This document shows, piece after piece, positions 1-64,000 of a stretch of DNA of 64,000 bases. The position numbers and the translations under genes are program-made. The first letter of the stretch is position 1, and the number at the start of each line of letters is the position of its first letter. Source of the stretch: Nocardioides albus (lineage in GTDB: Bacteria; Actinomycetota; Actinomycetes; Propionibacteriales; Nocardioidaceae); the NCBI RefSeq assembly GCF_014648255.1, contig NZ_BMQT01000003.1, positions 124,001 through 188,000 of the forward strand. Reading direction: 5' to 3'. Below the pieces are notes generated by a model. That model did no database searches. It saw only the letters and a list, made by a program, of their open reading frames with translations, and had not been told where the DNA came from.

Positions 1-988
1 CCGCTGCTCTGGTCTCGTCGTCGGCGGCGATGCTGATCCCCAGCGGGAAGCCGAGGGCGGCCCCGAAGCCCCACAGGACGATGCCGACCAGCGCGAGCCC
101 GAACGAGCCCGCGAACACCGTCAGCAGGATCCCAGCACCCGCGAGAGCAGCCGAGGCGAGCAGCACCGGCTGCCGGCCGACCCTGTCGATCACCTTCGCC
201 CCCGCGAAGCGGGCGAGGCTCATGCAGAAGACGAACGCCGCGTAGCACGCCACGCCGACCCGGTGGCTCACGTCGTAGCCGTCGATCATCGCCAGCGCGA
301 CCCAGTCGTTCGCGCTCCCCTCGGCGGCGGCGAAGGCGAGCACCATCAGGCCGAGCAGCAGCGTGTGGGGCGAGCGCCAGGCGGCGATCAGCTCGCGTCG
401 CGGAGAGTGCCCCTCCGGAGGAGGCTCGGCAGGCAGGAAGCCCGCGGTCCCCCACCAGCAGGCCGCCAGCGCGACGGCAGCGACCACGGCGATGTGCCAC
501 ACGGTGGGCAACGTCCCCACCAGGGCGATACCCAGCAGCCCTCCGAGCACGGTGCCGACGCTCCACATCGCGTGCAGCTGAGGCATCAACGTCTTGCCGC
601 CGAGCCGCTCGACCGCGGCTCCCTCGACGTTCATGGCGACGTCCCAGACCCCGTAGCCGACGCCGTACGCCACCAGGAACAGCGCGACCAGCCAAGCCTC
701 TTCGAGCCAGCTCCCGGAGATCGCCACCAGGCACAGGGCGACGGCGCAGAGGGCCGCGCAGCGGCGTACGAGCCGGGCAGCGCCCCAGCGCATCACCAGC
801 CCGCCGGCGAGGGGTAGCGCAGCGACCGAGCCGATGCCCATCGCCAGCAGCATCAGCCCGACGGCCGAGTTGTTCAGGCCGAGGCTCTCGCGCAGTGCGG
901 GGATGCGGGAGATGAAGGTCGCGGACAGCAGGCCGTTGGTGGCGAACGCCACCACCGATCCGGCTTGGGCACGGCGGAGGGGCGTCAC
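1..988 (-). CDS. MFS transporter, 3' end cut by window edge
   Basis: The frame is open from the GTG at 988 to the window edge (329 codons), so the last part of the protein is missing; a typical family member has about 390-400 residues. The translation starts MTPLRRAQAGSVVAFATNG and shows many hydrophobic helices. An Arg-rich loop (GAKVIDRVGRQPVLL) after helix 7 resembles the MFS signature loop. The substrate cannot be read from sequence. The start is chosen because a TAGCCT box lies 6 nt upstream and there is no ribosome-binding site, which fits a leaderless mRNA. Upstream is the DUF1707 gene on the same strand. Confidence 0.85.
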   Translation of the reverse strand, partial: MTPLRRAQAGSVVAFATNGLLSATFISRIPALRESLGLNNSAVGLMLLAMGIGSVAALPLAGGLVMRWGAARLVRRCAALCAVALCLVAISGSWLEEAWLVALFLVAYGVGYGVWDVAMNVEGAAVERLGGKTLMPQLHAMWSVGTVLGGLLGIALVGTLPTVWHIAVVAAVALAACWWGTAGFLPAEPPPEGHSPRRELIAAWRSPHTLLLGLMVLAFAAAEGSANDWVALAMIDGYDVSHRVGVACYAAFVFCMSLARFAGAKVIDRVGRQPVLLASAALAGAGILLTVFAGSFGLALVGIVLWGFGAALGFPLGISIAADDETRAA

Positions 989-994
989 GAGCAA

Positions 995-1000
995 AGGCTA
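995..1000 (-). promoter_or_regulatory. -10 box of the MFS gene (leaderless)
   Basis: TAGCCT, then 6 nt, then the GTG start of the MFS gene. No clear -35 was found. Confidence 0.5.
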
Positions 1001-1031
1001 GTGGCCCTCAGATCGCGCCCAGGGGCGGGGA

Positions 1032-1640
1032 TCAGTCCTGCTTCTTCTCGTACGGCCCGCCGCGACCGAAGATCGGCAGCACCCACGGCTGGCGAAGCGG
1101 GGCGCCGGCGAGCGCCACGACGGCGAAGGCGGTCGCCAGGACCCAGGCGATCCCGTAGAGCGCGCCACCGAGCCCGAAGGTCACGATCGTGACGGCGAGC
1201 AGGGTGAGCTGCAGGTTGAGCGCCCCGGCGGCGTGGTGCTTGACGAACTCGGAGCGCTTGCCGACGGTGTAGTAGAGGATCGCCGGCCCGACGACGATCG
1301 GCACCCAGGTCGTGGCCTGGGCCAGAGCGGCCAGCAGCCGCTCCTCGGTGGTCGGCGGCGGCAGCAGGTCGCGGGCAGGCTTTGCCGGCGACGGAGCCAC
1401 AGCAGCGGGCTGCGCGACCAGGTCACGGGTGATCGGCTCGAGGGCGACGTACGTCTTCGCCTTCATGGTCAGGTCGAACCGGACGTCGAACTCGGCCTGG
1501 TCGAGCCGGCCGTCGGCGTAGGCGGACTTCAGCACGTCGATGACGCGGTCACGGTCGGCGTCGGTGCAGCGGAGCTCGTCGGACTGAGCAGGCGGCGTGG
1601 TCGAGGCGGGCGGGGTGGGAATGGGAGCGGTTGAGGACAT
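1032..1640 (-). CDS. DUF1707 / DUF4870-like membrane protein
   Basis: 202 residues. After a Pro/Thr-rich N-terminus, residues about 22-75 match DUF1707: RCTDADRDRVIDVLKSAYAD, then GRLDQAEFDVR. The C-terminal half (about 105-190) has three or four hydrophobic helices resembling DUF4870 (conserved VKHHAAGALNLQL stretch). DUF1707 is a small, probably cytoplasmic domain common in actinobacteria with no firm biochemical role, so the function is unknown. It is an inner-membrane protein by sequence. It lies downstream of the ATP synthase operon but beyond a terminator, so it is probably transcribed separately. Confidence 0.8.
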   Translation of the reverse strand: MSSTAPIPTPPASTTPPAQSDELRCTDADRDRVIDVLKSAYADGRLDQAEFDVRFDLTMKAKTYVALEPITRDLVAQPAAVAPSPAKPARDLLPPPTTEERLLAALAQATTWVPIVVGPAILYYTVGKRSEFVKHHAAGALNLQLTLLAVTIVTFGLGGALYGIAWVLATAFAVVALAGAPLRQPWVLPIFGRGGPYEKKQD

Positions 1641-1698
1641 ACCTCAACCATCCGCCCCGGACGGCCCCCGGACAATCAGGGAAGCCCCCGAAAACGAA

Positions 1699-1733
1699 CC
1701 GACCGACCCCGGCGTCATGCCGGAGTCGGTCGG
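1699..1733 (-). terminator. Hairpin terminator after the atp operon
   Basis: The arms CCGACCGAC/GTCGGTCGG and CCGGC/GCCGG surround a 5-nt loop, with one mismatch between the two stem blocks. On the minus strand the hairpin is followed by TTCGTTTTCGG, a short T-rich stretch. It lies 10 nt past the stop of the DUF2550 gene and fits the end of the long atp transcript. Confidence 0.75.
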
Positions 1734-1743
1734 AGCGAGAGGC

Positions 1744-2190
1744 TCAGAAGACGGTCCAGTTGGACCGAATCGGGCGCGACTCGAGCCACGCCTGGAAGCC
1801 GATGAGCGTCTGCTGATCCATCGCCAGGTCGATCAGCTCGCCGTTGACCTCACAGGTCACGATCAGGCTCTCAGGGTAGAGAACCAGCTCCTCGATCCCC
1901 TCAGGGGAACGGCTGGAGACATAGCTGAGCTCGACCCGGCGCCAGACCCGTTTGGGCTTGGGCGAGAGCGAGAAGATGCGGAACCACTCAAGCTGTGCAT
2001 CACCGGAGTAGCGGCCGATGCCGATGATCCAACCGCGCCCGGGCTTGGTGTCCCGGACGCGGTGGCTCAGTTCGAAGACGCCGCCGTTGCGCTCGAGCAG
2101 ACGGCGGCGTACGGCGATCCCGATGCCATAGGCCAGGACAAGCAGAAGCAACGCGGCCACAACGGCCAAGAGCAGCTCCCACCATGCCAT
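1744..2190 (-). CDS. DUF2550 family membrane-anchored protein
   Basis: 148 residues. One N-terminal transmembrane helix (MAWWELLLAVVAALLLLVLA) is followed by a basic stretch and a soluble domain. Motifs such as FELSHRVRD, GWIIGIGRY and ERF-like aromatic positions are typical of DUF2550, which in actinobacteria regularly follows atpC. The function is unknown. The open frame extends further upstream, but AGGAGG lies 10 nt before the ATG at 2190, which decides this start. It begins 22 nt after atpC and is probably the last gene of the atp operon. Confidence 0.85.
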   Translation of the reverse strand: MAWWELLLAVVAALLLLVLAYGIGIAVRRRLLERNGGVFELSHRVRDTKPGRGWIIGIGRYSGDAQLEWFRIFSLSPKPKRVWRRVELSYVSSRSPEGIEELVLYPESLIVTCEVNGELIDLAMDQQTLIGFQAWLESRPIRSNWTVF

Positions 2191-2212
2191 CCGGGTATCG
2201 CCTCCTCTTACC

Positions 2213-2604
2213 CTATGAGGCCTTCTCGACAGCGCGGATGCGTGCCTCGGCACGACGGATGCGCTTCTCGGCGTCGTTGTTGGTGCCGAGCAGGCGACGG
2301 GCCTCCTCGAGCTCGACCTCAGCCTTGCTGAGATCGATCTCGTGCGCCAGCAGCACGTGCTCGGACAGGATCGAGACGCGGTCGTTGGCCACCGAGAGGA
2401 AGCCACCGTCGACGGTCGCGATGACCTCGGTGCCCTCCTCCGGAGTGATCTCCACGACCGCCTCGGTGAGCGCCGACAGCACCGGCGCGTGACCGCGCAG
2501 GACGCCGACATCACCGTCGACCGTTCGGGCGATGACCATGGTGGCCCCGCCGCTCCAGACCACCCGGTCTGCAGCGACGAGCTCCACCTGAAGTGCGTCC
2601 GTCA

Positions 2605-2605
<1 letters not shown>
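2213..2605 (-). CDS. atpC: ATP synthase F1 epsilon subunit
   Basis: 130 residues. The N-terminal beta-sandwich (MTDALQVELVAADRVVWSG, DGDVGVLRGHAPVLSAL) and the C-terminal helical hairpin (AHEIDLSKAEVELEEARRLL) match the epsilon subunit, which links the rotating gamma shaft to the c-ring and inhibits ATP hydrolysis. The ATG at 2605 shares one base with the atpD stop (TGATG), so translation is coupled; the 19 extra upstream codons of the open frame lie inside atpD. Confidence 0.96.
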
Positions 2606-4044
<1,439 letters not shown>

Positions 4045-4067
4045 CTAGTCAGTCTTTCTGTGGGTTC

Positions 4068-4994
4068 TCAGTCGTTCGCAGCCTGGGCGTCGGCGAGCGC
4101 GTTCACGCCACCGACGATCTCACTGATCTCCTGGGTGATGCCTGCCTGGCGAGCCTGGTTGGCAACCCGGGTGAACTTCTTGATGAGCTCGTCGGCGTTG
4201 TCGGTAGCCGACTTCATCGCCTTCTGACGCTGGGCCAGCTCGGAAGCAGCGGCCTGCAGCAGCGCGAACCAGATCCGGCTCACGACGTACTGCGGGAGCA
4301 GCGAGTCGAGCACGGCCTCGGCCGACGGCTCGAACTCGTAGAGCGGCAGGACATCACCTTCGGCAGGAGCCTCGGTGCCCTCCACGACCTCCAGAGGCAG
4401 GAGGCGTACGGCCGTGGGCTTCTGCGTCATCATGGTGATGAACCGCGTGTAGACCACGTGGACCTCGTCGACGCCGGGAGCGACCGCAGCCTCAGCCTCG
4501 GCACCCTCGACGAAGACCTCGATCAGCTTCTCGCCGATCTCCTTGGCCGCATCGAAGTCCGGACGGTCGGAGAAGCCGGTCCAGGCCTGCGCCACGGAAC
4601 GACCGCGGAACTTGTAGAAAGCCTCCGCCTTGCGTCCGGTGACGTAGAGGTCGACCTCCTTGCCCTCGGCCTTGAGCTTCTCGACCAGGCCCTCGGCCTC
4701 CTTGAGCACGCTCGAGGAGTAGGAGCCGGCCAGACCACGGTCGCTGGTGACCACCAGCACGGCGGCGCGAGTAGGCGCCTCCGGCTCGGTGGTCAGCGGG
4801 TGGTCCACGTTGGAGTAGGTCGCCACCGCCGAGACGGCGCGGGTGAGCTCACGGGCGTACGGCGCGGCCTCGTTGGCCCGCTGCTGCGCCTTGATGATCC
4901 TGGACGCAGCGATGAGCTCCATGGCACGCGTGATCTTCTTCATCGACTCTGTCGACTTGATCCGCGCGCGGAGTTCACGCACTGACACGGCCAT
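4068..4994 (-). CDS. atpG: ATP synthase F1 gamma subunit
   Basis: 308 residues. The N-terminal helix carries the family signature ([20 protein letters not shown]) and the C-terminal helix the matching shaft sequence ([16 protein letters not shown]). The protein forms the central rotor stalk in the alpha/beta hexamer. The middle region contains an actinobacterial-type insertion ([18 protein letters not shown]), making it longer than the E. coli subunit. It starts 3 nt after the atpA stop, so translation is probably coupled. Confidence 0.97.
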
Positions 4995-4997
4995 GGG

Positions 4998-6638
4998 TCA
5001 GCCCCGCTTCTGCTTGACGATCTGCTCCTGCTCGACGTCCTCGTCAGCCAGGGCCTCTTCCTTGGCGGAACCCGGCTTGACCGAGTGACCCTCCGAGGTC
5101 TCGAACTGGTCGAGGAACGAGTCGTACGCCTTCTTCAGCTCGGACTCGGTGGAGTCCTCGAACTTCAGCGACTCACGGATGCCGGCAAGGATGCCGTCGT
5201 GGGAGCGACGCAGGAAGTCGAGGAACTCCCGCTCGAACTTGAGCACGTCCTCGACCGGGACGATGTCCAGGCTGCCGGAGGTGCCCAGCCACAGCGAGAC
5301 GGTCATCTCGTCGATCGGGTAGGGCGAGTAGGCCGGCTGCTTGAGCAGCGCCATCAGCCGCTGACCGCGGGCCAGCTGCTGCTTCGAGGCCGCGTCCAGG
5401 TCGGAGGCGAACATCGCGAAGGCCTCCATCGCGCGGTACTGCGCGAGCTCGACCTTGAGCGAGCCGGTGACGCCCTTGAGCGCCTTGGTCATCGCGGCGC
5501 TACCGACGCGGGAGACCGAGACACCGACGTCGATCGCCGGGCGCTGGTTGGCCGCGAACAGGTCGGACTGCAGGAAGATCTGACCGTCGGTGATCGAGAT
5601 GACGTTGGTCGGGATGAACGCCGAGACGTCGTTGGCCTTGGTCTCGATGATCGGCAGACCGGTCATCGAGCCCTTGCCCATCTCGTCGGAGAGCTTCGCG
5701 CAACGCTCCAGCAGCCGGGAGTGCAGGTAGAAGACGTCACCCGGGTAGGCCTCACGGCCCGGCGGGCGGCGCAGCAGCAGCGACACGGCGCGGTAGGCCT
5801 CGGCCTGCTTGGTCAGGTCGTCGAAGACGATCAGGACGTGCTTGCCCTCGTACATCCAGTGCTGGCCGATGGCCGAGCCGGTGTAGGGGGCGAGGTACTT
5901 GAAGCCGGCGGAGTCGGAGGCCGGAGCGGCGACGATCGTCGTGTACTCCAGCGCGCCGGACTCCTCGAGGGCGCCACGCACGGAGGCGATGGTCGAGCCC
6001 TTCTGGCCGATGGCTACGTAGATGCAGCGGACCTGCTTGTCGGGGTCGCCCGACTCCCAGTTCTGCTTCTGGTTGATGATCGTGTCGATCGCAACCGTGG
6101 TCTTACCGGTCGAGCGGTCACCGATGATCAGCTGACGCTGGCCACGGCCGATCGGGGTCATCGCGTCGATCGCCTTGATGCCGGTGGCGAGCGGCTCGTG
6201 CACCGACTTGCGGGCCATCACGCCGGGAGCCTGGAGCTCCAGCGCGCGTCGGCCGACCGTCTCGATCTCGCCGAGGCCGTCGATCGCGTTGCCGAGCGGG
6301 TCCACGACGCGGCCGAGGTAGCCGTCACCGACGGGGACCGAGAGGACCTCGCCCGTACGCCGGACCGACTGGCCCTCTTCGATCTTGTCGAAGTCGCCCA
6401 GGACGACGACACCGATCTCGCGGGTGTCCAGGTTCAGGGCAAGACCAAGGGTGCCGTCCTCGAACTCGAGGAGCTCGTTGGTCATGGCCGAGGGCAGACC
6501 CGACACGCGGGCGATGCCGTCCGCGGTCGAAGCGACGGTGCCGACCTCCTCGGTCTTCGCCGCCTCCGGCTTGTAGTCCGCGACGTACTTTGCCAGTGCG
6601 TCCCGGATCTCGTCGGGACGGATGGAGAGCTCCGTCAT
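4998..6638 (-). CDS. atpA: ATP synthase F1 alpha subunit
   Basis: 546 residues. The non-catalytic nucleotide-binding subunit has P-loop [14 protein letters not shown] and the conserved [20 protein letters not shown] block. The C-terminus extends about 30 residues beyond the usual end as an acidic/basic tail ([20 protein letters not shown]), as in many actinobacteria. The ATG at 6638 follows an AGAAGG ribosome-binding site. The 84-nt gap to atpH is the largest within the F1 part of the operon. Confidence 0.98.
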
Positions 6639-6722
6639 CTGTGCCTTCTCTCTCAGTTCTTACAAGTCAGTCTGTGTCACACAGGGGTCGTACGGCCAGT
6701 TGAGGTCGGCCGCGGTGCCGGA

Positions 6723-7534
6723 TCAGCCGGCCAGGGCTCGCTGCGCCCCTTCGAGGCGACTCGAGACGGTGCCGTCGATGACGTCGTCACCGATCGATAC
6801 CTTGATGCCACCGACGACAGCCGGGTCGACGACCACGTTGAGGTGGACCTCACGGCCGTACTTCCTCGCCAGTGCTGTCGCCAGACGGGTGGTCTCGGCC
6901 TCCGAGAGCGGGGCCGCAACGCGGACGACCGCGGTGCCCTCGTCTGCAACGGATGCCGCGACCTTCTGGTATTCACCGAGAGCGGCCGATGCGGTGCGGT
7001 AGGTGCCCGCCAGCGCCTGCTTCGTCAGGGTCACGGTCGCCGGAAGCGCCTTGCCCTCGAGCAGCGTGTCGACCAGCGCAGCCTTGTCCTCGGTCGTACG
7101 AGCCGGGTCGGAGAGCGCGTCGCGCAGCTCCGGCGTCTCCTGCACGGACCGCTGGACCGCGAAGAGCTCGTCAGCGAGGCGGGTGGCCTCGCCGCCGGCG
7201 CTGCGAACCGCGGCGATCTCGCTCAGGCGCTCGATCGCGTCGCTCAGGTCGCCGGCGCGCGTCCAGCGGTGCTTGACCGCCGACTCGACCACGCCGAGGC
7301 CCGTCGCGTCGACCTTCCCGCCGAACAGCTCACCGATGAGGCCGGTCTTGGCCTCCTTCGGCACCGACGCATCGGTGACGAATCGGCGCAGAGCTGCTTC
7401 GGCGCGGAAGGTCTGGGAGACCTCGAAGAGGGTGTCGGCCGCCTTCGCCGCCGCCTCAGGAGAGGCGGAGACAGCGGTCTTCAGCTCCTCGGTCAGGGCG
7501 GCAACGGCGTCGGCCGACGCTCCACGGAAGTCCA

Positions 7535-7535
<1 letters not shown>
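6723..7535 (-). CDS. atpH: ATP synthase F1 delta subunit
   Basis: 270 residues. The C-terminal half (VDPAVVGGIKVSIGDDVIDG, then SSRLEGAQRAL) is the conserved OSCP/delta signature that binds the top of F1 and the b stalk. At 270 residues it is clearly longer than the about 180-residue E. coli protein; this long form is usual in actinobacteria. The ATG overlaps the atpF stop by one base (TGATG). Confidence 0.96.
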
Positions 7536-8080
<545 letters not shown>

Positions 8081-8097
8081 TCAGTAGCTCCCCGGTG

Positions 8098-8307
8098 TCA
8101 GGGCTGGAGGACGAAGGCGAGGGCGAGGGAGATGATGAAGAACTGCTCACACAGAACGAAGCCGAAGATGGCGATCGTCTGCAGGCGGCTCTGAGCCTCC
8201 GGCTGGCGGGCAACGCCAGCAACGTACGCAGCGAAGATCAGACCAACGCCGATGGCCGGACCGACCGCAGCGAGACCAAGGCCGATCATGTTCAGGGTGC
8301 CACCCAT
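8098..8307 (-). CDS. atpE: ATP synthase Fo c subunit
   Basis: 69 residues forming two membrane helices joined by the polar loop ARQPEAQ (residues 33-39). The proton-binding carboxylate is Glu54 in GFVLCEQFF; a Cys precedes it where many homologues have Ala. The Gly-rich first helix ([14 protein letters not shown]) is typical of c-ring packing. The protein forms the rotor ring that turns with proton flow. Confidence 0.97.
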
Positions 8308-8398
8308 TGGGGGTTCCTTTCGGTTGTTGACGCGAGGATCGCGTCAGTTGTTGTGCGTCGTATTGGGTTGAAACGTGTGTCGCCGGAGACTGAGAGGC

Positions 8399-9205
8399 TC
8401 AGTGCTCGTCGGCGATTGCCTGGCCGATGTACATGGCCGAGAGCAGGGTGAAGACGTAGGCCTGCAGGAACATGACCAGCATGTCGAGGAAGCTCACCGC
8501 GATGCCGATGATGAACGACAGCAGTCCAGCGGTGACTCCGATGACGGCCGGCGAGTAGTGCAGGATCAGGTAGGCGCCGCCGATGGAGAACAGCGCGAGG
8601 AGCAGGTGGCCGGCGAACATGGTCGCGAACAGACGCAGCGCGAGCGTGAACGGCCGGACGATGATGTTGGAGAAGAACTCCAGCGGCACCAGCATGATCA
8701 AGATCGGGCCGCTGATGCCGGACGGGACCGTCTGGTGCTTCAGGTAGCCGAAGAAGCCGTGCTTGGCGATGCCGACAGCGTTGTAGATCAGCCACGTGAT
8801 CAGCGCGAGCGCCGTGGTGTAGCCGATGTGGGACATCGTCGGGAACTGGATGAACGGGATGACCCCGTAGAAGTTGTTCACCAGGATGAAGAGGAAGATG
8901 GTGAACAGGAACGGCACGAACTTCATGAAGTCGTGCGAGCCGATGGTGTCGCGGGCGATGCCGTTACGGACGAAGCCGTAGACGTACTCGCCGACGAACT
9001 GCAGGCGGCCCGGAACCACGGCGGCCTTGCGCGACATGGCATAGAACAGCACGAAGGCGATGACTGCGGAGAGGATGACCAGGAGCGAGACCTTGGTCAG
9101 AGCCCAGTCACCGGACCCTACGATCGGCGGCAGGTTGAAGTCCGCGGGCCCCGGGATGTGGGGCTCCGGTGCGGACGCCAAGACGCTGGCGGCAAGCGAC
9201 TTCAC
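8399..9205 (-). CDS. atpB: ATP synthase Fo a subunit
   Basis: 268 residues from the GTG at 9205. The proton-channel helix with the essential Arg is visible in RPFTLALRLFATMFAGHLLL, followed by a helix ending in FLQAYVFTLLSAMYIGQA. The open frame runs 21 codons further upstream, but AGGAG with good spacing before the GTG favours this start. It is the first core gene of the operon and lies 91 nt before atpE. Confidence 0.95.
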   Translation of the reverse strand: MKSLAASVLASAPEPHIPGPADFNLPPIVGSGDWALTKVSLLVILSAVIAFVLFYAMSRKAAVVPGRLQFVGEYVYGFVRNGIARDTIGSHDFMKFVPFLFTIFLFILVNNFYGVIPFIQFPTMSHIGYTTALALITWLIYNAVGIAKHGFFGYLKHQTVPSGISGPILIMLVPLEFFSNIIVRPFTLALRLFATMFAGHLLLALFSIGGAYLILHYSPAVIGVTAGLLSFIIGIAVSFLDMLVMFLQAYVFTLLSAMYIGQAIADEH

Positions 9206-9319
9206 GCTGTCTCCTGTTTCTTCGAAACTTACGATTCTGGGTGGCGAGCCCTGTGGCTCAGGTATCATCCCGGCGGCCGCCTCCCGACGGCCCGGACGAT
9301 ATCAGGCGTTACTGGCGAG

Positions 9320-9769
9320 TCATACGTCTGCCCCCGGCAGGTCGAAGAGCGGGATCCGCTCCCGTCGCACCAGGAAGGCGAAGGACGTCGTCCACGCGAT
9401 GGTGACCACGACGACCAAGAGAGCCGCCGAACGAACGACAACGCCCTCGGCCTGGGTGGAGAGCACCAGCAGGATGGCGAACAACAACAGCCCCTGGAAG
9501 GTGAACACAGCGAACGCCCCGGGGAGCGAGAGGGCCGGCGACTTCGCGGCGATCCAGAACATCGCCCAGGTCCCGATGCCGAGGATGACCAGGGCAGCGA
9601 TCGCGCCGATCGCGGCGCCGGCCAGACCGGTGCTTCCGGCGACGAAGAAGGCCACCACGAGGGCTACGAGCGCAGCGGCACCAGAGACTGCGGCAGAACC
9701 TCGCAGCACCATCGTCTTGCTGGTTGCGGTCGTCATCGTCGGCGGCCGTTCTCTCTGGGGGCATTTCAC
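9320..9769 (-). CDS. AtpI-like membrane protein at the head of the atp operon
   Basis: 149 residues with four predicted membrane helices and a basic end (FLVRRERIPLFDLPGADV). Size, topology and place just before atpB fit the ATP synthase I/AtpI-like proteins of actinobacteria, thought to assist c-ring assembly; sequence conservation in this family is low, so the name rests mainly on context. The GTG start at 9769 lies 9 nt after a TACGCT box. An ATG eleven codons later (MTTATSKTMVL, at 9736) is a possible start; neither has a good ribosome-binding site. Confidence 0.7.
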   Translation of the reverse strand: MKCPQRERPPTMTTATSKTMVLRGSAAVSGAAALVALVVAFFVAGSTGLAGAAIGAIAALVILGIGTWAMFWIAAKSPALSLPGAFAVFTFQGLLLFAILLVLSTQAEGVVVRSAALLVVVVTIAWTTSFAFLVRRERIPLFDLPGADV

Positions 9770-9778
9770 GCGGTCAGG

Positions 9779-9784
9779 AGCGTA
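9779..9784 (-). promoter_or_regulatory. Possible -10 box of the atp operon
   Basis: TACGCT, then 9 nt, then GTG at 9769. It is the only TANNNT-like box close to the first operon gene. No convincing -35 was found. Confidence 0.35.
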
Positions 9785-9821
9785 TCCTCAACGCTCGTGA
9801 AAACTATCACAAGCGGGTTTG

Positions 9822-9849
9822 GGTGCCCTAATTGATCGATCAAGGCACC
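9822..9849 (-). terminator. Inverted repeat at the end of wecA
   Basis: The arms GGTGCC and GGCACC flank the perfect palindrome TTGATCGATCAA (9832-9843), which overlaps the wecA stop codon. It could end the prmC-sua5-wecA transcript before the atp promoter; no T-run follows, so this is tentative. Confidence 0.35.
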
Positions 9850-11027
9850 GGCTGCTGTGGCTGCTCGTCGAGCGGCGTGAGGTCCTCGGGGACCTCGAGG
9901 AGCTTGTCGGTGCGCTCTCCGCGGATCTTGGGGAGGACGAAGGTGAGCAGCACGATGAGGGCGGTGGCGGTGGCGACGCCCGCGATGACCACCGGACCGC
10001 GGTAGAGAGTCACGAAGACCGAGCCGAAGGACATCAGGCCCGCCCAGAGCCACATGATCAGGACCGCACGACGCTGCGAGTGACCGATCTCGAGGAGGCG
10101 GTGGTGCAGGTGCTTCTTGTCGGCGGCGAACGGCGAGCGGCCGGCGCGGGTGCGGCGTACGACGGCCAGCACCAGGTCGACGAGCGGGACCACCAGGATC
10201 GTCAGCGGGAGCAGCAGGGGCAGGAAGGTCACCAGGAGCGCCGTGGAGGCGTCGAAGGCGTTCAGGTTCAGGCCACCGGCGTTGTAGGAGCCGGAGAGGG
10301 TCACCGCGCTGGCGGCGAGGATCAGACCGATCAGCATCGAGCCGCTGTCGCCCATGAACAGCCGGGCGGGGTGCCAGTTGTGGATCAGGAAGCCGACGCA
10401 GGCTCCCGCAAGCGCCACGCTCAGGAGCGCCGCAGTCGAGGCTCGGCCGATGTCGTTGATCCGGGTGAACTGGTAGCAGAACAGGAAGAGGGCGAGCGCC
10501 CCGATGGCGACCACGCCCGCGGCCAGGCCGTCGAGACCGTCGATGAAGTTGACGGCGTTGACCACGGTGATCACGACGAGCCCGGTGAGCAAGGCTCCCT
10601 GGGCGGGGTCGATGGCGAACTGGGTGCCGTCGGGGAAGGTGATCAGGCTGTACTGCAGGTTGAAGCCGACCAGGATCGCGGTCGCCAGCACCTGGCCGCC
10701 GAGCTTGGTGAGCGCGTCGAGCTCGAAGATGTCGTCGACGACGCCGACGATGCAGATCAGGGCGCCGGCCAGGATCACCACACCGGTGTCCTGGAGCACG
10801 AAGTCCGGCGCATCGGCGAGGAACGGCAGCTCGCGGGCGACCAGGTAGGCCGCGACGAGCCCGCCCAGCATCGCGACGCCACCCATGTAGGGGATCGGCA
10901 CAGCGTGTACGTCACGGTCGCGGACCTTCGCGACGGCTCCCGTGCGCATCGCGAACTCGCGGGCGACGACGGTGAGCAGGTAGGTCACCACGGCGGCGAC
11001 CAGGAAGAGGAGGACGTAGGCGCGCAT
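9840..11027 (-). CDS. wecA: Polyprenyl-phosphate GlcNAc-1-phosphate transferase (WecA/MraY family)
   Basis: 395 residues, about eleven membrane helices. Family motifs are in order: [11 protein letters not shown], the Asp pair in [45 protein letters not shown] and the cytoplasmic [15 protein letters not shown] histidine motif. The enzyme moves a sugar phosphate from UDP-HexNAc to a membrane lipid carrier, the first step of cell-wall glycopolymer linkage-unit synthesis. The HxHHR motif favours the WecA/TagO/Rv1302 type over MraY. The ATG at 11027 overlaps the sua5 stop by one base. The larger open frame upstream is inside sua5. Confidence 0.93.
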
Positions 11028-11761
11028 CAGGCTTCTGTGTCGGCGTCCGTGGCGGGCGAGTCGGGCACGTCGGTCTCGGCGGCGGGGTCGGGGTCGCCCG
11101 GTCTCCGGATGGCGACGTCGTGCTTGGCGATGATCTCGTTGATCCGGTCGATGTTGATCGCGCCCTCGCGGAGGATCTTCGGTTCGTCGCCGGTGGCGGA
11201 GACGATCGTCGACGCCTCCCCGACCGGCGACTCGCCGCCGTCGAGGATGGCCTTGACCATCTTGCCCAGCATCGCCTCGGCCTGGTCGGCGTTGGTGGCG
11301 GCAGGCTTCGTGGTGCGGTTGGCCGAGCTGGTCGCCAGCGGACCGACCCGGTCGATGATCCGGCGCAGGATGTCGGAGTCCGGGATGCGTACGGCCACGG
11401 TCTGGCGGGCCTCGCCGAGGTCCCACTGCAGCGACGGCTGCTGGTGGAGCACGATCGTCAGCGCACCGGGCCACAGCTCCTCGACGAGGGTGCGCGCCCA
11501 TTCGGGGATCCTCGTCGCAAGGGCGTCGAGGGTGGCGACGTTGGAGATCAGCACGGGCGGCGGCATCGCGCGGCCACGGCCCTTTGCGGCGAGCAGACCA
11601 GCCACGGCGCCCTTGTCGAACGCGTCGGCGGCGATGCCGTAGACCGTGTCGGTCGGCACGATCACGAGCTCGCCTGCCTGAAGGGCGGTCACAGCAGCAT
11701 CGATCGCCTCGGTCTGCTCGTCCTCGGTGGCGATCGGGTAGCGCTCAGTCACAGTGCTCAT
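11027..11761 (-). CDS. L-threonylcarbamoyladenylate synthase (Sua5/YwlC/YrdC)
   Basis: 244 residues. The YrdC fold is visible from [20 protein letters not shown] through [13 protein letters not shown] to [21 protein letters not shown]. It makes threonylcarbamoyl-AMP for the t6A37 modification of ANN-decoding tRNAs. The C-terminal 40 residues form an acidic tail ([19 protein letters not shown]) of unknown role. The ATG at 11761 overlaps the prmC stop as ATGA, so the start is fixed by coupling. The gene sits between prmC and wecA, a usual actinobacterial order. Confidence 0.94.
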
Positions 11762-12615
11762 GTTGCCAGTTGCGCGGTCGTGAAGCGCGGACGGCCTGCC
11801 AGATCTCGATGATCGCGTACGTCGTTCCATCTCCCGGTGCCGCTGAAGACCGCCGGGGCGCCGCCGTTCTGACCGTCCGGGCCCTGCTCGTCGGCGTGCT
11901 CGAAGCCGACCACTCCCCCGGGCCTGAGCAGCTCGGCGGCCCGCCGTTCGAGGACGCGGATCGCGTCCAGGCCGTCCTGGCCGGAGAAGAGGGCGAGGTC
12001 GGGGTCGTGGTCGCGCGCCTCGGCGGCGACAGACTCCCAGGCCTCGAGCGGGATGTAGGGCGGGTTGCAGACCAGCACGTCGACGGTGCCGTCCAGATCT
12101 GGGAACGCATCGGCCATGTCGCCCTGGCGCAGGTCCACGCCGGTGCCGCTCAGGTTGCGTACGGCCCAGGCATAGGCGTCGTCGGAGAGCTCGACCGCGT
12201 GGACGTCGGCGCCCGGGACCTCGTCGGCGATGCTCTTCGCGATCGCGCCCGACCCGGTGCAGAGATCGACGATGACGGGCCGGTCGGTGGTCGCCGCCTG
12301 GTCGATCGCCCAGCCGGCGAGCAGCTCGGTCTCGGGCCGGGGCACGAAGACGCCGGGGCCGACGGCGAGCTCGACGTGCCGGAAGTAGGCCACCCCGGTC
12401 AGGTGCTGCAGCGGCTCGCGCTCCGCACGCCGGGCGAGCAGGCGCGCATAGGCCTTCTCGTGGTGCTCTGCCACGTCGTCGACGAGGAAGAGGCGGTTGC
12501 GATCAGTATCGAGGACATGGGCCAGCAAGATGGCCGCATCGGCGTCCGGACTGGCGACACCGGCCTCTTCGAGCTGCTTTCGGGCACTTGCCAGAAGGGT
12601 GCGCGGGGCGGACAT
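11758..12615 (-). CDS. prmC: Release factor N5-glutamine methyltransferase PrmC (HemK)
   Basis: 285 residues. A helical N-terminal domain (1-80) is followed by a SAM-binding domain with VIVDLCTGSGAIAKSIA and the catalytic NPPY motif (VDVLVCNPPYIP). It methylates the Gln of the GGQ motif in release factors such as PrfA, encoded nearby. An AGGAG box 9 nt upstream supports the ATG at 12615 over one ten codons earlier. The C-terminus ends [12 protein letters not shown], the usual family ending. It overlaps sua5 by 4 nt. Confidence 0.94.
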   Translation of the reverse strand: MSAPRTLLASARKQLEEAGVASPDADAAILLAHVLDTDRNRLFLVDDVAEHHEKAYARLLARRAEREPLQHLTGVAYFRHVELAVGPGVFVPRPETELLAGWAIDQAATTDRPVIVDLCTGSGAIAKSIADEVPGADVHAVELSDDAYAWAVRNLSGTGVDLRQGDMADAFPDLDGTVDVLVCNPPYIPLEAWESVAAEARDHDPDLALFSGQDGLDAIRVLERRAAELLRPGGVVGFEHADEQGPDGQNGGAPAVFSGTGRWNDVRDHRDLAGRPRFTTAQLAT

Positions 12616-12789
12616 GGGCAACTGCTCCTGAAATGTGTTAGTCATGCTCTACCCGGCTGAGGGTAACGTTCGGCCGCTTCACTAGTTCTTCGGGTCATGT
12701 CGGGGGACGCGGGATTGACCGCACCCTCGTCGGGCACCGTGCTGCCCCACCATCACACCCGAGATCCCCCTGGAAGGAAACATCACCCC

Positions 12790-13422
12790 ATGAAGTGGCC
12801 GTTGCTGCTTGCACTCATCGCCGTCCTCGCCGTTCTGATCTGGTTCTTCTTCGGACGACCGATTCGCAAGGGCGCCAAAACCCCGGATCGAGCCGAGAAG
12901 GACCACTCGAGCCCCGAGACCACCAGCGCTCCCGTCGCCGCTGTCGCCGTCCCCGCAGAGGCGTCGGTGACCGAGACGGCTGCTGAGGCCACAGACGAGC
13001 CCGAGACCATCGAGGCTGACGTCACCGACGTGGACACCGCCGCGGTCGTCGCGGAGGCCGAGAGCGTCACCGCTGCCGCTGCGGCCGAGACGACGGCTGA
13101 TGAGCCGACCGCCGCGGACACCGAGGCCCCCGCGGCCGAGGAGACGACGGCTGCTCCCGTCGACACCGAGCCCGAGGTGGCCCCGGTCGCCGAGGCGCCC
13201 GCCGCGACCGATGGCGCTCCCTACGCCGGCGCGGTGCTGCCTGCCGCGGACGGAAGCAGCTCGGACGCTGCGTACGACATCAAGGGCAGCAGCGGGAAGA
13301 AGTACCACACCCCCGCGAGCCCCTACTACACCCGTACGAAGGCGGCCGTGTACTTCGACTCCGAGGAGTCGGCAGAGGCCGCCGGCTTCATCGCCGGGTT
13401 CAAGAAGAAGGTCGACGCCTGA
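12790..13422 (+). CDS. Membrane-anchored protein with acidic linker and C-terminal sunset-like domain
   Basis: 210 residues. Residues 3-21 form one membrane helix, followed by a short basic region and a long Ala/Glu/Thr/Val-rich acidic linker (about 35-155) of low complexity. The last 50 residues (from YDIKGSSGKKYHTPAS, then YYTRTKAAVYFDSEESAEAAGF) match the small domain called sunset in automatic annotations and found at the C-termini of some actinobacterial ribosomal proteins. Function unknown. The ATG at 12790 follows GGAAGGAAA; the frame is open further upstream without a ribosome-binding site. It diverges from prmC and converges on prfA across a repeat array. Confidence 0.75.
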   Translation: MKWPLLLALIAVLAVLIWFFFGRPIRKGAKTPDRAEKDHSSPETTSAPVAAVAVPAEASVTETAAEATDEPETIEADVTDVDTAAVVAEAESVTAAAAAETTADEPTAADTEAPAAEETTAAPVDTEPEVAPVAEAPAATDGAPYAGAVLPAADGSSSDAAYDIKGSSGKKYHTPASPYYTRTKAAVYFDSEESAEAAGFIAGFKKKVDA

Positions 13423-13429
13423 TCAGGGA

Positions 13430-13570
13430 GTCATTATCTGACGCCGAAGAGTCAGTATCTGACAGCGAGAGGTCAGTTTCTGAGCGCCAAGCAGACCTTG
13501 GGCTCCGCAAACTGACCTCTCGATCTCAAGAACTGACTTCTCGGCGTCAGGAACTGACTCTTCGGCGGGT
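13430..13570. repeat. Palindromic array of 21-nt units, copy 1
   Basis: Three units on the left arm (for example GAGTCAGTATCTGACAGCGA) are answered by three on the right arm in reverse complement (TCGGCGTCAGGAACTGACTC). They lie around a central hairpin GAGCGCCAAG-caga-CCTTGGGCTC. Units recur every 20-22 nt. The array fills the gap between two convergent genes and could act as a two-way terminator. Confidence 0.8.
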
Positions 13571-14649
13571 CAGGAGTCGAGGCCGGCCAGGCGGGCGGCC
13601 AGGTCGGCGTCTACTGCGCTGGTGATCACGGGCTCCAGATCGCCGTCGAGCACCTGGTCCAGGTTGTAGGACTTGTAGCCGGTGCGGTGGTCGGAGATGC
13701 GGTTCTCCGGGAAGTTGTAGGTGCGGATGCGCTCGGAGCGGTCGACGGTGCGTACCTGGGAGCGGCGGGCGTCGGAGGCTTCCGCGTCGGCGGCATCCTG
13801 GGCGGCCTGGAGGAGGCGCGAACGGAGCACGCGCATGGCCTGCTCCTTGTTCTGCAGCTGTGACTTCTCGTTCTGCATCGAGACGACGATCCCGGTGGGT
13901 ACGTGGGTGATCCGGACCGCTGAGTCGGTGGTGTTGACCGACTGGCCGCCGGGGCCCGAGGAGCGGTAGACGTCGATGCGGAGGTCGTTGTCGTTGATCT
14001 CGACATCGATCGGCTCGGCCTCGGGAACCACCAGGACACCGGCGGCGGAGGTGTGCACCCGACCCTGCGACTCGGTGACCGGCACCCGCTGGACGCGGTG
14101 TACGCCGCCCTCGAACTTGAGCAGCGCGTAGGGAGCTCGGCCGGGCTCGGAGGTCCCCTTCGCCTTCACCGCGACGGTGACCGACTTGTAGCCGCCGAGG
14201 TCGGACTCGTTGGCGTCGAGGAACTCGAGCTTCCAGCCCTGACGCTCGGCATAGCGGGTGTACATCCGCAGCAGGTCGCCGGCGAACAGCGCCGACTCCT
14301 CGCCGCCCTCCCCCGACTTCACCTCGAGGATGGCGTCCTTGTCGTCGGTCGGGTCACGTGGCACGAGCAGGCGGCGCAGGCGCTCCTCGGCCTCCTCGCG
14401 CTGCGGCACGAGCGCCTCTGCCTCCTCGGCGAACGAGGGGTCCTCCCCCGCCAGCTCGCGGGCGGCCTCCAGGTCGTCGCCGAGCTGCTGCCAGGAGTGG
14501 TAGGCGTCGATGATCGAGCTCAGCTCGGCGTACCGCTGGTTGAGCTTCTTGGCCAGGCGTGCATCGGCGTGGGTCTCGGGCTCGGCGAGCCGCTTCTCGA
14601 GGCCCTCGTGCTCCTCGATCAGCCCTTCGACCGCTTCAAACTGCGTCAT
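13570..14649 (-). CDS. prfA: Peptide chain release factor 1
   Basis: 359 residues. It carries the catalytic [17 protein letters not shown] (GGQ) loop and the stop-codon recognition PxT motif (VQRVPVTES), which marks RF1 (UAA/UAG) rather than RF2. RF1 releases the finished protein at the ribosome, and PrmC, encoded about 1.2 kb away, modifies its GGQ glutamine. The ATG at 14649 ([14 protein letters not shown]) is chosen over a codon ten residues upstream by family length. The stop at 13570 touches the repeat array. Confidence 0.97.
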
Positions 14650-14730
14650 TTGCGCCTCCGCTTCGCTCCGGCGGGACATCTCCGCCCGGGGGTGGTCTCT
14701 CTAAAACCGGGTGTCGCTGAAATACGCCAA

Positions 14731-14761
14731 CGCCGGCCTCCTGCGAATGCAGGGGCCGGCG
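14731..14761 (-). terminator. Hairpin terminator after rpmE
   Basis: Stem blocks CGCCGGCC/GGCCGGCG and CCTGC/GCAGG with a GAAT loop and one bulged base. On the minus strand it lies 12 nt past the rpmE stop and is followed by TTGGCGTATTT. Confidence 0.7.
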
Positions 14762-14772
14762 CTGGGAGGCAA

Positions 14773-14985
14773 CTACTTGTTGCGCTTGCCGAAGCGAGCC
14801 TCGAAGCGAGCCACGCGACCGCCGGTGTCGAGGATCTTCTGCTTACCCGTGTAGAACGGGTGGCAGTTGGAGCACACGTCGGCGCGAATGGCGCCCTCGG
14901 CCACGGTGCTGCGGGTGGTGAACGAGGCGCCGCAGGTGCAGGTGACCTGGGTCTCGACGTAAGTCGGGTGGATGTCGGGCTTCAT
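14773..14985 (-). CDS. rpmE: 50S ribosomal protein bL31, zinc-binding form
   Basis: 70 residues. Two Cys pairs (CTCGAS at the N-terminal side and [12 protein letters not shown]) form the zinc site that marks the C+ paralogue; the C- paralogue used under zinc starvation lacks them. [22 protein letters not shown] is the conserved tail region, here quoted in part as FYTGKQ and GGRVARF. It lies between rho and prfA, as in many actinobacteria. Confidence 0.97.
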
Positions 14986-15116
14986 GAGGTTCCTCTCAAG
15001 ACATGGGGCTCCGGGTCGCCACCGCAGGTTGCGGGACGTGAACCGGCACCGAGGATTCAGTGTATGTGAACGCCTGGGGCCGCCAATAATTCCCGACGGC
15101 CCCAGGAGCTTGTTCC

Positions 15117-16943
15117 TCAGCTCTTGGCTACCTGGTTGAGCAGCACCATGTTGGTGGCCGACCCTGCCACCTTTTCGACCAGCACCGAGGCGGCCTTGGC
15201 GCCCTCGAGCGTGGCCAGCGAGGCACGCAGCTTGCGCACCGCATCGCCCTCGCCACCGGCGAAGAGCAGGTCGTCGCGGCGGGTGCCGGAGGCGTTGACG
15301 TCGACGGCGGGGAAGATCCCTGCCTCCGCGTACTCCTCGCTCAGACGCAGCTCGGAGTTGGCGGTGTCCTTGAACGCGTCGAAGATGATCTCGTCGGTCT
15401 TCGAACCGGTCTCGACCGCAGCCGTGGCGAGAATGGTCAGCGAGCCGCCGTCCTCGACGTTGCGGGCCGCGCCGAAGAACCGCTTCGTCGGGTAGAGCGC
15501 CGCGGAGTCGACGCCGCCACCGAGGATCCGACCCGATGCCGGGACGGACAGGTTGTACGCCTTGCCGAGGCGGGTCAGCCCGTCGAGCAGGACGACCACG
15601 TCGTGGCCGAGCTCGACCAGGCGCTTGGCCCGCTCGATGGCCAGCTCGGCGACCACGGTGTGGTCGGCGGGCTGCCGGTCGAAGGTCGAGGCGATGACCT
15701 CACCCTTGACGCTGCGCTCGAAGTCGGTGACCTCCTCCGGGCGCTCGTCGACGAGCACGACCATCAGGTGGCACTCGGGGTTGTTGGCGGTGATCGCTCC
15801 GGCGATCGCCTGCAGGACGGTCGTCTTGCCCGCCTTGGACGGCGAGGCGATCAGGCCGCGCTGGCCCTTGCCGATCGGCGCCACCAGGTCGATGATCCGG
15901 CCGGTGACGGGGTCGGAGCCGCCCTCGAGGCGGAGCCGCTGGTCCGGGTGGACCGGCGCGAGCTTGTCGAACTCGACGCGGTGCTTGGCGATCTCGGGGT
16001 CGGCGCCATTGACCGAGTCGATACGCACCATCGGGTTGTACTTCTCCTTGCGCTCGCCCTCGCGGGGCTGGCGCACCTGGCCGACGATCGCGTCGCCACG
16101 GCGCAGGCCGAGACGCTTGACCAGCGACAGGGAGAGGTAGACGTCGTCCGGTCCGGGCAGGTAGCCGGAGGTGCGGACGAAGGCGTAGTTGTCGAGTACG
16201 TCCAGGATGCCCGCGGCAGGCACCAGCACGTCGTCCTCGAGGACGGTCGTGTCCGGCTCGCCGCGGCCCGGACGGTTGCGGTCGCGGTCACGGCCCCGGC
16301 GGCGGCGGTTGCGGCGGCTGCCGCCCTCTCCGTCGTCATCGCCCGCCTCGTCGGCAGACTCGGCCTGCCGCTCCTTCTGCGCGTCCTCGTTCTTCTTCTC
16401 GGCGGCAGGCTGGCCGGCCTTGGCCGGGCCCTTGCCCTGGTTCTGGTTCTGGCCCTGGTTCTGGCCACCGCCGGCGGGCTGGCCGCCTTGGCCACCGCTC
16501 TTGTTCTGGCTCTGGTTGCGCTGGCGGCGCGGGCGCTGACCGCCCTCGTTGCCGCCTTCGTTGCTCGCGTCGGCAGCCTCGGCGGGCTTCTCGGCGGGCT
16601 TCTCGGTCTTGTCGGCCGGCTTGTCGGCGGTCTTCGCCGCCGGCTTCTCAGCGGCAGGCTTCTCCGCGGGCCTCTTAGCTGCAGGCTTCTCTGCGGGCTT
16701 GTCGGCAGCAGGCTTGTCGGCAGCAGGCTTCTCGGCCTTCTGCGCCGGCGCAGACTGCGCCCGGTTGCCCTGGGCAGCCTTGATCGCGTCGATCAGCTGG
16801 GCCTTCTTCATCGAGTTCGCCCCGGCGATGCCCATCCCGTTGGCCATCGCCTTGAGGTCGGCGAGGAGCATTCCGCCAAGGCCACCACGCTTCTTCGGGG
16901 CTGCGTTCGGCTCCGGAGCGGTGGATTCCATGGTCTCAGTCAC
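15117..16943 (-). CDS. rho: Transcription termination factor Rho with long disordered insert
   Basis: 608 residues. An N-terminal Rho-N helix domain (about 22-60) is followed by a Lys/Ala/Pro-rich then Gln/Asn/Gly/Arg-rich disordered insert (about 65-240), the RNA-binding cold-shock-like domain (about 245-320) and the RecA-like motor. Walker A is [10 protein letters not shown] and the catalytic loop [10 protein letters not shown]. The motor is divergent: Phe408, Gly455 and Asp526 stand at E. coli positions 219, 266 and 337, and Gly542 at 353. The GTG start at 16943 has AAGGA 6 nt upstream. A 210-nt gap separates it from thrB upstream. Confidence 0.95.
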
Positions 16944-17153
16944 GTGAGTCCTTTCCCACGTATCGCCGATCGGCGTACGACACCGACGGCTCGTTTGTCA
17001 GAACCCCTGACGGGCCGACGCGCGCCAAACGAAGTGGCACGGCACGAAAGGGGGATAGCACATCCGTAGACCTGAACGGTCCGAGGGATGTATGTCCAGG
17101 CTAACACGCACCGCACCCACCTCAGCAGGGACCCGAGCCCGGACCTGGGGCGG

Positions 17154-18077
17154 TCAGAGGATGCGTACGCCGTCCATGTCGACGCTCAGTGCATGACAGG
17201 CCCAGCCCTCGGGGCAGCGGGCGGTGAGCTTGGTCGTCTCTGCCGACTCCACGCCGCTGCTGAAAGCCAGGACCGTGGGACCGGCGCCGGAGACGATCGC
17301 CGCGATGCCGTCGGCGCGCAGCTCGTCGACCAGGGCGAGCGACTCCGGCATGGCGGGCCGGCGGTATTCCTGGTGGAGGAAGTCGCGGGTGGCGCGGTGC
17401 AGGTGCTCGGGGGCATCGCTCAACGCGGCGACCAGGAGGGCCGTACGCCCCGCGTCGGCCGCCGCGTCGGAGTGCGGGACGGTCTCGGGCAGCAGGCCGC
17501 GGGCGGTCTTGGTCTCGACACCCGTGGCGGGGACGAAGACGACCACGCTGACCCGGGGGTCCACAGCGGTGCGTACCGCGAAGAAGCCGTCGTCGTCACC
17601 CGCGATCGTGAAGCCGCCGTGGAACGCGGGCGCCACGTTGTCGGGATGACCCTCGATCTCGGCGGCCTTCTGGAAGAGGGTGTCGTCGTCGAGGATCAGC
17701 TCTCCCCCGGCGACCAGAGCCCGCGCCAGCACCAGGCCGCCGACGATCGCGGCCGAGGACGAACCCATCCCGCGCGCATGCGGGATCCGGTTGTGGCAGT
17801 GCAGCCGCAGACCCGCAGGCTGCTTGCCGATGATCTCGAAGGCGGCCCGCATGGAGCGTACGACGAGGTGGGACTCGTCGAGCGGGACCGTGCCCTCGCC
17901 CGCACCCTCGACGGTGACCTCCAGCGTCCGTCCTCCGGTGGTCGAGCTTGTCGAGATCACCTCGCCGGTGAGCTCGTCACGCAGGTCGAGCGCCAGCCCG
18001 AGGGAGTCGTAGCCGGGACCGAGATTGGCGGAGGTGGCCGGGACGGTGACGGTCACCGGGCCTTCTACGAACGTCAT
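17154..18077 (-). CDS. thrB: Homoserine kinase
   Basis: 307 residues of the GHMP kinase family. The N-terminus has VPATSANLGPGYDSLGLAL, the ATP loop is IPHARGMGSSSAAIVGGLVL and the C-terminal motif is SGAGPTVLAF. It phosphorylates homoserine to O-phosphohomoserine, the substrate of ThrC encoded just upstream. It starts 8 nt after the thrC stop and is the last gene of a hom-thrC-thrB operon. Confidence 0.96.
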   Translation of the reverse strand: MTFVEGPVTVTVPATSANLGPGYDSLGLALDLRDELTGEVISTSSTTGGRTLEVTVEGAGEGTVPLDESHLVVRSMRAAFEIIGKQPAGLRLHCHNRIPHARGMGSSSAAIVGGLVLARALVAGGELILDDDTLFQKAAEIEGHPDNVAPAFHGGFTIAGDDDGFFAVRTAVDPRVSVVVFVPATGVETKTARGLLPETVPHSDAAADAGRTALLVAALSDAPEHLHRATRDFLHQEYRRPAMPESLALVDELRADGIAAIVSGAGPTVLAFSSGVESAETTKLTARCPEGWACHALSVDMDGVRIL

Positions 18078-18085
18078 CGGTGCCG

Positions 18086-19150
18086 CTACGCGAGCCCGGC
18101 CGCGGCAGCGGCGGCCTCGAGATCGGCGTCGATGATGATCTCGGGAAGCTCGCCGAAGAACTCCAGCGCGGTGGCGGTGTCCTTGAGCCCGTGACCGGTG
18201 ACGGTGATGACCGTGGTGGCTCCGGCGTAGGTCTCCCCCGCCTCGAGGTCGGCGAGCAGGCCGGCGACACCGGCCGCCGAGGCAGGCTCGACGAAGACGC
18301 CGTCGTTGCGGGCGAGCAGCGACTGGGCGGTGAGGATCTGGTCATCGGAGAGCGCCCGGAACCGGCCGCCGGACTTCGCGGCCGCGGCCTCTGCGAGCTG
18401 CCACGAGGCCGGGTTGCCGATACGGATCGCGGTCGCCCTGGTCTCCGGGTGCTCGACGGGGTGGCCGAGCACGAGCGGCGCCGCGCCCTCGGCCTGGAAG
18501 GCGCGCATGACCGGGGTCTTGGTGGCGTGACCGGCCGCTGCGTACTGCTCATAGCCGAGCCAGTAGGCGGACAGGTTGCCGGCGTTGCCGATCGGCATCA
18601 GGTGGTAGTCGGGCGCGTCGCCCAGACGGTCCACGACCTCGAAGGAGGCCGTCTTCTGGCCCTCGAGGCGGATCGGGTTGACCGAGTTGACCAACGCGAC
18701 CGGGTAGCTGTCGGCGAGCGCACGGGAGAGCTTGAGGCAGTCGTCGAAGTTGCCGCGTACCTTGACCACCTCGGCGCCGTGAACCAGGGCCTGGGCCATC
18801 TTGGCGGCGCTGATCTTGCCGTTGGGGACGAGCACGACCGGGGTGATCCCGGCCTTGGCGGCATAGGCGGCCATCGACGCCGAGGTGTTGCCGGTCGAGG
18901 CACAGACCACAGCCTTCGCGCCCTCGTGAACGGCGACGGAGATGGCCGCAGTCATGCCGCGGTCCTTGAACGAGCCGGTCGGGTTCTGACCCTCGACCTT
19001 CAGCCACACCTCACCTTTGGTGGCGCTGGAGAGCCACTCGGAGTGGACCAGCGGAGTGCCGCCCTCGCCGAGGGTGACCGCCGGGGTGTCCTGGGGGATG
19101 TCGAGGAGGGTGCGGTACTCCTCGATCACTCCGCGCCATTGACTGGTCAT
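18086..19150 (-). CDS. thrC: Threonine synthase
   Basis: 354 residues, PLP-dependent. The cofactor lysine is in NPTGSFKDRGMTAA and the phosphate-binding loop in CASTGNTSASMAAYAAKAG. It converts O-phosphohomoserine to threonine. The short bacterial form (about 350 residues) is usual in actinobacteria. Its ATG overlaps the hom stop by one base (TGATG), so the two are translationally coupled. Confidence 0.96.
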   Translation of the reverse strand: MTSQWRGVIEEYRTLLDIPQDTPAVTLGEGGTPLVHSEWLSSATKGEVWLKVEGQNPTGSFKDRGMTAAISVAVHEGAKAVVCASTGNTSASMAAYAAKAGITPVVLVPNGKISAAKMAQALVHGAEVVKVRGNFDDCLKLSRALADSYPVALVNSVNPIRLEGQKTASFEVVDRLGDAPDYHLMPIGNAGNLSAYWLGYEQYAAAGHATKTPVMRAFQAEGAAPLVLGHPVEHPETRATAIRIGNPASWQLAEAAAAKSGGRFRALSDDQILTAQSLLARNDGVFVEPASAAGVAGLLADLEAGETYAGATTVITVTGHGLKDTATALEFFGELPEIIIDADLEAAAAAAGLA

Positions 19151-20463
19151 CAGACTGCTCCTTCTACGCGCATCACCGAGGCGACGTCGCGGACGTACTC
19201 CATCTCGCGCAGGTGCTGCACGGTCGCCGCGAGCGCGGCATCGGGGGCTTCGTGAGAGACGACGACGAGCTGGGCGTCCTCGCCACGTCCTTCCTGGCGT
19301 ACGGCCTTGATCGAGACGCCGTGCTCGGAGAAGGCGGTCGCGACGGCGGCGAGCACGCCGGCCTTGTCGGCGACGTCGAGGCTGACGTGGTAGCGGGTGA
19401 CGGTCTCCCCCATCGGGCGCACCGCGCGAGCGGCGTAGGAGGACTCGCCGAAGCTGCGGGTGCCGAGGACCTTGTTGCGGGCGATGGTGACCAGGTCGCC
19501 CAGGACGGCGCTCGCGGTGGGCTCTCCGCCTGCACCTTGACCGTAGAACATCAGGTCACCGGCCGAGGCGGACTCGACGAAGACGGCGTTGTAGGCGCCT
19601 CGCACGGTGGCGAGGGCGTGGGAGCGCGGGATCATCACGGGGTGGACCCGGACCGAGACATCGTCGTCGTCGAGCTCGGCGATCGCGAGCAGCTTGACGA
19701 CTGATCCCATGGCCTTGGCCGAGGCGACGTCACCGGCGGTCACCTCGGTGATGCCCTCGCGGTAGACGTCGCTCGCGGTCACCCGGGTGTGGAAGGCGAG
19801 GCTCGCCAGGATCGCGGCCTTCGCGGCGGCGTCGAAGCCCTCGACGTCGGCGGTCGGGTCGGCCTCGGCGTAGCCCAGCTCCTGGGCCTCGGCGAGAGCC
19901 TCCTCGAAGCCGGCCCCGTAGGTGTCCATCTTGTCGAGGATGTAGTTGGTGGTGCCGTTGACGATGCCCATCACCTTGGTGACGTGGTCACCGACGAGCG
20001 AGTCGCGCAGCGGGCGAAGGATCGGGATCGCGCCGGCGACCGCGGCCTCGTAGTAGAGGTCGGTGCCGGCCTTCTCGGCGGCCTCGTAGAGCGTCGGGCC
20101 GTCTTCCGCGAGGAGCGCCTTGTTGGCGGTGACGACGCTGGCGCCGCTCTCCAGTGCCTTGAGGATGAGGCCGCGGGCCGGTTCGATGCCGCCGATCACC
20201 TCGATCACGAGGTCGACGTCGTCGCGGGCCACCAGGCCCTGCGCGTCGGTGGTGAGCAGCTCGGCGGGCACCTCGACGTCGCGGGGTGCATCGAGGCGGC
20301 GCACGGCCACGCCTCTGATCTCCAACGGGGCACCCACTCTGGCGGCGAGATCCGCATCGCCCTCGAGCAGGAGCCGGACCACCTGGGACCCCACCACACC
20401 GCAGCCGAGGACGGCTACGCCCAAGGGTTCGGCGGCGTGCGTGGTCGTCTTGTTGCTGCTCAC
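19150..20463 (-). CDS. hom: Homoserine dehydrogenase with C-terminal ACT domain
   Basis: 437 residues. The NAD(P) fold begins GVAVLGCGVVGSQVVRLL. The catalytic domain shows VVTANKALLAEDG, GIVNGTTNYILDKM and YAEADPTADVEGFDAAAKA. The last 75 residues (YHVSLDVADKAGVLAAVA onward) form an ACT domain, which in this family gives feedback inhibition by threonine. It reduces aspartate semialdehyde to homoserine. The GTG start at 20463 follows a TACCCT box with a 7-nt gap and no ribosome-binding site. Confidence 0.96.
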   Translation of the reverse strand: MSSNKTTTHAAEPLGVAVLGCGVVGSQVVRLLLEGDADLAARVGAPLEIRGVAVRRLDAPRDVEVPAELLTTDAQGLVARDDVDLVIEVIGGIEPARGLILKALESGASVVTANKALLAEDGPTLYEAAEKAGTDLYYEAAVAGAIPILRPLRDSLVGDHVTKVMGIVNGTTNYILDKMDTYGAGFEEALAEAQELGYAEADPTADVEGFDAAAKAAILASLAFHTRVTASDVYREGITEVTAGDVASAKAMGSVVKLLAIAELDDDDVSVRVHPVMIPRSHALATVRGAYNAVFVESASAGDLMFYGQGAGGEPTASAVLGDLVTIARNKVLGTRSFGESSYAARAVRPMGETVTRYHVSLDVADKAGVLAAVATAFSEHGVSIKAVRQEGRGEDAQLVVVSHEAPDAALAATVQHLREMEYVRDVASVMRVEGAV

Positions 20464-20470
20464 GCGCCCA

Positions 20471-20476
20471 AGGGTA
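20471..20476 (-). promoter_or_regulatory. -10 box of the hom-thrC-thrB operon (leaderless)
   Basis: TACCCT is followed by 7 nt and the GTG of hom. A leaderless start leaves no room for a threonine attenuator between promoter and gene. Confidence 0.5.
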
Positions 20477-20531
20477 TCCGGGACGGGCTCCGGGGTCCGA
20501 CTTCCGCTCTAGGCGCGGACATTTCGGCGAG

Positions 20532-20577
20532 GTTGTGAAGCTGAGAGTGACCTATAGGCCCCTCTCAGCTTCACAAC
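20532..20577 (-). terminator. Perfect 16-bp hairpin between the oxidoreductase gene and hom
   Basis: The arms GTTGTGAAGCTGAGAG and CTCTCAGCTTCACAAC pair without mismatch around a 14-nt loop. One arm touches the stop codon of the upstream minus-strand oxidoreductase gene. There is no T-run, so it could be a Rho-independent stop, an RNA 3'-end stabiliser or a protein-binding palindrome. Confidence 0.6.
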
Positions 20578-21530
20578 TAGCTCGACCGAGTCACCAGGAC
20601 GACCTTCCCCGTCGTCTCACGGCCCTCGAGTGCGGCGTGGGCCACCGAGGCCTCGGCGAGCGGGAACCTCGATCCGACGTATGGCCTCCGCGTGCCGTCT
20701 GCTGCGGCCTCGAGCGCGGCCCGTTCGAACTCCTTGATCCGGCCCAGGACCCGGGGGCCGAGGATGTCGATGATCTTGGCGCCGCCCTCGTAGCCGTCCT
20801 GGTCGCCGGAGTACCGGACCATCCGCCCGTCGTCCTCGAGGTGGGCGTAGACCTGCCTGGGCACGTCGCCGCCGAGCCCGTCGAGAAGGACCGTGATCCG
20901 GGGCTCCTCGGCACGGAGCCGCTCCAGCCAACCGTCCGTGCGGTAGTCGATGACCGTCTGCGCGCCGAAGCCGCGAGCGACCTCGAGCTTGGCGTCCGAA
21001 CCCGCGAGCCCGACCGCGCGAGCGCCCGCGTTGCGGATGCCCTGGAGCAGGATTGCGCCCATGCCACCAGCGGCCGAGGTGACCACGACGACGTCGTCGG
21101 GAGTGAGCTGGGCGTCGTCGAGCACCGCCGCCGAGGTGCGTCCGGTGCCGATCGCGGCGACGGCCTCGGCCGACTCCAGCCCGTCGGGGCGGAGATAGAG
21201 CTGCGTCTCGTCGGCGATGGCGAGCTCGGCGTAGCCGCCGCTGCTTCCCGGGCCGAGATGCGCGACCACCTTCGCGCCCAGCCAGGCCTCGTCGACGCCG
21301 CCACCGAGCTCGTCGACCACGCCGGCGACCTCACGACCGGGTGTCATCGGGAGCTCCGGTCGCGGCATCGTCGGCGGCAGGTCGCCGGCTCTGATCGAGG
21401 TGTCGAGGCGGTGGATGCCCGCGGCCTCCACCCTGATGCGTACCTGGCCCAGGCCTGGGGTCGGGTCGGGCACCTCCTCGAGGCGTAGGACCTCCGGGCC
21501 GCCGAACTCGTGCTGTCTGATTGCTCGCAT
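20577..21530 (-). CDS. Zinc-less alcohol dehydrogenase / NADPH:quinone oxidoreductase family protein
   Basis: 317 residues of the medium-chain dehydrogenase/reductase family. The N-terminal GroES-like domain starts MRAIRQHEFGGPEVLRLEEV, typical of quinone reductases. The cofactor loop is VVVTSAAGGMGAILLQGIRN. The structural-zinc cysteines and catalytic-zinc ligands of classic alcohol dehydrogenases are absent. The natural substrate is not evident. The ATG seven codons into the open frame is chosen because the family begins MRAI; no ribosome-binding site is seen. Confidence 0.85.
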   Translation of the reverse strand: MRAIRQHEFGGPEVLRLEEVPDPTPGLGQVRIRVEAAGIHRLDTSIRAGDLPPTMPRPELPMTPGREVAGVVDELGGGVDEAWLGAKVVAHLGPGSSGGYAELAIADETQLYLRPDGLESAEAVAAIGTGRTSAAVLDDAQLTPDDVVVVTSAAGGMGAILLQGIRNAGARAVGLAGSDAKLEVARGFGAQTVIDYRTDGWLERLRAEEPRITVLLDGLGGDVPRQVYAHLEDDGRMVRYSGDQDGYEGGAKIIDILGPRVLGRIKEFERAALEAAADGTRRPYVGSRFPLAEASVAHAALEGRETTGKVVLVTRSS

Positions 21531-21584
21531 ACGGCGAGTCAACCTGCTCAAGTTGACTTGAGGTCAAGGGATTTCGGCAAGACC

Positions 21585-22244
21585 TCAGGCGAGCTCCGGG
21601 ATCGGCCGGAGCACCGCAGCGACATCGCGCGCGAGGCGTACGCGGCGGAGCAGCTCTTCCGCATCCGGCTCCACGTCGGTGGTGACCGTGATGGCGTCGT
21701 TGCGGGCCACCACCCACAGGCGTTCGTCGACGACATGGCTGGCGAACCGGGACAGCGACCGGGCATGCTCCTCGTCCGCCGCGATGACGGCCCCGTCCGG
21801 AGTGGTCACGTTGGTCTTGGCGCGGAACTCCGGCGGGAAGAAGACCGGCGTAGGCACCCGGCCCGTGCCGGTGTTGCCCGAGCCTGGCGAGAGCCCGATC
21901 ATCGCGGCAGTCTTGGGAAGACGGGCGGGAACCCGCACCACGACCCAGCGCGCCGCCCGCCAAGGGCCCTTCTCCGAGGATGCCTTGCCGTGCCAGTACT
22001 CGACCAGGATCCCGTCGCAGGTGCCGTCGATGACGAGGTCGCAGCGCTCGGCGCGTACGTCGGTCCCGAGCACCTCCCACCGCACCGGCCGCTGCGCCGC
22101 GGCCTTGCCGGTCACCACCGACCAGCCGAAGGTCTGCGCGGCGCGGGTCACGCTGTCCCGGCGCTCCTTCGTCAGCCGGGCGACCGAGGTGCGCGGCGCC
22201 TGCGACGGCGCCGCGGCTCGATCTGAGTAGACCCCCCTCGGCAT
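21585..22244 (-). CDS. Conserved-looking hypothetical protein
   Basis: 219 residues from the ATG at 22244. I do not recognise the family. The protein is soluble, has a basic N-terminus (MPRGVYSDRAAAPSQAPRTS), then a mixed alpha/beta region with WEVLGTDVRAERCDLVIDG and YWHGKASSEKGPWRAARW, and ends in a helical segment (AEELLRRVRLARDVAAVL). The middle has a Gly/Ser/Thr loop (LSPGSGNTGTGRVPTPVFF). The start is set by a TACGAT box 7 nt upstream; an ATG three codons earlier overlaps that box. It diverges from the ASCH-like gene. Confidence 0.6.
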   Translation of the reverse strand: MPRGVYSDRAAAPSQAPRTSVARLTKERRDSVTRAAQTFGWSVVTGKAAAQRPVRWEVLGTDVRAERCDLVIDGTCDGILVEYWHGKASSEKGPWRAARWVVVRVPARLPKTAAMIGLSPGSGNTGTGRVPTPVFFPPEFRAKTNVTTPDGAVIAADEEHARSLSRFASHVVDERLWVVARNDAITVTTDVEPDAEELLRRVRLARDVAAVLRPIPELA

Positions 22245-22251
22245 GCGCTCC

Positions 22252-22257
22252 ATCGTA
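22252..22257 (-). promoter_or_regulatory. -10 box of the hypothetical gene at 21585-22244
   Basis: TACGAT, 7 nt, then ATG at 22244. This box favours the shorter of two candidate starts. Confidence 0.45.
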
Positions 22258-22346
22258 AGCGCCCCGACCCCAGGATTTCGGGAAGGCGAAACCGAATTTC
22301 CTACAGAGGTCGCGCGATCTCCGATCCGGCAAGGTTTGATAGGTGG

Positions 22347-22922
22347 GTGCTGTTCCCCAACGCCGACCTCGAACGCATCCGCGCCGGCGAGGTCGATCTC
22401 GCCTTCCGCCGCTGGAAGCGACCGATGCACGTCGCCGGCGGTCGTCAGCGCACTCGGCTGGGCGTGGTCGAGTTCATCGCCGTCTCGCCGGTGACCTGCG
22501 ACGCGATCACGGAGGACGACGCCCGCCGGGCAGGTACGACGCTCTCGGAGCTGCTGGCTTTCCTGTCCCGCAAGGACGGGGACGTCTACCGGATCGAGAT
22601 GCGCTACGCCGGTGATGATGAGCGGATCGCCCTGCGCGCGAAGCGCCCGGGCAAGAAGGAGACCGCTGCGCTGGTCGCGAAGCTGGCGGACATGGACCGG
22701 CGCAGCCGCCGCGGTCCCTGGACCCGGCAGCACCTGGAGCTCATCGAGGCACGTCCCGGCGAGCTGGCCGAGACCATCGCAGCCTCGATCGGGCGGGAGA
22801 AGAAACCGTTCAAGTCTGACATCCGCCGCCTCAAGGAGCTCGGCCTCACCGAGTCGCTCCCCGTCGGCTACCGGCTCTCACCCCGAGGTCGCGCCGTCCT
22901 CCGTACCCTTCGTTCCAGCTGA
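22347..22922 (+). CDS. ASCH/PUA-like domain protein (tentative)
   Basis: 191 residues. The N-terminal part (DLAFRRWKRPMHVAGGRQRT, then LGVVEFIAV and ITEDDARRAGTTLSELL) resembles actinobacterial ASCH-like proteins with a PUA-type RNA- or nucleotide-binding fold. The C-terminal 80 residues are helical and charged, with a winged-helix look (KSDIRRLKELGLTESLPVGY, then RLSPRGRAVL). The combination suggests a nucleic-acid-related role, but this is inference. GTG start at 22347; TTTGAT lies 6 nt upstream. It ends next to the second repeat array. Confidence 0.55.
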   Translation: MLFPNADLERIRAGEVDLAFRRWKRPMHVAGGRQRTRLGVVEFIAVSPVTCDAITEDDARRAGTTLSELLAFLSRKDGDVYRIEMRYAGDDERIALRAKRPGKKETAALVAKLADMDRRSRRGPWTRQHLELIEARPGELAETIAASIGREKKPFKSDIRRLKELGLTESLPVGYRLSPRGRAVLRTLRSS

Positions 22923-23117
22923 GACGTCACCCCCGTCGGCCGAAGCGTCAGTTACGTCGACCGAGACGTCAGGTACGTCGGCCGAGTGGGCAGTTCGTGC
23001 CAACTCGGCCAACCGCAGCGACGTCTCGGCCGACCGGAGTGACGCTTCGGCCGACCGGGGTGACGTCTCGGCCGACCGGGGTGACGTCTCGGCCGACCGG
23101 GGTGACGCTTCGGCTGG
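22921..23117. repeat. Palindromic array of 21-nt units, copy 2
   Basis: Three left-arm units (such as GAGACGTCAGGTACGTCGGC) lead into a central hairpin with arms GGCCGAGT/ACTCGGCC. About five right-arm units (GACCGGGGTGACGTCTCGGC) follow, close to the reverse complement of the left ones. The right arm has nearly perfect 21-nt periodicity. It lies between convergent genes (ASCH-like and lysA). Confidence 0.85.
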
Positions 23118-23119
23118 GG

Positions 23120-24508
23120 CTAGCCCATGTCGGTGGCGAACAGGTCGTCCTCGGTCTCGCGCCGGACGATGACGCGGGACTCACCGTCGCGGACCGCGAC
23201 GACCGGCGGCCGCAGCGCGTGGTTGTAGTTGGAGGCCATCGAGCGCCCGTAGGCGCCGGTGCCCGGGACTGCGATCAGATCGCCGGGCGCGACGTCCGCA
23301 GGCAGGAACTCGTGCTTGACCACGATGTCGCCGGACTCGCAGTGCTTGCCGACGACGCGGCCCAGGACAGGGCCGGCCGACGAGGCTCGCCCGGCGAGGG
23401 TGGCGGAGTAGTCGGCGTCGTAGAGAGCCGTGCGGATGTTGTCGCTCATCCCGCCGTCGACGCTCACGTAGGTGCGGGTGATACCGCCGTCGAGGGCGAC
23501 CTCCTTGACCGTGCCGACCGTGTAGACGGTGCACATCGAGGGGCCCACGATGGCCCGGCCCGGCTCGATCGAGAGATGCGGGACCGCCAGGCCGAAGCCA
23601 CGGCACTCGTGCTCGACGATCGCGGTCAGCTCCTCGGCCAGCGCCTTGGGCGTCGAGGGGTCGTCCTGGGTGGTGTAGGCGATGCCGAAGCCACCACCGA
23701 GGTCCATCTCGGGCAGCTCGGTGCCGAGCTCGTCCCGGATCCGGGCCTGCAGCGCCAGCACCCGCCGGGCGGCCACCTCGAAGCCGGAGGAGTCGAAGAT
23801 CTGGGAGCCGATGTGGGAGTGGAGCCCGCGCAGCTCGACGTTCGGGGCGTCCAGGAGGCGGTGTACGGCTTCGAAGGCGTCGCCCGAGGAGATCGAGAAA
23901 CCGAACTTCTGGTCCTCGTGGGCGGTGGCGATGTATTCGTGGGTGTGGGCCTCGACGCCGGCGGTGACTCGCACCATCACCCGGGCAACCACCCCGGTCT
24001 CGGCAGCGATCGCGGCGACCCGCTCGACCTCGGCGAAGGAGTCGACGATGATCCGCCCGACGCCGGCGACGATCGCCCGCCGCAGCTCCATCGGCGCCTT
24101 GTTGTTGCCGTGGTAGCCGATCTTCGCCGGGTCCACCTCGGCACGCAGCGCGACCGAGAGCTCACCGTCGGAGCACACGTCGAGGAAGAGCCCCTCCTGC
24201 GCCACCCAGCGCGCGACCTCGGTGCACAGGAACGCCTTGCCGGCGTAGTAGACGTCATAGCCCGTGAAGGCGTCACGGAACGCGCGGGCGCGCTCGCGGA
24301 AGTCGACCTCGTCCAAGACGTACGCAGGGGTGTTGATGTTCGCGACCAGGTCGGGCACCGCGACCCCACCGACCGTGAGGACACCGCTCGCGTCCTTGGA
24401 CGCCGTTGCCGACCACAGCGCCGGAACGAGGGCGTTGACGTCGTCCGGGGTCTTCAGCCACACCGGGGAGGTGCCGGTGAACGAGCCCGGCGATGCGTGC
24501 GCGCTCAC
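23120..24508 (-). CDS. lysA: Diaminopimelate decarboxylase
   Basis: 462 residues, PLP enzyme of the alanine-racemase-like barrel type. The cofactor lysine is in [15 protein letters not shown]. Other motifs are [43 protein letters not shown] and CESGDIVVK. It makes lysine from meso-diaminopimelate, the last step of the pathway. The GTG start at 24508 overlaps the argS stop as GTGA, so the two are coupled, an order common in actinobacteria. Confidence 0.96.
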
Positions 24509-26169
24509 ATCCGCTCCGGAGCGGAGACCCCGAGCAGCCCGAGGCCGTTGGCGAAGACGGTGCGGGCGGCGGAGACGAGCGCAAGCCGGGCCAGGTTGAC
24601 GGGGGCCACCGGCTCGTCGCCCTTGGGCAGCATCCGGCAGTCGTCATCGTCGTACCAGCGGTGGAAGATGCCGGCGGTGTCCTCCAGATAGCGAGCGACC
24701 CGGTGCGGCTCGCGCAGCTCGGCGGCGGTCGCGACCACGCGCGGCAGCTCGGCCAGCGCGCGCAGCAGCTCGCCCTCGCGCTCGTGGGTGAGCAGCGACG
24801 GGTCGAAGGTGTCGAGATCGATCGCCATGCCGTGGTCTGCGGCGTTGGCCATCATCCGGCAGGTGCGCGCGTGGACGTACTGCACGTAGTAGACCGGGTT
24901 GGCGCTGTCGGCCTTGGCCCACAGGTCCAGGTCGATGTCGATGTTGGAGTCGCTGGAGTAGCGGGCCAGCGCGTAGCGGGCGGCGTCGACCCCGATCGCC
25001 TCGACGATGTCGTCGATGGTGACCACGGTGCCGGCACGCTTCGACATCCGCATCGGCTGGCCGTCCTTGAGGAGGTTGACCATCTGGCCGATCAGGATCT
25101 CGAGGTTCTCGTGGGGGGTGTCGCCGAAGGCGGCGCACATCGCCATCATCCGGCCGACGTAGCCGTGGTGGTCGGCGCCCAGCATGATGAAGCAGCGGTC
25201 GAAGCCGCGCTCACGCTTGTCGAGGTAGTAGGCGAGGTCGCCGGAGAAGTAGGCCCCGTTGCCGTCGGCCTTGATGACGACGCGGTCCTTGTCGTCGCCG
25301 AACTTCTCGGTCGCGAGCCAGATCGCGCCGTCCTTCTCGTAGACGTTGCCGAGCTCCTTGAGCTTCTCGATGGCTCGGTCCACGGCGCCGGACTTGTGCA
25401 GGTTGTCCTCGTGGAAGTAGACGTCGAACTCGACGTTGAAGTCGTGCAGGCTCTGCTTGATCTCGGAGAACATCAGGTCGACGCCGATCGCGCGGAAGAC
25501 CTCCTGCGGGTCGTCGCTCTCGAGCGCCTTCGGCTCCTTGGCGAGGACCTGCTTGGCGATCTCCTCGATGTACGCCCCGCCGTAGCCATCCTCCGGCACC
25601 GGCTTGCCCTGCGCCCAGGCCAGCAGCGAGCGCGCGAAGCGGTCGATCTGGCCGCCGTGGTCGTTGAAGTAGTACTCCCGGGTGACCTCGGCGCCGGACG
25701 CCTCCAGGACACGACCGAGCGCGTCGCCGACCGCGGCCCAGCGAACTCCGCCGAGGTGCAGCGGTCCGGTTGGGTTGGCGGAGACGAACTCCAGGTTGAT
25801 GTTGTGTCCCGCGAAGGCGTCGTTGTTGCCGTAGGCGGCGCCGGCGGCGACGATCTCGGCCGCCAGCTTGCCCTGGGCGCCGGCCTCGACAGAGATGTTC
25901 AGGAAGCCTGGCCCGGCGATCTCGACGTCCGCGATCCCCTCGGTCGCCTTGAGCTTCTCAGCCACCTGCTCCCCGAGCGCGCGGGGGTTCATACCCGCCT
26001 TCTTGGCCAGCTGCAGCGCCACGTTGGTGGCGTAGTCGCCGTGACCCTTCTGCCGGGGTCGCTCCACCGTGACAGTGCTCGGGACGCCGTCGGGAAGGGT
26101 GATCGCACCCTCATCGACGAGCGCGGTGAGGACATCGACGACCGCGGTGGAAAGCTGCTCAGGAGTCAC
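24505..26169 (-). CDS. argS: Arginyl-tRNA synthetase
   Basis: 554 residues from the GTG at 26169. The class I signature is [19 protein letters not shown] (HLGG form of HIGH). The second signature is [13 protein letters not shown], and the C-terminal DALR-type anticodon domain ends in [12 protein letters not shown]. The frame is open 24 codons further upstream, but TATACG lies 9 nt before this GTG, fitting a leaderless start that places those codons outside the mRNA. It is divergent from tRNA-Arg(CCG), its likely substrate. Confidence 0.95.
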
Positions 26170-26178
26170 GAGGTCCAG

Positions 26179-26184
26179 CGTATA
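26179..26184 (-). promoter_or_regulatory. -10 box of argS-lysA
   Basis: TATACG ends 9 nt before the GTG of argS; the expected transcript start falls at or just before the codon. Confidence 0.5.
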
Positions 26185-26254
26185 AGCGCCAGTCGGTTTC
26201 ACCGTTATCCGTCCCAGCCTGTAGGGTTCCATCTGCACCACTCAGGTGGTGCAT

Positions 26255-26327
26255 GCCTCCGTAGCTCAGGGGATAGAGCGCCGGTTTCCGGTACCGTAGG
26301 CCGCAGGTTCGATTCCTGCCGGGGGCA
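26255..26327 (+). tRNA. tRNA-Arg (anticodon CCG)
   Basis: 73 nt fold into a full cloverleaf: acceptor GCCTCCG/CGGGGGC (one T-G pair), D arm GCTC/GAGC, anticodon loop TTCCGGT with CCG at 34-36, T arm GCAGG/CCTGC with TTCGATT loop, and discriminator A. No CCA is encoded. The outermost anticodon-stem pair (27-43) is C opposite T, a mismatch. It reads CGG codons, frequent in this G+C-rich genome. Confidence 0.95.
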
Positions 26328-26332
26328 CAGAT

Positions 26333-26358
26333 GAAACCGCTGGGTGACCAGCGGTTTC
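26333..26358 (+). terminator. Hairpin terminator after tRNA-Arg
   Basis: An 11-bp perfect stem GAAACCGCTGG/CCAGCGGTTTC with a GTGA loop is followed by TCTCATTT. It also ends 2 nt before the stop of the convergent membrane-protein gene, so it may serve both strands. Confidence 0.85.
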
Positions 26359-26360
26359 TC

Positions 26361-26846
26361 TCATTTCGCGCGGCGGTCCAGGACCGGTTCCACGGCGAGC
26401 ACCCCGATGACGGCGAGGGTCGCTGCGACTGCCACGCTCACCTCGCCGGCCCGGACGATCACGACGATCGCGGCGGCCGTCACGACGTACGGACGCAGGA
26501 ACGTGCACGGGCCGAGGATGATCGCGGAGGCGAGGTATCTCAGCTCCCAGCGCAGGATCCCGTACGCCGCCAGCGCAAGCAGCACGACGGCAGCGAACGG
26601 CGCGATGATCAGCAGGAACAGGTCGGCGGCCGAGACGTACGCCTCGAGGTCCTGTCCCAGGAGCAGGTCGATCGCGAGAACGCCGACCGCTGCCGACGAC
26701 AGCCACGGGAACAGGCGAACCCCGCGGAGCATGCCCACGTGGTCCTCGTGAGCGTGGTCGACCAGCCCGCTGCGGCCCTGAGCGGAGCGGAACCCGCTGA
26801 AGGCGGCGTCGAGGAGGCCGAGCAGCACGAGGACGACGAGACTCAT
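26361..26846 (-). CDS. Hypothetical membrane protein, coupled to a methyltransferase gene
   Basis: 161 residues with about five hydrophobic helices. The first is MSLVVLVLLGLLDAAFSGFR, and a cytosolic loop with His/Asp residues (LVDHAHEDHVGMLRG) follows. I do not recognise the family. Its ATG overlaps the stop of the upstream methyltransferase gene by 4 nt (ATGA), which fixes the start and suggests the two are made together. Confidence 0.7.
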   Translation of the reverse strand: MSLVVLVLLGLLDAAFSGFRSAQGRSGLVDHAHEDHVGMLRGVRLFPWLSSAAVGVLAIDLLLGQDLEAYVSAADLFLLIIAPFAAVVLLALAAYGILRWELRYLASAIILGPCTFLRPYVVTAAAIVVIVRAGEVSVAVAATLAVIGVLAVEPVLDRRAK

Positions 26847-27685
26847 CGACGCACGCCCACGAGCGGACGCAGCACGTCGAGCGCTCGCGGATGCCAACGC
26901 GAACCCTCCCGCACCTCGACGTCATGGTCCGGTGCACCACGGCTCGCGGCCGCGAGCAGCGTCTCGGCCGGATGCGCCCGGCGGGCCGACATCACGCCGT
27001 CGTGGCGGGAGACCGCCTCGCGCATCCGTGCCTGATGGAAGAGCCAGGCGCCCATAGTCGACCACAGGCACGGCGCGATGTCCCAGTGCGCGAATGCCGC
27101 GACGCCCAGTCGCGCCTGCGCGGCGAAGAACCCGTCGAGGTCCTCTGGAGCGAGGTGGTGCATGAGCCCGCTGGACACGACCACGGTCCGTGATCCGTCT
27201 TCGATGACGCCCCCGGGCTCGAACGCGTCAGCCGAGACGAACCGGCAGTCCAACCCCTCGAGCGCGGCCAGTCGCGAGGCCTCGGCGACGAGCACGGCGT
27301 TGAGGTCGACCCCGACCAGGTCGACGTGCGCGGGGAGCTCACCCCGGGCCGCGATCGAGCGCAGCACGTGCCCGAGCCCGCAGCCCACGTCGACGACTCG
27401 CACGGGCGCGGACCCGGCCGGAAGCAACGTACGCACCACGGAAGCCACTCGCCGGCCCAGCTGCAGCTCCTCCCCCAGCCGCTGCAGCTCCCGATGGATC
27501 CGCAGCCCGAGCGCGTCGATCGCCTCCGCGTCGAGGACTCCGTCGCGCGCAGGCAGCATGGAGACGACCTGCGCCGCGCGCACCTGACCCCGCGATCGCA
27601 GCAGCTCGACCGCATCGGCCCTGACCACCGCCGTACCCGAGCTCGACCAGAGCAGGTCGGTGATCTCCAACGGTCCGTCGCGCAT
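26843..27685 (-). CDS. Class I SAM-dependent methyltransferase
   Basis: 280 residues. The SAM-binding motif I is VRVVDVGCGLGHVLRSIA and motif II is VDLVGVDLNAVLVAEASRL; motif IV is near TVVVSSGLMHHL. The N-terminal 90 residues form a helical region, and the C-terminus is Arg-rich. The His pair in GLMHHLAPEDL recalls small-molecule methyltransferases. The substrate is unknown. A GTG five codons earlier is an alternative start; neither has a ribosome-binding site. Confidence 0.75.
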   Translation of the reverse strand: MRDGPLEITDLLWSSSGTAVVRADAVELLRSRGQVRAAQVVSMLPARDGVLDAEAIDALGLRIHRELQRLGEELQLGRRVASVVRTLLPAGSAPVRVVDVGCGLGHVLRSIAARGELPAHVDLVGVDLNAVLVAEASRLAALEGLDCRFVSADAFEPGGVIEDGSRTVVVSSGLMHHLAPEDLDGFFAAQARLGVAAFAHWDIAPCLWSTMGAWLFHQARMREAVSRHDGVMSARRAHPAETLLAAASRGAPDHDVEVREGSRWHPRALDVLRPLVGVRR

Positions 27686-27745
27686 GGCGGAAGTCAACAC
27701 GAAGAGGCGCCAGAAGAAGCGCTTCGCCCCTTCAGTGTCGGCGCG

Positions 27746-27961
27746 TCAGCGCGCAGCGGCATCCTCGGCGAGCGTGTGTGCGACGAGGGCATTGGCGTGA
27801 CCGTGCCCGAGGGCGTACTCGCTCTTCAGATGGGCCACGAGCTCCATGTGCTTGCTGCTCCCGTGGTCGCGGATGATCTGCTTCCACTCAGCGATCGGGC
27901 GGCCGTACTTCTTCTCGATGGACGGGAAGTAGGAGGCGGGGCCCTTCACCTGGTCGGTCAT
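27746..27961 (-). CDS. DUF4287 domain-containing small protein
   Basis: 71 residues. The sequence GPASYFPSIEKKYGRPIAEW followed by an HMELVAHLKSEYALGHGHAN stretch matches DUF4287, a short helical domain of unknown function. It is soluble and has no signal. AAGGAG lies 7 nt before the ATG at 27961, which picks this start out of a much longer open frame. It is divergent from the acetoacetate-decarboxylase-like gene. Confidence 0.85.
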   Translation of the reverse strand: MTDQVKGPASYFPSIEKKYGRPIAEWKQIIRDHGSSKHMELVAHLKSEYALGHGHANALVAHTLAEDAAAR

Positions 27962-28066
27962 CTCTGGTCTCCTTGTGCGTGCGTGGCGACCATCGCCACT
28001 CACCAACGCGTCGAGCAGAGCATCGCCATCTCGACACGGATCGACAACAGAATTCGGGAGACGTAC

Positions 28067-28672
28067 GTGACCAGCTATCCCCCAGCCCCTTGGCACATGC
28101 ACGGATCGATGTGGCTCTCGGTCTACCGGCTCGGACACCATGTCGACGAGCGGCACCCGAAGGGCATCTACGCCGTCGCCCTGGTCGACTACACCGACCC
28201 CAGCCCGCTTACCTACCACGAGCTCCTCTCCGCCCGGGTGATCACCGCGTCCAACGGGAAGAAGGCGGTGAGCGTGGTCGACATCTGGGTGGACTCCCCC
28301 GACTCCGTGGCCGGCGGCCGTACGTTGTGGGCGATCCCGAAGGGGCTGGCCAAGTTCAGCGGAGGAGCCTCCACGAAGGGGCCGCTGGCGACCCACACCT
28401 GGGAGGCGAGCCACGACGAGGGCCCGATCGCCACCGCTAGGTTCAGCGACGTCACCCAGCTGGCTCCGCGCCTCCCGATGAAGGGCAACGTCGAGCAGCC
28501 CGGGATCGAGGAGCACCCTGACACCGCCTGGCTCACCATGGACGGCCGGGCCAGGCTCCTGCCCGCGCACGGCAGCTGGAACTTCGACCCCGACGGCCCC
28601 CTCGCCTACCTCCGCGACGCGACCAAGATCGGCTCGTTCCGCGGCAAGGACTTCGAGATCGCCTTCGGCTGA
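28067..28672 (+). CDS. Acetoacetate decarboxylase-like family protein
   Basis: 201 residues. The order PPAPWHMHGSMWLSVYRL, then YHELLSARVI, then GRTLWAIPKGLAKF resembles the acetoacetate decarboxylase (ADC)-like fold. In true ADC a Lys forms the Schiff base; the Lys of WAIPKGLAKF stands in the right area, but activity cannot be assumed. The GTG at 28067 has GGGAG 7 nt upstream. The long in-frame extension upstream covers the methyltransferase gene on the other strand and is rejected. Confidence 0.75.
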   Translation: MTSYPPAPWHMHGSMWLSVYRLGHHVDERHPKGIYAVALVDYTDPSPLTYHELLSARVITASNGKKAVSVVDIWVDSPDSVAGGRTLWAIPKGLAKFSGGASTKGPLATHTWEASHDEGPIATARFSDVTQLAPRLPMKGNVEQPGIEEHPDTAWLTMDGRARLLPAHGSWNFDPDGPLAYLRDATKIGSFRGKDFEIAFG

Positions 28673-28695
28673 GCGAGGGTGTCGGTGGCTGCCGG

Positions 28696-28701
28696 TAGCG
28701 T
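28696..28701 (+). promoter_or_regulatory. -10 box of the VOC gene
   Basis: TAGCGT ends 8 nt before the ATG at 28710. A GAGGGA between the two could also act as a weak ribosome-binding site. Confidence 0.4.
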
Positions 28702-28709
28702 CGAGGGAC

Positions 28710-29057
28710 ATGAATGCACTCCACATCGACTACCTCGAGCTCGCGGTCACCGACCTCCCCGGCTCGCGCGCCTTCTACGAGTCCGCCTTCGGCTGGTCCT
28801 TCAACGACTACGGCGGGATGTACGCCGGGATCGTCGGACCTGACGGCACGGACGAGAACGGCGGGATGTACGCCTCCGAGACCCCGGTCGCCCCGCTCCC
28901 GTTGATCCGCACGACCGATCTCGAGGCCGCGGTCTCGGCCGTCGAGAAGGCCGGCGGCACGATCACCGAAGTGCCCTACGACTACCCCGGCGGGCGCCGG
29001 TTCATCTTCACCGACCCGTCCGGGAATCGGCTCGGGGTCTACCAGCCTGCTGAGTAG
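28710..29057 (+). CDS. VOC family (glyoxalase/bleomycin-resistance-like) protein
   Basis: 115 residues forming one VOC module: IDYLELAVTDLPGSRAFYES, then GWSFNDYGGMYAGI, and a C-terminal FTDPSGNRLGVYQPAE. The His/Glu metal positions of glyoxalase I are only partly present (Glu near LELAV, Glu at the end). It is probably a small-molecule-binding or metal-dependent enzyme of unknown substrate. Single-gene unit with its own -10 box. Confidence 0.85.
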   Translation: MNALHIDYLELAVTDLPGSRAFYESAFGWSFNDYGGMYAGIVGPDGTDENGGMYASETPVAPLPLIRTTDLEAAVSAVEKAGGTITEVPYDYPGGRRFIFTDPSGNRLGVYQPAE

Positions 29058-29097
29058 TCCCGATATCTAAGGCTCGACCGGATTACCGGGAGCGCCC

Positions 29098-29103
29098 TAG
29101 ACT
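29098..29103 (+). promoter_or_regulatory. -10 box of the MazG-like gene
   Basis: TAGACT is followed by 8 nt and the ATG at 29112, with no ribosome-binding site in between. Confidence 0.5.
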
Positions 29104-29111
29104 CCGACCGC

Positions 29112-29396
29112 ATGACCGACGCTACGCCGGCTCTGCTCGCGTATCTGTCCCGGTGGCTCGATGAGTCCCAGGGCGATCGCGACGCGGAAGCCGTTCTCTG
29201 GGGGAGAGTCGCGAAGGTGGGCGAAGAGGCCGGCGAGGCCATCGCCGCACTCATCGGAGCCACCGAGCAGGGCCCCCGACGATCCATCACCCACAGCTAC
29301 GACGATGTCGTCGACGGGCTCTTCGACGCTGCGCTCACCGCGATGACGGCGGTCGAGCAGATCGCCGGCGCCGAGCGCGCCGGCGCGCCGACCTAG
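29112..29396 (+). CDS. MazG-like nucleotide pyrophosphohydrolase family protein
   Basis: 94 residues. The metal-binding EXXE motif is visible in KVGEEAGEAIAALIG and the following acidic helix in YDDVVDGLFDAALTA, the all-alpha NTP pyrophosphohydrolase pattern. Such proteins remove non-canonical or excess nucleotides. The stop overlaps that of the convergent acyltransferase gene within the palindrome CTAG. Confidence 0.8.
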   Translation: MTDATPALLAYLSRWLDESQGDRDAEAVLWGRVAKVGEEAGEAIAALIGATEQGPRRSITHSYDDVVDGLFDAALTAMTAVEQIAGAERAGAPT

Positions 29397-30154
29397 GACT
29401 TGCGCTTCGCGGCCTTCCGCTGAGCGCGGAGGCGGCGCTCCTCGGCGTACATCGTCTCGGCCTCCTCCAGCGTGGGAGCCGAGCCGCCGTACGCCTTCGG
29501 CAGCCACCACGAGCCCGGGGGCTGCTCCTCGGCCGGGTGCGCCTTGATCAGCCGGTCGAGCATGCCCTCCATCTGCGCCTTGAGCGCAGCCGTCTCGGCG
29601 GCCGGGTCCTCCCCGGTCACCGGCAGCGGCGGGCCGATCTCGATGCCGACGGTCTTGTGCCGCGACAGGTCGACCTTCTGGCCCTTGGTCATGATCCGCT
29701 GGGTGCCCCACAGCACGACCGGGATCAGCGGGACGCCGGCCTCGGCGGCGATGCGTACGGTGCCGGTCTTGAGGTCCTTGATCAGGAACGAGCGCGAGAT
29801 CGTGGCCTCGGGGAAGATCCCGACGACCTCACCCTTCTGGAGATAGTCGACGGCCTTCTTCATCCCGGCCGCGCCGTAGCTGCGGTCGATCGGGATGTGG
29901 TGGAACGAGCGCATCACCGGGCCGCCGACGGGGTGGTCGAAGACCTCCTTCTTGGCGATGAAGCGGGTCAGCCGGCCCCGCTCGGCCCCGGGGAAACCGG
30001 CCATGACGTAGTCGACGAAGGAGAGGTGGTTGACCGCCAGGAGGGCGCCGCCCTTCTCCGGGATGTGCTCCGCGCCGGTCATGTTGATCTTGATGTCGCC
30101 GAGCTTGAACCAGGTGCGAGCCGCGGCGATCGTGACCGGATAGCTGATGTCCAT
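29393..30154 (-). CDS. 1-acyl-sn-glycerol-3-phosphate acyltransferase family protein (PlsC-like)
   Basis: 253 residues. The catalytic motif NHLSFVDY (NHX4D), the GAERGRLTRFIAKKE region, motif III in VGIFPEATISRSF and PVVLWGTQRI are all visible. It acylates lysophosphatidate or a related lipid at the membrane. It lacks a strong N-terminal transmembrane helix. The C-terminus is Arg/Lys-rich (RLRAQRKAAKRKS). It is divergent from the alpha/beta hydrolase gene. Confidence 0.9.
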   Translation of the reverse strand: MDISYPVTIAAARTWFKLGDIKINMTGAEHIPEKGGALLAVNHLSFVDYVMAGFPGAERGRLTRFIAKKEVFDHPVGGPVMRSFHHIPIDRSYGAAGMKKAVDYLQKGEVVGIFPEATISRSFLIKDLKTGTVRIAAEAGVPLIPVVLWGTQRIMTKGQKVDLSRHKTVGIEIGPPLPVTGEDPAAETAALKAQMEGMLDRLIKAHPAEEQPPGSWWLPKAYGGSAPTLEEAETMYAEERRLRAQRKAAKRKS

Positions 30155-30192
30155 GGGCGAATCGTGTCACGTAGCGATGAACTCCGTCCGAC

Positions 30193-30198
30193 TAGCCT
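30193..30198 (+). promoter_or_regulatory. -10 box of the alpha/beta hydrolase gene
   Basis: TAGCCT, 6 nt, then GTG at 30205. Confidence 0.5.
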
Positions 30199-30204
30199 CG
30201 CCAC

Positions 30205-31053
30205 GTGAGCACCCTTTACGTGACGACGACCGACGGGCTCCGGCTGGCCGTCACCGACTTCGGGTCTCGCGGCGACACCCGCCCGACGGTGGTCTGCGTC
30301 CACGGCTACCCCGACAACTCCAGCGTGTGGCTCCCGTTGGTCAGGATCCTCGGCAGCGAGCTGCGAATCGTGACCTACGACGTACGCGGCCACGGCAGCT
30401 CGCAGGCGCCGGCCGCCCGCGAGGGCTACCTGATCGAGCAGCTCAACGCCGACCTCCAAGCCGTCATCGACGCGGTGAGCCCGGCGGCGCCGGTGCACCT
30501 GCTCGCCCACGACTGGGGATCGACCCAGACCTGGGACGCGGTCGCCGGCAACGTACCGTCCGAACGGATCGCGTCGTTCACCTCGATCTCCGGACCGAGC
30601 CTCGATCAGACCGGTGCCTGGCTGCGTACGCCCGGCCGAACCGCCCGCGGAGTGCTCGAGCGTCTGAAGCAGGGCGCCGGGTCGGCCTACATCGGGTTCT
30701 TCCAGGCACCGCTGCTTCCCGAGCTCGCCTGGCGTTCGGGCGTGCTCGACCGGGTCGTCGGCGGCTCGGCGCACGACCGCACCCGCTCCGACCGGATCAA
30801 CGGCCTGGAGCTCTACCGGGCCAACGCGATCGCCCGGATGGCCCGCCCGCAGCCTCGCCCCGTGACGGTCCCCGTCCAGGTCATCGCCCCGATCGGCGAC
30901 GCCTACGTCAGCCGTGCGCTGGCGGCCGAGGCGCCCAGGCCGTACGTCACAGACCTGACCGTCCACGAGATCGAGGGCTCTCACTGGGTGGTCGCCGACC
31001 ACCCCGAACGGGTCGCGCCGCTGGTGCGCGACTTCGTGAGGGCGAGAAGCTAA
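30205..31053 (+). CDS. Alpha/beta hydrolase (epoxide hydrolase / dehalogenase-like)
   Basis: 282 residues. The oxyanion-hole motif is CVHGYPDNSSVW and the nucleophile elbow AHDWGST carries Asp, as in epoxide hydrolases and haloalkane dehalogenases, not Ser. The catalytic His lies in EGSHWVVADHPERVAPLV. Substrate unknown. The GTG start at 30205 has a -10 box 6 nt upstream. The last 4 bases overlap the end of the convergent LCP gene. Confidence 0.88.
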   Translation: MSTLYVTTTDGLRLAVTDFGSRGDTRPTVVCVHGYPDNSSVWLPLVRILGSELRIVTYDVRGHGSSQAPAAREGYLIEQLNADLQAVIDAVSPAAPVHLLAHDWGSTQTWDAVAGNVPSERIASFTSISGPSLDQTGAWLRTPGRTARGVLERLKQGAGSAYIGFFQAPLLPELAWRSGVLDRVVGGSAHDRTRSDRINGLELYRANAIARMARPQPRPVTVPVQVIAPIGDAYVSRALAAEAPRPYVTDLTVHEIEGSHWVVADHPERVAPLVRDFVRARS

Positions 31054-31997
31054 CCGCGGCAGCCGCGGTTGAGCCTGCCGTCGTGGCGGGCGTCGTTGCC
31101 CATCGCGCGGGCCGCCCCGACGTTGGGAAACACCACGCTGGCGGCGCCGGCGTTGCCGATCCCGCCGGGAACGACACAGGTGCGGACCTTGCCCGGGTTG
31201 ATCGCGGCGACCGCGTGAGCGAGCTGGTAGAGGTCGCGGCCGGAGAGGCCGGTGGTGTGCATCTTCTTCATCACCAGTGCGACGCCCTTGGCCATGAAGC
31301 CGGTCTCGTTCTGCCGGGCGACGATCTTGCGATGGATGCCGCGGATGACCCGAGACTGGTTGGCCGAGCGGTCGAAGTCGCCGCCGGGCAGCGTCTTGCG
31401 GGCCCGCGCGAAGTCGACCGAGTGCGGGCCGCTGATGTGGATGCGGCCCTTCTTGAAGCCGTAGCGCGCGACGTAGGGGTCGCTGAAGGCGCGTGGATTG
31501 TCGACGTCGACCCCGCCGATCCCGATCACCAGGTCGCTCATGCCGGAGAAGGAGGTGACGAAGACGTACTGCGGCTGCACGCCGACCAGGTTGCCGACCG
31601 CCCGGCCCATCAGCTTCGGGCCGCCCGCGGTCAGCGCCTCGTTGATCTTGGAGCGGCCGTGGCCGGGGATGTTGACGTAGGAGTCACGCGGGATCGAGAT
31701 GTCCGTCGCGTAGCCGGTGGACGGGTTGAAGCCGATCAGGTGCAGCGCGTCGCCACGGGTGCGGGTGACCTTCTGGCCGGGACGGGCGTCCGAGCCGACG
31801 GCCAGGACCCAGATGGTGCCGCCCTTGCGGGTGTGCTGGGCGACGTCGAGACCCTTGGCCCACTTGGTCGCGATCAGCTCGGCCCGCGGCTCGGCGACCT
31901 GGGCGTCCGGCACCAGGAAGGCGGTCGTCGCGAGCACCAGGCCGAGCGCGAGGGTGGTCAGGAGGCGGCGGCGTACGGACTTCGTCATGCGGTTCAC
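31050..31997 (-). CDS. LytR-CpsA-Psr (LCP) family protein
   Basis: 315 residues with one N-terminal membrane helix (about 10-28) and an extracytoplasmic LCP domain. Conserved residues are in VGSDARPGQ, RGDALHLIGF, ISIPRDSYVNIPGHG and FARARKTLPGGDFDRSANQS. LCP enzymes move lipid-linked glycopolymers onto peptidoglycan. WecA, encoded far to the left, could make such a carrier-linked precursor. The GTG at 31997 overlaps the stop of the lipoprotein gene (GTGA) and has GGAGA upstream. Confidence 0.9.
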   Translation of the reverse strand: MNRMTKSVRRRLLTTLALGLVLATTAFLVPDAQVAEPRAELIATKWAKGLDVAQHTRKGGTIWVLAVGSDARPGQKVTRTRGDALHLIGFNPSTGYATDISIPRDSYVNIPGHGRSKINEALTAGGPKLMGRAVGNLVGVQPQYVFVTSFSGMSDLVIGIGGVDVDNPRAFSDPYVARYGFKKGRIHISGPHSVDFARARKTLPGGDFDRSANQSRVIRGIHRKIVARQNETGFMAKGVALVMKKMHTTGLSGRDLYQLAHAVAAINPGKVRTCVVPGGIGNAGAASVVFPNVGAARAMGNDARHDGRLNRGCRG

Positions 31998-32686
31998 GAC
32001 TTGTCTCCGGACTTGCTGGACGAGGACGGGCTGGGCGAGGTGGACGGCGCCGAGGACGGGTCCAGCGCCGGCTTCTCCTCGCGGGTGATGTTGAAGCCGA
32101 AGACGGCCCAGGAGCTCTTGGTCGGCACCAGGTCGAGGCTGCCACGGACGGTCTGACGGGCCTCGCGCTCACCAGTGGTGTCGTAGACCAGCCGCACCCG
32201 TGCGACCGCGCCGACCGGGTAGTTGTTGTTGGCCAGCAGATCGACGTGGACGTCGCTGGAGACCACCTCGACGCCGTCGATGTGGGGAGCGATCGTGGCG
32301 CTGCTCATCAGACTCATCTGCTTGCCGGCCTGGGCGATCGAACCCTTGGAGAAGCCCGGAAATGACGTCGCGGTGAAGGTGGCGGTGGCGCGCGGAAAGT
32401 CACCCCCGACGTACGCAGCCTGCAGCCAGCGGTCGACGACCGCGGCGACGTTCGTGGCGACCGCCTGGTGCCGGCTCTTGGGGAACCTGCCCTGCACGTG
32501 GATGAGCTTGGCCGCCGATTTCACCGTGGCCGGCGGGGGCGCCGACGGGGACGGCGAGGCCGCAGGCTTGTCGGGCTCGCCACCGCATCCGGCAAGTGCC
32601 ACGGTGCCGGCCAGGGCCGCCGCGGTGAGGGCCGTTGCGACGCGCCGGCCGCTCGAACGACCGGGCCTCGTGCTGCTGCTCGTCAT
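31994..32686 (-). CDS. Putative lipoprotein, partner of the LCP gene
   Basis: 230 residues from the ATG at 32686. After an Arg-rich n-region the signal ends in a lipobox (VALAGCGG), followed by a Pro/Ser linker, a globular domain (about 60-205) and a Ser-rich acidic tail ([19 protein letters not shown]). No family was recognised. An upstream in-frame start adds 17 residues and cannot be excluded. It is translationally coupled to the LCP gene, which suggests a cell-envelope role. Confidence 0.75.
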   Translation of the reverse strand: MTSSSTRPGRSSGRRVATALTAAALAGTVALAGCGGEPDKPAASPSPSAPPPATVKSAAKLIHVQGRFPKSRHQAVATNVAAVVDRWLQAAYVGGDFPRATATFTATSFPGFSKGSIAQAGKQMSLMSSATIAPHIDGVEVVSSDVHVDLLANNNYPVGAVARVRLVYDTTGEREARQTVRGSLDLVPTKSSWAVFGFNITREEKPALDPSSAPSTSPSPSSSSKSGDKS

Positions 32687-32847
32687 GTGGGGAATCCGCC
32701 TCGTCGACCTGCTCTGGGACCGGGCCACTGTACGCACAACGACCCGGGTGGCAACTCACCCGGCAGGTAACGCAAGATGTGTGACGGATTACATCCTGTC
32801 CACAGGTGGAGCCTGCATCGGGCATTTGCGTGTTCGGGGGGATAGCC

Positions 32848-32876
32848 TTGCCCGTGGGCAACCCATTTCTTACAGT
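32848..32876 (+). promoter_or_regulatory. Candidate promoter of kgd
   Basis: TTGCCC and TACAGT are separated by exactly 17 nt. The expected transcript start is near 32883, leaving a leader of about 23 nt before the GTG. Confidence 0.45.
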
Positions 32877-32905
32877 GCGAAAATTCGGAAGAGGCGAATC
32901 AAGCC

Positions 32906-35900
32906 GTGTCCTCAGGCACCCCGTCCCCCAACACTGCCGACATCCCAGCGGAATTCGGCGCCAACGAGTGGCTGGTCGAGGAGATGTACGACCAGTACAC
33001 GAAGGATCCCAGCAGTGTTGACCCCGTGTGGGTGAAGTTCTTCGAAACAAACGGACAGCCGGGCGCGTCGCCGAACGGTGCCTCGGCCCCGGCCACGCCC
33101 GCTGCCAAGTCTCCGGTCCCGACCGCTCCGGCCGACGCTCCGGCCAACGCGCCCGCGCCGACCACCCCTGCCTCGACCGAGGCGCCGGTGGCGAAGGCGG
33201 CTCCGGCCCCCAAGGCCAAGCCGCGCCCGGCCGCCCAGGCCGCCGAGCCGGCCAAGGGCACCGCGACGCCCACCCCTAAGGACGCCCCGAAGCCGACCGC
33301 CGTAGCGGTCACCGACGAGCCGACCTACACCACCCTGCGCGGCATCCCTGCCGCCACCGCCAAGAACATGGACGTGTCGCTCTCGGTGCCGACCGCGACC
33401 TCCGTGCGCAACATGCCGGTCAAGCTGCTGTGGGACAACCGCACCGTCATCAACAACCACCTGAAGCGCGCTCGCGGCGGCAAGGTCTCCTTCACCCACC
33501 TCATCGGCTACGCCATCATCAAGGCGATCAAGGCGATGCCGGCGATGAACAACACCTACGCTGAGATCGACGGCAAGCCGACCCAGGTGACCCCGCCGCA
33601 CATCAACCTCGGTCTGGCCATCGACCAGCAGAAGAAGGACGGCACCCGGCAGCTCGTCGCACCGTCCATCAAGGGCTGCGAGCTGATGGACTTCGCCGGT
33701 TTCTGGACTGCGTACGAGGACATCGTCCGCAAGGCCAAGGACAACAAGCTGTCCATGGCCGACTACTCCGGCACCACGGTGAGCCTGACCAACGTCGGCG
33801 GCATCGGCACCAACAACTCGGTGCCGCGGCTGATGCAGGGCCAGGCCGCGATCATCGGCGTCGGCTCGATGGACTACCCGCCCGAGTTCCAGGGCGCCTC
33901 CCCCTCGAAGCTCGCCCAGAACGCGGTCTCGCGGATCATGACGATGACCTCGACGTACGACCACCGGGTCATCCAGGGCGCGCAGTCGGGCGAGTTCCTG
34001 GCGACCGTGCACAAGCTGCTGCTCGGTGAGAACGACTTCTACGACGAGATCTTCGCGTCGCTGCGGATCCCCTACGAGCCGATCCGCTGGAACCAAGACA
34101 TCGACACCACCCACGACGACCAGATCTCCAAGCAGGTCAAGGTCGGCGAGATCATCCACGCCCACCGCGTGCGTGGTCACATGATGGCCGACACCGACCC
34201 GCTGGAATACAAGCAGCGTTCGCACCCCGACCTGCAGATCGAGTCGCACGGCCTGACGCTGTGGGACCTCGACCGCGAGTTCCCGGTCGGCTCCTTCGCC
34301 GGCGGCCGCAAGCCGTTCATGAAGCTGCGCGAGATCCTCGGTGTCCTGCGTGACTCCTACGTCCGCACCACCGGCATCGAGTACATGCACATCCAGGACC
34401 CCGAGCAGCGCCGGTGGATCCAGGACCGCGTGGAGCGGCCCTACGACAAGACCCCGCGCCAGGAGCAGCTCCGGATCCTGTCGAAGCTCAACGAGGCCGA
34501 GGCCTTCGAGACCTTCCTGCAGACCAAGTTCGTCGGCCAGAAGCGGTTCTCCCTCGAGGGCAGCGAGACCGCGATCCCGGTCATCGACGAGGTCTGCGAG
34601 GCCGCCGCCGAGGCCGGTCTGGACGAGGTCACGATCGGGATGGCCCACCGCGGCCGCCTCAACGTGCTCGCCAACATCGTCGGCAAGTCCTACAACCAGA
34701 TCTTCCGCGAGTTCGAGGGCAACATCGACCCGCGCACGGTCCAGGGCTCCGGCGACGTGAAGTACCACCTCGGTGCCGAGGGCGAGTTCCTCTCCGACCT
34801 GGGCGACAAGATCAAGGTCTCCGTCGCCGCCAACCCGTCCCACCTCGAGACCGTCGACCCGGTCCTGGAGGGCATCGCCCGCGCCAAGCAGGACGTGCTC
34901 GACCAGGGCGCCGTCTTCCCGGTCCTGCCGCTGCTGGTCCACGGTGACGCCGCCTTCGCCGGTCAGGGTGTGGTCGCGGAGACGCTCAACCTGTCCCAGC
35001 TGCGTGGCTACCGCACCGGTGGCACCGTGCACCTGGTCATCAACAACCAGGTCGGGTTCACCACCTCGCCGGGCTCGTCGCGCTCCTCGCTGTACGCCAC
35101 CGACGTCGCGCGGATGGTCCAGGCGCCGATCTTCCACGTCAACGGCGACGACCCCGAGGCCTGCGTGCGCGTCGCGCGGCTCGCCTTCGAGTACCGCCAG
35201 GCGTTCAACAAGGACGTCGTCATCGACCTCATCTGCTACCGCCGCCGCGGTCACAACGAGGGCGACGACCCGTCGTTCACCCAGCCGATGATGTACGACC
35301 TGATCGAGCAGAAGCGCTCGGTCCGCAAGCTCTACACCGAGTCGCTGATCGGCCGTGGTGACATCACGATCGAGGAGGCGGAGCAGGTGCTGGCCGCCTA
35401 CCAGGCTCGCCTGGAGCAGGTCTTCACCGAGGTGCGCGAGGCCGACAAGATGCCGCAGGCCTGGGAGACCGTCCCGGACTACCCCGAGAAGCCTGCCGGC
35501 GAGACCGTCACCGCGATCACGCAGGACGTGCTGAAGCGGATCGCGGATGCGTACGTCACCCCGCCGGAGGGCTTCACGGTCCACCCGAAGGTGATGCCGC
35601 AGCTGCAGCGGCGCGCGACACAGATCTCCGACGGTGGCATCGACTGGGCCACCGGCGAGACGCTCGCCTTCGGTTCGCTGCTGCTCGACGGCCGCCCGGT
35701 GCGGCTGGCCGGTCAGGACTCGCGTCGCGGCACCTTCGTGCAGCGCTTCGCGACCATGATCGACCGCAAGAACGCCGATGAGTGGACGCCGCTGAACAAC
35801 CTGAGCGAGGAGCAGGCGAAGTTCTACGTCTACGACTCGCTGCTCTCCGAGTACGCCGCCCTCGGCTTCGAGTACGGCTACTCCGTGGCTCGCCCCGATG

Positions 35901-36652
35901 CGCTGACCATGTGGGAGGCGCAGTTCGGTGACTTCGTCAACGGCGCCCAGTCGGTCATCGACGAGTACATCTCGGCGGGCAAGACCAAGTGGGGCCAGGA
36001 CTCCGGCGTCGTGCTGCTGCTGCCGCACGGCTACGAGGGACAGGGTGCCGACCACTCCTCGGCTCGCATCGAGCGGTTCCTCACGCTGTGTGCCGACGAG
36101 GCCATGGTCGTGGCTCAGCCGTCCTCCCCGGCGTCGTACTTCCACCTGCTGCGCACCCACACCCTCGGCGAGGAGCACCGCCCGCTGATCGTCTTCACCC
36201 CGAAGTCGATGCTGCGTCGCAAGGACGCGGCGTCACAGCCGGCCGAATTCACCTCGGGTTCGTTCCAGCCGGTCATCGCCGACACCGAGGCCGACGCCTC
36301 GAAGGTCAGCACCGTGCTGGTCGTCTCCGGCCGGCTGACCTGGGACCTCGTCGTCGAGCGTAGGAAGCGGGAGCGCGAGGACGTCGCGATCGTCCGCGTC
36401 GAGCAGCTCTACCCGTGGCCGACCGAGGAGCTGGCGACAGAGCTCGCGAAGTACCCGGACGCCAAGGTCAAGTGGGTTCAGGACGAGCCCTACAACCAGG
36501 GCCCGTGGCCGAGCTACTACCTCAACGTGGTTCCCGACCTGGACCGCGAGGTCGAGCCGATCACCCGCCCGGCCTCCTCCACCACCGCCGTCGGCACCAT
36601 CAAGCGGCACACGGTCGAGCAGAAGGAGCTCATCGAGCGCGCCTTCGCCTGA
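32906..36652 (+). CDS. kgd: Multifunctional 2-oxoglutarate dehydrogenase E1 / decarboxylase (Kgd)
   Basis: 1248 residues, one of the longest genes here. A short N-terminal E1 extension ([19 protein letters not shown]) is followed by an Ala/Pro/Lys linker (about 50-130) and a dihydrolipoyl-acyltransferase-like domain (about 140-390, [13 protein letters not shown]). The thiamine-diphosphate E1 domains fill the rest ([40 protein letters not shown]). No lipoyl domain is present, as in the mycobacterial/corynebacterial fused enzyme, which relies on a separate lipoylated E2. It oxidises 2-oxoglutarate in the citric acid cycle. Confidence 0.97.
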
Positions 36653-36771
36653 TCGCACGGCCAGCGGAGCGCGACGAAGGAGCGCTCCGCGTCGGCCGGG
36701 CGGGTTGAGCGAGCGCGCGGCCGAGCCTGCGAGGCCGTGACCGCGAGTCGAAACCCACACAGCACGTTCGA
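36653..36771. other. Intergenic spacer with GGTTGAGC/CGAGTCGAAACC-type repeat
   Basis: Between the kgd stop and its terminator lies a G+C-rich spacer with GCGGAGCGC-type short palindromes and the pair GGGTTGAGCGAGCG ... CGCGAGTCGAAACCC, which are imperfect inverse copies. It looks like a dispersed intergenic repeat; no coding potential was seen. Confidence 0.45.
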
Positions 36772-36803
36772 AAGGCCCCTCGGTGGAGACACCGAGGGGC
36801 CTT
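36772..36803. terminator. Strong bidirectional hairpin between kgd and mmpL
   Basis: A perfect 14-bp stem AAGGCCCCTCGGTG/CACCGAGGGGCCTT with a GAGA loop. It lies between convergent genes and probably stops both transcripts. Confidence 0.85.
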
Positions 36804-36816
36804 CGTACGTCTCGTC

Positions 36817-38988
36817 TCAGACGGGGACCGGGACCGGTTCCTCGCTCAGACCGATCTTGCGGTGCAGGCGTCGCAGCGGCTTCGGCGCCCACCAGGCGGC
36901 CTCCCCCAGCACGCGCATGGCCGCGGGCAGGAGGATCCCGCGGATGAGGAACGCGTCGATGAGGATCGCCAGCCCGACCCCGAGGCCGAAGAACTTCATG
37001 AAGCTGATGTCGCTGACCAGGAACGCGAAGAAGCTGGTCGCGATCAGCGCGGCGGCCGTGGTGACGATCCGGCCGGTGTGGGCCAGCCCCTGGACGACCG
37101 CCTCGACGTTGCCCAGGCCGCGGCGCCGCATCTCGGTGATCCGGCCGAGCACGAACACCTCGTAGTCCATCGACAGCCCGAACGCGATGACCAGGAGCAG
37201 CACGACCATCGAGACGTTGAGCGGCATGGCGGTGAAGCCGAGGAGGTCGGCGCCCATGCCCTCCTGGAAGATCGCGATCGTTGCCCCGAGGGTCGCGCCG
37301 AGGCCGATGATGTTGAGCGCCAACGCTCGTAGCGGCTGGACCAGGCTCCCGGTGAAGAGGAACAGGATGATCACCATGGCGATGGCGAGCCCGCCGAACG
37401 CGTACGGGAGCTTGGCGCCGATCGCGTCGAGGGAGTCCAGCAGCTCAGCGGCACCGCCTCCGACCAGGGCGTCGGCGTCGGCTGGCGCCGGGACTGCGCG
37501 TATGTCTCGGACCAGGTCACGGGCCTCCGCGGACTGGCGGTCGAGCTGGTTGACGACGGCTAGCTGGTCCGCGCCGTCGCCCGGCGGGACGGCCGGCGTC
37601 TTCGAGACGAGGGTGCCGTCGGCGTACGTCCCGAGACGGGTGTCGACGCGGTCGACGTCATCGACGCGGGAGAGCTCCGCGGCGTAGGTCTCGAGGTCGT
37701 CGTCCGCGACAGCCGAGGTCGTCACCACCGTGATCGGGCTGGTGCCGTCACCGTCGAACTCCTCGCGGAGCAGGTCCCCTGCCTGACGACTGCCGGCTGT
37801 CGTCGGAAGAACCCGGTCGTCGGGGGTGCCGAACTCGATGCCCGCAAGGGGTGCAGCCATCGCGAGCAGGACGGCAACGACAGGAAGAGCAACCCAGGGG
37901 CGGCTGGTGACGAATCGCGCCAGGCGGGTCCAGGACGGAGCCGCGCCACCGCGCAGTCCGCGCACGCCGGGGATCCGGAGCGCATCGATGCGGTCACCGA
38001 GGAGCGCGATCGTGGCGGGGAGCAGCACCACGGCGACGACGGCGGTGATCACCATGACCCCGATTCCGGCGTAGGCCGAGGAGCGCAGGAAGTAGAGGGG
38101 AAAGATCAGCAGCGACGCCAACGAGATCGCGACCGTGGACGCGCTGAAGACGATGGTCCGCCCGGCGGTCTCCACGGCCCGCACCACCGCATCTGCGTGC
38201 GCTGATCCGGCTGCTCGTTCCTCCCGCACACGGGCCACCATCAGCAGGCCGTAGTCCACAGCGAGACCGAGCCCGAGGCCGGTCGTCACATTGAGGGCGT
38301 AGATGGAGACGTCGGTGAACGAGCCGAGCACGGAGAGCTCTGCGAAGGTTCCTGCGATGGCGAAGCCGCCGACCGCGAGGGTGATGACGGCAGCCACGAT
38401 GTTGCCGAAGGCCAGCATGAGCAAGGCGATCATCAGCGGGATCGCGATGGCCTCGGCGAGGCCGAGGTCGCTGCCGAGCTGGCCGCTGATCTCCTCGAAG
38501 GTGGCGAGCTGGCCACCGACATGGACTGTCGTGGCGTTGTCGGTGGCGCTGGTATCGGTGTAGCGGTCGATCACCGCAGCAGCGTCGGTCTCGTCCGGGT
38601 CCTCGGCGCCGACGGAGATCAGTCCGTGCGCACCGTCCTCGGAGACCATCCCCGGACCGGGCGCATCGAGATACGAGACGACGTCGGTGAGCTCGTCGTC
38701 GGTCCGAAGACGATCGACAAGCGCCTGGGCGTCCTTCGCGGCCGCGCCTTCGGTCACGGCGCCACCGCCGGTGCTGACGATGAGGACGAATCCGGCGTCG
38801 TTGCCGAATCCCTCCTCGAGAGCGACGGCGGCCCGGCTGGTCTCCGAAGCGGGGTCATCGAAGCCCGCGTCGTCGAGCTTGCCGAAGGCCGAGGTGGCCA
38901 GATAGATCGCGCCGAGGAGAGCGACCAGGCCGATCACCAGGACCCGGCGTGGATTTCGCACCACGAGGGTGCCGAGTCGGTGGAACAT
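36817..38988 (-). CDS. MMPL family RND-type transporter
   Basis: 723 residues. The two-fold MMPL layout is visible: a first membrane helix (about 14-31), an extracytoplasmic domain, five or six helices with AVDYGLLMVARVREE, then a second domain and helices with GLSMDYEVFVLGRITEMRRR. The Asp-Tyr pairs in the two halves are the proton-relay positions of the family. It exports a lipid or drug of unknown identity. GGAGGACTC before the ATG at 38988 decides the start over one 26 codons upstream. It is divergent from a TetR gene. Confidence 0.9.
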   Translation of the reverse strand: MFHRLGTLVVRNPRRVLVIGLVALLGAIYLATSAFGKLDDAGFDDPASETSRAAVALEEGFGNDAGFVLIVSTGGGAVTEGAAAKDAQALVDRLRTDDELTDVVSYLDAPGPGMVSEDGAHGLISVGAEDPDETDAAAVIDRYTDTSATDNATTVHVGGQLATFEEISGQLGSDLGLAEAIAIPLMIALLMLAFGNIVAAVITLAVGGFAIAGTFAELSVLGSFTDVSIYALNVTTGLGLGLAVDYGLLMVARVREERAAGSAHADAVVRAVETAGRTIVFSASTVAISLASLLIFPLYFLRSSAYAGIGVMVITAVVAVVLLPATIALLGDRIDALRIPGVRGLRGGAAPSWTRLARFVTSRPWVALPVVAVLLAMAAPLAGIEFGTPDDRVLPTTAGSRQAGDLLREEFDGDGTSPITVVTTSAVADDDLETYAAELSRVDDVDRVDTRLGTYADGTLVSKTPAVPPGDGADQLAVVNQLDRQSAEARDLVRDIRAVPAPADADALVGGGAAELLDSLDAIGAKLPYAFGGLAIAMVIILFLFTGSLVQPLRALALNIIGLGATLGATIAIFQEGMGADLLGFTAMPLNVSMVVLLLVIAFGLSMDYEVFVLGRITEMRRRGLGNVEAVVQGLAHTGRIVTTAAALIATSFFAFLVSDISFMKFFGLGVGLAILIDAFLIRGILLPAAMRVLGEAAWWAPKPLRRLHRKIGLSEEPVPVPV

Positions 38989-39009
38989 GAGTCCTCCAGC
39001 GGAATGTGT

Positions 39010-39064
39010 GCAGATGTAAACTTGGCAGGTGTTAACTTTCCCTTCGATGTGGGCAGGTGTCAAC
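39010..39064. promoter_or_regulatory. Three direct repeats GCAGRTGTNAAC between mmpL and tetR
   Basis: GCAGATGTAAAC (39010-39021), GCAGGTGTTAAC (39025-39036) and GCAGGTGTCAAC (39053-39064) point the same way; the last one abuts the tetR ATG. They fill the short divergent region and are the best candidate operator for the TetR protein. Confidence 0.6.
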
Positions 39065-39760
39065 ATGAATTCCGTGAATTCTTCAGTGAGCTCGGACGAG
39101 GGCGCTCGGCCCTACCACCACGGCGACCTCCGCAACGCGTTGGTCGATGCGGCCGCGACGCTCGCCGAGCAGGGCGGCCCGGACGCGGTGACGATCCGCG
39201 CGGCTGCCCGCTCGGTCGGAGTGACTCCGACCGCCACCTACCGCCACTTCGCCAACCAGTCCGACCTGCTCCATGCGGCCAAGCACGAGGCGATGGAACG
39301 GCTCACCGCGACGATCCTCGAGCTCCTCGCCGCCGAGACTCCCGCACCCGACCCGGCAGAGGCCGCAGTGCAACGGCTCGCCGCGGCGGGGCGGGGATAC
39401 GTCCACTTCGCACTCGCCCAGCCGGGGCTGTTCCGCACCGCCTTCTGCCGGCCCCAGCTGGGCGACGAGCACCCGCCGGAGGAGATCTCCGCGATCCTCG
39501 CCGAGGCCCCGCCGTACGCCTTCCTCACCACCGCTCTCGATGACCTGGTCGAGGCCGGCTGGCTAGCGGCCGATCTCCGTCCCGATGCCGAGACGGGCGC
39601 CTGGGCCGCGGTCCACGGCCTCGCGGTCCTCTTCGTCGACGGGCCCTATCGCCACGTGCCCGAGCCCGATCGCGACGGGCTCATCAACGCCACCCTCGGC
39701 ATGGTCGTACGCGGCCTCTCCGGCGGTCCGGCCTCCGACTCACCGCTGAACGCAGAATGA
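39065..39760 (+). CDS. TetR family regulator beside the MMPL gene
   Basis: 231 residues. The N-terminal helix-turn-helix is clear: HHGDLRNALVDAAATLAEQG, then AAARSVGVTPTATYRHFANQ. The C-terminal ligand domain (about 85-220) contains YVHFALAQPGLFRTAF, typical of the WHG-type TetR C-terminal family. It probably represses the divergent MMPL gene and itself. The ATG at 39065 directly follows the third direct repeat; no ribosome-binding site is visible. An earlier in-frame start would include the repeats. Confidence 0.88.
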   Translation: MNSVNSSVSSDEGARPYHHGDLRNALVDAAATLAEQGGPDAVTIRAAARSVGVTPTATYRHFANQSDLLHAAKHEAMERLTATILELLAAETPAPDPAEAAVQRLAAAGRGYVHFALAQPGLFRTAFCRPQLGDEHPPEEISAILAEAPPYAFLTTALDDLVEAGWLAADLRPDAETGAWAAVHGLAVLFVDGPYRHVPEPDRDGLINATLGMVVRGLSGGPASDSPLNAE

Positions 39761-39772
39761 AAGACTGAGCGC

Positions 39773-39949
39773 ATGTATTTCACCGACCGCGGCATCGAGG
39801 AGCTCGTCACCCGTCGGGGCGACGAGGAGGTCACCCTCGCCTGGCTGGCCGAGCAGCTCCAGGCCTTCGTCGACGTACACCCCGAGCACGAGACCCCCAT
39901 CGAGCGCCTGGCCACCTGGCTGGCCCGCCTGGACGACCCCGAAGACTAA
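39773..39949 (+). CDS. DUF6104 family small protein
   Basis: 58 residues, acidic and helical. MYFTDRGIEELVTRRGDEEV then TLAWLAEQLQAFVD, and ERLATWLARLDD match DUF6104, a short actinobacterial family of unknown function, as far as I recall it. It starts 12 nt after the tetR stop and may be co-transcribed with it. It ends next to a large inverted repeat. Confidence 0.8.
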   Translation: MYFTDRGIEELVTRRGDEEVTLAWLAEQLQAFVDVHPEHETPIERLATWLARLDDPED

Positions 39950-39953
39950 CCCG

Positions 39954-40068
39954 CCGCGCTGGTCGAGCCGCCGGAGCCGCTAGGCGGAGGCGTGTCGAGA
40001 CCAACACGGCATGTGACTGTGTTGGTCTCGACACCGCTCGCTAGCGCTCGCGGGCTCGACCAGCGCGG
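39954..40068. repeat. Nested inverted repeat (cruciform) between convergent genes
   Basis: The outer 16-bp arms CCGCGCTGGTCGAGCC (39954-39969) and GGCTCGACCAGCGCGG (40053-40068) pair perfectly. The inner 16-bp arms GTGTCGAGACCAACAC (39992-40007) and GTGTTGGTCTCGACAC (40019-40034) also pair perfectly around an 11-nt loop. It could act as a two-way terminator or be a dispersed repeat family. Confidence 0.8.
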
Positions 40069-40074
40069 CGCGGC

Positions 40075-40278
40075 CTATTCGGGGAGGTCTTTTTCGGCTC
40101 GCTTGGCGGCGGCGCGGAGCTCGAAGAGCTCGGTGGCGAGGCCGCCGATGGCACCGGCCACGTCGCGTACGGCGCCGGTGATGATCATGGTGACCTGGCC
40201 GACCGTGGTCGCGGTGACCTCGACGGCGCTCTGCGCGACATCCTTGCGGATCTCGTTCTTGCTCAGCTCAGGCTCCAT
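40075..40278 (-). CDS. Small helical protein downstream of the desaturase
   Basis: 67 residues from the ATG at 40278, where MEPELSKNEIRKDVAQSAVE begins; ten further codons upstream are open. The middle is mildly hydrophobic (TMIITGAVRDVAGAIGGLA) and the end is charged. I recognise no named family, though similar short proteins occur in actinobacteria. It lies 26 nt after the desaturase stop and is probably the third gene of the reductase-desaturase operon. A weak ribosome-binding site lowers certainty. Confidence 0.6.
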   Translation of the reverse strand: MEPELSKNEIRKDVAQSAVEVTATTVGQVTMIITGAVRDVAGAIGGLATELFELRAAAKRAEKDLPE

Positions 40279-40304
40279 GACAACCCATTGTGGCTGGTCG
40301 GGCG

Positions 40305-41429
40305 TCATGCCGCGACCCCCTCGAGGACCGGGGTGGGCTCCGCCGCGGCGGCGGCCTCCGACTTGCGGTCGGGGAGGGCGTACTTGCAGATCTTCTTGAA
40401 GACACCGAACAGCTGCTTGCGCAGCGGGCCGGTGTTGTAGGCCAGGCCGTAGCGCTCGCAGATCTCGCGGACCTCCTCGGCGATCTCCGGGTAGCGGCGC
40501 GCCGGGAGGTCGGGGAAGAGGTGGTGCTCGATCTGGTGGGAGAGGTTGCCGGACATGATGTGGAAGGTGCGGCTACCGGTGATGTTGGCCGATCCGAGGA
40601 GCTGGCGGTAGTACCAGTGACCCTGGGTCTCGTCCTCGCACTCCTCCTGCGAGAAGGAGGCGACGCCGGCCGGGAAGTGGCCGCAGAAGATGATGTTGAA
40701 CGTCCAGATGTTGCGGATGATGTTGGCGGTGAAGTTCCCCGCGAAGGTGAGCGGCGCCAGCGGACCGGTGAGCAGCGGGAACAGGACGTAGTCCTTCAGC
40801 GTCTGCTTCTTCACCTTCCGCCAGATCCGGGCGCCGATCTCCTTGTTCTCGGCCCAGGTGCGGCGACCCGCGACGAGCTCATCGACCTCGAGGTCGTGCA
40901 TCGCCACACCCCACTCGAAGAACGTCATCAGCAGGAACGCGTAGAGCGGGTTGCCGAGGTAGTAGGGGTGCCACTTCTGGTCCTCGTCCATCCGGAGGAT
41001 CCCGTAGCCCACGTCGCGGTCCTTGCCCACGATGTTCGTGAACGTGTGGTGCATGTAGTTGTGGCCGTACTTCCAGTTCTCGGCCGGCGCCATCGTGTCC
41101 CAGTCGAACATGCGGGAGTTGAGGTCGGGGTCGCCCATCCAGTCGTACTGGCCATGCATGACGTTGTGCCCGATCTCCATGTTGTCGAGGATCTTGGAGA
41201 TCGACAGGCAGGCGACGGCCGGGACCCAGCCGATCACGGGCAGGTAGAAGAGCGCGCGGCCGGCGAGCTCGAAGGCACGCTGCTTCTTCACGATGTCGTA
41301 GATGTACGCCGAGTCCTCCTCGCCCAGGTCGGCGACGATCCGCTGGCGGATCGCCTCCATCTCGGCGCCGAACGCCTCCAGCTCCTCAGGGCTCAGTCGG
41401 CGGTTTCCGGTCTTCTCAACACTGGTCAT
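40305..41429 (-). CDS. Membrane fatty acid desaturase (acyl-CoA/acyl-lipid type)
   Basis: 374 residues. The three His boxes of the di-iron site are HNVMH (about 92), HNYMHH (about 122) and QIEHH (about 310). Two hydrophobic hairpins flank them. It inserts a double bond into a membrane-bound fatty acyl chain using electrons from the ferredoxin-reductase-like protein encoded upstream. This pairing mirrors the M. tuberculosis Rv3230c-desA3 unit. The start follows GGAGATACCC 22 nt after the reductase gene. Convergent with DUF6104 beyond the cruciform. Confidence 0.93.
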   Translation of the reverse strand: MTSVEKTGNRRLSPEELEAFGAEMEAIRQRIVADLGEEDSAYIYDIVKKQRAFELAGRALFYLPVIGWVPAVACLSISKILDNMEIGHNVMHGQYDWMGDPDLNSRMFDWDTMAPAENWKYGHNYMHHTFTNIVGKDRDVGYGILRMDEDQKWHPYYLGNPLYAFLLMTFFEWGVAMHDLEVDELVAGRRTWAENKEIGARIWRKVKKQTLKDYVLFPLLTGPLAPLTFAGNFTANIIRNIWTFNIIFCGHFPAGVASFSQEECEDETQGHWYYRQLLGSANITGSRTFHIMSGNLSHQIEHHLFPDLPARRYPEIAEEVREICERYGLAYNTGPLRKQLFGVFKKICKYALPDRKSEAAAAAEPTPVLEGVAA

Positions 41430-41451
41430 GGGTATCTCCTCGAAGGAATCG

Positions 41452-42546
41452 TCAGAGGTCCACGGAGCAGTCGCCCTCGGGCGTGCTCACGCAGATCCGG
41501 ATCTGTTCGTCAGGGAGCTCGGATGTCTCGCCGGTCAGGACGTTGCGGACCCGTCCGGAGCTCTTGTTGGTCACGCAGGAGAAGCAGATCCCCATCCGGC
41601 AGCCGGACTCCGGGGTCAGCCCCGCGGCCTCGGCCTGGTCGAGGATCGTCGCACCGTCGTTGGCGACGGACTTGCCGGTGCGGGCGAACTCCATCTCGCC
41701 TCCGGCGACACCGGCGGTCCGAGGCGGCTTGAAGTACTCCACGCGGAGCGACTCGGTGCCTGCGTACGCCGCCTGGGCCGCCTCGATGAGCGACGCCGGC
41801 CCGCAGGCCCACGTCGGCACCTCGCGAAATCCCGGGACGAGCTTCTCGAGCAGCGCCGGCGAGAGGTAGGGCGCACCGTCAGAGGTATGCATGATGTGCA
41901 GGTCGACGCCGTGGCCCTGGCGACGGATCTCGTCGAGCTCGTCGGCGAAGATCTGGCGGTCGGCGCTGGGCGCCCAGTGCAGGAAGGTGACCTTGCCCCG
42001 GTGCGTACGCCGCTGCAGGGAGCGCAGCATCGACATCACCGGCGTGATGCCGGAGCCACCCGAGATCAGGACGATGTGCTCGGGCACCCGGTCGGGAAGG
42101 ACGAAGTCGCCCTCGGCCTGGGACAGGTGGACGAGGGTGCCGACGGTGGCCCGCTCGGTGAGGAACTTGGAGATGCTGTAGGGAGTCGCGTGCTCGTCCT
42201 CATGGGCGCGCACCGTGATGGTGAGCGGCTCGCCCGGCTTGCTCTCGGTGTTGGAGACGGTGAAGACGCGGGTGGTACGCCGCCCCTCCCCCGTGTCGAT
42301 GCCGACGCTGACGTGCTGGCCGGCGCGGTGACCGCGCCAGGTCGAGGTGGGCTGGAGAGTCACGGTCGCCACCCGGGGCGCGCCAGGCGCGCTCACCTCC
42401 GGGTGGATGTCGGTGATGCGAGCACGCACCTCGTGCGCTGCCAGCATCGGGTTGATCTGGGTGAGGTAGCGGTCGATGCCATGCGGGGAGGCGAGCGCCG
42501 CAACCGTGCGGGAGCGGAGGATCCGGCCGCCGAGGTCGAGTGCCAT
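41452..42546 (-). CDS. Ferredoxin-NADP reductase-like protein with C-terminal 2Fe-2S domain
   Basis: 364 residues. The FAD domain shows RVFTVSNTESK (RxYS-type motif) and the NAD domain ISGGSGITPVMSMLRSL. The last 90 residues form a plant-type ferredoxin domain with the cysteines in SGCRMGICFSCVTNK and a final Cys near ICVST. It passes electrons from NAD(P)H to the desaturase. It is transcribed first in the operon and faces a TetR gene across two operator-like palindromes, one 16 nt upstream of its start. Confidence 0.93.
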   Translation of the reverse strand: MALDLGGRILRSRTVAALASPHGIDRYLTQINPMLAAHEVRARITDIHPEVSAPGAPRVATVTLQPTSTWRGHRAGQHVSVGIDTGEGRRTTRVFTVSNTESKPGEPLTITVRAHEDEHATPYSISKFLTERATVGTLVHLSQAEGDFVLPDRVPEHIVLISGGSGITPVMSMLRSLQRRTHRGKVTFLHWAPSADRQIFADELDEIRRQGHGVDLHIMHTSDGAPYLSPALLEKLVPGFREVPTWACGPASLIEAAQAAYAGTESLRVEYFKPPRTAGVAGGEMEFARTGKSVANDGATILDQAEAAGLTPESGCRMGICFSCVTNKSSGRVRNVLTGETSELPDEQIRICVSTPEGDCSVDL

Positions 42547-42561
42547 GTGTTTCGCCTTTCA

Positions 42562-42577
42562 GTGAACATCTGTACAC
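42562..42577. promoter_or_regulatory. Operator-like palindrome next to the reductase gene
   Basis: GTGAACATCTGTACAC is a 16-bp palindrome of form GTGNACANNTGTNCAC with one mismatched pair. It lies 15 nt upstream of the reductase ATG, where bound protein would block transcription. Confidence 0.65.
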
Positions 42578-42639
42578 CGACAACGATGGCGGGTCATCAC
42601 TGCACGCGTCAAGACACCGCGCACGTGGTTCAGATCACG

Positions 42640-42655
42640 GTGTACAGGTGTGCAC
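42640..42655. promoter_or_regulatory. Operator-like palindrome next to the tetR gene
   Basis: GTGTACAGGTGTGCAC has the same GTGNACANNTGTNCAC form. Over 19 bp it is the reverse-complement relative of the other site, sharing CTGTACACCG exactly. It lies 25 nt upstream of the tetR -10 box. Confidence 0.65.
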
Positions 42656-42680
42656 CTGACGCCTCCCTGCTCGCTGCGCC

Positions 42681-42686
42681 TAGGAT
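42681..42686 (+). promoter_or_regulatory. -10 box of the desaturase-linked tetR gene
   Basis: TAGGAT, 6 nt, then GTG at 42693, without a ribosome-binding site. Confidence 0.5.
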
Positions 42687-42692
42687 GGTCTG

Positions 42693-43328
42693 GTGATCGA
42701 GACGGGTACCGAGCCGGAGAGCCGTGCGGAGCGCAAGCTCCGGACCCGGAGGGCGATCCTCGACGCGACGCTGGAGCTGTGCGCCGACAGCTCGCTGACA
42801 GCGCTGTCGCTACGTCAGGTCGCCAAGCAGGTCGGCATCGTGCCGACCGCTTTCTACCGCCACTTCGACTCCATCGAGTCGCTCGGCCTGGCCTTGGTCG
42901 AGGAATCCTTCGACTCGCTGCGAGACCTGTTTCGCGACGTACGCCGCAACGCCCGGGCCGACCAGGATATCGTCGACGGCTCGATCGATGCCCTCGTCGA
43001 CCACGTTCACCGGCGCCGCGACCACTTCGGGTTCATCGCCCGCGAGCGCGTCGCCGGGCCGCGTTCGGTGCGCGAGGCCATCCACCGCGAGATCGAGCTC
43101 TGCGAGCGCGAGCTCGCCACCGACCTGGCGCTGATGACCGGCACCGACATCTGGACGGCCAAGGACCTGCATGTGCTCTCGTCGCTCTTCGTGACGGTCC
43201 TGGTCGCCACCGCGGAGCAGATCCTCTCCACCACTCGCCCCGAGCAGGAGGCACAGATCGTCGCCACCGTGCGGACCCAGCTGCGGATGCTGCTGGTCGG
43301 CGTCTACCAGTGGCGCTCGGAGGGCTAG
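42693..43328 (+). CDS. TetR family regulator of the desaturase operon (probable)
   Basis: 211 residues. The DNA-binding domain is clear: RRAILDATLELCADSSL, then LRQVAKQVGIVPTAFYRHFD. The C-terminal domain (about 75-205) is helical. Its place opposite a desaturase operon recalls DesT of Pseudomonas, which senses acyl-CoA saturation; ligand and target here are inferred from position and from the paired palindromes. It ends 4 nt before the convergent MFS gene. Confidence 0.88.
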   Translation: MIETGTEPESRAERKLRTRRAILDATLELCADSSLTALSLRQVAKQVGIVPTAFYRHFDSIESLGLALVEESFDSLRDLFRDVRRNARADQDIVDGSIDALVDHVHRRRDHFGFIARERVAGPRSVREAIHREIELCERELATDLALMTGTDIWTAKDLHVLSSLFVTVLVATAEQILSTTRPEQEAQIVATVRTQLRMLLVGVYQWRSEG

Positions 43329-43332
43329 GAGC

Positions 43333-44850
43333 TCAGCAGCCGCAGGCCGTGGCCTCGCGACCGTGCTCGCACAGCTCGGCGAGCTCGGCGTCGAGATCGG
43401 CGTCAGGTGACGTCACCGGCTCCTCGGGCGCCTCTGCCCGAGCCGGCAGCAGAACGGCCATCACGACCACGATCAGCGCGAGCGCTGCGCTGACCATGAA
43501 TGCGGCTTGCAGACCGCTGACCTGCGCCGCGATCGCACCGACCTCGTCGATGACCTGGTCGCTGCGTACCGACATCACGGTCACGGCCAAGGCGGTGCCG
43601 AACGCGGCCGCGACCTGCTGGAGCGTGCCCAGGATCGAGGAGCCGTGGGAGTAGAGGTGGGACGGCAACGACCCGAGGCCGAGGGTGAAGACCGGGGTGA
43701 AGGCCGCGGCCAGGCTGACCATCAGGACCAGGTGCAGCACCAGGATGAGCCAGTAGGGCGTGGTGAGCGAGATCTGGGAGAACCCGGCGAGAGCGACGAC
43801 GATGCCGACGGAGCCAGGGATGACGAGCACCCGGCCGCCGCGCGCGTCGAAGATCCGCCCGACCGTCGGTCCGAGGAGGCCCATCGCGAGACCGCCCGGC
43901 ATCACCAGGAGCCCGGTGTAGAGCGGGGAGAGCCCGCGCACGGTCTGCAGGTAGAGCGGCAGCAGGATCATCGAGCCCATCATCGCCAGGAACGCGATCG
44001 CCATCAGGACCAGTGCCTTGGTGAAAGTCGGGTGCAGGAAGGCGCGCAGGTCCAGCAGCGGCGAACCGATGCGCTGCAGGCGCAGCTGACGGAGCACGAA
44101 CGCGAGGATCAGCACCGCACCGAAGGCGGCGATGATCACGGGACGCCCGACCTCACCCTCGGCGAACCGGCTCAGTCCGTAGACGAGCGATCCGAAGCCG
44201 AGCGCGGCGATGACCACCGATGCCCAGTCCACGCTCGTCTTCGACGTCTCACCGACGTTCTCCAGCCGGCGCAGCCCGGACCAGGCCACGCCGATGGCGA
44301 TCGGCAGGACCAGCAAGAAGAGCAGCCGCCACGACCCGAAGCCCAAGATCAGTCCGGAGATCGTCGGCCCCAGCGCCGGCGCGACCGAGATCGCCATGGT
44401 GACGTTGCCCATCACCCGGCCCCGGTCGCTCTCGTCGACGACCGTCATCAGCGTGGTCATCAGCAGCGGCATCATCACCGCGGTGCCGGCCGCCTGGATG
44501 ACTCGGCCGGCGAGCAGGATGCTGAAGACCGGCGCGATCGCCGAGATCAGGGTGCCGGCGATGAAGACGCCCATCGCCGTGGCGTACGCGGTCCGGGTCG
44601 TCACCCGCTGCAGGAACCAGCCGGTCACCGGGATCACCGACGCCATGGTCAGCATGAACGCGGTCGAGACCCACTGGGCGGCGTGCTCGGTGACCCCGAA
44701 GCTGTTCATCAGGTTCGGGATCGCGTTGAGCATGATCGTCTCGTTGAGGATCACCACGAAGGTGGCCAGCACGAGCAGGTTGATGACGGCAGGCGTACGC
44801 CGCTTCTCACCGTCCACGGGACGATGCGATGTTGTGACGGCAGCAGTCAT
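43333..44850 (-). CDS. DHA2-type MFS multidrug exporter
   Basis: 505 residues, about 14 helices, of the EmrB/QacA subfamily. Motif C-like sequence is in NVTMAISVAPALGPTISGLI, and the conserved start of helix 1 is VILNETIMLNAIPNL, with Asn-Glu where many members have Asp. The C-terminal tail is acidic with a Cys motif (ELCEHGREATACGC) that could bind metal or be modified. The substrate is unknown. The ATG at 44850 has no strong ribosome-binding site. Convergent with the TetR gene. Confidence 0.88.
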   Translation of the reverse strand: MTAAVTTSHRPVDGEKRRTPAVINLLVLATFVVILNETIMLNAIPNLMNSFGVTEHAAQWVSTAFMLTMASVIPVTGWFLQRVTTRTAYATAMGVFIAGTLISAIAPVFSILLAGRVIQAAGTAVMMPLLMTTLMTVVDESDRGRVMGNVTMAISVAPALGPTISGLILGFGSWRLLFLLVLPIAIGVAWSGLRRLENVGETSKTSVDWASVVIAALGFGSLVYGLSRFAEGEVGRPVIIAAFGAVLILAFVLRQLRLQRIGSPLLDLRAFLHPTFTKALVLMAIAFLAMMGSMILLPLYLQTVRGLSPLYTGLLVMPGGLAMGLLGPTVGRIFDARGGRVLVIPGSVGIVVALAGFSQISLTTPYWLILVLHLVLMVSLAAAFTPVFTLGLGSLPSHLYSHGSSILGTLQQVAAAFGTALAVTVMSVRSDQVIDEVGAIAAQVSGLQAAFMVSAALALIVVVMAVLLPARAEAPEEPVTSPDADLDAELAELCEHGREATACGC

Positions 44851-45018
44851 TGCGAGTTCCTCGGGTCGTACGCAGGGGCCCGTTGCCGCCCGCTCTCATA
44901 CATAGATCGAACGGGCGGGGCCGATTTCGACATCACGCCTCGAGAAACTTTCCGAGCCCCCGCCGGCGATACTCAATGGTCCCTTGCAGAACCGACGGGA
45001 GTCGAACGATATTCCGTA

Positions 45019-45054
45019 CGTCACATTGCGCTGCGTCACATTGCGCTACGTCAC
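45019..45054. repeat. 15-bp tandem repeat upstream of the MFS gene
   Basis: CGTCACATTGCGCT occurs at 45019-45032 and 45034-45047 (period 15), followed by a third partial unit CGTCAC at 45049 and another CGTCAC at about 45063. It lies between the quinone oxidoreductase stop and the MFS start. It may be a protein-binding site. Confidence 0.65.
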
Positions 45055-45064
45055 GTACTCCGCG

Positions 45065-46033
45065 TCACAGAGTGAAGACGACCTTCCCGAAGAGCTCACC
45101 GGCGTGCATCGCCTCGAACCCGGCCTTGGCCTCGGTCAGCGGCATGGTGCGGTCGATCAGCGGCCGGGTGCCGGTCGCCTCGAGAAGGGAGACCAGGCTC
45201 GCCAGCTCGTTGCGGGTGCCCATCGTCGAGCCGATCACCTTCAGCTGCAGGAAGAAGATGTTGGTCAGCAGCGCGTCGTCGAGGTTCGCCCCGGACGTGG
45301 TGCCGCTGATGATGATCGCCCCGCCCGGACGCAGCGAGCGCACCGAGTGCTTCCAGGTCGCGCGGCCAACCGTCTCGATCACGGCGTCGACCTTGACCGG
45401 CAGCCTCTCCCCCGACGGCAGGGCCTCATGGGCACCGAGCTCGAGGGCCCGCTTCTGCTTCGCCTCGTCACGCGAGGTCGCGTAGACCTTGAGGCCGGCC
45501 GCCCGCGCGAGCGTGATCGCCGCGGTCGCCACTCCCCCACCAGCGCCCTGCACCAGCACCGAGTCGCCCGCCTTGAGCCCACCCTGGGTGAACAGCATCC
45601 GGTAGGCCGTCAGCCACGCCGTCGGCAGGCATGCTGCCTCCTCGAAGGACATCCCGGCGGGCTTCGCCACCACGTTGCGCCGCGGCACGACGACCTTCTC
45701 GGCGAACGTGCCCTGGTGACGCTCGGAGAGCAGTGATCGCTTCGGGTCGAGGGTCTCGTCGCCGGTCCAGTCGGGCGAGGAGATCACCGAGTGCACCACG
45801 ACCTCGTTGCCGTCCTCGTCGAGCCCGGCGGCGTCGCAGCCCAGGATCATCGGCAGAGCCTCGGCCTTGAGCCCGACCCCCTGCAGCGACCAGAGGTCGT
45901 GGTGGTTGAGCGAGGCCGCCTTGACGGTGACCGTCGTCCACCCGTCCGGCGCGACCGGGTCAGGCCGCTCCCCGAGCACGAGGCCGGAGATCGGGTCGTC
46001 GGATGAGAACTTCTCGGCGTACGCAGCGAACAT
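45065..46033 (-). CDS. Zinc-binding dehydrogenase / quinone oxidoreductase family protein
   Basis: 322 residues of the medium-chain dehydrogenase family. It starts MFAAYAEKFSSDDPISGL; the cofactor loop is VLVQGAGGGVATAAITLARA and the conserved NHHDLW follows the first barrel. Catalytic-zinc ligands are not complete (an Asp/His pattern in GCDAAGLDEDGNEV only). Substrate unknown. The frame is open 26 codons further upstream, but TAGGGT lies 7 nt before this ATG. Confidence 0.88.
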   Translation of the reverse strand: MFAAYAEKFSSDDPISGLVLGERPDPVAPDGWTTVTVKAASLNHHDLWSLQGVGLKAEALPMILGCDAAGLDEDGNEVVVHSVISSPDWTGDETLDPKRSLLSERHQGTFAEKVVVPRRNVVAKPAGMSFEEAACLPTAWLTAYRMLFTQGGLKAGDSVLVQGAGGGVATAAITLARAAGLKVYATSRDEAKQKRALELGAHEALPSGERLPVKVDAVIETVGRATWKHSVRSLRPGGAIIISGTTSGANLDDALLTNIFFLQLKVIGSTMGTRNELASLVSLLEATGTRPLIDRTMPLTEAKAGFEAMHAGELFGKVVFTL

Positions 46034-46040
46034 GCGCCCG

Positions 46041-46046
46041 ACCCTA
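46041..46046 (-). promoter_or_regulatory. -10 box of the oxidoreductase gene at 45065-46033
   Basis: TAGGGT, 7 nt, then ATG at 46033. Confidence 0.5.
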
Positions 46047-46096
46047 CCGAACCGCGACCCGGCACATCTGCCCCATCCAAACCCGCCGACAAACCC

Positions 46097-46192
46097 GTCG
46101 AGTCGGCTCATCCTGACCGATCCGAGCGCCGAGTCGGCTCGTCATGACGAGCCGACTCGACGACCGAACTCGTCAGAACGAGCCGACTCGGC
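46097..46192. repeat. Palindromic array of 21-nt units, copy 3
   Basis: The left unit GTCGAGTCGGCTCATCCTGA (46097-46117) is followed by a perfect 28-bp palindrome (46131-46158; half GAGTCGGCTCGTCA). An inverted unit (46172-46192) ending in GAGCCGACTCGGC completes it. Unit length and layout recall the other two arrays, but the base sequence differs. It lies between the malic enzyme stop and the oxidoreductase promoter. Confidence 0.8.
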
Positions 46193-46209
46193 GATCCCGG
46201 AGTCGGTGG

Positions 46210-47403
46210 TCAGGCGCGGGCGACGCCGTCGGCCCGAGCTGCGTCGGCGACCGCGGCGGCGACGGCGGGGCCGACGCGGGGGTCGAACGGCTCAGGGATG
46301 ATCTTGACCTCCGAGAGCTCGTCCTCGACCAGCGCCGCCAGGGCCTGGGCGGCGGCGAGCTTCATGCCCTCGGTGATCGAGGAGGCGTGGACGTCGATCG
46401 CGCCCCGGAAGATGCCGGGGAAGGCGAGGACGTTGTTGATCTGGTTGGGGAAGTCCGAGCGACCGGTGGCGACGATGCTGGCGTACTTGTGCGCCACGTC
46501 GGGGTGGATCTCCGGGTTCGGGTTGGCCATCGCGAAGACGATCGCCTGGTCGGCCATGGTCGCGACGAGCTCCTCGGGGACGGTGCCGCCGGAGAGGCCG
46601 ACATAGACGTCGGCACCGTCGAGCACCTCGGCCAGCGTGCCCGAGCGGCCGGTGATGTCTGCGGTCACCTCGGCGATCGCCTTCTTCGACGCGGTCAGGT
46701 CCGAACGCGTCGAGGAGATGACGCCCTTGCGGTCGAGCAGGGCGAGGTCCTTGATGCCGAACTCGAGCAGGATCTTGGCGACGGCGACGCCCGCGGCGCC
46801 GGAGCCCGAGATGACCACCCGGGTCGACTCCGGGTTGCGGCCGGTCAGCTTCAGCGCGTTCATCAGCGCGGCCAGGGTGACGACGGCGGTGCCGTGCTGG
46901 TCGTCGTGGAAGACCGGGATGTCGAGCGCCTCCTTGAGGCGATCCTCGATCTCGAAGCAGCGCGGCGCGGAGATGTCCTCGAGGTTGATCCCCCCGAACG
47001 AGGGCGCCATCCGGATGACGGTCTCGACGATCTCGTCGACGTCGGTGGTGTCCAGGCAGATCGGGATCGAGTCGACTCCGCCGAACTCCTTGAACAGCAC
47101 CGCCTTGCCCTCCATCACCGGCATCGCGGCGGCCGGACCGATGTCACCCAGACCGAGCACCGCGGTGCCGTCGGTGACGACCGCGACGGTGTTGGGCACC
47201 CAGGTGAAGGTCCGGGCCAGCTCGGGCTGCTCGGCGATCGCGGTGCAGACGCGCGCCACACCGGGGGTGTAGGCCATCGACAGCGATGCCCTGTCGGAGA
47301 CCGATGCGGTCGCCGCGATCGCCATCTTGCCGCCGCGGTGGAGCTCGAAGACCGGGTCGCCGTCATAGGCGGTGGTCTCGGCGGACAGGGTGGACTCGGT
47401 CAT
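46210..47403 (-). CDS. NAD(P)-dependent malic enzyme
   Basis: 397 residues, the short bacterial form without a phosphotransacetylase domain. Motifs are SMAYTPGVARVCTAI, TDGTAVLGLGDIGPAA, the metal-binding EDISAPRCFEIEDRL, FHDDQHGTAVVTLAAL and the nucleotide loop VVISGSGAAGVAVAKIL. It converts malate to pyruvate and supplies NAD(P)H. GGAGG before the ATG at 47403 picks this start from a longer open frame. The cofactor preference cannot be decided from sequence alone. Confidence 0.95.
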   Translation of the reverse strand: MTESTLSAETTAYDGDPVFELHRGGKMAIAATASVSDRASLSMAYTPGVARVCTAIAEQPELARTFTWVPNTVAVVTDGTAVLGLGDIGPAAAMPVMEGKAVLFKEFGGVDSIPICLDTTDVDEIVETVIRMAPSFGGINLEDISAPRCFEIEDRLKEALDIPVFHDDQHGTAVVTLAALMNALKLTGRNPESTRVVISGSGAAGVAVAKILLEFGIKDLALLDRKGVISSTRSDLTASKKAIAEVTADITGRSGTLAEVLDGADVYVGLSGGTVPEELVATMADQAIVFAMANPNPEIHPDVAHKYASIVATGRSDFPNQINNVLAFPGIFRGAIDVHASSITEGMKLAAAQALAALVEDELSEVKIIPEPFDPRVGPAVAAAVADAARADGVARA

Positions 47404-47592
47404 TGGGGGCCTCCAGAAAACTACGGACTCGGACGTCGGGCGGTCGAACGCGAGCCGAGGGGTGGAGCCGCGCATGGCGCCATCTACAGGGATGTGATGC
47501 CCGGATGGCAGTTTCCCACAGGCTACCGGAGGAAGCGGTTGATGTTTCCTACAAGGTGACCAAGCCCTCATCTGGAGCCCTCATCCAGAGAC

Positions 47593-47943
47593 TCACCCCA
47601 GGATGCGCGGCCGCGGCCAGATCCGGCCCACGACGACACCGATCACGTCGGCGTCCGCGACGGGCCCGCGATGCCGGGAGTCGATCACCCCGGGAGCGGC
47701 CGGGTTGTCCGAGAGCAGCCACCACCCCGGACGCCCGGACGCGGTCGTACGTCGCTCCACCGCCCGCTTCACCACGACCGCCCCGTCGGCGAGCCGGGCG
47801 ACGACGACACTTCCGGGCTCCGGCGTACGTCCGTAGGAGACCCACAACCGGTCCCCGGCCCGCAGGGTCGGCACCATCGAGTCCCCCACGACCTTCGCCA
47901 TCCCCCAGGCGTGTCGGGGTGCCCTGGCCGCGATGTCTTCCAT
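47593..47943 (-). CDS. sodX: Nickel-superoxide dismutase maturation protease (SodX, S24/S26 type)
   Basis: 116 residues. The catalytic Ser22 is in VVGDSMVPTLRAGD and the general-base Lys59 in VVVKRAVERR, the Ser-Lys dyad of signal-peptidase-like enzymes. No membrane helix is seen, as in SodX proteins. Divergence from sodN makes the assignment firm: SodX removes the SodN leader to expose the nickel-binding N-terminus. The ATG at 47943 is chosen from a longer open frame by the intergenic layout. Confidence 0.93.
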   Translation of the reverse strand: MEDIAARAPRHAWGMAKVVGDSMVPTLRAGDRLWVSYGRTPEPGSVVVARLADGAVVVKRAVERRTTASGRPGWWLLSDNPAAPGVIDSRHRGPVADADVIGVVVGRIWPRPRILG

Positions 47944-47951
47944 GCGGAGTA

Positions 47952-47972
47952 GTGTCGCAATCCGTAGGACAC
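47952..47972. promoter_or_regulatory. GTGTC-N11-GACAC palindrome between sodX and sodN
   Basis: A perfect 5+5 palindrome with an 11-nt spacer fills the 54-nt divergent region. It is a candidate site for a shared regulator. It does not clearly match the Streptomyces Nur box, so the regulator is unknown. Confidence 0.4.
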
Positions 47973-47997
47973 ATGAACACTCTTTGAGAGGACCCGC

Positions 47998-48399
47998 ATG
48001 TTCGCGCGACTTTTCGCTCCCACCATCGAGGTATCCGCCCACTGCGACCTGCCCTGCGGCGTCTACGACCCCGCCCAGGCACGCATCGAGGCCGAGTCCG
48101 TCAAGGCCGTCATCCAGAAGGCCCTCGACAGCGACGACCCCGACTTCCGCACCCGCGCGGTGATCATCAAGGAACAGCGCTCCGAGCTGGTCAAGCACCA
48201 CCTGTGGGTGCTGTGGACCGACTACTTCAAGCCCCCGCACTTCGAGAAGTACCCCCAGCTCCACACCCTCGTCAACGAGGCCACCAAGCTCGCCGGTGCC
48301 TCCGGCACCAAGGGCACCCTCGACGTCGAGGTCGCCGACAAGCTCCTCGCCAAGATCGACGAGATCGCCGAGATCTTCTGGGCGACCAAGAAGGCCTGA
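47998..48399 (+). CDS. sodN: Nickel superoxide dismutase
   Basis: 133 residues. A 14-residue leader (MFARLFAPTIEVSA) precedes the nickel hook HCDLPCGVY, in which His1, Cys2 and Cys6 of the mature protein bind nickel. The rest is the four-helix bundle (DPAQARIEAESVKAVIQKAL, and KHHLWVLWTDYFKP). It removes superoxide in the cytosol as a hexamer. GAGAGGA precedes the ATG at 47998. It is followed by a strong terminator and diverges from sodX. Confidence 0.97.
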   Translation: MFARLFAPTIEVSAHCDLPCGVYDPAQARIEAESVKAVIQKALDSDDPDFRTRAVIIKEQRSELVKHHLWVLWTDYFKPPHFEKYPQLHTLVNEATKLAGASGTKGTLDVEVADKLLAKIDEIAEIFWATKKA

Positions 48400-48434
48400 G
48401 GCCTCCTTCGAACGACCGCAAGAACGCTCGTACG

Positions 48435-48466
48435 CCGCAGCCGCTCCGTTCTCGGAGCGGCTGCGG
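48435..48466 (+). terminator. Hairpin terminator after sodN
   Basis: A perfect 14-bp stem CCGCAGCCGCTCCG/CGGAGCGGCTGCGG with a TTCT loop, followed by TGGGTTT. Confidence 0.85.
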
Positions 48467-48540
48467 TGGGTTTCGGGCCCTGCGGGAACGGTCTCGTTGC
48501 ATAATCATCGAGACGCCCATCAGAAGGACTGACTACCCAG

Positions 48541-48921
48541 ATGCCCCAGGTCGAGCTGCGCCTTCCCGCAGAAGGTGCTTACGTCTCCGTGCTGCGTACG
48601 ACGACCGCTGCCCTCGCGGCGCGTCTCGACTTCACCCTCGAGGACATCGAGGACCTGCGGATGGCCGTCAGCGAGGCAGCGGCGATCTGTCTGGAGTGCG
48701 CGGCCGAGGCCGCAGAGCTGGCCATCGTCTTCGACATCGGCGAGAACACCATCGGGGTGAGCGTGACCACGACCTGCGACGCCGAGGCCGTGATCGACGA
48801 GGAGAGCTTCGCGTGGCAGGTGCTCACCACGCTGGCCAGGGAGGTCACCGCCACTCCCTACGGCGATCAGCTCAGGATCTCCCTGGTCGCCGGCGCGACC
48901 CCGCTTGGAGCCGCGCGCTGA
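48541..48921 (+). CDS. RsbW/SpoIIAB-like anti-sigma factor (histidine-kinase-like ATPase fold)
   Basis: 126 residues. The segment FTLEDIEDLRMAVSEAAAIC contains the helix with the N-box-like Glu of GHKL ATPases. The Gly-rich G-boxes are poorly preserved, so kinase activity is uncertain. It probably holds the sigma factor encoded 1 nt downstream. AAGGA stands 12 nt upstream of the ATG. No antagonist (RsbV-like) gene is nearby. Confidence 0.85.
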   Translation: MPQVELRLPAEGAYVSVLRTTTAALAARLDFTLEDIEDLRMAVSEAAAICLECAAEAAELAIVFDIGENTIGVSVTTTCDAEAVIDEESFAWQVLTTLAREVTATPYGDQLRISLVAGATPLGAAR

Positions 48922-48922
48922 C

Positions 48923-49720
48923 ATGGCGCAGGAGACGATCCGGTCGTCGAGGTCCCGGAGCGCCGGCGCGGTGGATGAGGCCCGCGCGCGCTCCCGTGAG
49001 CTCTTCACGGCCCTGGCCGGGCCTGACCTGAGCGATGCGGAGCGGGCCGTTGCGCGCGATGAGCTGGTCCATCTCAACATGGCGCTGGTGGAGTACTGCG
49101 CCTCCCAGTTCTACGGACGCGGCGAACCGCACGAGGACCTCGTCCAGGTCGGCGTGGTCGGTCTCCTCAACGCGGTGGACCGCTACGACCTCACCCGTGA
49201 CGTGGAGTTCTCGACCTACGCGGTGCCGACCATCCTCGGCGAGATCAAGCGCTACTTCCGTGACAGCCGGTGGGCCGTCAGCGTCCCCCGCCGCCTTCGG
49301 GACCTGCAGCAGAACCTCCGCGACGCCACCGCCGAGCTCTCCCAGGAGCTCGGCCGCTCCCCCACCGCCCGCGATCTCGCCACCCGGCTCGGGGTCAGCC
49401 TCGAGACGGTCGTCGAGGGGCTGGAGTCCAGCAACGCGTACGCAGCGCTGTCGCTCGACGCCGAGAGCGACCAGACCGCGCCGATGCTCGACTCGCTGAC
49501 CGCCCACGACCTGCGTCTCGACGACGTCGAGGTACGAGAGTCGATCAAGCCCGTGCTCGACAGCCTCTCCGCACACGAGAAGCAGGTGCTGATGCTGAAG
49601 TTCTTCCGCAACAAGACCCAGACCGAGATCGCGGCCGAGATCGGCGTGTCGCAGATGCAGGTCTCACGGCTGCTCAATCGCTCGCTCGCCCGGCTCCGGA
49701 AGGCGCTGGAAGAGGACTAG
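48923..49720 (+). CDS. SigB/SigF/SigG-type RNA polymerase sigma factor
   Basis: 265 residues. Region 2 contains HEDLVQVGVVGLLNAVDRYD and FSTYAVPTILGEIKRYFRD. Region 3 follows (VPRRLRDLQQNLRDATAELS), and region 4 ends in KTQTEIAAEIGVSQMQVSRL. This is the stress/sporulation sigma class controlled by RsbW-type proteins. An alternative TTG start six codons earlier overlaps the anti-sigma gene. Confidence 0.94.
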   Translation: MAQETIRSSRSRSAGAVDEARARSRELFTALAGPDLSDAERAVARDELVHLNMALVEYCASQFYGRGEPHEDLVQVGVVGLLNAVDRYDLTRDVEFSTYAVPTILGEIKRYFRDSRWAVSVPRRLRDLQQNLRDATAELSQELGRSPTARDLATRLGVSLETVVEGLESSNAYAALSLDAESDQTAPMLDSLTAHDLRLDDVEVRESIKPVLDSLSAHEKQVLMLKFFRNKTQTEIAAEIGVSQMQVSRLLNRSLARLRKALEED

Positions 49721-49724
49721 GCGT

Positions 49725-50102
49725 TCACAGCTGGGGTTCCTCGAGCGCGGCGATGCTCGGCGGCGCGAAGATCCCCACGAGCGCGATCGCCGCGACCAGG
49801 GCCAGCGCGCCTGCGATCGCGAGGTCCTCGCGCAGGTTCCAGGCCAGGCCGAGCACGATCAGCTGGACGAGCACCAGCGGCGCCCTCGACCACGACTCCA
49901 GGCGCCAGAACTTGTACACGCACCAGCCGATTCCGGCCGCACAGAGCAGGAAGAAGAGCCCGCCGGCGATCGCGGTCGTGAGCGAGGCGGCGTCGGGGAT
50001 GCGTACGAACTCCAGCGCTCCCCACAGCAGCAGCGCCACACTCTCGAAGCCGGCGGCGAACACGGTCAGCAGAAGGGTCCAGGGGCGATGCGGCGCGGTC
50101 AC
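49725..50102 (-). CDS. Hypothetical integral membrane protein
   Basis: 125 residues with four hydrophobic helices; ends in a short soluble tail (FAPPSIAALEEPQL). No family was recognised. The third helix is preceded by VYKFWRLESWSRAPLVLVQL, a pattern common in small actinobacterial membrane proteins. The GTG at 50102 follows TAGGCT with a 6-nt gap. It converges on the sigma gene with a 4-nt gap. Confidence 0.7.
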   Translation of the reverse strand: MTAPHRPWTLLLTVFAAGFESVALLLWGALEFVRIPDAASLTTAIAGGLFFLLCAAGIGWCVYKFWRLESWSRAPLVLVQLIVLGLAWNLREDLAIAGALALVAAIALVGIFAPPSIAALEEPQL

Positions 50103-50108
50103 CTCAGC

Positions 50109-50114
50109 AGCCTA
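50109..50114 (-). promoter_or_regulatory. -10 box of the membrane-protein gene at 49725-50102
   Basis: TAGGCT, 6 nt, then the GTG at 50102. Confidence 0.5.
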
Positions 50115-50190
50115 GGACCCCGTCCCGGACTCGAAAAATCCGGGGAAGCATACACCACGGCACTTTTGGGTAACTCACCGCGTTACCGAA

Positions 50191-50220
50191 TTGTCTAGCA
50201 CCAGAACAACTGAGTGTTAC
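50191..50220 (+). promoter_or_regulatory. Possible whiB1 promoter
   Basis: TTGTCT and TGTTAC are 18 nt apart in the 280-nt region before whiB1, which has no genes. The leader would be about 170 nt long, leaving room for control; no riboswitch fold was recognised in it. Confidence 0.3.
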
Positions 50221-50394
50221 GGTCCGGTGACGAAGCAGACACTGGTTAGGGGTTGTTTCGGCGTCCATTTCTTGGAACTCTAGGAACAGCACGCACGTGA
50301 AGACATTCACACATCCCCGCCACGTGCCCACTCGCAGGGTCTCGAACCACCAAGGCCTTGCCCATCCTATGTCAGAAAGAGGGTCTACCCAGCC

Positions 50395-50649
50395 ATGGAT
50401 TGGCGCCACCGTTCGGCTTGTCTCGATGAAGACCCGGAACTGTTCTTCCCCATCGGAAACACCGGTCCGGCGATCTTGCAGATCGAGGAAGCCAAGCAGG
50501 TCTGCCGGCGTTGCGACGTCCGGGAGCAGTGTCTTCAGTGGGCTCTCGAAGCCGGTCAGGATCACGGCGTGTGGGGTGGATTGAGCGAGGACGAGCGTCG
50601 TGCGCTGAAGCGCCGCAACGCCCGTTCACGTGTCCGCACCGCCGTCTGA
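50395..50649 (+). CDS. whiB1: WhiB family iron-sulfur regulator, WhiB1 type
   Basis: 84 residues. Four conserved cysteines (Cys9, then Cys37, Cys40 and Cys46 in QVCRRCDVREQCLQWAL) bind a 4Fe-4S cluster. GVWGGLSEDERRALKRRNAR is the turn and basic DNA-binding tail. The start MDWRHRSACLDEDPELFFP is the WhiB1 pattern. WhiB1 proteins bind the primary sigma factor and respond to nitric oxide. The protein is complete and single-gene. Confidence 0.94.
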   Translation: MDWRHRSACLDEDPELFFPIGNTGPAILQIEEAKQVCRRCDVREQCLQWALEAGQDHGVWGGLSEDERRALKRRNARSRVRTAV

Positions 50650-50669
50650 CCAACCCCCGAGAGATCCCC

Positions 50670-52160
50670 CTACAGCTCCAACGGCAGCTCGACCGCAGCT
50701 CTCGCCCCGTGACCAACAGGCCGGGGCCCCAACGAGAGTCGGCCACCGAGCTCGCCTTCGACCAGAGTCTTCACGATCGACAACCCCAAGTTTGTCGATG
50801 TGTCGAGACTGAACCCGTCGGGTAGTCCGTGACCATCGTCTTCGATCGTCACCTGGAGATGCCCGGCGGGTTGTTGTCGTACGGACATCACGATCGTGCC
50901 CGTCTCTGGGTCGCCCGGACCGCTGCCGCGGTAGCCGTGCTCGACTGCGTTCTGCAGCAGCTCGGTGACGATCATCGCCATGGGCGTGGCCACCTCCGAC
51001 GGCAGCGACCCGAACGACCCCTCACGACGGACCCGCACCGCCACCCCGACCGAGGTGACCTCACCGACCATGGAGGCGAGCCGATCAGCGATCTCGTCGA
51101 ACTCGACGGTCTCCTCGACGGCCTGCTGAGAGAGGATCTCGTGGACCAGCGCGATCGACCCGACCCGTCGTACCGCCTCGTTCAGTGCGTCCTGCGCCAC
51201 ACCGGAGTCGACACGGCGCGCCTGCATCCGCAGCAGCGCGGCCACGGTTTGTAGGTTGTTCTTCACCCGGTGGTGGATCTCGCGGATCGTGGCGTCCTTG
51301 GTGACGAGCTCACGGTCGCGTCGGCGCAGGTCGGTGACGTCGCGCAGCAGGACCAGCGCACCGATCGCCTCGCCGCGCGGCCGCAACGGGATGGAGCGCA
51401 TGATGATCGCCATCCCGCCGGTGTCGATCTCGGTGTCGCGGTGCGCACGTCCGCCGAGCACTGCGCTCAGCGTCTCCTCGTCGGGGCGCTTGCGCGGCGG
51501 CACCAGCGCCCGGGTCATCCCGGCGAGCGACTGGCCGGCGAGGTCGCCGGAGAGGCCCAGCCGACGGAAGACCGAGAGCGCGTTGGGGCTGGCGTAGTCG
51601 ACGACGCCGTCGGCGTCCACCCGGACGAACCCGTCCCCTACCCGAGGGGTGTCGGTGTGGTCGCTGCGCTGACCGACCGCAGGGAAGAAGCCGTTGGCGA
51701 CCATCTGGGTCAGGTCGTTGGCGGTCTGCAGGTAGGAGAGCTCGAGCTTGGACGGCGTGCGTACGCCGAGCAGGTTGGTGTTGCGGCTCAGCACCGCGAT
51801 GATCCGGCCGGAGCGGCGTACCGGGATGGTCTCGACCCGCACCGGGAGATCGTCGCGCCACTCCGGGTCACCCTCGCGTACGAGCCGGCCGACGTCCACG
51901 GCGTCGTCGAGGGTGGCATGACGTCCCTTCGGCACGAACATGCCGACGATGTCGTCGACGTAGGCTGTCGGACCGGTCGTGGGCCGCATCTGACCGGCCG
52001 CCCAGAAGCCGTTGCCGGACTTGTCGGGCAACCACAGGACCAGGTCGGCGAAGGAGAGGTCGGCCAGGATCTGCCAGTCCGCCATGAGCAGCTGAAGCCA
52101 CCCGACGTCGTCGCCGTCGAGGTCGGTGTGATGCTGGGCAAGCTCACTCAGGGTGGGCAC
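50670..52160 (-). CDS. pdtaS: Sensor histidine kinase, PdtaS type
   Basis: 496 residues. A GAF-like domain (about 10-150) is followed by a PAS domain (about 175-280). The HisKA_2 dimer motif has the phospho-acceptor in IREIHHRVKNNLQTVAALLR (His about 295). An ATPase domain with TELLQNAVEHGYRG and DDGHGLPDGF ends the protein. PdtaS phosphorylates PdtaR, an RNA-binding antiterminator not in this window. No membrane helix: cytosolic. GTG start at 52160; the long upstream extension is rejected. Confidence 0.92.
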   Translation of the reverse strand: MPTLSELAQHHTDLDGDDVGWLQLLMADWQILADLSFADLVLWLPDKSGNGFWAAGQMRPTTGPTAYVDDIVGMFVPKGRHATLDDAVDVGRLVREGDPEWRDDLPVRVETIPVRRSGRIIAVLSRNTNLLGVRTPSKLELSYLQTANDLTQMVANGFFPAVGQRSDHTDTPRVGDGFVRVDADGVVDYASPNALSVFRRLGLSGDLAGQSLAGMTRALVPPRKRPDEETLSAVLGGRAHRDTEIDTGGMAIIMRSIPLRPRGEAIGALVLLRDVTDLRRRDRELVTKDATIREIHHRVKNNLQTVAALLRMQARRVDSGVAQDALNEAVRRVGSIALVHEILSQQAVEETVEFDEIADRLASMVGEVTSVGVAVRVRREGSFGSLPSEVATPMAMIVTELLQNAVEHGYRGSGPGDPETGTIVMSVRQQPAGHLQVTIEDDGHGLPDGFSLDTSTNLGLSIVKTLVEGELGGRLSLGPRPVGHGARAAVELPLEL

Positions 52161-52166
52161 GGCGAC

Positions 52167-52172
52167 AGCGTA
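52167..52172 (-). promoter_or_regulatory. -10 box of pdtaS
   Basis: TACGCT, 6 nt, then GTG at 52160, with no ribosome-binding site. Confidence 0.45.
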
Positions 52173-52244
52173 GATGTAGACCAAGGTATGTGCATTGCGC
52201 GGGTCGGATGTCCACGCGCCGGCGGGTTTGGCAGGATGTCCCCC

Positions 52245-53084
52245 ATGTCCGAGGCGTACTGGCGAGAGGTTCACTCGACCGGTCTCGCCGTACCCACGGA
52301 CCGGCCCCTGGGTGACCTCACCATCGAGCTCACCCGGATGCTCGGCGACCCCGACCCGGACGTACGCAGCGGGCTGGCCGTCCCGGCCCTGTCGACATGG
52401 ATCCAGCGCGGCGTCTACGACGACCTGCTCGCGGGTCTGGGCGACGGGATGGCGGCCGGTCTCGTGGTCGGTCTCGGCGACTCCGGCAACAACGGTGTCT
52501 TCCGCCGCGCCTCCTCCGTCGAGGCCCTGGCCGAGTGCATCGCCCGCGACAACGCCCGCTCGCTGGTGCGGGCGGAGAAGGTGCTGGAGTGGGGCGACCG
52601 GATCGCCACCTGGCTGCTGCGCGAGCGCGACCTGCGGGCCTTCGTCCCCGAGCGCGGCTGGGCACACGCGGTCGCTCGGGGCGCCGACGCCCTCGGCATC
52701 CTGGCCGCCTCCGTGCACCTCGGCAAGCCGGAGCTCACGGTGATCCTCGACGTCGTCGCCGACCGTGTGCTGGCCCGCGGGGACACGATCTACGCCCACG
52801 GGGAGCCCGATCGGCTGGCGGCGGCCACGATGGCCGTGCTGCGCCGCAACCTGGTCCCGCTCGCCATCATGGAGCCGTGGATCAACCGGATCGTCACCGT
52901 CGCCACCGCCACCCCGGAGACCCCCGACCGCGACCCGTTCCTGCTCACCGGCAATGCCGAGGCCTTCCTGCGGGCCCTCTACATCCAGCTCGCCCTCAGC
53001 AACGACCCGCCACAGATCCGTGGTGATCTGCTGCTGGTCATCGTCGCGGCCCTGAAGAAGTCCAACCGCACCTACCTGGGCTGA
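52245..53084 (+). CDS. DUF2785 family protein
   Basis: 279 residues, all-helical and repeat-like (ARM/HEAT look). MSEAYWREVHSTGLAVPTDR, RMLGDPDPDVRSGLAVPALS and a Trp/Arg-rich middle match DUF2785, with no known function. The protein is soluble. The ATG at 52245 is preceded by AGGA; an ATG three codons earlier is equally possible. It is divergent from pdtaS with 84 nt between them. Confidence 0.8.
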   Translation: MSEAYWREVHSTGLAVPTDRPLGDLTIELTRMLGDPDPDVRSGLAVPALSTWIQRGVYDDLLAGLGDGMAAGLVVGLGDSGNNGVFRRASSVEALAECIARDNARSLVRAEKVLEWGDRIATWLLRERDLRAFVPERGWAHAVARGADALGILAASVHLGKPELTVILDVVADRVLARGDTIYAHGEPDRLAAATMAVLRRNLVPLAIMEPWINRIVTVATATPETPDRDPFLLTGNAEAFLRALYIQLALSNDPPQIRGDLLLVIVAALKKSNRTYLG

Positions 53085-53188
53085 TCCCGGGCCTGATGAG
53101 CAGGGGCGAATTTCACGTCTCTGCACCGGGTTTGAGAGACTGTCCCGAGGCCCCTCGGGGTCCACGCACCCCAATGGAGGAGATCATC

Positions 53189-53263
53189 ATGGGCAAGACT
53201 GGCCGCAAGCGCCGCGCGCGCCGCAAGAAGGGCGCGAACCACGGCAAGCGCCCCAACAGCTGA
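53189..53263 (+). CDS. 50S ribosomal protein bL37 (24 residues)
   Basis: Only 24 residues, extremely basic: MGKTGRKRRARRKKGANHGK, ending RPNS. The ending NHGKRPN and spacing match bL37 seen in mycobacterial ribosome structures. GGAGGAG lies 6 nt before the ATG, one of the best ribosome-binding sites in the window. An in-frame ATG five codons earlier overlaps that site and is unlikely. A terminator follows after 16 nt. Easily missed by gene callers. Confidence 0.9.
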   Translation: MGKTGRKRRARRKKGANHGKRPNS

Positions 53264-53279
53264 ACTGTTGAAAAGACGT

Positions 53280-53308
53280 GAGAGCCCCAGCCATCGGCTG
53301 GGGCTCTC
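53280..53308. terminator. Bidirectional hairpin between bL37 and rsrA
   Basis: A perfect 13-bp stem GAGAGCCCCAGCC/GGCTGGGGCTCTC with a 3-nt loop. It lies between convergent genes. Confidence 0.85.
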
Positions 53309-53339
53309 GTCGCGTCTGGGGCCGTCTCGTCGGGCCTCG

Positions 53340-53603
53340 TCAGGACCTGGTGCGAAGCTCCTGGATCTGGACCATGATCTTCGATCGCAGCTCACCCGGG
53401 GCGACCTCGGAGCACGAGCGTGCGACGACCGCCTTGACGATGCGCTGCTGATCGTAGGTCTCCAGGCACGGGCTGCAGCTCTGCAGGTGGATCTTGACCT
53501 GGTCGGCATCGGCCGCGGCGAGCTCGTTGTCGATCAGGAAGACGATCTGCTCGAGGAAGTCGGCGCAGTCGCTGGGTGAGGCGTCGTGTTCGTGGGCACT
53601 CAT
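53340..53603 (-). CDS. rsrA: Zinc-binding redox anti-sigma factor RsrA
   Basis: 87 residues. The zinc ligands are spaced as in Streptomyces RsrA: Cys13, His39, Cys43 and Cys46 ([13 protein letters not shown]), the HX3CX2C signature of ZAS proteins. Thiol oxidation forms a disulphide, releases zinc and frees SigR. It overlaps the sigR stop by 4 nt (ATGA), so the two are made in step. A further Cys (RSCSEV) lies near the end. Confidence 0.94.
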
Positions 53604-54217
53604 GACGCACCTCCACGAGCGCCGGTGAGGTCGTTGGTGCGTACGTAGTCGGAGAGCAGATCGCGCAGCTGGCGCCGGCCGCGGTGCAGCCGCGACATCA
53701 CGGTGCCGATCGGGGTTTCCATGATCTCGGCGATCTCCTTGTAGGCGAATCCCTCGACGTCGGCGAGGTAGACAGCGAGCCGGAACTCCTCCGGGAGACG
53801 CTGCAGCGCGTCCTTCACCTGGGAGTCGGGCAGGTGCTCGAGCGCCTCCATCTCCGCGGACTTCAAGCCGGTCGAGGTGTGTGACTCGGCCCGAGCGAGC
53901 TGCCAGTCCTCGACGTCCTCGGACATCGACTGCTGCGGCTGGCGCTGCTTCTTGCGGTAGGTGTTGATGAAGGTGTTGGTGAGGATGCGGTAGAGCCAGG
54001 CCTTCAGGTTGGTGCCGGGCTTGAACTGGTGGAAGGAGGAGTATGCCTTCGCGAAGGTCTCCTGCACCAGATCTTCCGCATCGGACGGGTTGCGGGTCAT
54101 CCGCATCGCCGCCGAGTAGAGCTGGTCGAGGAAGGGCAGCGCGTCCCGCTCGAAGCGCAGCGCGCGCTCCTCGGGCGTCTCGGTGGCCAGGTCGACCTCA
54201 TCGTTGTTGTCGCTCAT
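53600..54217 (-). CDS. sigR: ECF sigma factor SigR/SigH (thiol stress)
   Basis: 205 residues from the ATG at 54217. Region 2 reads [20 protein letters not shown], the linker to region 3 [20 protein letters not shown], and region 4 [20 protein letters not shown]. It drives thioredoxin- and mycothiol-linked genes. An in-frame ATG at 54298 ([14 protein letters not shown]) lies at the likely start of a transcript from a SigR-type promoter and would give a longer form, like the unstable sigma-R-prime of Streptomyces. Confidence 0.93.
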
Positions 54218-54306
54218 CACGTCCCAGGGTACGCGCGCGAGCATCGGGGCGCCCAACGGCGACACGTTCTCCGCGGGGCGTTCGAGCAGGATGGTCATGT
54301 TTGCTG

Positions 54307-54334
54307 AACGCCACGACCGCCGGCAAACATTCCC
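54307..54334 (-). promoter_or_regulatory. SigR-type autoregulatory promoter
   Basis: GGGAAT (54334-54329), 19 nt, then GTT (54309-54307) matches the GGAAT-N18/19-GTT consensus. The transcript start should fall at about 54298-54300, on the upstream ATG. Confidence 0.75.
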
Positions 54335-54347
54335 ACCGGTCCACCTG

Positions 54348-54986
54348 CTAGGTGATGACCTCACGGACCAGCCACTCCAGGGTGGACTCGATCAGGATCG
54401 CATCCGCCTCGGCCTGGCTGACCGGGCTGCGCTTGCCGACGACGAGCGAGTGGTCGGCACCGGGGATCGGAGTGACCTCGATTCCCTCAGGGAACTCCTC
54501 GGGCCTGCCGAACCGGTCACGGGTGCCCTGCAGCACCAGCGTCGGCACCTTGGCCTCCAACAGCTCGTGCGCACGAGAGACCTGGGGCTTGCTCACCGGG
54601 TGCAGCGGGAAGGCCAGGCAGAGCGCCCCGGCAGCCCCGAAGGCCCGGGCCGTGCGGACCGCCGAGCGAGCGCCGGCCGAGCGGCCTCCGACCACCAGCG
54701 GCGTACGCACCCGCATCCAGTTGGCGGCCAGGGTCAGCGCAGCGTCGAGGGACTTGGGCGGCGTGGCCACCGGCTTCCCCTTGACTCGCCAGGGCTGCTC
54801 GAAGCGGACCACGGTGATCCCCTGCCCCGGGAGCGCGTCGTTGAGCGCCATCAGGTCGTGGGTGTCGATGCCGTTGCCCGCGCCGTGGGAGAGCAGCAGG
54901 GTCGCCTGTGGTCGCCGCGCCCGGCGGGTGTAGAGCCGCCCCTGTCCGTATGGCGTGTCGATCATCTGCGTCGTGGTTCCACCCAT
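54348..54986 (-). CDS. Alpha/beta-hydrolase family protein (KANL3/Tex30-like)
   Basis: 212 residues. The sequence [20 protein letters not shown] carries the oxyanion-hole region and [16 protein letters not shown] the nucleophile Ser. The catalytic Asp and His are in [11 protein letters not shown] and [12 protein letters not shown]. The compact size fits the dienelactone-hydrolase/KANL3-Tex30-like group. Substrate unknown. It ends just before the SigR-type promoter and starts 2 nt after the SRAP gene, so both probably share one transcript. Confidence 0.85.
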
Positions 54987-54987
54987 G

Positions 54988-55731
54988 TCATCCCCAGGCT
55001 TCCTCGATCGGCAGCGGCTCGATGAGCTCGCGGCCGTCGTTGCGTACGTTGCTCACCAGTGTCGAGACCGGGAAGGCCTCCAGGTGGCCGGGCGCCGCCG
55101 GAGTCAGCAGCTCCACGTCGCCCGGACGGGTCGGGTCGAGCCACTCGTCCCAGCGCTCACGCTCCACCATGAGCGGCATCCGGTCGTGGATCCGTCCCAG
55201 GGAGTCCTCCGCCTCGGTGGTGATCACGGTGCAGCTCCACAGCCACCGGCCGGGGTCGTCCTCGGCCTTGCCGGGGTCAGGCCACAGCTCGTAGAGGCCG
55301 GCCATCGCCAGCACTCCCCCGTCCTTCGGGGTGATGAAGTAGGGCTGCTTGCGCGGCTTGCCCCTCGCGTCCTTCGCCTCGGTGGCGTACCACTCGAAGT
55401 AGCCGTCGGCCGGCAGCAGGCAGCGGCGCTTGGCGAAGGCCCGGCGATAGGCGGGCTTCTCGGCGACCGTCTCCATCCGGGCGTTGATCATCCGGTTGCC
55501 GATCTTGACGTCCTTGGCCCAGGACGGGACCAGCCCCCAACGTACGGAGCGGAGCTGGCGTTCGCTGGACGCTTTGTCTTCGTGCGGCGGGCGCTCGAGG
55601 ACGGCGTAGACATCGTCGGTCGGGGCTACGTTGTAGCTCTCGGTGAGCGGCTCCTGGAGGCGCAGCTCATCGATCTCGAACTCCTCGGCCAGCTCGTCGG
55701 GTTGGCGGCTGGACGCGTAACGACCGCACAT
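54988..55731 (-). CDS. SOS response-associated peptidase (SRAP/HMCES/YedK family)
   Basis: 247 residues. The catalytic Cys2 follows the initiator Met (MCGRYASS), with the other active-site residues in INARMETVAEKPAYR, the Glu of GYFEWYA and the His of GRIHDRMPLM. The protein forms a covalent bond with abasic sites in single-stranded DNA and shields them. Because Cys2 must be exposed, the ATG at 55731 is certain. Its neighbours are unrelated to repair. Confidence 0.94.
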   Translation of the reverse strand: MCGRYASSRQPDELAEEFEIDELRLQEPLTESYNVAPTDDVYAVLERPPHEDKASSERQLRSVRWGLVPSWAKDVKIGNRMINARMETVAEKPAYRRAFAKRRCLLPADGYFEWYATEAKDARGKPRKQPYFITPKDGGVLAMAGLYELWPDPGKAEDDPGRWLWSCTVITTEAEDSLGRIHDRMPLMVERERWDEWLDPTRPGDVELLTPAAPGHLEAFPVSTLVSNVRNDGRELIEPLPIEEAWG

Positions 55732-55775
55732 GCGTTCACCATAGCGCCGAGCGGGCGTGGTGTTTCGCGGTATTC

Positions 55776-56498
55776 CTAGGCTCCGCGGGCGAGCTCGTCG
55801 AGCAGGATGCCGGCCGACCGGTCGTTCTCTGGAAGCCCCTCGATCCAGATCCGGTCGGCGCTGTGCTCGACCATCCGCTTGAGGAGCCCGAGCCGTTTGA
55901 CCAACGTCTCGTCACGCGGTGCGACCACGACCATCCGGCTGTGACCGACCTGTCCGACTGCCGCCGCGCCGGCGAAGACCGTCCGGGCGGTCTGGCCCAG
56001 CAGAGACATCCGACGCGCGGTGGCGATGTTGTCGGCCTTCCCGCCGGGATCGCCTGGGAGGTGGGCGTCGGTGACGACCAACGCATGGCTGCAGGCCTTG
56101 GCGTCGCGGTAGAGCTCCGAGATCCGTTCACGTACGTGCGCGAGGGTGGAGAGGCCGGTGAGCGGGTCTGCGCAGGAGATGGTGTGCAGGTAGCCGAGCG
56201 TCGCCTCGCTCCAGGCGACCGAGAGCGCGTGCACCTCGGCGAAGACCGGATCGCGGCTCTCGACGGTCTGGGTCGTCGTCCGGAGATCCTCGAGGCTCTC
56301 CCCGAGCGACACCCCGGTCTCAGCGAGGTCGTGGCCTACCACCCAACAGGCCTCGGCGATGTAGCTGCTTCGTTCGGCCAGCGCTTCTGCGACAGCCTCG
56401 AACCGCGGCGGGAGCACCGCACGCTGCTGCTCGGAGAGCTCTGTGGTCTCAGGCGAGGTGGATGCACGCGCACGCCGACCCCGGGGGAACAGCCGCAC
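55776..56498 (-). CDS. Degenerate GGDEF-like domain protein
   Basis: 240 residues. The N-terminal half (about 20-105) is helical. Residues about 110-235 start with ADPLTGLSTLAHVRERISEL, the typical beginning of a GGDEF domain (DPLTGLxN), but the catalytic GG(D/E)EF signature is missing: the matching place reads VGQVGHSRMVVVAP. So it is probably a non-catalytic nucleotide- or protein-binding relative. AAGAGG supports the GTG at 56498. It is divergent from the sigma-fusion gene. Confidence 0.6.
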   Translation of the reverse strand: MRLFPRGRRARASTSPETTELSEQQRAVLPPRFEAVAEALAERSSYIAEACWVVGHDLAETGVSLGESLEDLRTTTQTVESRDPVFAEVHALSVAWSEATLGYLHTISCADPLTGLSTLAHVRERISELYRDAKACSHALVVTDAHLPGDPGGKADNIATARRMSLLGQTARTVFAGAAAVGQVGHSRMVVVAPRDETLVKRLGLLKRMVEHSADRIWIEGLPENDRSAGILLDELARGA

Positions 56499-56742
56499 AG
56501 CTCACCTCTTTTCTCGTGTTTCCTGACGTTGCTGTCGTTCCTCGTCCGATGTCGTCGGGTCATGGATACAGTGGTGCGCACGCCGGTCTCCCTCGCGCTC
56601 ACATGGACTTGACGCACGAAATCGGCAAGCATGACGCGATAGAAGCCCGCCTTTTCGGGTTTCTCGAAACTTTGTTGTCAGATCCCGGGAGGGGGCGTGA
56701 CGTGCGGGCAGCCGCTGTCGTTAGCACAACGCATGTCTCCCG

Positions 56743-59349
56743 ATGGCGCAACCCGCGTCATACCTCCGCCCCCCAAACGTCTCTGGTGCTGTGAGCGAAA
56801 CGACCCCCACCTCTCTGCCGACCCTCGACGCCCCCGGCGACGCCGAGCTGATCACCGCCGTCCGCGGCGGTGACCTGGATGCGTACGGGCTGCTGTTCGA
56901 GCGCCACGTCGAGTCCGCTCGCCGCCTCGCCCGCCAGCTGGTGTCGGCGGGCGACGTCGACGACCTCGTCTCCGAGGCGTTCGCCAAGGTGCTCAACGTG
57001 CTGCAGAGAGGCGGCGGCCCGGACCTGGCGTTCCGGGCGTACCTGCTGACGTCGCTGCGCCGGCTCCACGTCGACAAGATCCGCGCCGCCTCCAAGCTCA
57101 CCACGACCGACGATCTGACGCCGTTCGACCCGGGCGTCCCCTTCGAGGACACCGCGGTGTCGGGCTTCGACAACCAGGCGGCGGCGAAGGCGTTCCAGCA
57201 GCTCCCCGAACGCTGGCAGCAGGTGCTGTGGCACACCGAGGTCGAGGGACAGAAGCCCGCCGAGATCGCGCCCCTGCTCGGCATGTCCGCCAACTCGGTC
57301 TCCGCGCTCGCCTACCGCGCTCGCGAGGGTCTCAAGCAGGCCTTCATCTCGATGCATGCGCAGGATGCCGGCGAGGAGGCCTGCGCCACGACGCGGGCCA
57401 ACCTGGGTGCCTACATCCGCAACGGCCTGTCCAAGCGCGACTCGAAGAAGGTCGACGACCACCTCCAGGACTGCCGCCCCTGCACCGCGATCTACCTCGA
57501 GCTCACCGAGGTCAACTCCGGCATGGGCGCTTGGCTCGCACCGGCCCTGCTCGGCGCCGCAGGCGCGGGCTACCTCGCCGTCGGCGGCGGTGTCGCCGCC
57601 AAGGGCGGTGTGCTGCTCTTCTTCGGACGGGTCAGGGACTGGGCCCTCGGCGATCCTGTGGGACGTACGGTCGCTGGGGCCACCGGTGTCGCGGCCGCTG
57701 CGGCTGTGGTCGCCGGGTTCGCGCTCACCGGCGGTGACCCGTCCCCGAAGCAGCCGGCCGCGGACGAACCCGCCGCGGAGGCGCCCGCTGCTGCCGACCC
57801 GGCTCCTGCTGCACCGCCTGCGGCCGCGCCACCTGCCGCGGCACCACCGGCGGCTGCTCCTCCTCCCGCGGCCCCGCCTGCTGACCCTCCCGCGGCCCCG
57901 CCTGCCGCGCCACCGGCCGCACCTCCCGCCGACGCTCCTCCGGCACAGCCGCAGGAGGCTCCAGTGATCACCTCGCCCCTGCCGACGGTCGAGGTCCCTC
58001 CCGGCGGCAAGGCGGTCATCGATCTGACCCAGGGCGCCAGTGACGCCGATGGCGACCCGCTCTCGGTGAAGGAGGCGACCCTCGCCTCCCCGGCCCGCGG
58101 CACCGTCACCAAGGGCGGCGCCACGTCTTCCGGCGGCAAGGGCGGAGGCGTCAGCGGCGCGGTCTTCGGCGGCCTGCGGATGGCCGACGAGCCCGTCACC
58201 ACCGTGACCTACCAGGCCGCCGCTGGCTGGCGTGGGACCGAGACGATCGAGTACGTCCTCACCGACGGCAACGGCGGCGACGTCTCCGGCACCGTCGACG
58301 TGACCACCCCCAACGCTGCCCCGAAGGCCGAAGACGACGACGCCGAGGCAGAGGTCGTCGTCGGAGACGGCAACAACGGCGTTGGCCTGGGCGGTCAGAC
58401 CAGGACCGCCAAGACCACCATCGACGTGCTCGCCAACGACGCCGATGCCAACCAGGACACGCTCGAGATCGTCTCGGTCACCGATCCTGCCCACGGCACG
58501 GCCGCGGTCGTCGACGGCAAGATCGAGTACACGATGGACGAGGGCGACACCGGGACCAGCGACACGTTCAGCTATCGGATCTCGGACGGCCACGGCGGCA
58601 ACGACGACGGTGCCGTCGAGGTGACCTTCGAGGAGGCTCCGCCGGAGCACGACGCCAGCATCGCCCGGGAGCACGTGTCGAACGACGACTACGAGCACAT
58701 CGTGGTCACGGCCGACGGCATCCCCGAAGGCGACTTCACCGCGACCTTCCGATACCGGCTCACCGGCGTCGGCCAGCGCTACCCGGGGCTGTCGATGTGG
58801 GCCTGCTCGCAGCTCGGTGTCCCATCCGTACCGGTAGGCGGAGTCGTCGAGGGCGAGTGCACCCTGTCGAGCACGAACAACGGCCAGGAAGTGCTCCACT
58901 TCGACTTCGTCCCCGACGGTGACTGGTCGTTCGTGGGAACCCTGACCGCCGTGGGCTACACGGACCCCGATGGCGAGAACGACCGTGTCAGCGCCTCCGG
59001 AACCGCGCCGACTCCCACACCTACCCCGACGCCGACGCCGACGCCGACCCCGACCCCGGACGTGCCGCAGCTGCCGACGCTCACGCCGATCCCGGACGTG
59101 CCGCAGGCCCCGACGGCACCCGGGACGCCCGACCCGCCGCAGCTGCCTGTCTCGCCAAGCGACTCCCCCGACCCCGGGAAGAGCTCCAGCGCCCCCGGCA
59201 AGTCCGCCAGCAGCGCTGACCCCGGCGAGCCCAGCAGCAGCGCCAGCCCCGCCAAGACACCCGATGACGGGCCTCCTGTCGAGGAGCGCGGCGCTCGCGC
59301 CGGCGGGCTGACCTGGAAGGGCTTCCTGAAGGCGATCGGGATCGACTGA
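56743..59349 (+). CDS. ECF-like sigma factor fused to zinc finger, membrane helices and extracellular Ig-like domains
   Basis: 868 residues. Sigma region 2 (about 35-105; LVSEAFAKVLNVLQ) and region 4 (about 145-200; PAEIAPLLGMSANSVSALAY) are intact. A zinc-finger anti-sigma-like segment follows, with Cys about 211 and VDDHLQDCRPC near 238-248. There are hydrophobic helices at about 265-290 and 307-330, then an Ala/Pro linker. Two cadherin/Ig-like domains (about 407-510 and 545-630) and a further beta-rich domain (635-758) end in a Pro/Thr/Ser tail. The sigma head would be cytosolic, the rest outside. A GTG at 56791 is an alternative start. Confidence 0.85.
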   Translation: MAQPASYLRPPNVSGAVSETTPTSLPTLDAPGDAELITAVRGGDLDAYGLLFERHVESARRLARQLVSAGDVDDLVSEAFAKVLNVLQRGGGPDLAFRAYLLTSLRRLHVDKIRAASKLTTTDDLTPFDPGVPFEDTAVSGFDNQAAAKAFQQLPERWQQVLWHTEVEGQKPAEIAPLLGMSANSVSALAYRAREGLKQAFISMHAQDAGEEACATTRANLGAYIRNGLSKRDSKKVDDHLQDCRPCTAIYLELTEVNSGMGAWLAPALLGAAGAGYLAVGGGVAAKGGVLLFFGRVRDWALGDPVGRTVAGATGVAAAAAVVAGFALTGGDPSPKQPAADEPAAEAPAAADPAPAAPPAAAPPAAAPPAAAPPPAAPPADPPAAPPAAPPAAPPADAPPAQPQEAPVITSPLPTVEVPPGGKAVIDLTQGASDADGDPLSVKEATLASPARGTVTKGGATSSGGKGGGVSGAVFGGLRMADEPVTTVTYQAAAGWRGTETIEYVLTDGNGGDVSGTVDVTTPNAAPKAEDDDAEAEVVVGDGNNGVGLGGQTRTAKTTIDVLANDADANQDTLEIVSVTDPAHGTAAVVDGKIEYTMDEGDTGTSDTFSYRISDGHGGNDDGAVEVTFEEAPPEHDASIAREHVSNDDYEHIVVTADGIPEGDFTATFRYRLTGVGQRYPGLSMWACSQLGVPSVPVGGVVEGECTLSSTNNGQEVLHFDFVPDGDWSFVGTLTAVGYTDPDGENDRVSASGTAPTPTPTPTPTPTPTPTPDVPQLPTLTPIPDVPQAPTAPGTPDPPQLPVSPSDSPDPGKSSSAPGKSASSADPGEPSSSASPAKTPDDGPPVEERGARAGGLTWKGFLKAIGID
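59011..59058 (+). repeat. CCGACG-type simple repeat coding a Thr-Pro tract
   Basis: Tandem CCGACG and CCGACC units code for alternating Pro-Thr residues in the extracellular tail of the fusion protein. Such tracts can vary in length by slippage. Confidence 0.85.
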
Positions 59350-59423
59350 TCCCACATCCGCTCGACGCGCGTCCGTCGGCTCAGGCCGGTGGACGCACTG
59401 CGGTTTTCGCAGGTCGGAACCAC

Positions 59424-59429
59424 TAAGGT
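59424..59429 (+). promoter_or_regulatory. -10 box of aroA
   Basis: TAAGGT, 7 nt, then the GTG at 59437. AAGG within the box could also serve as a weak ribosome-binding site. Confidence 0.4.
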
Positions 59430-59436
59430 TGGCTCC

Positions 59437-60720
59437 GTGACTTCCACGACCGATCGTGCAGCTGACATCGCGGACCCTTGGCCGGCGCCCCGAGCCCTTG
59501 GGCCGGTGACCGCGACGGTGTCACTGCCCGGCAGCAAGTCGCTCACCAACCGGGCGCTGGTGCTGGCCGCGATCGCAGAGGGCCCCAGCGTCGTACGTCG
59601 TGCGCTGCGGTCCCGCGACACGCTGCTGATGGCGGCAGCGCTGACGTCGTTGGGCGCACGGGTGGACACCTCGGAGGACGACTGGGTCGTGACGCCCGGG
59701 GCGTTCGACGCAGACGCCGCGGTCGACTGCGGGCTGGCCGGGACGGTGATGCGGTTCGTACCTCCGATGGCCGCGCTCTCCACCGGCACCATCGCCTTCG
59801 ACGGCGACCCGCACATGCGCAAGCGTCCGGTCGGCGAGGTGCTGCGTGCGCTCCGCGATCTCGGCGTGGACATCGAGGGTGACGCGCTGCCGTTCACGAT
59901 CCAGGGGCAGGGCACCGTGCCCGGCGGGACCGTGGTCGTCGACGCCTCGGCCTCGAGCCAGTTCATCAGCGCACTGCTGCTGGCGGGGGCGAGATACGAG
60001 CAGGGGGTGGACGTACGCCACGACGGCAAGCCGGTGCCGTCGCTCCCCCACATCGACATGACGGTCGCGATGCTGCGCGAGCACGGCGTCGCGGTCGACG
60101 ACTCGGACGCCAACCGATGGACCGTAGCACCAGGGCCGATCAAGGCGCTGGACCGCACCATCGAGCCGGACCTGTCCAACGCGGCTCCGTTCCTTGCGCT
60201 GGCAGCGATCTCGGGTGGGGCGGTCACCGTCCGCGACTGGCCGCAGGCCACCGACCAGCCGGGCGACCAGCTGCGCGAGGTGCTCTCGCTGATGGGTTGC
60301 GAGGTGCGCGTCGGCGACGACGGGCTCACCGTGACTGGGCCGGAAAAGCTCACCGGGATCGACCTGGACATGCACGACATCGGCGAGCTCACCCCGGCCG
60401 TCGCGGCCCTGTGCGCGCTCGCCTCCACGCCCTCGCACCTGACCGGCATCGGCCACATCCGTGGCCACGAGACCGACCGGCTCGCCGCGCTCGCGCGCGA
60501 GCTGGGTGCGCTCGGGGCCGACGTCACCGAGCACCCCGACGGGCTGACCATCCGGCCGGCGACGCTGCACGGCGGGGTGTTCCACACCTACGCCGACCAC
60601 CGGATGGCCCACGCCGGCGTCATCATCGGGGCTGCCGTCGAGGGCGTCCTGGTCGAGAACATCACCACCACCTCCAAGACCTTCACCGACTTCGCGCCCT
60701 TCTGGGCCGGCATCTTCTGA
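59437..60720 (+). CDS. aroA: 3-phosphoshikimate 1-carboxyvinyltransferase (EPSP synthase)
   Basis: 427 residues. The substrate-binding motifs are [17 protein letters not shown], the central [15 protein letters not shown], the [15 protein letters not shown] block and [13 protein letters not shown]. The C-terminal [16 protein letters not shown] is conserved. It joins shikimate-3-phosphate and phosphoenolpyruvate in aromatic amino acid synthesis. The central loop reads [10 protein letters not shown], where many class I enzymes have NAGT. The GTG at 59437 replaces an earlier in-frame codon. rsgA follows after 4 nt. Confidence 0.96.
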
Positions 60721-60724
60721 CGAC

Positions 60725-61747
60725 ATGGCGAAAGCACAGCGGCGATACGGGACCGAAGACGTCGAGCACTACGACCGTCCTCGGCGCCGCACGAGGCCGC
60801 GGACGAAGGACCGGCCCAGCTATGACGACGCCGACCTCGGCCGGGTGATCACGGTCGACCGTGGCCGGTTCACGCTGGTCATGGACGAGGCCCCGGAGGT
60901 CGAGGTGTGGGCGGTGAAGGCTCGCCCGCTCGGCCGCAAGGGCGTCGTCGTGGGAGACCGGGTGAAGGTCGTCGGCGACACCACAGGCGCGGAGGGCGCG
61001 CTGGCCCGGATCGTCGAGGTCGAACCGCGGGAGACCGTGCTGCGGCGTACGGCCGATGACGACGACCCCGTCGAGCGGGTCGTGGTCGCAAACGCCGACC
61101 AGCTGGTGATCGTCACCGCGATCGCCGACCCCGAGCCGCGCACCGGGTTCATCGACCGCGCCCTGGTGGCCGCCTATGAGGCCGGCATCGACCCGCTGCT
61201 GTGCATCACCAAGGCCGACCTGGCCGATCCCGAGTCGCTCGTCTCGGTCTATCGGTCGCTGGGGGTGCCGTGGGTGGTGACGCAGCGGGGTGGGGACATG
61301 AGCGCTCTGCAGGACGAGCTCGACGGACGTACGTCGGTGCTGCTCGGCCACAGCGGCGTCGGCAAGTCGACGCTGGTCAACGCCATCGTCCCCGATGCCG
61401 GCCGAGAGGTGGGGCACGTCAACGCGGTCACCGGGCGGGGACGGCACACGTCCACCTCGGCACTGATGCTGCGGCTTCCGGGCTCTGCCGACAGTGCCGG
61501 CTGGATCGTGGACACCCCGGGCATCCGTACGTTCGGGCTGGCCCATGTCGAGCCCGAAAAGCTCATCGTCTCCTTCCCCGACCTGGAAGAGGCGACGACC
61601 GCCTGCCCGCGCGGCTGCTCGCACGCGGCCGATGCGCCGGAGTGCGGGCTGGACCTGGCGATCGAGGCCGGCCAGCTCGACGCGGAGCGGGTCACGTCGT
61701 TCCGGCGCCTGCTGGAGGCGCGGTCGGTGCCGACGTACGCGCTCTGA
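60725..61747 (+). CDS. rsgA: Ribosome small-subunit-dependent GTPase A
   Basis: 340 residues. An N-terminal OB-fold is followed by a circularly permuted GTPase domain: G4 (ITKADLAD) comes before G1 (GHSGVGKSTLVNAI) and G3 (VDTPGIRTFG). The C-terminal zinc site has Cys/His in ATTACPRGCSHAADAPECGL. It helps the 30S subunit mature. It probably shares a transcript with aroA, a usual actinobacterial pair. The N-terminus is Arg-rich. Confidence 0.95.
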   Translation: MAKAQRRYGTEDVEHYDRPRRRTRPRTKDRPSYDDADLGRVITVDRGRFTLVMDEAPEVEVWAVKARPLGRKGVVVGDRVKVVGDTTGAEGALARIVEVEPRETVLRRTADDDDPVERVVVANADQLVIVTAIADPEPRTGFIDRALVAAYEAGIDPLLCITKADLADPESLVSVYRSLGVPWVVTQRGGDMSALQDELDGRTSVLLGHSGVGKSTLVNAIVPDAGREVGHVNAVTGRGRHTSTSALMLRLPGSADSAGWIVDTPGIRTFGLAHVEPEKLIVSFPDLEEATTACPRGCSHAADAPECGLDLAIEAGQLDAERVTSFRRLLEARSVPTYAL

Positions 61748-61787
61748 CCTATTACCAGGGGAGGCTTCGCTCCGGGGCCTGAGCCAC

Positions 61788-61793
61788 TAGAGT
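61788..61793 (+). promoter_or_regulatory. -10 box of hisN
   Basis: TAGAGT, 8 nt, then GTG at 61802. Confidence 0.5.
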
Positions 61794-61801
61794 GACCTTT
61801 C

Positions 61802-62674
61802 GTGGCGAGCACTCCTGACTTCAACGACGACCTGCGGCTGGCGCACCTGCTGGCCGACGACGCCGACTCGCTGTCCACGTCGCGGTTCAAGGCGCTCGAC
61901 CTGCACGTCATGACCAAGCCCGACCTCACTCCCGTCTCGGACGCGGACAAGGCCGTGGAGGAGTCGATCCGGCGTACGCTCTCCCGCGCGCGTACGCGAG
62001 ACGCGATCACCGGAGAGGAGTCGGGCTCGTCCGGCTCCTCCAGCCGCCGCTGGATCGTCGACCCCATCGACGGCACGAAGAACTTCGTGCGTGGCGTGCC
62101 GGTCTGGGCGACCCTGATCGCGCTCGCCGTCGACAACGAGGTCGTGATGTCGGTCGTCTCCGCGCCACAGCTCGGGCGGCGCTGGTGGGCGGCCAAGGGC
62201 CAGGGCGCGCACACCGGCAAGTCGCTGATGAAGTCCACCCGCTGCCAGGTCTCGGACGTACGCCGCCTGGAGGACGCCTCGATGTCCTACTCCTCGCTGC
62301 ACGGCTGGGAGGAGCGCGACCGGCTCGAGGACTTCCTGGCGCTGATGCGCAGCTGCTGGCGCACCCGCGCCTACTCCGACTTCTGGTCCTACATGCTCGT
62401 GGCCGAGGGCGCGGTCGACATCGCCGTCGAGCCGGAGCTCGAGCTCTACGACATGGCCGCGCTGGACATCATCGTGCGCGAGGCCGGCGGGTCCTTCTCG
62501 TCCCTCGCCGGCGACCCGGGACCGTGGGGTGGCAACGCGCTGGCCACCAACGGCCACCTGCACGACGCGGTGCTCTCCTTCCTCGGTGGGTTGCCGGACG
62601 GCAACAACGACGCCGACTGGCCGGCCGCGCAGCCCGGGTCGGTCACTGCGTTCCGCCGGCCGGGCACCGAGTAG
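61802..62674 (+). CDS. hisN: Histidinol-phosphatase, inositol-monophosphatase type
   Basis: 290 residues. The metal-binding motifs are ITGEESGSSG and WIVDPIDGTKNFVRGV, with a third Asp in YDMAALDIIVREAGG. It removes phosphate from histidinol phosphate in histidine synthesis; the aroA-rsgA-hisN order is conserved in actinobacteria and supports this over inositol phosphatase. The GTG start has a -10 box just upstream. Single-gene unit. Confidence 0.92.
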   Translation: MASTPDFNDDLRLAHLLADDADSLSTSRFKALDLHVMTKPDLTPVSDADKAVEESIRRTLSRARTRDAITGEESGSSGSSSRRWIVDPIDGTKNFVRGVPVWATLIALAVDNEVVMSVVSAPQLGRRWWAAKGQGAHTGKSLMKSTRCQVSDVRRLEDASMSYSSLHGWEERDRLEDFLALMRSCWRTRAYSDFWSYMLVAEGAVDIAVEPELELYDMAALDIIVREAGGSFSSLAGDPGPWGGNALATNGHLHDAVLSFLGGLPDGNNDADWPAAQPGSVTAFRRPGTE

Positions 62675-62718
62675 GCGCGTTCCGAGACAGACCCTGGCGT
62701 GACGCACGTCACGGCCGC

Positions 62719-62724
62719 TACCGT
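62719..62724 (+). promoter_or_regulatory. -10 box of the CBS gene
   Basis: TACCGT, 6 nt, then ATG at 62731. Confidence 0.5.
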
Positions 62725-62730
62725 TGGTGC

Positions 62731-63165
62731 ATGAAGATCGCGGACGTACTCACTCGCAAGGCGATCGCTGAAGTCGTCACGATCGCATCAACCGCCACCG
62801 TACGTGACCTGCTCGGGGTCCTCGCCGAGCACGGCATCGGCGCCTGCGTCGTCAGCAGCGACGGCACCGACGTGGCCGGGATCGTCTCCGAGCGCGACGT
62901 CGTGCGGCGCCTCCACGAGAACGACGCGCTGCTCAGCGCCGAGGTCTCCTCGATCATGACCTCCTCGGTGGAGACGTGCGCCCCCGAGGCCACCATCGAC
63001 GAGATCCTGGGCATCATGACCAAGCGCCGGATCCGGCACATGCCGGTCGTCTCCGCCGACGGCGACCTGGCCGGAATCGTCAGCATCGGCGACCTGGTCA
63101 AGCACCGCATCGACCAGCTCGCCTTCGAACGCGACCAGCTCGAGGCGTACGTTCACCAGACCTGA
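62731..63165 (+). CDS. CBS-domain pair protein
   Basis: 144 residues forming two CBS domains and nothing else. The first covers about 8-62 (EHGIGACVVSSDGTDVAGIV, SERDVV) and the second about 72-130 (KRRIRHMPVVSADGDLAGIV, SIGDLV). CBS pairs bind adenosine nucleotides and usually regulate a partner. The partner is not identified. The final helix (QLAFERDQLEAYVHQT) is typical of this small family. Confidence 0.93.
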   Translation: MKIADVLTRKAIAEVVTIASTATVRDLLGVLAEHGIGACVVSSDGTDVAGIVSERDVVRRLHENDALLSAEVSSIMTSSVETCAPEATIDEILGIMTKRRIRHMPVVSADGDLAGIVSIGDLVKHRIDQLAFERDQLEAYVHQT

Positions 63166-63234
63166 GGCCGTTGTCGGATCCGACCTTCACAGGACCTGCA
63201 CAACTTCTGCAGCCTTTCCGACTGCTCGGGCTTC

Positions 63235-63240
63235 TAGCCT
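63235..63240 (+). promoter_or_regulatory. -10 box of the response regulator gene
   Basis: TAGCCT, 6 nt, then GTG at 63247. Confidence 0.5.
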
Positions 63241-63246
63241 GAGCAT

Positions 63247-63945
63247 GTGCCAGAACATACGACCACCCGCCGGGTCCTCGTCGTCGAGGACGAGCCGATC
63301 ATCAACCAGGCCGTCTCGGACCGGCTCCAGGCGGAGGGGTACGACGTCGTCCGAGCATGGGACGGCCCCGGGGCGGTCTCCTGCTTCGAGGAGACCTCGC
63401 CCGACCTGGTCGTCCTCGACGTCATGCTGCCCGGGTACGACGGGCTGGAGGTGTGCCGCCGGATCCAGGCCGTACGTCCGGTGCCGGTGCTCATGCTCAC
63501 CGCGCGCGTCGACGAGGCCGATGTGCTGGTCGGGCTCGGCGTCGGGGCCGACGACTACCTGACCAAGCCGTTCCGGGCCCGAGAGCTGGTCGCCCGGGTG
63601 AACGCCCTCCTGCGGCGGGTGGAGCGGGCCGCCGAGCTCGCGGCGTCGCCCCGGCGTACGGCGGAGATCGGGGGGCTGCGGCTGGATCCGGCGGCGCGAC
63701 GCGTCTGGGTCCACGGCGACGAGGTCAGGCTGACCCCGACCGAGTTCGACCTGCTGGTCTGTCTGGCCACCGACCCGGGTGCCGTGGTCACCCGGGAGCG
63801 GCTGCTCGCCGAGGTCTGGGGCTGGAACGACGCCTCCGGCACTCGCACCGTCGACAGCCATGTGAAGGGGCTGCGCGCCAAGATCGGCGCCGACCGCGTT
63901 CGCACCGTGCACGGCGTCGGCTATGCCCTGGAGGCCGGCGAATGA
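63247..63945 (+). CDS. OmpR/PhoB-type response regulator
   Basis: 232 residues. The receiver domain (1-120) has the acidic pair in VLVVEDEPIINQAV, the phospho-acceptor Asp in LVVLDVMLPGYDGLEV and the Lys in DDYLTKPFRAREL. The winged-helix DNA-binding domain (about 135-230) has LTPTEFDLLVCLATDPGAVV and VDSHVKGLRAKIG. The signal is unknown. Its stop overlaps the start of the kinase gene (ATGA). Confidence 0.95.
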   Translation: MPEHTTTRRVLVVEDEPIINQAVSDRLQAEGYDVVRAWDGPGAVSCFEETSPDLVVLDVMLPGYDGLEVCRRIQAVRPVPVLMLTARVDEADVLVGLGVGADDYLTKPFRARELVARVNALLRRVERAAELAASPRRTAEIGGLRLDPAARRVWVHGDEVRLTPTEFDLLVCLATDPGAVVTRERLLAEVWGWNDASGTRTVDSHVKGLRAKIGADRVRTVHGVGYALEAGE

Positions 63946-64000
63946 CTCCGCTGGAACGGGTCTCCTCGATCAAGGTCAAGCTCGGACTCCTGGTCGCCGC
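63942..64000 (+). CDS. Sensor histidine kinase, cut by window edge
   Basis: Only 19 codons are visible (MTPLERVSSIKVKLGLLVA), ending as the first membrane helix begins. The 4-nt overlap with the response regulator gene and the SSIKVKLGLLV start are typical of the cognate kinase. Everything else lies outside the window. Confidence 0.75.
   Translation, partial: MTPLERVSSIKVKLGLLVA

Follow-up and report, generated by a model that had tools for sequence, protein, structure and literature searches.

At positions 56743-59349 of the window, i.e. the whole stretch of 64,000 nucleotides of Nocardioides albus DNA analysed here, one long open reading frame seems to join a complete ECF-like sigma factor to the kind of membrane anti-sigma factor that would hold it back, and this raises the question whether a single protein can serve as a signalling device by itself or belongs to a larger arrangement. 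A sequence-only reading had proposed a stand-alone device. The domain order of that proposal was recovered in our analysis; its stand-alone character was not, since the fused gene is accompanied by a partner gene and, in the space separating these two genes, by a promoter-like element, both of them conserved. The fused gene comprises the following features, with residue numbers counted from the ATG at 56743:

56743..59349, plus strand: fused sigma/anti-sigma/membrane/exodomain gene, 868 aa from ATG 56743 (framing of the sequence-only reading)
56791..59349, plus strand: the fused gene from the preferred start GTG 56791, 852 aa, the start lying 9 nt past a -10-like block, a distance that is equal or similar in relatives
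56893..57093, plus strand: sigma-70 region 2, residues 51-117 (Pfam PF04542, Sigma70_r2)
57181..57327, plus strand: sigma-70 region 4, residues 147-195 (Pfam PF08281, Sigma70_r4_2)
57382..57483, plus strand: zinc anti-sigma-like motif C214-x25-H240-x3-C244-x2-C247, with invariant ligands (Pfam zf-HC2, 214-247)
57538..57627, plus strand: first, weaker hydrophobic stretch, residues 266-295 (hydropathy)
57667..57735, plus strand: main membrane segment, residues 309-331 (hydropathy, flanking charges)
57736..57957, plus strand: Pro/Ala-rich linker, residues 332-405 (sequence)
57958..58632, plus strand: Ig/cadherin-like exodomains, about residues 406-630 (Pfam Big_9, Cadherin_5)
59008..59055, plus strand: (PT)n stalk core, residues 756-771, inside a longer Pro/Thr/Ser-rich tail

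The fused frame is real and not a product of chance. Sigma70_r2, Sigma70_r4_2 and zf-HC2 all exceed the Pfam cut-off in the 868-aa frame, the zinc finger (pfam13490) following region 4 with 27.6 bits compared to a cut-off of 22.2, and Big_9, Cadherin_5 and Cadherin_4 repeats score above cut-off within about residues 410-630. In relatives at 36-96% identity the N-terminal architecture is likewise in frame. Residues H205, C214, H240, C244 and C247 are unchanged in all 38 rows of an alignment from which the cut or broken loci L043, L059 and L063 were omitted; the zinc motif is missing from only two of the 161 loci of the wider set, one with a broken frame (L063) and one with a long open frame (L135). 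The minus strand also has an open frame of 865 aa at 56758-59355, which we rejected as a gene and take to be a high-GC shadow, because the domains and the conservation belong to the plus strand. The start at ATG 56743 did not hold up equally well: the codon found there is ATG in the window and GTG, TTG and GTG in the three copies closest to it, and a promoter-like element at 56755-56781 ends 9 nt before GTG 56791. Due to both observations, a start at GTG 56791 (852 aa) appears more likely.

As to the predicted hydrophobic helices, hydropathy analysis of the window protein gave one clear membrane segment (309-331), whereas the second stretch (266-295) is weaker; a stretch of the latter type passes the threshold in many homologues and falls below it here. 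The charges around the main segment were counted in 158 of 161 homologues (L063 and L135 were skipped for want of the motif, L147 for want of a segment). Lys plus Arg residues average 2.0 before versus 1.1 after the segment (near copies included), with higher counts before it in 99 homologues, equal counts in 38 and lower ones in 21, while Asp plus Glu residues average 0.9 before and 2.4 after. This asymmetry suggests that the C-terminal part, with its Ig/cadherin-like domains and Pro/Thr stalk, probably lies outside the cell, as had been proposed. In an AlphaFold2 model of the N-terminal part, whose confidence as a whole is low (pTM 0.43), the prediction is good for most helices of the sigma and zinc parts and poor for the membrane part. 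H240 resides in helix 231-243 of this model, and C244 and C247 at the turn into helix 245-270. Class I anti-sigma domains are described in PMC7406223 as having an Hx3Cx2C signature that spans helices 2 and 3, and the window protein displays this arrangement in the alignment and in the model. A Foldseek search with the same model returned ECF sigma chains as matches. PDB entries of RsiG-WhiG turn up in that search as well.

Homologues with the same domain order, for which the sequence-only reading had advised to search, were found in 143 genomes out of a sample of 394 from the host's class (E <= 1e-20; best five candidates per genome), and the own genome carries a second fused gene at contig C12 (37% identical). 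What varies is the outer part. The Ig/cadherin-like exodomain of the window type occurs in only six of 158 other homologues. Among 20 homologues chosen for a Pfam search, four have NPCBM and five a ricin-B lectin domain (three of these together with Ig domains); in the others the search gave DUF642, DUF11 or Big_9, or nothing above cut-off in the C-terminal part. Judged by these domain assignments, the exodomain is exchangeable among the fused homologues. In a quick, unrooted tree of the sigma and zinc part (85 chosen rows, some long branches joining elsewhere), the window protein belongs to a 27-row clade (97*), of which 24 rows have the partner described below, and the NPCBM rows fall in another clade, under branches 96* and 97*.

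In most Nocardioides loci examined, a sigR-like gene, a hydrolase gene, SRAP and a gene for a 240-aa protein, the partner, share one strand, and on the opposite strand follow, in this order, the fused sigma gene, aroA, rsgA and hisN. The partner gene and the two promoter-like elements in the window are:

55776..56498, minus strand: partner gene, 240 aa, with a helical N-terminal part followed by a domain of GGDEF fold that lacks the GGDEF signature
55782..56180, minus strand: GGDEF-fold part of the partner, residues 107-239 (AlphaFold2, structure match)
56611..56637, minus strand: promoter-like element toward the partner gene, GCGTCAY-N16-CGTC
56755..56781, plus strand: promoter-like element toward the sigma gene, GCGTCAY-N16-CGTC

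The partner has no Pfam match at E <= 0.05. When its sequence profile was compared with the PDB, the GGDEF domain of FimX ranked first (E 2.4e-4). The AlphaFold2 model of the whole partner has a mean pLDDT of 90.8; its residues 107-239 superimpose on the FimX GGDEF domain with a VIA-align Z of 11.5 (131 aligned residues, 3.4 A), which is among the top fold matches, and the best Foldseek match to a GGDEF domain has an E of 1.5e-4. According to the predicted structure, the partner has a GGDEF fold. The active-site signature [GSA]G[DE]EF is present in none of 122 partner proteins, and the own genome (98.4% complete) gave no PF00990 match at E <= 0.001. We place the partner, probably, in the cytoplasm, where it would most likely not be an enzyme but serve the sigma/anti-sigma part as an adaptor or feedback regulator. 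A GGDEF fold that has lost its signature and is strictly linked to a sigma gene would be employed in a new way.

To measure this linkage, we searched the 394 genomes with a partner profile built from genes adjoining fused sigma genes, scoring the best seven candidates per genome, so that remote partners elsewhere may escape. Matches at E <= 1e-5 occurred in 72 genomes. For all 49 strong matches (E <= 1e-14), a fused sigma gene is no more than 506 bp away; 40 of them are divergent from it and nine co-directional, the nine all belonging to family f23. The weaker matches are chiefly partial and in long frames, and a canonical GGDEF motif was found in four of the 12 loci examined around them; one, in genome G203, adjoins a short fused homologue of 277 aa. 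The partner is present in 76 of the 80 named loci, and one of the four that lack it (L155) is truncated by the contig end. Pseudonocardiaceae, Oerskovia and family f23 retain the pair although their aroA/sigR order differs or did not appear in the flanks examined. For the 38 partner-less homologues, the upstream reading frames were compared with the profile without filtering, and no hidden partner was found (best E 0.2); in three of these loci (L043, L047, L155) the contig breaks off.

One could regard the window protein as an ordinary fused sigma factor of the ECF52/ECF53 type, and the partner as a conserved target gene with an effector job of its own and no feedback. The promoter-like element, which is tied to the partner as it would be to a target gene, fits this explanation, and so does the finding that 94 of the 143 genomes positive for the fused sigma gene lack a strong partner match, present in the other 49 (best five sigma and best seven partner candidates per genome). 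We nevertheless consider it rather improbable, as the adjacency of 49 out of 49 strong matches, retained despite altered surroundings and orientation, is tighter than a target would need. From the gene order, the partner appears to be dedicated to the fused sigma gene. In the literature searched, to which our claim of novelty is limited, no paper ties such sigma factors to a GGDEF-like partner.

Upstream of the partner we found an element of two blocks, in its general form GCGTCAY-N16-CGTY, the first block being preceded by a stretch rich in A/T. The heptamer ATGACGC/GCGTCAT is present in 65 of 83 non-redundant divergent intergenic regions (115 regions minus near copies) versus 3.9 expected by first-order resampling. 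The spacer between GCGTCAY and CGTY measures exactly 16 nt in 81 of the 115 regions (near copies included), and any other length from 8 to 25 nt was seen at most three times. Seven loci were examined in which partner and sigma gene run in the same direction (L163, L165 and L119-L123), the partner being the inverted gene in L163 and L165; in all seven the element lies upstream of the partner and tracks its orientation. Because it turns with the partner, the element belongs to this gene. Of 122 loci, 89 have a strict site in front of the partner. With a weight matrix built from these loci, 19 of 20 loci not used for training scored at least 14.5, the highest null score being 12.3; after removal of four that resemble training loci (three copies and one near copy), the element was present in 15 of 16 held-out loci, the single miss being G142, in which the pair is present and the element was not found.

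A second copy, directed toward the sigma gene as in the window, exceeds the 99% null level in 27 loci out of 122, near copies being counted. Counting 17 distinct sites of this kind, with L159 represented by its second start and with the window, L036, L037 and L038 as close kin, an in-frame start follows the second block at 8-10 nt in 11 and at 15-59 nt in the other six. The short distance suggests that in some lineages, including that of the window, the mRNA of the sigma gene could be leaderless.

Such an element might instead be the operator of another transcription factor, consisting of tandem GACG-type repeats about 22 bp apart, with the fused sigma factor acting elsewhere. CGTC/GACG does occur in both blocks, at a spacing of about two helical turns, and the -35-like block is atypical: ECF promoters usually have a -35 of the 'AAC' type, unlike the GCGTCA block. 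A promoter is better suited to the rigid 16-nt spacer, the A/T-rich upstream stretch, the strand tied to the partner and the copies 8-10 nt before start codons, and the element goes with the gene pair across differing surroundings. We thus regard an operator as quite unlikely and continue to treat the element as a putative promoter.

Does it control further genes? The own genome contains six exact sites, two of them at this locus, and a control with an N18 spacer also gave six; in ten genomes, 64 exact sites compare with 44 for the shifted-spacer control. We used the shifted spacer as genome-wide control, the reversed pattern being a poor one owing to its different CpG make-up. As the control counts come near the real ones, no large regulon is claimed. 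Those of the 64 sites that fall in 42 loci were inspected. A STAS-domain gene near G000:C3:118439 was dismissed as a target: an exact site is present in G000, G015, G011 and G001, and the element is not conserved in 18 further Nocardioides-group loci, with best scores of 7.4 in G003 (window-type gene present) and 6.0 in G021 (no such gene) and at most 1.6 in the others. For mscL, likewise set aside as a weak lead, sites above a threshold of 6.4 were found in four of the 18 genomes that have a window-type gene and in none of 12 without it, some of the latter carrying more distant fused homologues; the site of G000 and G027 overlaps the 3' end of the reading frame before it, and its conservation may therefore reflect coding constraint. 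In G015, G011 and G001 a site also occurs 126-142 nt ahead of a gene for an ABC-transporter ATPase. On the basis of these counts, a regulon is not established beyond the partner-directed and sigma-directed elements.

With moderate confidence, we propose that the locus is a two-gene module. Its first gene would encode a single chain made up of an ECF-type sigma factor, a zinc anti-sigma domain, an anchor in the membrane and a sensor outside the cell, in which the anti-sigma part would hold the sigma part inactive at the membrane. An outside signal would trigger regulated intramembrane proteolysis and thereby release sigma, and the free sigma factor would transcribe GCGTCAY-N16-CGTY promoters, namely that of the partner gene where present and, in some lineages including that of the window, that of its own gene via a leaderless mRNA. 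The pseudo-GGDEF partner would then probably feed back on the sigma/anti-sigma part or act as its adaptor. Our computations show the order of the domains, the fold of the partner and the loss of its signature, the linkage of the two genes, and an element whose spacing is fixed and whose orientation is tied to the partner; we infer the recognition of the element by sigma, the proteolytic release, and the place and role of the partner.

Tethering of sigma, with a probable need for proteolytic release, had already been part of the sequence-only reading, and domain, motif and charge evidence lend support to it. The sigma part could also be active while anchored or be freed by a conformational change, and conformational changes have indeed also been proposed for ECF52 (excerpt of PMC5826349). 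This seems to us the less convincing route, perhaps a one-in-four matter, as IutY (ECF243) is reported to be activated by Prc and RseP (excerpt of PMC8999054) and as M50 site-2-protease matches occur at two places in the own genome. Proteolytic release is retained in our proposal.

A further step is more tentative: the partner may represent a new class of sigma regulator, a GGDEF fold taken out of c-di-GMP chemistry that acts directly on a membrane-tethered sigma/anti-sigma chimera and is produced from a promoter that the released sigma reads. If true, actinobacterial families would share a self-contained two-gene module that keeps its intracellular transducer, its partner and its promoter and swaps the outside sensor freely. 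Proteins that fuse sigma, anti-sigma and sensor are common throughout the host's class, yet little studied, and the partner and the element with its rigid spacing offer two handles, a binding partner and a reporter, on release and on the signal sensed.

For the partner, the nearest known protein by sequence profile is the GGDEF domain of FimX from Pseudomonas aeruginosa (PDB 3hva). FimX is a degenerate GGDEF protein; the partner differs from it in that its 240 aa leave no room for an EAL domain, in its own N-terminal helical part and in adjoining a sigma gene. A link between an actinobacterial sigma factor and c-di-GMP-type machinery also exists in RsiG-WhiG of Streptomyces, where RsiG is a c-di-GMP-binding anti-sigma factor. 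Here, in contrast, the partner itself has the GGDEF fold in a genome without a PF00990 match.

For the fused protein, the suggestion that its architecture might be uncharacterised was largely mistaken. For ECF48, ECF52 and ECF53 the literature gives the layout of a sigma factor with a zinc anti-sigma domain, one or two membrane helices and an extension (excerpt of PMC8999054), and by this description ECF48 and ECF53 resemble the window protein in their C-terminal zinc anti-sigma fusion with one or two membrane helices. IutY of Pseudomonas putida is likewise a sigma factor fused to a membrane anti-sigma factor and activated by proteolysis; it differs in being part of an iron-starvation cell-surface signalling system, and the excerpt names neither a zinc motif nor a GGDEF-like partner for it (PMC8999054). 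The closest comparison is with SCO4117 (ECF52) of Streptomyces coelicolor, which has been knocked out and truncated experimentally; the excerpt of the 2018 paper (PMC5826349) presents it as the first ECF52 member characterised, leaves its promoter signature open and proposes autoregulation and protease release. Both proteins share a sigma domain, zf-HC2, a transmembrane region, a proline-rich extension and an extracellular domain (PMC5826349). Of the ECF52 features, the window protein has regions 2 and 4, the zinc finger, the transmembrane region (by hydropathy) and the Pro-rich extension; it has no C-terminal carbohydrate-binding domain detectable by Pfam and does not group with the NPCBM homologues in the 85-row tree. 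The C-terminus of SCO4117 is a carbohydrate-binding module, that of the window protein has Big_9/Cadherin only, and the published SCO4117 motif, CSGYN-17 bp-SRHA (PMC5826349), differs from GCGTCAY-N16-CGTY. The NPCBM-bearing homologues L113-L116, presumably the Streptomyces orthologues of SCO4117, form a clade of their own outside which the window protein lies, and no partner was found beside their genes. Viewed against these systems, the overall layout of the window protein is already known and the Ig/cadherin-like exodomain is its particular feature, whereas the dedicated pseudo-GGDEF partner and the promoter-like element are, within the literature searched, what is new here.

Residues 856-868 of the fused sigma/zinc anti-sigma protein, encoded by window positions 59308-59346, read LTWKGFLKAIGI. 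Sequence comparison revealed that, with slight variation, the three nearest homologues (L036-L038) also end in these residues, which are preceded there by a Pro/Ser-rich, fast-changing tail. This terminal segment possibly folds as a small amphipathic helix. Antisense to the fused gene, the minus strand holds an 865-aa open frame (window 56758-59355), which we take to be a high-GC shadow frame.

Short proteins of about 275-310 aa combining sigma and zinc motif are encoded at L147, L149 and G203:C1:1160242-1160940, and a membrane segment is absent from them or merely marginal. In genome G203, a weak match to the GGDEF-like partner (encoded divergently upstream of the fused gene in the window) adjoins the short copy. 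The homologue at L135 (G195) has a 980-aa frame and lacks the C-x25-H-x3-C-x2-C zinc motif. Two other orthologues look broken or mis-sequenced: at L063 (G023) the match runs across two different frames; at G056:C1:8189952-8190917 it contains two stops.

N. albus itself (G000) encodes a second fused sigma gene, G000:C12:123562-124425 (L075), with an identity of about 37-38%; no GGDEF-like partner was found beside it. The partner in the window has a GGDEF fold, yet a search of the own genome with PF00990 (GGDEF domain) gave no match at E <= 0.001.

In a quick unrooted tree of 85 chosen rows, L185, whose record is named Streptomyces sp. SID13031, clusters with Kribbella, and its locus is similar; the record name is probably wrong. 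In three relatives (L282, L293 and L294), an ABC-transporter ATPase gene is preceded, at a distance of 126-142 nt, by a promoter-like element of the type found before the partner gene (GCGTCAY-N16-CGTY).
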